DNA from: a virus
Strand: one strand, 5' to 3'
Length of the DNA: 20,797 bases
Virus record (IMG/VR): IMGVR_UViG_3300007162_000030
Location: 1 to 20,797 of that record
The notes beneath the pieces are model-generated. The model was not told the DNA's origin, did no database searches, and was given only the letters and a program-made list of their open reading frames with translations. Both the position numbers and the translations under genes were made by a program. Positions 1-20,797 of this stretch are shown piece by piece. Position 1 is the first letter of the stretch. Every line of letters starts with the position of its first letter.

Positions 1-3000
1 GAAATGTCTAATATTTTATTATTAACAGTGGCAAAATAATTTTTAGACAGTAAAGTTGTAGATGCTCCAGAAACAGCAGAATTAGATGTAATATTAATTC
101 TCCTAGAACTTGGTATGGAGCTTATGGTAAAAGTATCTTGATATACTAAATTATCACTGGAAGAATATAGTGTGATAGAATTATCTACTGGATTTTGAGC
201 ATTAGTTACTGATAAAACAGCCGGAACAAATCCAGTTGTGGTTCCTATCCCAGAAACAACACTCAATAAGTTACCTACAGCATAATTACTTCCACCAGAC
301 ATTATCTCAGCGGAAGTTACAATGCCACCTACATCAACGGCAATTTTAAAGGAGGCTGATTCTCCGCCAGATGTAGTGGTTACACCTACACCATAATAAG
401 TTCCTGCTAGATAGGAAGAACCTGCACTTACAATAGAAACTGAGGTTATTGCAGAAAGCCCATGATCAACATCAGTGTATAATGTATGAGCAGTTCCTGC
501 AAGGTTTGAAATTACCCCCGTGATTCCAATACCAATAGAAAGGTCAGAAGATAATTTATTAAAAGATTCTCGCGTTACTGAATTCTTTTTATCATTTACT
601 ATAACATTTCCTATTAAATTATGCTCGGCAAAGCATTGAGTCTGAATAGGATTTGTATTTGAATTATCTCTTTCTAATTGAGGATATAGATGCTGCAGAG
701 GCTGGGTAAAACTGTAATCAGTAAATGGGGCTATTGTTGGTTTTACTGAGCTATGGACTACTGTTAATTCATACAAACCATCTTGTTTGTCTTGTATATA
801 TTTTTTAACTTCTTTAGATTTATAAATTTGGAAAACATTATTTGTTTTTTTCCTTTTAACATAAGGAAGATCTGAATTCCTTGTAGTGGTGTTATTTGTA
901 AATAATCCAGGATCACTGCTTAGAGAAACAGTAAAAGTTCTAGAAGTTGGAGTACTCGCTACGACATAAACTCCATTATAACCACTAGGAGAAACATTAA
1001 AGATTTCTACTGAATCAGCTACTTTTAGCTTATGTGGGAGTTCAGTGGTAAAAGTTGCAACTGACGCGCCCCAAGTCGCATTACTAATAAACTTGGGATT
1101 TCGTAAATCTGTTTCAGAAGAAAGATCTATGCCACCAAAATAACGATTAAATTCAGTACCAGAAAGACTGGAATTTCCGCTTTCTTGAATTATAAATCCG
1201 TTTACTGGTGGTCTTGCAGATGCTGCTGTATTTTTTGGTATGCAGTATAAGAATTTATAGAGTTTATTTTCTTCTGATCTATTATCTGGAGTTCTGGTGA
1301 TGTATGTTTTTCCGGTTAAATTATAAGAAGCATTTTTTATTAAATCATAAATTTTGTTGTCGGTTGAACTTACATTAATAAACCAGTTATTAGAAGCCGA
1401 ATCCCACTGAATCGGGTGCCCTGGTTCGTTTGGCACTTTATCATATACTTTACTAGAGATAGTTAATGTCCCACCTTTTTTGTTAGGTAAAATTGCAACA
1501 TTGTTCAACGCATTATTGAGTGTTACTGCAAGTTTTACTTGAGTAGAAGTAAGAGAAATATCTATTGTCGAATTAATAATATAATAAATAGATCCTTCAA
1601 TAACCCCATCTGGAAGATACGCATTATTTGAAATCACTCTTACCTTTTCACCTGCCTCAAAAGTGTGAGCAGAAGTTAAAGTAAAAATTCCATTTAAAAT
1701 AGAGTTTTCGGTGTCATTATTTTGGCGTTGAACGACAAAAGACTTTTCGTAAGAGGAATTTGTTCCGGGGACTACTACTTTAGAAGAAGTTGTGCTTGGA
1801 TAATCAATAAATATTTTTTCGTCAAGTTTCGCACCAATTTTGTAACCGTCTTTAAAATGTTTTGGTGGCGAGTCTAGACTGGTTGCATTATGAAAATATA
1901 ATCTTGTTGTAGTGGCGGCCCCAGAAGATGCAGTCGTAGTTACACCAACGTTAATTCTTGGAAATTCTACACTTATCGTATCTTCTAATGTCTCTTGTGG
2001 TGGGATTACACCAACAATAAATCCATAATTATCCTGCCTAAATGCAGAATTTTTAAACCCGGATGATACAAAAGATTTTGCTCCAAAATTTGAATTAGAG
2101 CTAGACAGGGAACAATCTGATCCACTCTCTGTAATGATTTGAGCGGCATAGCCAATAGAAAAGACAGATACTAATTGAGCAAACGCCTCATTTGATAGTT
2201 TAATATGATAATTTTGATATGCTGGCTTATATTTTGCTTTAGTATTTTTGTATAGATTTGCAACAACAGTTGAATCAACATATGTACCAGAGGTTTCATT
2301 ATATAATACAAATGCCTCATTATCTTTCTGTAAACTAATTCCGGTAAAATCAGCAGCAACGAAGCTCCTAAATCCTTCTACTTTACTACCGTCTGCATGA
2401 ATACCGCAAAGACCATAAGAAGATTTTAATGAAACTTTATTGACATAAGGTGATGAAGAAGCTGTCGTATCAGAAATAATACTTAGACTTGCCCCAAAAA
2501 TAAACGGCAACGCAACTAAAGGTTTATTTGGGGTTTTATATTGTACTTCATTATCTGACAATATAGCAGATACGATAAATTGTCCATCATATCCATCTTG
2601 ATTAACGCCACTTACTTGAATGGCGGTATCTACTGAAATACCTTCGGCTGGACTGTCTAATGTGGCAGTAATAACTTCAGTTGGAGTAACCCCATTTCCA
2701 GATCTTATACTGGTAATGCCAATCTGCTCTCCTCTTGGCCCAACTATTCTATATTCATCAATAACTGGCTGTATATCTACAGAAACTCCCCCAACATAGC
2801 TAACCGAATCGATTTCTTTTCCAGAACTTTCACCGTAAACAAGAGATACTTTTTCGTAATACTGCTGTAAATCAGTTCTAGTAGTGGTCAGATTAAGAAA
2901 GGTATCATCAATTTTTACGGGGTTAACCCCATCAGCATACTCAAATGCGGTCAATTTATGGTGAGAAAAATTAGGAGTAAATTTTTCAGTATTGTAATTT

Positions 3001-3578
3001 TTATAGCAAAATCCGTTAGGATCAGCGTCCCCGACTGTAAACCCGTAGAGAAAAGCCGCACCAGTTACCCTAAAGATAGCGGATCTTTCTATATTTTCGT
3101 TTCTTGGATCTGGGACGTATAGGGGTCGTATTGTGGTTTTTCTTAAATCACTTGCAACAATTGAAGTTCCTCTAGGGATAATTAGACCGCCATAAGCAGA
3201 ATTAAGTAAAAATAACTTATTTGCTGGATCTGTAATGTCTAAAACAGTAGTTAAATCAAACTGACTTAGAGTTGTAGTGCTGCCGTTTCTTAAATATGCT
3301 GTGCCGTTATCCTGAATCGCAAGTCCCGGCCTATTGTCTACAAAGTGCTCTCCAGAATAAAGGACAATAGTACAGAAATTAAATCTATCATTTTCTAGGC
3401 CGATCTGATAGGAATATCTGGCCGCCTCTAATGCCGCCCTGTTTAGGGTCTTAAAAGGAGTAAATGGAGTTGATCCATCATTTGTAATAGAGTCTGACGC
3501 ATCCAGGTTTTCTGGATTAACGTGTAAAATTTTTCCTCTTGAAGACTTAAGAAAATTCTCTAACCGACTTAGGGACAT
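1..3578 (-). CDS. Very large virion structural / fibre-like protein (C-terminus beyond window)
   Basis: The frame is open from an ATG at 3578 to the left edge, giving at least 1192 residues with no stop seen. The N-terminus (MSLSRLENFLK, then an HVNPENLDASDSI-like stretch and a GEHFVDNRPG motif near residues 70-80) matches, from memory, the large structural proteins of T4-like cyanophages. Residues ~60-160 read like a beta-helix start (VLYSGEH, LIIPRGTSIVASDLRKTTI). The rest is beta-rich, Ser/Thr/Asn/Gly-rich and low in Cys, as expected for an elongated virion protein. Near residues 1040-1110 there are two G-x-x-Y turns (SAGSSYLAG, SGGSNYAVG) of the kind also seen in gp5 of this window. It is the last gene of the leftward unit in view. 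The only strong Shine-Dalgarno-like sequence (AAGGAAA, 3596-3602) lies too far from this ATG. A role in tail fibre or baseplate periphery is inferred. Confidence 0.8.
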   Translation of the reverse strand, partial: MSLSRLENFLKSSRGKILHVNPENLDASDSITNDGSTPFTPFKTLNRAALEAARYSYQIGLENDRFNFCTIVLYSGEHFVDNRPGLAIQDNGTAYLRNGSTTTLSQFDLTTVLDITDPANKLFLLNSAYGGLIIPRGTSIVASDLRKTTIRPLYVPDPRNENIERSAIFRVTGAAFLYGFTVGDADPNGFCYKNYNTEKFTPNFSHHKLTAFEYADGVNPVKIDDTFLNLTTTRTDLQQYYEKVSLVYGESSGKEIDSVSYVGGVSVDIQPVIDEYRIVGPRGEQIGITSIRSGNGVTPTEVITATLDSPAEGISVDTAIQVSGVNQDGYDGQFIVSAILSDNEVQYKTPNKPLVALPFIFGASLSIISDTTASSSPYVNKVSLKSSYGLCGIHADGSKVEGFRSFVAADFTGISLQKDNEAFVLYNETSGTYVDSTVVANLYKNTKAKYKPAYQNYHIKLSNEAFAQLVSVFSIGYAAQIITESGSDCSLSSSNSNFGAKSFVSSGFKNSAFRQDNYGFIVGVIPPQETLEDTISVEFPRINVGVTTTASSGAATTTRLYFHNATSLDSPPKHFKDGYKIGAKLDEKIFIDYPSTTSSKVVVPGTNSSYEKSFVVQRQNNDTENSILNGIFTLTSAHTFEAGEKVRVISNNAYLPDGVIEGSIYYIINSTIDISLTSTQVKLAVTLNNALNNVAILPNKKGGTLTISSKVYDKVPNEPGHPIQWDSASNNWFINVSSTDNKIYDLIKNASYNLTGKTYITRTPDNRSEENKLYKFLYCIPKNTAASARPPVNGFIIQESGNSSLSGTEFNRYFGGIDLSSETDLRNPKFISNATWGASVATFTTELPHKLKVADSVEIFNVSPSGYNGVYVVASTPTSRTFTVSLSSDPGLFTNNTTTRNSDLPYVKRKKTNNVFQIYKSKEVKKYIQDKQDGLYELTVVHSSVKPTIAPFTDYSFTQPLQHLYPQLERDNSNTNPIQTQCFAEHNLIGNVIVNDKKNSVTRESFNKLSSDLSIGIGITGVISNLAGTAHTLYTDVDHGLSAITSVSIVSAGSSYLAGTYYGVGVTTTSGGESASFKIAVDVGGIVTSAEIMSGGSNYAVGNLLSVVSGIGTTTGFVPAVLSVTNAQNPVDNSITLYSSSDNLVYQDTFTISSIPSSRRINITSNSAVSGASTTLLSKNYFATVNNKILDI

Positions 3579-3606
3579 TATTATACTTAAACATATTTCC
3601 TTATGT

Positions 3607-3614
3607 TTATTTAG
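3607..3614 (-). promoter_or_regulatory. Late-promoter-like box CTAAATAA before the large structural gene
   Basis: The minus strand reads CTAAATAA. It shares the TAAATA core of the T4 late promoter (TATAAATA) and overlaps the stop codon of the upstream 95-aa gene. It sits about 30 nt before the ATG at 3578. The same octamer occurs before gp26. This is a motif match only. Confidence 0.35.
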
Positions 3615-3898
3615 GCGGCATAATCGGTTGGAAGTTCTTCTGGATTTTCTATTTCTAGCTCAAACAGAAGCGGATGCATCATTTCTGCGATTAAATAATC
3701 TGATTTTTTAAAGATGTCCTCGGATTTTAACCTTTTATTAGAGTCTGCTTCTTTTATTATAGTCAGGTCATTTTTTTGATTTTCTTCCACTATATCGAAT
3801 TCATAAGGAATGCCTTCAATATAATAAACTTTGGCCAAAGATGGTGTTTCTTTAGGGGCGATGTACCATCGATAATTACTTGATAACTTATAGCCCAT
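3611..3898 (-). CDS. Small hypothetical protein (95 aa)
   Basis: I do not recognise this 95-residue protein. It starts with MGYKLSSNYRWYIAPKE, has a beta-like first half (KVYYIEGIPYEFDIV) and an acidic C-terminal half rich in Glu, with an amphipathic stretch (DYLIAEMMHPLLFELEIE). No signal peptide, membrane segment or Cys is present, so it looks like a small soluble phage protein. The ATG at 3898 has a usable ribosome-binding site (AGGGTGG, about 5 nt away) and a late-promoter-like AATAAATA about 22 nt upstream, so it may start its own transcript. It lies between the small genes after the fibre cluster and the very large structural gene. Function unknown. Confidence 0.75.
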   Translation of the reverse strand: MGYKLSSNYRWYIAPKETPSLAKVYYIEGIPYEFDIVEENQKNDLTIIKEADSNKRLKSEDIFKKSDYLIAEMMHPLLFELEIENPEELPTDYAA

Positions 3899-3914
3899 AG
3901 AGCCACCCTACGTT

Positions 3915-4079
3915 TTAATTATTTATTTCTTCATTGTAATTTGCCGGGTTTAACCGGCAATATTCATTGAAGATGATTTTCATCTCTTTATTTGTTAAAT
4001 TACAAGATGTTGCCGCATCAGGAAGATTTCTTCTGGCATAGAACAAATCTTCCATCGCTTTTCTGGTTTCAGGACGCAT
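3915..4079 (-). CDS. Small hypothetical protein (54 aa), possible helix-turn-helix
   Basis: This frame runs from ATG at 4079 to TAA at 3915 and encodes 54 residues starting MRPETRKAMEDLFYARRNLPD. It overlaps the end of the preceding gene by 11 nt, in the +1 frame, which suggests coupled translation. The order of a charged helix (ETRKAMEDLFYARRN), a short turn with DAATSCNLT, and a second helix (NKEMKIIFNEYCR) is compatible with a small helix-turn-helix fold. I recall similar short proteins in T4-like cyanophages, always without a function. A strong GC-rich hairpin is embedded near its 3' end (3941-3960). A DNA-binding role is inference only. Confidence 0.6.
   Translation of the reverse strand: MRPETRKAMEDLFYARRNLPDAATSCNLTNKEMKIIFNEYCRLNPANYNEEINN
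3920..3927 (-). promoter_or_regulatory. Late-promoter-like box AATAAATA
   Basis: AATAAATA on the minus strand matches the NATAAATA form of T4-type late promoters. It lies within the last codons of the 54-aa gene and 22 nt before the ATG at 3898, which has its own AGGGTGG ribosome-binding site. The spacing is suitable for a short leader. No transcription data can be seen. Confidence 0.4.
3941..3960 (-). other. GC-rich hairpin inside the 54-aa gene
   Basis: A perfect 7-bp inverted repeat (TTGCCGG and CCGGCAA) is separated by a 6-nt loop. It stands out in very AT-rich surroundings. No U-run follows on either strand, so it is not a classical intrinsic terminator. It could be an RNA processing or stability element, or chance. 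Confidence 0.35.
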
Positions 4080-4257
4080 TTTTTTCTATTATGTTCCAGA
4101 TTGTATAAATTGTATGATAATATTCGGGGTAAGGCATTTCTACTGAATCTTCGGGAAGAATTTCATTGATTACTTCCGCTATTGCGTCAAACTTATCAAG
4201 ATTTGTTTTTTGTTGGTAAGATTCAAGAATTTGTTGTTTGTTAATAAAGCCTCGCAT
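4069..4257 (-). CDS. Small hypothetical protein (62 aa; 66 aa from an upstream ATG)
   Basis: This is an unrecognised small, acidic, mostly helical soluble protein. It begins MRGFINKQQILESYQQKTN from the ATG at 4257 and ends with TIWNIIEKNAS. I prefer the ATG at 4257 because GGAG lies 6 nt before it. The ATG at 4269 adds four residues (MENN) and has a weaker AAGG at a spacing of 7. Sequences such as LDKFDAIAEVINEIL form an amphipathic helix. There is no signal peptide or membrane segment. It is followed, with an 11-nt overlap, by the 54-aa gene, so the two are probably co-translated. No function can be assigned. Confidence 0.65.
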   Translation of the reverse strand: MRGFINKQQILESYQQKTNLDKFDAIAEVINEILPEDSVEMPYPEYYHTIYTIWNIIEKNAS

Positions 4258-4298
4258 GTTATTCTCCATTTGTTGGCCTTATTATATTACCCCATAAT

Positions 4299-4336
4299 CC
4301 ATTAAAAATCTTTATTAATGGACAGTTTATAAACTG
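4299..4336 (-). other. Inverted repeat and 14-bp palindrome in the 4270-4326 gap
   Basis: Two adjacent symmetric elements fill the short gap between small genes. The first is a 7-bp inverted repeat (CCATTAA and TTAATGG, 9-nt loop, 4299-4321). The second is a perfect 14-bp palindrome CAGTTTATAAACTG (4323-4336), which contains the TAA stop of the 56-aa gene. Neither is followed by a clear U-run. A weak transcript-end or RNA-processing site is possible. Confidence 0.3.
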
Positions 4337-4497
4337 GCTACCTCTCCTTTCAGCTCTGCTAATTTTGCAGTTGCTATACATTCAACGACTGTCCAGTAAG
4401 CCTCTCCGCTGACTGGAAAATATTCCCGTGTAAAATATTCGGCCATATCTTCTTGTAATTTAAACAAGTCGTCATGTGTTTCTCTTGTCATATTCAT
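4327..4497 (-). CDS. Small hypothetical protein (56 aa)
   Basis: This short frame runs from ATG at 4497 to TAA at 4327 and encodes 56 residues (MNMTRETHDDLFKLQEDMAE, then YFTREYFPVSGEAYW, ending AELKGEVASL). Its ATG overlaps the stop of the preceding 86-aa gene as ATGA, the coupling pattern used throughout this operon, which supports it as a real gene despite its size. GTAGGT about 9 nt upstream can serve as a ribosome-binding site. It is acidic and probably helical, with aromatic residues in the middle. It has no signal peptide or membrane segment, and I do not recognise it. Confidence 0.6.
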   Translation of the reverse strand: MNMTRETHDDLFKLQEDMAEYFTREYFPVSGEAYWTVVECIATAKLAELKGEVASL

Positions 4498-4754
4498 GGT
4501 GTCATACCTACAAATTGTTTAATTGCGTTAATCTCAGTAAGAATGTTTACTCCCTGGACGGTTAAATTTCCAGTAGTTATTTCTACATTTCCATCAAAAG
4601 TTGCCTTTTTTTCTACATCAAGAGTCCCAGAAAGATCTAAATCTATAGAACCATCTTCATTAATGGTAAATGGGTCATTATTTTGTGGAATTTCTTGTTG
4701 GGGAAATTCATAAAATTGAAACTCTAAAAAAGTTGATCCGGTTCCTACAGTCAT
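4494..4754 (-). CDS. Small fibre-like structural protein (86 aa)
   Basis: This 86-residue protein begins MTVGTGSTFLEFQFYEFP. Its second half has a beta-strand repeat look (GSIDLDLSGTLDVE, then FDGNVEITTGNLTVQGVNI), in which alternating hydrophobics and Gly/Asn turns resemble short triple-stranded fibre segments. It ends with a short helix (ILTEINAIKQFVGMTP), a plausible trimerisation or attachment end. The ATG is one base after the stop of the 263-aa fibre gene (TAA-C-ATG), so the two are likely translated together and may be parts of one appendage. The start of the 56-aa gene overlaps its stop. The fibre assignment rests on sequence texture and position only. Confidence 0.65.
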   Translation of the reverse strand: MTVGTGSTFLEFQFYEFPQQEIPQNNDPFTINEDGSIDLDLSGTLDVEKKATFDGNVEITTGNLTVQGVNILTEINAIKQFVGMTP

Positions 4755-4755
4755 G

Positions 4756-5547
4756 TTATGAATTAATAGTGTATTCAGAATTATTGCCAGGATAATCAGA
4801 AGGAGAATTTCCTTCGTATTCTGGAATTAAGATATCTCCATCATTTCTCATTGCAAATACATGATAAAAGCAATTAATTGGAATAATACTTTTTGATTGC
4901 AACGTAATTTTTTTATTGGTTATGGTCTTGACCATAATATCTTGATGCGCCCCTATTGGGGTTATGCTGACCGTAATTGAATCAACATCTACAAAATCTT
5001 TCCAATAATCGGGAAGGGTTATTTCATTGGTGTTTTTTAACTTCCCTCTTATGTAGACATCATTTGAGGGGCCTTCTAAACAAGTGTGCCTCAGGCGCCA
5101 ACCTTCTTTAGATGGATGTGGGATGTCAAAGTTTTTCTTATTTGAAAGTCGATGTGCGCCGCAAAATGCAGTAACATCTCCCTGAGACTGAACGCCTAGA
5201 CCAGCTCTTACAAACCCACCAGCATTAATATCTATTGCAACATCAAGAAAATCATTAACAACCGCATTCCCCTTTACATGAAGAGAATAAGGAGAATGAT
5301 TCCAAGCACCACATGCAACCAATACACCAGGATAAACTGCTGGGGGCGTATCAATATTATTATCTGGACCAACCATCAAGGTAGCAGTCTGTAATGGCCA
5401 AAGACTGGGAGAGCCAATGACAGCTGGACCCTCAATAGATGCGGCTCCCCTCACTTTTGCTGGGCCAACCCTAAATGGAACAACAGGAAACCCTGCCCCA
5501 ACAACTAATTGATGAGATATTGATATATCGTCAAATTGAAATGCCAT
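4756..5547 (-). CDS. Tail fibre / spike-associated structural protein with conserved fibre C-terminal domain
   Basis: This 263-aa protein has two parts. Residues ~15-65 (GPAKVRGAASIEGPAVIGS) and ~85-125 are beta-rich with Gly/Ala turns. Residues 138-169 carry the block KNFDIPHPSKEGWRLRH followed by TCLEGPSNDVYIRGKL, then ITLPDYW and a beta domain (SITVSITPIG, CFYHVFAMR). I recognise this block and the following domain from the C-termini of many marine T4-like phage fibre and structural proteins. No peptidase S74 catalytic motif is seen, so self-cleavage is not claimed. It starts 5 nt after the needle-like gene and is followed within 1 nt by the 86-aa fibre-like gene, which places it with the spike or short fibres. 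Its exact position in the particle is unknown. Confidence 0.75.
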   Translation of the reverse strand: MAFQFDDISISHQLVVGAGFPVVPFRVGPAKVRGAASIEGPAVIGSPSLWPLQTATLMVGPDNNIDTPPAVYPGVLVACGAWNHSPYSLHVKGNAVVNDFLDVAIDINAGGFVRAGLGVQSQGDVTAFCGAHRLSNKKNFDIPHPSKEGWRLRHTCLEGPSNDVYIRGKLKNTNEITLPDYWKDFVDVDSITVSITPIGAHQDIMVKTITNKKITLQSKSIIPINCFYHVFAMRNDGDILIPEYEGNSPSDYPGNNSEYTINS

Positions 5548-5552
5548 AGTTT

Positions 5553-6194
5553 TTAAGGGATATAAGCTGATTTAAAATTAAATTCAAAAGTAGATTCAAG
5601 TGGAATAGCCGTTTTGCTGTTCTGGGTCTTTGATGCCGCAGTAAGACCATTAATAAAATTGCTTGTAAGATTCATGGCAACGTTGGAAACAAGATTCATT
5701 GTGTATGGGGTAAAAATTTTAACTCCAACCGTTGCGTTAACATCAAAACTACCAGTCTTAACATTTACACTTTGATTTGAGTCAAGATTAATTGTTCCCT
5801 TTGTGTTGTCGGGACCAGTAGCCCGAATATCTATATCAAGAGCAGATAACCTGATTCTACCATTGGGGGCTCGTATTACAATATCACCGTTTTCAGAAAG
5901 AAGAAAAAACCCAATATCTTTTTGTGGAGTTTCAGTACCACAAAGAATTTCATAAGAACCCGGACATCTATTTAGTGTCCACCCTTTACGGTGCCCGTCA
6001 ATATCAAACGTCATATAGTGCCTTGAATCATAGGCACCCAAATAAACACCAGACGTAACAGAAGTATTTAAATTATCGCTCTCCATATGAAGGCGACCAA
6101 ATTGTATAAGCCCATCTTTATTTCCATAGGAAATTGTTTCCGGGTTTGTTTTTTGTCCACCCGCCAAAGAAAAATTTAAATTAGTTAAATTCAT
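5553..6194 (-). CDS. Beta-helix needle-like baseplate spike protein
   Basis: This 213-aa protein has a central region (residues ~95-180) of short alternating strands with regular turns: GDIVIRAPNGRIRLSALDID, GTINLDSNQSVNVKTGSFDV, NATVGVKI. This resembles the triple-stranded beta-helix that forms the membrane-piercing needle at the C-terminus of T4 gp5. The N-terminal half contains a globular beta section (YMTFDIDGHRKGWTLNR). Its start overlaps the gp5 gene by 14 nt, so it is translated right after gp5. The simplest reading is that the needle of the spike is a separate polypeptide in this phage. Similarity to gp5 is by pattern, not by identity I can measure. An alternative is a second spike-tip or fibre adaptor. 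Confidence 0.65.
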   Translation of the reverse strand: MNLTNLNFSLAGGQKTNPETISYGNKDGLIQFGRLHMESDNLNTSVTSGVYLGAYDSRHYMTFDIDGHRKGWTLNRCPGSYEILCGTETPQKDIGFFLLSENGDIVIRAPNGRIRLSALDIDIRATGPDNTKGTINLDSNQSVNVKTGSFDVNATVGVKIFTPYTMNLVSNVAMNLTSNFINGLTAASKTQNSKTAIPLESTFEFNFKSAYIP

Positions 6195-8916
6195 TTAATT
6201 TTCCAACACAATCAACAACATTTATAACAGGAGAACCTGGAGGGACTTCAAAAGGATCTACCGTATTATCTAGGCGAGTAAATGAATACACTGGGACAAG
6301 CAAGGCGTTTATCCCAGTCTGAGATTCAACAGTAATTACAGGATTATCCACAAATCCACACCCTTTAGCAATGAGACTAACTTCTCTTATGACTCCAAAT
6401 TCATCAATAATTGGTTCAAACTTGGCTCCATTGTTTGGGTTTATTGTAATTACGTCTCCAGGTGAATAATTTACCCCACCATTTAATATAGCAAGATCTT
6501 CAATACAAACATACACTTGGTAAGTATTATTTTTACCCGAATCACGATTCGTTGTCCCTATCCCGGTTTTATTATCGTCATTTAAAATAACGCCAGTAAA
6601 TCTAGATTTTCTTTCTAACTTTAAATTCACTAAGTTATTAAAAACAATAGAGAATTTTTCATCTTTTTCTACTTCAAGATCACCCTTCACATTTACCGTA
6701 ATAGTTTTAACTTCCTCATCTGGCCTAAAAATAACTATACCCGATGGGAACTCTCCATTAACAAAGTCAGATGCCCTAGCAGGGGAGTTTCCAGAACCAA
6801 CAATTTTCCAATTTGCAGAGCTTCTATTGCTTAGATTTCCGGTTCTTACTATAGTTATATCAAAAGAAGTTTTCCCCGAATTACCTTCTTTTTGTTCAAT
6901 AAGATCAACCGAAAAGGAAATTGTTGGCGAAATATCTTGATTGTTGTTGTCCCCACCTTCTACATCATCTCCATCTGAAGGAACGCAATCTGGAGTAAGA
7001 ATGGTTCCATTTTGTTTTATTCTAAGTTCTGTAAGTTGACCCTGCCCGTTTAAGGTCTGAACAACTTCACCTTGATTATTTAAAACTTCAACAACTGTTT
7101 TTCTTGGGAGATATATTCTTTGTCCTTCTTTAACCTTTACTTCTTTACCTGGTAAATAAACATCAGTGTTTATAATTGTATCGCACTTACCAGAAAATAG
7201 TGCTCCATCTCCTCCGGTTGACCCATCTGGGGAATTTAGATAATTAGACCCAGAGTCAATAATTACAACGTTAGAAACGAAATATTCATCCCCACTAGAA
7301 CTTTGAGAATTTTCTTTGGGGTATTTTTCGGTTATGGCAACGGCTATGGCCCCGTTCCCTAAACCACAATCATCCACAATCCTAACATTTACTTGAGGGG
7401 TCTGGACAATAGCCGTCTCAGATCCTAATCCGACTGTTGTAGTTGTAGTATATCTGCCACCAGTTAATAAGTCAACCCCCATTATTTGCCCGGCCAGACC
7501 AACAACCACATTCCCAGATGCCGGAGTGCCAGTGCCCCCAAAAAAGTCTAGAGTAGGAGGTCCACAAAAAAGAGGTAGAGCACTGCAGCCAGGAATCAAT
7601 CCTCCACCAAAAGCAGTGCCAGAGCCAACAAAGGCAAGTAGATTACTTGAAATACTTGAATTACTACCTAAAGGTTGGCGTACTAAAGAAGACCCATCCC
7701 AAAAGGACCATTCATCTAATATTTGGCAATCTAGATCTGGCTCACAAGAGAGAAATTCTAAAACTCCGATTAGAATATCAAATGCCTGGAATAGTAAGGT
7801 AGCCACATCAAGTATAACTCCAGAAATTTCTCCTAATGCCCCGAGAATTCCAGAAGTCAACTCACCCAAGAAACTAGAAATTAAACTAGAAATAAAACTT
7901 TCAGCTGCACACAACGGAGCATTTACATAATTTTCTACGGCCTGTTCTAATAAACTTTTAACTATCGCCAATAGAGCAGTAACAATTTTGTTGAAAACAC
8001 ATTGTATTGTGTCATTTACTTTTTTTGAAGTTTGTGCTGCGTTTGCTCTTAAATTAGGAGGAAGTAATTCATATAATTTAGTAAGCTCTTTATTTAATCT
8101 ATTAACAATATACCCTCTTACTTTTGCTATTAAAGACTTAGCTAAACCTGCAATTAAATTAGTATATACGGTTATTAATGACGCTATATTAGAAGTTAAA
8201 TTAGAAGCCGCCCCAATAAACTGCTGGGAAGCTCTTTTTGCTCTTTTTACTTCAAACAAAAAAGATTTTAACTGTTTTTGAAACCCCTGTAACTCACCAG
8301 ATGGACCCTCACAATTTATGGTTTTAGGTGTAAAGAAACTTCTTTTGCCATCTTCTTTTTGATCCCAATGGCAAATAGTAGCCTGATGTGGACTTGTTGA
8401 TTTTCCTTCAACTTCAACTGGTGAATTTGGACCTTCTAACCTGACATAAGAAGTTGAGACTGGAATAGATCTCCCAACCCCTTTAAACCCACTTCGGGGA
8501 ATGAAATTTTCCTCAGGATTGCCGCCAAATAGTGGAACTCTAGGATCATTTGGAAGAACCCCAACGATAACAGGTTGAGTCCCGTAAATATCTTTAAAAA
8601 ACCCAAAAACATACATCCCTTGCTTTATGTTCGGGGTTTGATGTGAGCCACCATGACCTGAACCCGCTGTTGTTGGAAGAAGGATCTCGGCCATCGGTAA
8701 TTGGTCATCTGGAATATCTTTTACCTCTACATGTTTTCCAATAATCTGCACCTTACATCTTCTTGATGCCCCAGCAATATCATTTGTTAGGTGTATTTTA
8801 TGCTCAAAGTTTGAATTTGCATGGTTTCCTATCCAGGTGGAATCATCAACTACTTGCCCAATCCACCCATAAAGTTGATTTAATCCTCCGGTTTGCGGGT
8901 CAAAGAATTGATTCAT
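6181..8916 (-). CDS. 5: Baseplate hub/spike protein gp5-like (OB-fold, no lysozyme domain)
   Basis: This 911-aa protein begins with an OB-fold domain of the gp5/gpV spike type (residues ~15-130). It includes GWIGQVVDD, CKVQIIGKHVE, DDQLPMAEILLPTTAGSG, KQGMYVFGFFKD and QPVIVGVLPNDP, the canonical gp5 N-terminal pattern. The lysozyme domain of T4 gp5 is not present. Instead, residues ~207-395 form a long helical and very hydrophobic block (LISSFLGELTSGILGALG and VATLLFQAFDILIGVLEFL). A Gly-rich beta segment follows, then a Calx-beta-like domain at ~662-782 (IEQKEGNSGKTSFDITIVRTG, VKTITVNVKGDLEVEKDEKF, GVILNDD). Two to three G-x-x-Y repeats occur at ~550-560 and ~808-863. It overlaps the preceding 69-aa gene by 4 nt (ATGA) and the needle-like gene by 14 nt. 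In T4, gp5 sits on the gp27 trimer and pierces the outer membrane. Confidence 0.85.
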   Translation of the reverse strand: MNQFFDPQTGGLNQLYGWIGQVVDDSTWIGNHANSNFEHKIHLTNDIAGASRRCKVQIIGKHVEVKDIPDDQLPMAEILLPTTAGSGHGGSHQTPNIKQGMYVFGFFKDIYGTQPVIVGVLPNDPRVPLFGGNPEENFIPRSGFKGVGRSIPVSTSYVRLEGPNSPVEVEGKSTSPHQATICHWDQKEDGKRSFFTPKTINCEGPSGELQGFQKQLKSFLFEVKRAKRASQQFIGAASNLTSNIASLITVYTNLIAGLAKSLIAKVRGYIVNRLNKELTKLYELLPPNLRANAAQTSKKVNDTIQCVFNKIVTALLAIVKSLLEQAVENYVNAPLCAAESFISSLISSFLGELTSGILGALGEISGVILDVATLLFQAFDILIGVLEFLSCEPDLDCQILDEWSFWDGSSLVRQPLGSNSSISSNLLAFVGSGTAFGGGLIPGCSALPLFCGPPTLDFFGGTGTPASGNVVVGLAGQIMGVDLLTGGRYTTTTTVGLGSETAIVQTPQVNVRIVDDCGLGNGAIAVAITEKYPKENSQSSSGDEYFVSNVVIIDSGSNYLNSPDGSTGGDGALFSGKCDTIINTDVYLPGKEVKVKEGQRIYLPRKTVVEVLNNQGEVVQTLNGQGQLTELRIKQNGTILTPDCVPSDGDDVEGGDNNNQDISPTISFSVDLIEQKEGNSGKTSFDITIVRTGNLSNRSSANWKIVGSGNSPARASDFVNGEFPSGIVIFRPDEEVKTITVNVKGDLEVEKDEKFSIVFNNLVNLKLERKSRFTGVILNDDNKTGIGTTNRDSGKNNTYQVYVCIEDLAILNGGVNYSPGDVITINPNNGAKFEPIIDEFGVIREVSLIAKGCGFVDNPVITVESQTGINALLVPVYSFTRLDNTVDPFEVPPGSPVINVVDCVGKLNEFN

Positions 8917-9122
8917 ATATTAAATATTTTGCACTCTAGAGCACTAGGATTAAAGAAGCAAAATAGTTCTAGTGGAGTTGGATCTTTTTCAGATTCTGGA
9001 TTGGCCATCTGAAATTTAAGGAGATCAGATAATTCAGTAGAGAGATGTCTTCGTCTCTGTGAACTAATCATTGGATCAGATAGTTCTCGCTCATTATTTT
9101 TGATGTGTTCAGATAATTTCAT
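8913..9122 (-). CDS. Small conserved-looking protein between gp27 and gp5 (69 aa)
   Basis: This is a 69-residue hydrophilic protein. Residues 1-40 are predicted helical and highly charged (MKLSEHIKNNERELSDP, then SSQRRRHLSTELSDLLKFQ). The end carries a DPTPLELFCFFNPSALECK motif with two Cys. I recall small proteins with a QRRRHL...DPTPLELFC pattern in T4-like cyanophages, without known function. Its ATG overlaps the gp27 stop (ATGA), and its stop overlaps the gp5 start (ATGA), so it is translationally locked between the two hub partners. A role as a hub-assembly helper is a guess from position. The Cys pair could bind metal or form a disulfide. Confidence 0.7.
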   Translation of the reverse strand: MKLSEHIKNNERELSDPMISSQRRRHLSTELSDLLKFQMANPESEKDPTPLELFCFFNPSALECKIFNI

Positions 9123-10435
9123 TTTTTGTAAATACTCTCTCTTGCAAGATTTAAAGTTGTGTAGTACCCATTTGCATGGATTCGATGCGCAACATCTATT
9201 ACCATATATAGACCACTTTTTTTGTTGCTCACTATCTTATTAGCCTTAGATGATATTTCAGGGAAATCACATTCAATGATATCTCCAGCATGGATTCCGA
9301 AATCACCGGCTATCATTACAGAAAGCCTAATCGTAAATAAGTTATTGTATCTAGCACAAGATTGCCTGAGAATTTCATCCTCATTAAAATTCAACTGATT
9401 CAAAAACTTAAGTTGATCCTTTAAATTTGTTCCTGGGGGTAGAACTCCTCTATCGACAATCGATTCACTAATTCTCGTTTGGGTATTCCAAAAATCAAGA
9501 TGTGACGCTATTTTAGGTGGCTCTAATCCACCTGTATAATTAGTTTTGAGTCGTTCTGTATCTGATTTATCATTGACTATTCTTGCATTGGTTATAAAGT
9601 CAAAAGTCTTTAACTGTTGTGTTGAGAATACACCGGCTTTCGCCATCTTGCTGATACTAAGTGAGCTATTAAAAGAATAAGAAAGTATTTTTCCTGTATA
9701 GCCAGGAGGAGTTGTTACTTTATCATTATAGATTAATTTCCTTTTTGCTGGATTTGTCCATAATTTATCAATAGATTTGAATTTGTATCCACCAAAAACT
9801 CCATCATAAAAAGTTTCATAGAAAAAATAACCAGCAAGATCGGCTTTTGCATTCGGGATATCTGGCACTGATTTTTTAGCAAGCCAAGGTATTTTATAAA
9901 ATGGCTTATCATTATTACCAATAAACACAAACTCATTTAAAGTTTGATCAATATCTACAGGTTTTGTTGTGAATTCCTTTAAAATTCTAAAAACAGAATC
10001 AGATATTTTTCCTTCGTATCTTTTAGTTAGTCTGTTTTTTACAAAATCATTTGTTAAGTGCTCTTGTGAAGTAAAAGACAGATTTATTATTGTTTTATTA
10101 ACTTTTTCATCTACAGAATCTATATTATCTGTAATTAATTGATAGTTATTCTTACATTCAAGAACCTGACCATAACCATCAATTACCTTAAACTCAAATT
10201 TTTCTCCCTCAACTAGATTTATATCATCTTTTTCCATTGCCCCAGTTCCAGATTTATTTGATCTGTATCCGGTGTCTACGAAAGAAAGAGTTGCCCTGGT
10301 TGAATAATCTAAAATACTTTCATAGAGCATCATTCCAAGAAATCCATCAGTTAAATTAAGATCACCTGAGTAATTAGATATTAATTTTAGTTCTTTTATC
10401 TGGCCTTTTCCGCCAGCAGCAGCTAAATTAGACAT
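9119..10435 (-). CDS. 27: Baseplate hub subunit gp27-like
   Basis: This 438-aa protein is somewhat longer than T4 gp27 (391 aa). The layout fits the gp27/gpD tube-like hub fold. An N-terminal barrel includes SNYSGDLNLTDGFLGMMLYE, DYSTRATLSFVDTG and EKFEFKVIDGYGQVLECKN, and is followed by TIINLSFTSQEHLTNDFVKN. A middle section with aromatic-rich loops comes next. The C-terminal barrel includes LSVMIAGDFGIHAGDIIECD and SGLYMVIDVAHRIHANGYYT, matching the TPGVKIIF and FYVDEVIHEL region of T4 gp27. In T4 the gp27 trimer joins the gp5 spike to the tail tube. Here the gene comes just before gp5, separated only by the 69-aa gene, and its ATG shares one base with the stop of the 995-aa gene (TAATG). 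No enzyme motif is present. Confidence 0.75.
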   Translation of the reverse strand: MSNLAAAGGKGQIKELKLISNYSGDLNLTDGFLGMMLYESILDYSTRATLSFVDTGYRSNKSGTGAMEKDDINLVEGEKFEFKVIDGYGQVLECKNNYQLITDNIDSVDEKVNKTIINLSFTSQEHLTNDFVKNRLTKRYEGKISDSVFRILKEFTTKPVDIDQTLNEFVFIGNNDKPFYKIPWLAKKSVPDIPNAKADLAGYFFYETFYDGVFGGYKFKSIDKLWTNPAKRKLIYNDKVTTPPGYTGKILSYSFNSSLSISKMAKAGVFSTQQLKTFDFITNARIVNDKSDTERLKTNYTGGLEPPKIASHLDFWNTQTRISESIVDRGVLPPGTNLKDQLKFLNQLNFNEDEILRQSCARYNNLFTIRLSVMIAGDFGIHAGDIIECDFPEISSKANKIVSNKKSGLYMVIDVAHRIHANGYYTTLNLARESIYKK

Positions 10436-13422
10436 TAGGTTAATTTTATATCAGTATTACTTATTGACGGAATGGGATATGCAACAACATCGGATGAAAC
10501 AGGAACTGGAATTGGTTTGGGATATATTAATGGTTGAAATGCTATTTCACCTTCCTGAGATCCTAATTGTTCATATGACGGATATTTTTGGTCGGGTAAA
10601 GTTGGTGAAATTTTAGAAAAAGAAATTTTTTGATTTTTTCTTATTTTTTGAATTTCTCTAATTTCTTTTAATATCCATTCGTTTTTTCCTCTTCCTACTT
10701 GTATTTCTACTATATTCCCCTTTTCATCTAGGGTTCGTATTTTATTATCTTTAAAATCAACATAATACGTTTTACCTTTAATCATATAAGGTTCCCCTTC
10801 TGGGATATTAAGGCCCAGAAGGTTGTTAAGTTGTTGGTGTGTTGGAGGTTTAGTCTGTTGAGTGGGTCCGGGAGGTTGTTGTCTTTGTGATTGCTTTCTA
10901 CGCTCGGTTTCAAATTTATTTTTTTGCTCTGCGGTCCATTTTTTTTCAACAAAAACTCCTTTATAATTAATATATCCTTCTTTACCATCTTTTTTTGCTA
11001 GTTTTTGCACTTCTGTTGGTCTAACATTTCCACCAAATCTAAAGTAGTTATCTGCTAATTTATGAGGATCATTTAAATCAGTCTTACCCCGCCAGACCTC
11101 AAAATGTAAATGCGTATCCGTACTACGTCCTGTGTTTCCAACGATTCCTATAACTTGTCCCGGAACTATGTCTTGGCCAACACTTACTTTTATACTTCCT
11201 GCTTTCAAATGAAAATATTTTGATGTAGTACCATCATTATGATCAATTACAACTATATAGCCAGCGTCCCCTTCCAACCCAGCAGCAACTACTTTTCCCG
11301 GTTTAATAACACTAATTGGCTGATGATCTACCCCGGCTCCAGCATAATCGACTCCCCGGTGCATTCTACCCCATCTCCATCCTCTATGACTTGTTATAAG
11401 GCGCGTACTTGGGAGAATGCCACCCTCGACTAAAGTTTCAATATTTCCACTTGTCACGGTGGCATCAATCGCTCCAATTTGACCGGTTAATTTTACATTT
11501 TGGGACTGTTGAAAAACATGGTTGCCAACAGCGACTTCTCTAGTATTAAATGGTCTTGATGTCCGGCTTCTAGCATTGGAAAATCCTACAGCTCTGGAAA
11601 CATAATCTGCGTCAACTTCACTTAATCTTCCTATTGAAATCAGATTGGCTCTAAACTTTTGCGGATCATTGCCTCCACTTTGAATTGCAGCAGCTAATGC
11701 ACTTTTCCCCTCAGATGAACTAGTTCTATCAAAATTCCCATCTTTATAAGGAGAAAATTGATTGCCACTTCCTTTACCTCCTGCAAATAAAATATCTTTT
11801 ATAGTTACTTGATCACTAGTTTTACCAGTTATGTTAAATTGGCTTGGTGAAGTCCCAGATTTTATTAATCTATATCTATTTAAAATTACCGCCAATACCC
11901 CGGCTTTACCTAATGCAGACTCGCCTCTAGACTCGGCAGCAATCATTCTACCTAATGCATCAACATCTTCTGGACTAAAACCATCAATATCTATAGTGCC
12001 TATGTCGCCTTCTGAGGTTGGAGAAGAAGGCGTTTCTTCTTTACTCTTTTTATTAATTTCTTCCTGAATTCGGTTGATTGCCATATTTACTTTTGGCTCG
12101 ACAATCTTCCTTACCATATCCTCAAGATCAATTTTTGCAAACTCTTCCGGTTGAGTTCTACCGTAATCGACCAAATACTTAATACCGGCTGCAAATTGAG
12201 CATAAGATTTCTTTTCTATCTTCTGACCCAATGCAGAATCAACAGATGCGCCCATCAAATTACCAACACCTAAAATGTCATTCATCGTTGGTTTTTTATA
12301 TTCTTCAGATGTCCTCACTAGAGCATCAAAACCACTCTTCTTATCAGGGCTAAAAAAGGAAACTAATGGAACAAAATCAAGAAGACCAGCACCCTTTGAA
12401 TCATATAATTCTTTAACCCGTTTAAAACCACCTACGTCTTTACCTGGCGCTGTTTTTTGCTGGCTTATAATTGGTTTTTGTTTTAGGGGTTCTTTTTTCT
12501 GGGGGGTAATTCCGCGAGTTACGGGTGACCGTGGGTCAATTCGTTCTTGATTTAAATTACCCCCAGCATTAAACCCACGAATGACTCCCCCAGTATAAAC
12601 TCCTTGTACATTTGTTGATGTTGATAAAGAAGGGGTTGGTTGTAATTTTTGTGCAGGAGGTTTCGGAGCATCATCTACTTTAGGTAGAGGTGGCATTTGA
12701 GGGATATTATCAACTGAGTTATTTTTTGGTAACTCAGTTTTGGCTCGATCCAACTCATCTTTATCTACTGAAACCCCCAAAAAGGAATTTACTAATTCAA
12801 TGGTTCCACCAAATACACCCTTTAATAGTGATAAAGTTTCATCAAATTGTTTATTTACACCAGTAACATTTTTCTTTATACTTGAAGATATTTCATTAAA
12901 CTTATCTATAGCATCAAAACTGACCTTCAAAAAGGTAGCAAATATATCAATCATATTTTTGAGAGTTCCACTAACAAAGCCAATTAACCCTTCTATTAAC
13001 GGGAGTATTTTTGTTAACTCTCCCATTATAGGCTGTAGTCGAGTAAAAAGCCACCCCAAAAATGTAAAGGTTACAAAATCCCTGATTAAATCTAAGGCAT
13101 TAGTTGGAGGTAGTTTTATAATATTACCGAAAATTTTAGGCCCTTCTATTTTTGGTTTTCTTTTTACAGTATCAGTTGGCTTTATTTTTTTCTTTTGTTC
13201 TTCGGTTTTTTTATTTAAATTAAGAATACCCGTTAATAAATTTTCAATTTGGAATATTTTATTCCTAAATGAAAATAGAGATTTGGTTAGGGGGCTTTGG
13301 TTTATTCTAGTTGATATTCTATTAGAATAATTTGCCGATTCATCAACAAACTTCCCTTTACTATAAGGTGTCTTGGGATTTCTAATGTTTACCTTTCGGT
13401 TAAAAAATTTAGATGGGTCCAT
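10435..13422 (-). CDS. Large tail hub/tape-measure-associated protein with SleB-like and M23 peptidase domains
   Basis: This 995-aa modular protein is probably the virion peptidoglycan hydrolase. Residues ~105-160 are hydrophobic (FVTFTFLGWLFTRL, then ILPLIEGLIGFVSG) and resemble a stretch in the preceding 895-aa protein. Residues ~235-330 are Pro-rich linker. Residues ~484-640 look like a SleB/Hydrolase_2 cell-wall hydrolase: DALGRMIAAESRGE with likely catalytic Glu497, then GKAGVLAVILNRY and GNQFSPY. Residues ~672-780 are an M23 zinc endopeptidase: HRGVDY (His688, Asp692), YFHLKAGSIKV (His738), VGNTGRS and HLHFEVW (His771, His773), so all expected zinc and catalytic residues are present. 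The C-terminus is a Pro/Gln-rich, charged tail. The ATG shares one base with the upstream stop (TAATG). It follows the tape-measure gene and precedes gp27, which places it in the central hub. Confidence 0.8.
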   Translation of the reverse strand: MDPSKFFNRKVNIRNPKTPYSKGKFVDESANYSNRISTRINQSPLTKSLFSFRNKIFQIENLLTGILNLNKKTEEQKKKIKPTDTVKRKPKIEGPKIFGNIIKLPPTNALDLIRDFVTFTFLGWLFTRLQPIMGELTKILPLIEGLIGFVSGTLKNMIDIFATFLKVSFDAIDKFNEISSSIKKNVTGVNKQFDETLSLLKGVFGGTIELVNSFLGVSVDKDELDRAKTELPKNNSVDNIPQMPPLPKVDDAPKPPAQKLQPTPSLSTSTNVQGVYTGGVIRGFNAGGNLNQERIDPRSPVTRGITPQKKEPLKQKPIISQQKTAPGKDVGGFKRVKELYDSKGAGLLDFVPLVSFFSPDKKSGFDALVRTSEEYKKPTMNDILGVGNLMGASVDSALGQKIEKKSYAQFAAGIKYLVDYGRTQPEEFAKIDLEDMVRKIVEPKVNMAINRIQEEINKKSKEETPSSPTSEGDIGTIDIDGFSPEDVDALGRMIAAESRGESALGKAGVLAVILNRYRLIKSGTSPSQFNITGKTSDQVTIKDILFAGGKGSGNQFSPYKDGNFDRTSSSEGKSALAAAIQSGGNDPQKFRANLISIGRLSEVDADYVSRAVGFSNARSRTSRPFNTREVAVGNHVFQQSQNVKLTGQIGAIDATVTSGNIETLVEGGILPSTRLITSHRGWRWGRMHRGVDYAGAGVDHQPISVIKPGKVVAAGLEGDAGYIVVIDHNDGTTSKYFHLKAGSIKVSVGQDIVPGQVIGIVGNTGRSTDTHLHFEVWRGKTDLNDPHKLADNYFRFGGNVRPTEVQKLAKKDGKEGYINYKGVFVEKKWTAEQKNKFETERRKQSQRQQPPGPTQQTKPPTHQQLNNLLGLNIPEGEPYMIKGKTYYVDFKDNKIRTLDEKGNIVEIQVGRGKNEWILKEIREIQKIRKNQKISFSKISPTLPDQKYPSYEQLGSQEGEIAFQPLIYPKPIPVPVSSDVVAYPIPSISNTDIKLT

Positions 13423-16109
13423 TAGACAATTATCCCGTAAATATCACACAAGATTTTTCTAGAGGATGCTGCACTTGAACTAGGGCAAGTAGCCCCAAAT
13501 ACTGGAAGCTGCGTTCCAGACCCTGCAGATGAGCCAACCGTATCCTGTCCCATTGTAATTGGAGGCAACATGATTGGCTCCTTTCTTCTTACCCTGGAAA
13601 GAGGCTCCGGGGCATTAAGTGTAGGAGAAGCTCTTAATATTTGAAATTGATTGGGACTCTGATAAACAGTAGAAGTAGATCTGGCTAAACTATCATAAGG
13701 CTTACTATATGAAGTCTGGTCTATTTTTCTTATGAACTTACCAGAACTTTCATATCTTCTCATTTGGGGAATAAAAGGTTTACTCACTGACCCCATTGAC
13801 ATAGATCTAGGAGCCTTATATGAACTGCCCATAGAAGGGAAACTTCTACTAGAAATCGACATTGGCGATTTCATAGACATATTAGGCATGTTACTTCTCA
13901 TCCGCGTTGGCTGTCTCATAGACATATTATTACTAATATTTAAATTAGTTGATCTATTAGTAATATTATTAATTGAATTAATATTCATTGAGGGCATTTT
14001 TCTAGTGCCTGTCATTGAGGGCATATTGCGCATACCCCCAACAACCCCACCTGATTTCATTGCTTTTATTCCGGTTGTTATATTAACAGGTTTATTAGCA
14101 TTAGGTCCGGTGTTTAGCTTTAATGGATCTATTCCTAAGGAAAGTGCATTTTTTACACCGGCCTTATTGAGTACAACTTCTCCTGGTTGAAGAACAGCAG
14201 TCCCTCCACCCATGACCGGGAATGCTTGAGTATCTTTCCCGGCGCCAGATACTTTTACCCCATCTTTTTCCGTTACTAACCCAGAAAAAATTTGTCCTCC
14301 GGTAGAAAATGAACCAGGTCCCCCACCAGACATTGCGCCAGCGGCAAAACCAAACGCATTAGAAAGAACTTTACTTAATTCCTCTTGACTCATCCCGAAT
14401 CTTATATTTTTTTTATAACCTTCTGGATCAAGATCTCTATAAAGATCTAATGCGACTGCTCCCCATCCAGCAACAGGTATTCCACTAGCATAAGAAATGA
14501 GTGCTCCCTCAGTATCACCAGATAATAATCTTCCAGTCCCTTCTATTCCTCCAATTGCTGCTCCTAAAAATGGAATTAATGATGCTAGACGCTTACCTCC
14601 AATTTTTTCTGTTACCTTAGAAATAGGACCAGCTCCTGCTATTTTTGCAAATATGTTATCAGATCCTTTTACTACATCTCCTGTTATTTTATTACTGGCA
14701 GATCCTTTGCCTCGTAAAAACTCAAAAATTGAAGCCGCTTTTCCTACAGCTTTACCGCCACTGGTTGTAATAGTAGAAGGTTTTCTACTAGCAGCTTTAG
14801 CAGCCGCTTTTGTTGCAGACCCACCCTTCTTAAATATAAGTTTATCAATAAGAAGTTTTAAGGATCTTAATGTTTTAGCTGTCCCAATTAAAAATTGAAC
14901 AGTACCTAAAATAAACCCACCCAAAGGAGTCAAAAATAACAAAGAAAGACCCAGAATAGCCGGCCAGGCCATTTTTAAGAATTTACCTAAGGCATCAACT
15001 TTTTCTGAATTTTTTGGATCATTTACCCATTTAATAATTTCAGTAAAAGCCCTACCTAAAAATGTGTAAACAATAAAGTTAATAATTTTATCAATAATAG
15101 TTTTAAATGGAGAGAGCATTTTCTCTGCACCGGCTTTCATCAATGCTCCACCTGGAATACCACCATCCTTCTCCTCCATTTCTTGCTCTTTCTTAAGGCG
15201 AGTGGCCGACTCATTGGATCTTCGATCCATATCAAAAACTCGTTGGCCTAGTTTTAACTGTGAAGAAAGAACCTTGGCTATATTTGTAAGAGACTTATTG
15301 ATATTTAATAGTATATTATTGCTTATATTAGAAGACTCTGCGGTTGGTCCCGGTCTTGTTCTAGTTTGTGGTTGCGCTCGGGTAGAAGGGCTAACTAGAG
15401 TTGTTAATGATGGTCTTGGTGGAGGGGGTGGGGGGCTAACTTCATCATCTTCAATTACTCCCCTTTCTCTCTTTCTTTGATATTGCTGAGTTTCAACCAG
15501 AATTTGTGTCTTTGCTTCTGCTTTTTGTCCGGTTAAAGATTCAACAACAATATAAAGATCTCTCCGTCTTCTTATATCTTCTACTTCTATTGAACCACTT
15601 AAAGAAGATCTTGTAGTTACCCCTGGAATATTTGTTCGGGCTATTCGTACTGCATTTTTAGAGTTCCATGTTAATGTCGCGGAATCACCTTTTTGAACTC
15701 TTTTTTTATTTGCTTCAAGAGTTACTTCTGGTGGTTCTTTTTTTGCTGCGGCAGCCGGGATTGGATCGAGTAGAGGTCTAGCCGCTTGAGTTCTAGTATT
15801 TTTTTTCTCGCCTTCTATTAATTCGTTTAATTTTAATAAATCATCGAACTCTTTTTTTAATTTTTTGTGTACTACACCAACTTTATTTTTTAAATTATCT
15901 TTGGTTAAAGTTTCAACTTCTCTATCAGTTAATATTTGAGTTTCTTGTTCAAATAAAGTACCAACATATTCAACAGCCGCAGCGTAAAGATTAGAATTTT
16001 TTCTTATCTTTAATGGTTTTAAATTCTTATCAATAAAAGCTTCGGCCAGAAAAAAATTCTCCGGCCCTAGTATTTTTCTTAGTGATTCTAATTTGCTTTT
16101 AACTGACAT
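13422..16109 (-). CDS. Probable tail tape-measure / baseplate hub protein (gp29-like position)
   Basis: This 895-aa protein begins immediately after gp51 (TAA-ATG). Tail chaperones directly followed by a very long protein are the hallmark of a tape-measure gene, which is the role of gp29 in T4. Residues 1-110 are helical. Residues ~126-207 form an Ig-like beta domain (VTLEANKKRVQKGDSATLTW). A six-Pro run occurs at ~226-231. Residues ~262-315 are coiled-coil-like. Residues ~336-425 contain hydrophobic segments (IINFIVYTFLGRAFTEIIKW and AWPAILGLSLLFLTPLGGF) suitable for membrane insertion. Residues ~585-660 are Gly-rich with TAVLQPGEVVLNKAGV, common in tape measures. Residues ~690-775 are Met/Ser/Asn-rich low complexity, and the C-terminus has a Cys pair. 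The exact equivalence to gp29 is inferred from position. Confidence 0.65.
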   Translation of the reverse strand: MSVKSKLESLRKILGPENFFLAEAFIDKNLKPLKIRKNSNLYAAAVEYVGTLFEQETQILTDREVETLTKDNLKNKVGVVHKKLKKEFDDLLKLNELIEGEKKNTRTQAARPLLDPIPAAAAKKEPPEVTLEANKKRVQKGDSATLTWNSKNAVRIARTNIPGVTTRSSLSGSIEVEDIRRRRDLYIVVESLTGQKAEAKTQILVETQQYQRKRERGVIEDDEVSPPPPPPRPSLTTLVSPSTRAQPQTRTRPGPTAESSNISNNILLNINKSLTNIAKVLSSQLKLGQRVFDMDRRSNESATRLKKEQEMEEKDGGIPGGALMKAGAEKMLSPFKTIIDKIINFIVYTFLGRAFTEIIKWVNDPKNSEKVDALGKFLKMAWPAILGLSLLFLTPLGGFILGTVQFLIGTAKTLRSLKLLIDKLIFKKGGSATKAAAKAASRKPSTITTSGGKAVGKAASIFEFLRGKGSASNKITGDVVKGSDNIFAKIAGAGPISKVTEKIGGKRLASLIPFLGAAIGGIEGTGRLLSGDTEGALISYASGIPVAGWGAVALDLYRDLDPEGYKKNIRFGMSQEELSKVLSNAFGFAAGAMSGGGPGSFSTGGQIFSGLVTEKDGVKVSGAGKDTQAFPVMGGGTAVLQPGEVVLNKAGVKNALSLGIDPLKLNTGPNANKPVNITTGIKAMKSGGVVGGMRNMPSMTGTRKMPSMNINSINNITNRSTNLNISNNMSMRQPTRMRSNMPNMSMKSPMSISSRSFPSMGSSYKAPRSMSMGSVSKPFIPQMRRYESSGKFIRKIDQTSYSKPYDSLARSTSTVYQSPNQFQILRASPTLNAPEPLSRVRRKEPIMLPPITMGQDTVGSSAGSGTQLPVFGATCPSSSAASSRKILCDIYGIIV
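13986..14024 (-). repeat. Short direct repeat encoding a MPSM unit in the tape-measure-like gene
   Basis: The 12-mer CATTGAGGGCAT (plus strand) occurs at 13986-13997 and again at 14013-14024, 27 nt apart, which is exactly nine codons. It encodes the repeated MPSM within a Met-rich region. It looks like local duplication inside low-complexity coding sequence. Confidence 0.6.
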
Positions 16110-16292
16110 TTATTGTGATAAGGATTTTTGTTTTTGTTCTTCCTCTTCAATATGTTGATTCAACATTATTACATAAAGTTCGCGTTCAAAAGGCATAAAA
16201 TTTTCTATTTCGGCTATTGACCATTTGTGAAATTGGGCCAGGCTAAAATTAATTTTATAATAATTCATTAAGTCAATATGACTTAAACTCAA
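16110..16292 (-). CDS. 51: gp51-like tail/baseplate hub assembly protein, probably made by -1 frameshift from gp26
   Basis: This 60-codon frame reads LSLSHIDLMNYYKINFSLAQ, then FHKWSIAEIENFMPFERELY and VIMLNQHIEEEEQKQ. Position right after gp26 and before the tape-measure gene, small size and the FMPFERELYV helix fit the gp51 type hub-assembly factors. The frame opens at a TTG overlapping the gp26 TGA (TTGA) and has no Shine-Dalgarno at proper distance. The first ATG is at codon 9 (16268) and also lacks one. A -1 slip at the heptamer 16295-16301 enters exactly this frame one codon (Arg) before the TTG and gives a 300-aa gp26-gp51 fusion. I therefore favour expression as a fusion, with separate TTG initiation as the alternative. 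Its stop is immediately followed by the tape-measure ATG. Confidence 0.65.
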   Translation of the reverse strand: MSLSHIDLMNYYKINFSLAQFHKWSIAEIENFMPFERELYVIMLNQHIEEEEQKQKSLSQ

Positions 16293-16313
16293 CCGAAAAA
16301 ATCTGATAACCCT
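16268..16313 (-). promoter_or_regulatory. Candidate programmed -1 ribosomal frameshift signal (gp26 to gp51)
   Basis: Read on the minus strand, there are three elements in order. AGGG at 16313-16310 resembles an internal Shine-Dalgarno. Eight nt later the heptamer T-TTT-TTC occupies 16301-16295, in the X-XXY-YYZ register of the gp26 frame (GAT TTT TTC GGT TGA). After an 8-nt spacer, a perfect 8-bp stem (TTAAGTCA and TGACTTAA, 3-nt loop TAT) lies at 16286-16268. The -1 frame is the gp51 frame. This matches the architecture of known bacterial and phage -1 sites (dnaX, lambda G/GT). The stem is AT-rich, so its stimulatory strength is uncertain. Confidence 0.7.
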
Positions 16314-17011
16314 GCCAAAGTAATTTCACTTTCAACTTTAGTTTCTGGATTTTTAATCTTGATCTTATGCTCTAACTTAGGCATAGTTTCAAAGAACTTT
16401 TCAATCTCACCAAATTGGGTTGAATTGAAATTTTCTATAAAATCCACAATTTCTTTGAGTGTAACATCAGCAGATGTCCAAACTTCTTCTTCACTGTAAA
16501 TTGTATCCACGCAAGAAGCAATTAGTTCAATAGATTGTTCTAACTGATTTTTTCTGTCGTCAAAACTAAAGTTGGACTTAATAAATTGCTCCAGAGATGG
16601 ATATTTCATTTCCATCATTAGTGTATCATTGATCTTTATTTTGTTTGTGTGGGTTGGATCTTTTTTGATTTTAATTTCATCAATAAAAATCTTTGTTTTT
16701 ACATATGTTTCGCCATCATCTGGACAAAGAAGTTGTAATTCAATTTCTTCGCCTACGGCTTTACCGCGAATATTAAGAAAGAGATATTCAATATCAAAAG
16801 TTGGTAAAGTTTCAATATCTAAATTTTCACCTTTTACACAACTAGAAAGTACATTTTTAACCGCGTTAGACATTTCCGAAACATCTTCAGACTCAAGAGC
16901 AAGAAGAAGAACTTTTTCTTCTTTTACAACAAACGGGCGATACTTTACTTTTTTTCCATTCGATGGAAGTTCAAGAAAATATTCAGGGGCATTAATAACG
17001 GGAAGAGGCAT
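16289..17011 (-). CDS. 26: Baseplate hub assembly protein gp26-like (tail chaperone)
   Basis: This 240-aa protein resembles the T4 gp26-type baseplate family (T4_baseplate). It starts MPLPVINAPEYFLELPSNGK, followed by KVKYRPFVVKEEKVLLLALE, then a conserved-looking LPTFDIEYLFLNIRGKAVGEEI and a middle segment with CPDDGETY. The C-terminal half is helical (LEQFIKSNFSFDDRKNQLEQ, EIVDFIENFNSTQFGEIEKF) and ends GLSDFFG. In T4, gp26 is needed to build the central hub and is thought to act as an assembly factor. Here it directly precedes gp51 and the tape-measure gene, the usual place of tail chaperones. The last codons contain the frameshift signal described at 16268-16313. No clear Shine-Dalgarno precedes the ATG. 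A late-promoter-like ACTAAATA lies about 31 nt upstream. Confidence 0.8.
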   Translation of the reverse strand: MPLPVINAPEYFLELPSNGKKVKYRPFVVKEEKVLLLALESEDVSEMSNAVKNVLSSCVKGENLDIETLPTFDIEYLFLNIRGKAVGEEIELQLLCPDDGETYVKTKIFIDEIKIKKDPTHTNKIKINDTLMMEMKYPSLEQFIKSNFSFDDRKNQLEQSIELIASCVDTIYSEEEVWTSADVTLKEIVDFIENFNSTQFGEIEKFFETMPKLEHKIKIKNPETKVESEITLAGLSDFFG

Positions 17012-17041
17012 TTTAAAAATTATGAAGAATAACTATGATAT

Positions 17042-17049
17042 TATTTAGT
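17042..17049 (-). promoter_or_regulatory. Late-promoter-like box ACTAAATA before gp26
   Basis: The minus strand reads ACTAAATAA, with the TAAATA core of T4-type late promoters. It lies in the 52-nt gap after the gp54-like gene and about 30 nt before the gp26 ATG. The CTAAATAA octamer is shared with the site before the large structural gene at 3607. Nothing else is evident in this gap. Confidence 0.35.
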
Positions 17050-17063
17050 GCCTATACGTTAGG

Positions 17064-17723
17064 TTATGGTCTAGAAGTAGGTTGAAGTGGGCCAGTCTCA
17101 GTAGATAAAACATATCTCAAATAAGAAAAAGATACTGTATATTTTAACAATTGAGAAGACTCATAAGAAACTGGGGTTGATGCAATTGAAAGAGGAAACG
17201 CACCAATAAAGTCATATTTTAAATATTTTCGGCTTGTGTTATAATCTTTCTCAAATTTATAAATGGTTAAAGCCTTTGCTATGTAATCTTCAGGGAAATT
17301 GACCCGGTAGAAATAATTAGTTGTACTTTGATCATTTAAACTATCTTCCCCGACGATATAAGAAATCCAATTTTCAAAAAATAAAATAACTGAATAGTAA
17401 TCTCCCGCTCCCGCTCCAGAATTATCTACATAAAAAGAAAAGTCTGCACGGTTATCATATGATCTTCTATATGCATAATTTTCAGTGACGCCAGTATAAG
17501 AATCAGTTAAAGTGGCAGTTTGTAATGTTGATCCTGGAAGAGAAGCATCACAGCAACTTATGTTTATTTTTTCTTCGATAATTGGTGTTATATTAAGTTT
17601 ACGGCCTCGAATGAATTTTTTTACATTTTCTGGTGGAGTAAATACGCATTCAAAATGGCTGGTTGTAGCAGGCCGCAAAAGTTTAGATTTAATTTCCGAT
17701 AAAGTTCTAATTTTTGGGGCCAT
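17064..17723 (-). CDS. Tail-tube-fold baseplate protein (gp54-like tube initiator)
   Basis: This 219-aa protein has the texture of a T4 tail-tube-fold protein. The N-terminus (MAPKIRTLSEIKSKLLRPAT followed by HFECVFTPP) is followed by ISCCDASLPGSTLQTATLTD, a common early strand/loop of tube proteins. A central beta section follows (RADFSFYVDN, SVILFFENWISYIVG). The C-terminal strands are KYDFIGAFPLSIASTPVSYE and LLKYTVSFSYLRYVL. In T4, gp54 and gp48 are two baseplate proteins with the tube fold that start tube polymerisation. Since a gp48-like gene is present on the other arm, gp54 is the best guess, though this protein is shorter than T4 gp54 (320 aa). A tube protein gp19 paralogue is the alternative. 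It is the first gene of the leftward unit. The ATG has no obvious ribosome-binding site. Confidence 0.6.
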   Translation of the reverse strand: MAPKIRTLSEIKSKLLRPATTSHFECVFTPPENVKKFIRGRKLNITPIIEEKINISCCDASLPGSTLQTATLTDSYTGVTENYAYRRSYDNRADFSFYVDNSGAGAGDYYSVILFFENWISYIVGEDSLNDQSTTNYFYRVNFPEDYIAKALTIYKFEKDYNTSRKYLKYDFIGAFPLSIASTPVSYESSQLLKYTVSFSYLRYVLSTETGPLQPTSRP

Positions 17724-17724
17724 T

Positions 17725-17732
17725 TATAAATA
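17725..17732 (+). promoter_or_regulatory. T4-type late promoter TATAAATA (rightward)
   Basis: This is an exact match to the T4 late -10 octamer on the plus strand, placed in the 38-bp divergent gap. Transcription would start near 17738-17740, leaving a leader of about 20-25 nt before the gp4 start. Confidence 0.6.
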
Positions 17733-17747
17733 ACTATTGTTAATAAG

Positions 17748-17755
17748 TATTTATT
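17748..17755 (-). promoter_or_regulatory. Late promoter-like AATAAATA (leftward)
   Basis: On the minus strand this reads AATAAATA, one base from the T4 late octamer and matching the NATAAATA form. It would start transcription near 17741 and serve the leftward hub operon starting at 17723. Its ATAAATA forms an inverted repeat with the rightward box, 15 bp apart. Confidence 0.5.
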
Positions 17756-17761
17756 ATACCT

Positions 17762-18202
17762 TTGACCAATTATCTTCAGGGATTATTTAAACCAAAAAAT
17801 CCACAAAAATACATTGGCGATATAAACCAAATTGTATTTAGATCTTCATGGGAATTAAGAGCATTCAAATGGGCTGATGAAACTGAGAGCATCCTAGAAT
17901 GGTCATCCGAACCATTTCCAATAAAATATTTTGACTATTCGACCAATAAAGTTAGAAGATATTTCCCTGATTTATTTCTAAAAATAAAAAACAAAGAAGG
18001 AGTAATTGAATCTTATATTGTAGAAATAAAACCCGAAAAGCAAACAATACCACCGAAAAGAGGAAAAAAGAGAACTTCTACTTACTTAAATGAAGTTGCT
18101 ACGTATGAAAAAAATATTTCTAAGTGGAATCAAGCAAAGCAATTTTGTGAATCAAATAATATACTATTCAAGGTAATAACAGAAAAGCAATTAGGAATCT
18201 AA
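17762..18202 (+). CDS. 4: Head completion protein gp4-like (nuclease-like fold)
   Basis: This 146-aa protein is close to T4 gp4 in length (about 150 aa) and pattern: FKPKNPQKYIGDINQIVFRS, SWELRAFKWAD, WSSEPFPIKYF, RRYFPDLFLKIK, YIVEIKPEKQTIPPK. The arrangement Glu31, Asp70, Glu88-x-Lys90 is the signature of a PD-(D/E)XK nuclease-type fold. In T4, gp4 is required to complete filled heads before tail joining. The protein contains no internal Met, and the in-frame stop at 17744 leaves TTG at 17762 as the best start. ATT (17753) and ATA (17756) are less likely. No clear ribosome-binding site is present. It is the first gene of the rightward unit and is followed after one base by the 192-aa gene. 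Confidence 0.85.
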   Translation: MTNYLQGLFKPKNPQKYIGDINQIVFRSSWELRAFKWADETESILEWSSEPFPIKYFDYSTNKVRRYFPDLFLKIKNKEGVIESYIVEIKPEKQTIPPKRGKKRTSTYLNEVATYEKNISKWNQAKQFCESNNILFKVITEKQLGI

Positions 18203-18203
18203 A

Positions 18204-18782
18204 ATGGGAATTTTATCTAATATTGCAACAAGAGCCTGGAGTGCTGTTGGTAAAATTTTAACTTATTTTGGTCGCTTAGCAGATGCAAAAAGAAGAAAAA
18301 TTGACAGCGATGAACAGAGAATTGTTTTTCTTGCAAAGCAGCAAAAAAGAGATCCAGAAGAATTTGTAGATTATAAAACAGCAAGACAGGAAAAAGAAAA
18401 AATAAACAAGCTCAAGGAGCTTTCAGAAAATATTCCTAGTGGATATGATCCAAATTATTATTTTAAAACTTTAATTACAGTACTAGCTACTCTAAACAGA
18501 ACTTCTCAATCTTTCCAGTTAAATCAAATTTATACATTTAAATATGTTGGAAGAACCCCAGAATGGTATGACCTAAATCCTGTTGTTTTGGTCACAAGTG
18601 CTAGTGGTTTATATTTTGAGGGAGTTAATTTCCATTGGAAAGACGCGCCTTCTTATGTTGAATCACCTTTTAGAAAATATAGATTCGACAGAGTGCAATC
18701 AAAGTTCTACAAAATTAATCCAGATGAACTAGATTATGTTTTAAAAATTCCAACTTTTTATCCGATTAAAGTAAATAAATAA
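18204..18782 (+). CDS. Hypothetical virion-associated protein (192 aa)
   Basis: I do not recognise this 192-aa protein with certainty. Residues 1-25 are hydrophobic/amphipathic (MGILSNIATRAWSAVGKILT followed by YFGRLADAKRR). A long charged helical segment follows (to ~80). The C-terminal domain is beta-rich, with SFQLNQIYTFKYVGRTPEWY, DLNPVVLVTSASGLYFEGVN, FHWKDAPSYVESPFRKYRF and SKFYKINPDELDYVLKIPTF. The YDxNP...GLYFxGxNxHW pattern resembles small structural proteins of T4-like marine phages that I recall, none with a firm function. It sits one base after gp4 (TAA-A-ATG) and before gp48, so it is probably a head-tail connection or baseplate component. No enzyme motif is visible. Confidence 0.75.
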   Translation: MGILSNIATRAWSAVGKILTYFGRLADAKRRKIDSDEQRIVFLAKQQKRDPEEFVDYKTARQEKEKINKLKELSENIPSGYDPNYYFKTLITVLATLNRTSQSFQLNQIYTFKYVGRTPEWYDLNPVVLVTSASGLYFEGVNFHWKDAPSYVESPFRKYRFDRVQSKFYKINPDELDYVLKIPTFYPIKVNK

Positions 18783-18800
18783 TTAAAATATAACAAATAA

Positions 18801-20072
18801 ATGGGCGAAAACAACGAAGGTTATTCCCGAGAATTTTTACTGAATAACAAAACATACAGAGTAAAAAAAGAAGGATCGATCATTGAAAGAAAATCTGGGG
18901 AAAATTGGGTAAATATCGGCACTATGAGCCCAGGTGGCGGGCTAAGTCCAACTAATGATGCCACGGAACAAGAGGTAAAAAATTTTGAGAGCCTTGTCAA
19001 AGAAGGTAAAAAAGCAATCGCGGGACCAACTGCAACTGAAGAGACTATTGTTTATCGGGGAGTACAAGATCCAAAAACAAAAAAAACAACCCCATTTAAT
19101 ACAATAAAAGTATATCCAAAAAACATGAGTCCAAAACAAGATAGGATGGAATTTAGTGTTTGGCAATATGCAGATAGGACAATACAAAAAACAGTGTCAG
19201 ATGCTATTGCATTTGGTAGTACAAGAAGAGCCACTGCAGAAACTGGCTATAATCGGGTCACCTCAGCTGGATTCGTTTATTTACCTATTAATAAAGTTGC
19301 TGATACAAATTCAGTTGATTGGCAAGAGGATCGGATTAATGAATTACAAAGACAGCTGGCTAACATATCTTTAGGGGTGTCGTTGGGGTCTGGTGACAGG
19401 CAAGGGGTTGAAAATGAAGTAGGGGGGTTTGATCCTTATACTAGATTTGCCACAGGAACCCCGGCTGGTAATCTCATACGAACATTTCTTGCAGGGCAGG
19501 CGGTACAAGTTAATAATCTTTTAACTCGTGCAACGGGTAGTACATTAAACCCCAACCTAGAGTTGCTTTTTAATGGTCCGCAATTAAGACAATTTTCTTT
19601 TTCATTTGATTTATTCGCAAAAGGAACACAAGAAGCTACAATTATTAAAGATATAATTTATTTTTTTAAGGCATATATGGCCGTAAGAGATACGATAGGG
19701 GATATCGGTCAATTTGGCCCGTCAACTGAAAATCAACAGAGTACGTTAGAACCACAAACTTCTTCTGTGGGTGTATTTTTAAATTCACCCTATGTGTTTA
19801 GAGTTAAATATATTAAAGGAAATAAAGATGATAAATCAAAAGAAATTACTGGCCCGGAAAATTCCATAGAACATCCCTCAATCGGGAAAATAAAAATGTG
19901 TGCTCTTCAAAGTTGCACTGTAGATTATACACCGCTTGGAACTTATATGACTTTTAATGATGAGTCGGATCCAGAGGCAACAATGGTCATGTATAGAATT
20001 ACATTGCAGTTTAAAGAGCTGACTCCGATTTATGCTTCTGATTATGAAGGCACTCACCCAATAGGATACTAA
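18801..20072 (+). CDS. 48: Baseplate tail tube cap gp48-like
   Basis: This 423-aa protein is longer than T4 gp48 (364 aa). Diagnostic regions are in the second half: LNPNLELLFNGPQLRQFSFS, FDLFAKGTQEATIIKDIIYF, FKAYMAVRD, VGVFLNSPYVFRVKYIKGN, CALQSCTVDYTPLGTYMTFN and MYRITLQFKELTPIYASDY. Together they give the beta-barrel and end pattern of gp48 tube-cap proteins. The first ~110 residues are a hydrophilic Lys/Glu/Thr-rich extension that could explain the extra length. In T4, gp48 with gp54 forms the two rings on top of the hub from which the tube and sheath grow. It starts 18 nt after the 192-aa gene, preceded by AACAAATAA. Its stop shares a base with the gp53 ATG (TAATG). Confidence 0.8.
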   Translation: MGENNEGYSREFLLNNKTYRVKKEGSIIERKSGENWVNIGTMSPGGGLSPTNDATEQEVKNFESLVKEGKKAIAGPTATEETIVYRGVQDPKTKKTTPFNTIKVYPKNMSPKQDRMEFSVWQYADRTIQKTVSDAIAFGSTRRATAETGYNRVTSAGFVYLPINKVADTNSVDWQEDRINELQRQLANISLGVSLGSGDRQGVENEVGGFDPYTRFATGTPAGNLIRTFLAGQAVQVNNLLTRATGSTLNPNLELLFNGPQLRQFSFSFDLFAKGTQEATIIKDIIYFFKAYMAVRDTIGDIGQFGPSTENQQSTLEPQTSSVGVFLNSPYVFRVKYIKGNKDDKSKEITGPENSIEHPSIGKIKMCALQSCTVDYTPLGTYMTFNDESDPEATMVMYRITLQFKELTPIYASDYEGTHPIGY

Positions 20073-20788
20073 TGGCACATTATTTCAGCTACGTTCCAAA
20101 TCTTGAATATGTCAACCGCCTCCCTAATGCTAAAATAAGCGAATATACTCAAATAAAAAACTTTTTTAGAAGAGGGAAATTATTTGAAGAATTATTCGAT
20201 AATTTAGCATTTTTTACAAAATACAGTATTATCGGCAATGAAAGAGCGGACAATATTGCCTCAAAGTTTTATGGGGATCCCACACTAGATTGGGTTATTT
20301 TTCTTTCTAATAATATTATAAATGTCCAAGAGGAATGGCCGCTGCCTCAGCAAACATTTGATAAGATTATGTTGCAGAAATATAGTTCGTATGAAGAGCT
20401 TTACAGTGGTATTCATCACTATGAAACTCTAGAGATAAAAGATTCTATAGGTAGAGTTTTATTAGAAGCAGGCAAACAAATAAGTCCAACGTGGAGTACA
20501 AATGGAAACTATGTGGAAAATAATGGCGTGTATTATTTTGGGTTTTATGATAGTGGAATACAACAAGACGTTTTAGTTCCATCAACTGACTTTATTGCCG
20601 AAGTAACTAATTATCAATATGAAGTCAGAAAAGAAGAAAAGAAAAGAGATATTTTTATTCTTAAACCAATATACTTAAATGTATTGTTTGAAAATCTTGA
20701 AGAAATTATGACTTATAAGGAAGGTGGAACTCAATATATCAACAGGAAACTAAAACGCGGCGAGAATATAAGAATTTTTGAATATTAA
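20072..20788 (+). CDS. 53: Baseplate wedge subunit gp53-like
   Basis: This 238-aa protein shows the gp53 wedge pattern: YFSYVPNLEYVNRLPNAKIS, EYTQIKNFFRRGKLFEELFD, then FFTKYSIIGNERADNIASKF and YGDPTLDWVIFLSNNIINVQ, and a following WPLPQQTFDKIM. The GNERADNIASKFYGDPTLDWVI part is the LysM-like core known in gp53 family proteins. The C-terminus (KKRDIFILKPIYLNVLFENL) is also typical. T4 gp53 (196 aa) joins neighbouring wedges around the hub to close the baseplate. The gene is coupled to gp48 by TAATG. Only nine bases (AAAAAGGCCC region) follow its stop before the window ends, so the operon may continue. Confidence 0.88.
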   Translation: MAHYFSYVPNLEYVNRLPNAKISEYTQIKNFFRRGKLFEELFDNLAFFTKYSIIGNERADNIASKFYGDPTLDWVIFLSNNIINVQEEWPLPQQTFDKIMLQKYSSYEELYSGIHHYETLEIKDSIGRVLLEAGKQISPTWSTNGNYVENNGVYYFGFYDSGIQQDVLVPSTDFIAEVTNYQYEVRKEEKKRDIFILKPIYLNVLFENLEEIMTYKEGGTQYINRKLKRGENIRIFEY

Positions 20789-20797
20789 AAAAGGCCC

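Follow-up and report, generated by a model that had tools for sequence, protein, structure and literature searches.

Facing T4-type late-promoter boxes in the divergent gap upstream of gp4 in a T4-like cyanophage and its relatives

The gp4 junction and its two boxes

The window analyzed here, i.e., the whole stretch of 20,797 bases, belongs to a T4-like cyanophage whose closest named relative in the phage collection is Synechococcus phage B23 (gp4 identity 72.6%). A divergent gap of 38 bp (17724-17761) separates a gene for a tail-tube-like protein on the minus strand (17064-17723; phrog_45, E 1.7e-27; PF23849) from gp4 on the plus strand (17762-18202; phrog_218, E 5.5e-52), which encodes the head closure/completion protein and begins with the same TTG codon as the annotated gene of B23. 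The tail-tube-like gene is the first of the minus or hub arm, which continues to the left on the same strand with a gp26-like baseplate hub chaperone (16289-17011; phrog_150, E 1.8e-71; B23 annotation) and hub genes. On the other side, gp4 heads the plus arm and is followed on the same strand by genes for a gp2-like DNA end protector (18204-18782; phrog_429, E 5.9e-14), a gp48-like baseplate tail tube cap (18801-20072; phrog_230, E 3e-41) and a gp53-like baseplate wedge protein (20072-20788; phrog_232, E 5.3e-57; the name gp53 is given by position). The original prediction had described this arm as gp4-gp48-gp53; these genes are indeed present, but the gp2-like gene between gp4 and gp48 had been overlooked, and the order is gp4-gp2-gp48-gp53.

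The gap contains two late-promoter boxes that face each other. The box of the gp4 arm, TATAAATA, is located on the plus strand (17725-17732), 29 nt before the gp4 start, while that of the tail-tube-like/hub arm, AATAAATA, is located on the minus strand (17755-17748), 24 nt before its own start. In agreement with the original prediction, coordinates and sequences place both boxes within the 38-bp gap, where they form an inverted repeat with 15 bp between them, and each box is nearer to the gene of the opposite unit: a single base separates the plus box from the ATG of the minus-strand gene (17721-17723), and 6 bp separate the minus box from the gp4 TTG (17762). The spacer between the two 8-mers (17733-17747; not assigned to a strand) would accommodate both start points predicted by T4 numbering as given in PMC1524935. 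Separate late-type boxes precede gp26 (ACTAAATA, minus strand, 17042-17049, 30 nt upstream) and gp48 (AATAAATA, plus strand, 18774-18781, 19 nt upstream).

A facing pair of [AC]TAAATA motifs 0-40 bp apart occurs only once in the window. Whereas such a pair arose somewhere in the sequence in 48 of 300 dinucleotide shuffles of the whole window, none of 2000 local shuffles placed one in the 45-nt slot at the gap. Six of the ten [AC]TAAATA motifs in the window are located 15-35 nt upstream of a start codon on the same strand, a number to be compared with a mean of 0.20 and a maximum of 3 in shuffled windows (n = 300). Based on these two results, the boxes are placed as promoters would be, and a pair at the gap is unlikely to have arisen by chance. 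As expected for late promoters of the T4 type, a consensus box (TATAAATA or NATAAATA) precedes late genes here, and the distances of 29 and 24 nt are short and similar. With ten occurrences vs. a shuffle mean of 20.0 (range 7-33), the motif is rarer in the window than the mean, and this roughly halved frequency might reflect selection against stray late promoters.

Distribution and geometry of the facing boxes

To follow the gap beyond the window, as the original prediction had proposed for related phages, gp4 loci were collected from four scans with gp4 proteins (best 80 matches each) and from named records. This resulted in 314 loci, 310 of which had enough flanking sequence (four were dropped). 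In 307 of these, gp4 and the gene upstream of it are divergent, while L011, L012 and L303 were left out as not scored as divergent. Among the matches listed, 250 of the 307 divergent gp4 junctions carry [AC]TAAATA boxes that face each other within 40 bp, some contigs being counted twice as separate loci. Clustering of loci from the matches listed by gp4 identity gives 62 clusters at 90%, 16 at 70% and 11 at 60%, of which 48, 9 and 7, respectively, have the pair; T4 accounts for one of the 62. Shuffling of the 62 junctions yielded the pair in a mean of 0.17 and at most 2 cases (n = 200). The facing pair is thus kept far beyond close relatives, in cyanophages as well as in T4, and conservation in 48 of 62 clusters among the matches listed is in line with a T4-type late promoter. 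Of the two conditions that the original prediction had named as refuting it, absence of the inverted boxes from close relatives does therefore not apply.

Conservation is not universal, as 14 of the 62 clusters among the matches listed lack the full pair: eleven retain the minus box only, two the plus box only and one neither. In the eleven representatives of the minus-only clusters (L010, L016, L018, L020, L021, L023, L044, L054, L058, L064 and L072) no canonical plus box was recognized by eye, and in at least four of them the minus box overlaps the ATG of gp4. Back-to-back boxes in place of a facing pair occur in none of the 62 clusters from the matches listed, a set that does not include KVP40 (see below). 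In another set of loci (L053, L055-L057 and L059-L062), the distance from the end of TATAAATA to the gp4 ATG is 5 nt; by T4 numbering, transcription would thus begin at the start codon, and a leaderless late mRNA is possible.

Among eight complete cyanophage genomes, seven carry the pair at the gp4 junction, i.e., B23, S-ShM2, S-H34, Syn9, P-SSM2, S-RSM4 and S-PM2. The eighth, S-SCSM1, has the plus box only at this junction, and the one facing TAAATA site of this phage is found at a distance of about 4 kb from gp4. In T4, the facing pair is located in the gap between gene 4 and gene 53. It is also present in eight of nine T4-type contigs, which comprise five distinct junction sequences as judged by eye, the ninth (L423) not having a divergent junction, and in all three further Straboviridae (SA79RD, K65PH164 and SJ_PmiM). 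The genes flanking the pair differ: gp4 resides on the gp48-gp53 side in the window, B23, S-SCSM1 and P-SSM2 (gp48 and gp53 of B23 being named by position), on the hub side facing gp48 in S-ShM2 and Syn9, and on the hub side facing a hypothetical gene that precedes the tail cap in S-H34, while in T4 the order is gp4-gp2-gp3 opposite gp53-gp5. Despite this switching of sides by gp4, the facing boxes are present in all the phages whose gene orders were compared, with the exception of S-SCSM1.

Ten facing [AC]TAAATA pairs (up to 40 bp apart) were counted in the seven pair-bearing cyanophage genomes, which were scanned in pieces of up to 20 kb and, in the case of B23 and P-SSM2, as far as base 240,000. 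Three pairs were found in B23, two in S-PM2 and one each in S-ShM2, S-H34, Syn9, S-RSM4 and P-SSM2. Eight of these ten are located at the gp4 junction, where both pairs of S-PM2 have one box in common, and the other two occur elsewhere in B23. A crude call of open reading frames gave 105 divergent junctions for the same genomes; it chose other starts at the S-RSM4 and P-SSM2 junctions, where facing pairs are nevertheless present. T4 has four facing pairs, two of them at divergent junctions, namely between genes 4 and 53 and between inh and segE; the latter pair (NC_000866, about 112,022-112,041) has its boxes 6 bp apart. A genome-wide preference for facing boxes was ruled out, as facing TAAATA pairs were no more frequent than a reversed-pattern control (6 vs. 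6 in B23, 1 vs. 1 in S-SCSM1, 6 vs. 10 in T4).

The geometry of the pair was studied for the 48 facing representatives, including T4, among the matches listed, with start codons chosen by rule; for S-H34 the gap amounts to 36 bp by this rule vs. 63 bp as annotated. Among these 48 the gap measures 25-48 bp (median 35). On the gp4 side, the distance from box to own start has a median of 25 nt and a range of 10-29 nt, the value of 10 stemming from the annotated start of S-ShM2; on the partner side, the median is 27 nt and the range 22-43 nt. The medians from box to the start codon of the opposite gene are 0 and 2.5 nt. A distance of 20-30 nt to the own start applies to 47 of the 48 representatives from the matches listed on the gp4 side and to 33 on the partner side. 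Over the same 48, the spacing between the 7-mers ranges from 6 to 22 bp, and in the P-SSM2-like group alone from 15 to 21 bp with both boxes kept; invariance of the boxes themselves within groups is built into the selection. Spacing and box-to-own-start distances have similar standard deviations (3.0 vs. 3.0 and 4.0), and the two measures are therefore not separated by their scatter.

A different arrangement is found in the Vibrio phage KVP40 (L428). Here, CTAAATA occurs on both strands at the gp4 junction in back-to-back orientation, the minus box being located to the left of the plus box at a distance of 8 bp. The gap comprises 66 bp, and the boxes lie 26 and 18 nt before their own starts (counted by eye, with the partner start assumed). 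Two facing TAAATA sites are present in KVP40, neither of them near gp4.

Probable overlapping late promoters and alternative readings

Late promoters of T4 are strong, and late transcription of this phage has been reconstituted from purified gp55, gp33, gp45 and RNA polymerase. The T4 late promoter is described as a box of 8 bp occupying positions -13 to -6 (PMC1524935), without conservation at -35 in the account of PMC2988020 and with an open bubble extending from -12 to +2 according to PMC7892883. The sequence NATAAATA/TATAAATA corresponds to the late promoter that has been described for S-PM2 and T4 (PMC2984593), and CTAAATA is given as that of phage Aeh1 (PMC1524935). We consider it probable (about 0.77) that the gap consists of overlapping face-to-face late promoters of the T4 type, i.e., gp55-dependent ones, serving two divergent late operons, and that mutual exclusion is a side effect and not a device for alternation. 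By T4 numbering, the plus box would direct initiation at about 17738 toward gp4-gp2 and the minus box at about 17742 toward the tail-tube-like gene. With these predicted start points, each element lies beyond the start point of the opposite promoter, as is characteristic of face-to-face overlapping divergent promoters. The corresponding bubbles (17726-17739 and 17741-17754) would be placed side by side, and two open complexes could for this reason hardly coexist. The original claim that two polymerases could not bind both boxes at once is consistent with this numbering, according to which the polymerase sites overlap; the gap would then be occupied by one polymerase at a time and the promoters would occlude each other. 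Some interference between the two late promoters is likely, provided that they are strong.

Why the boxes should cross is best pictured as compaction. A single 8-bp box that acts without a -35 element from about 25 nt before its gene would fit twice into some 35 bp only if the two promoters cross, and each crossed box would then come to rest near the start codon of the opposite gene. The exclusion resulting from this arrangement would probably be tolerated and gain relevance only at high initiation rates. As the standard deviations do not separate spacing from box-to-start distance, the case for compaction rests on the range across distant clades and on one phage, KVP40, where the boxes are uncrossed and the gap of 66 bp is just above the approximately 64 bp needed by two uncrossed promoters, which supports compaction. 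A device of fixed geometry was ruled out as the main reading by the spacing of 6-22 bp overall and 15-21 bp in the P-SSM2-like group and by the back-to-back boxes of KVP40.

The original prediction went further and proposed that exclusion might force alternating transcription and balance the two arms. Alternation does not follow, because exclusive binding does not force it, and the bidirectional promoters tested in Escherichia coli are described as competing only when one direction is strongly activated (PMC12825309). A separate late box is located 21-31 nt upstream of gp26 in all seven cyanophages checked and, where gp48 is not the first gene of its arm, 12-27 nt upstream of gp48 in four of five (the window, B23, S-SCSM1, where this gene is annotated as a wedge subunit, and P-SSM2), gp48 of S-H34 having no late box of its own. 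The facing pair is therefore not the sole control of the cyanophage arms; in the cyanophages checked, no promoter other than the pair is evident for the tail-tube-like gene and gp4, which does not hold for the arms in their entirety. Balancing is thus unlikely in cyanophages, while it is not weakened for T4, where no second late box occurs in the 60 nt upstream of genes 5, 2 and 3 and the pair may serve whole arms. The stronger proposal of a dedicated coupling device, in which exclusive occupancy has been selected to balance head-closure/tail-cap against hub gene products, could draw on this T4 arrangement, on the conservation of a single divergent junction across two families of phages even though the flanking genes change sides, and on a single E. 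coli locus at which competition of polymerases for a shared site is described to lower output and noise (PMC12825309). We nevertheless regard it as unlikely, as the spacing varies between 6 and 22 bp, KVP40 has its boxes back-to-back, gp26 (7/7) and gp48 (4/5) of cyanophages possess their own late boxes, and gp4 can reside in either arm, such that the gene products opposed to each other differ between phages.

Other readings assign the two boxes different roles. That only one of them is a promoter and the other a chance or relic motif would agree with the single box in 13 of the 62 clusters among the matches listed; it appears very improbable given that, in the same clusters from the matches listed, both boxes occur in 48 vs. 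a shuffle mean of 0.17 and that the distance of each box to its own gene is that of a promoter. Even less credible is an inverted repeat acting as a protein-binding operator or an RNA hairpin instead of as two promoters: it is true that the repeat is located in a divergent gap and that the T4 version is a near-palindrome, yet the arms conform to the consensus of late promoters, the spacing ranges from 6 to 22 bp, and gp26 and gp48 are each preceded by a lone box of this type. A further, highly speculative thought is that the pair reads replication polarity, i.e., that clamp loading or fork direction would decide which arm fires and output would be balanced over many replicating genomes. The T4 sliding clamp is described as activating late promoters of one orientation only, which is set by the loading strand (PMC2988020), and if this thought were correct, the polarity of the clamp would pick the arm that fires at a facing pair.

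Comparison with known systems and further observations

Late promoters of the T4 type, which depend on gp55, gp33 and gp45, share with those of the window the 8-bp TATAAATA/NATAAATA box, the lack of a second element and the position before late structural genes. Unlike ordinary promoters of this type, the window has two that overlap head-on in one short gap, and their use of gp55 is predicted. The T4 gap between genes 4 and 53 exhibits the same facing pair, and Escherichia phage vB_EcoM_SA79RD (OL960576) has a homologous gp4 junction with facing boxes 7 bp apart between head completion and baseplate wedge genes, the partner being a baseplate wedge gene as in T4. These boxes are annotated, by similarity only, as two T4-late promoters, and such a pair has thus already been noticed by the SA79RD depositor as predicted late promoters. 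Published discussion of the facing pair was not found in titles or abstract openings, which also did not name a start-site map for any cyanophage with gp55; the Ma-LMM01 paper (PMC5780444) concerns a phage that lacks gp55, and the promoters it treats are predicted ones.

Face-to-face promoters are also known from plasmids, e.g., trfAp/trbAp of RP4 and repBp/repXp of RA3, which are likewise opposed and of which the stronger is described to reduce the weaker (PMC7314908, PMC9455977). Several of these plasmid promoters are under named repressors (KorA, KorB, RepA), whereas those of the window are minimal single-box phage promoters with no repressor known. The bidirectional promoters with a shared -10 element reported by Warman, Grainger and colleagues (PMC12825309) resemble the gap in that one site serves two directions and polymerases exclude each other. 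As described there, however, the starts lie on either side of or within one -10 element, and the gap does not belong to this class, as two separate boxes 15 bp apart flank the predicted starts. An assignment of the gap to overlapping promoters that are placed face to face and composed of late boxes of the T4 type is well supported, and the pair has the appearance of a shared, compact control region and not of a switch whose action is proven. This points to one control site common to T4 and most of the cyanophages examined that was kept while gp4 moved between operons, and T4 offers a ready system for studying the effect of head-on late promoters on each other as well as the choice of direction by clamp polarity.

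Apart from the gp4 junction, the window encodes on its minus strand (8913-9122) a protein of 69 amino acids with a match to the CP12 domain (PF02672, E 1.2e-6), whose gene overlaps both neighboring tail genes by a few bases. Relatives of this protein (37-42% identity) occur in Syn9 (gp17), S-RSM4 and S-ShM2. In Syn9, the phage whose surroundings were inspected, gp17 adjoins a CpeT-like gene and precedes gp5.
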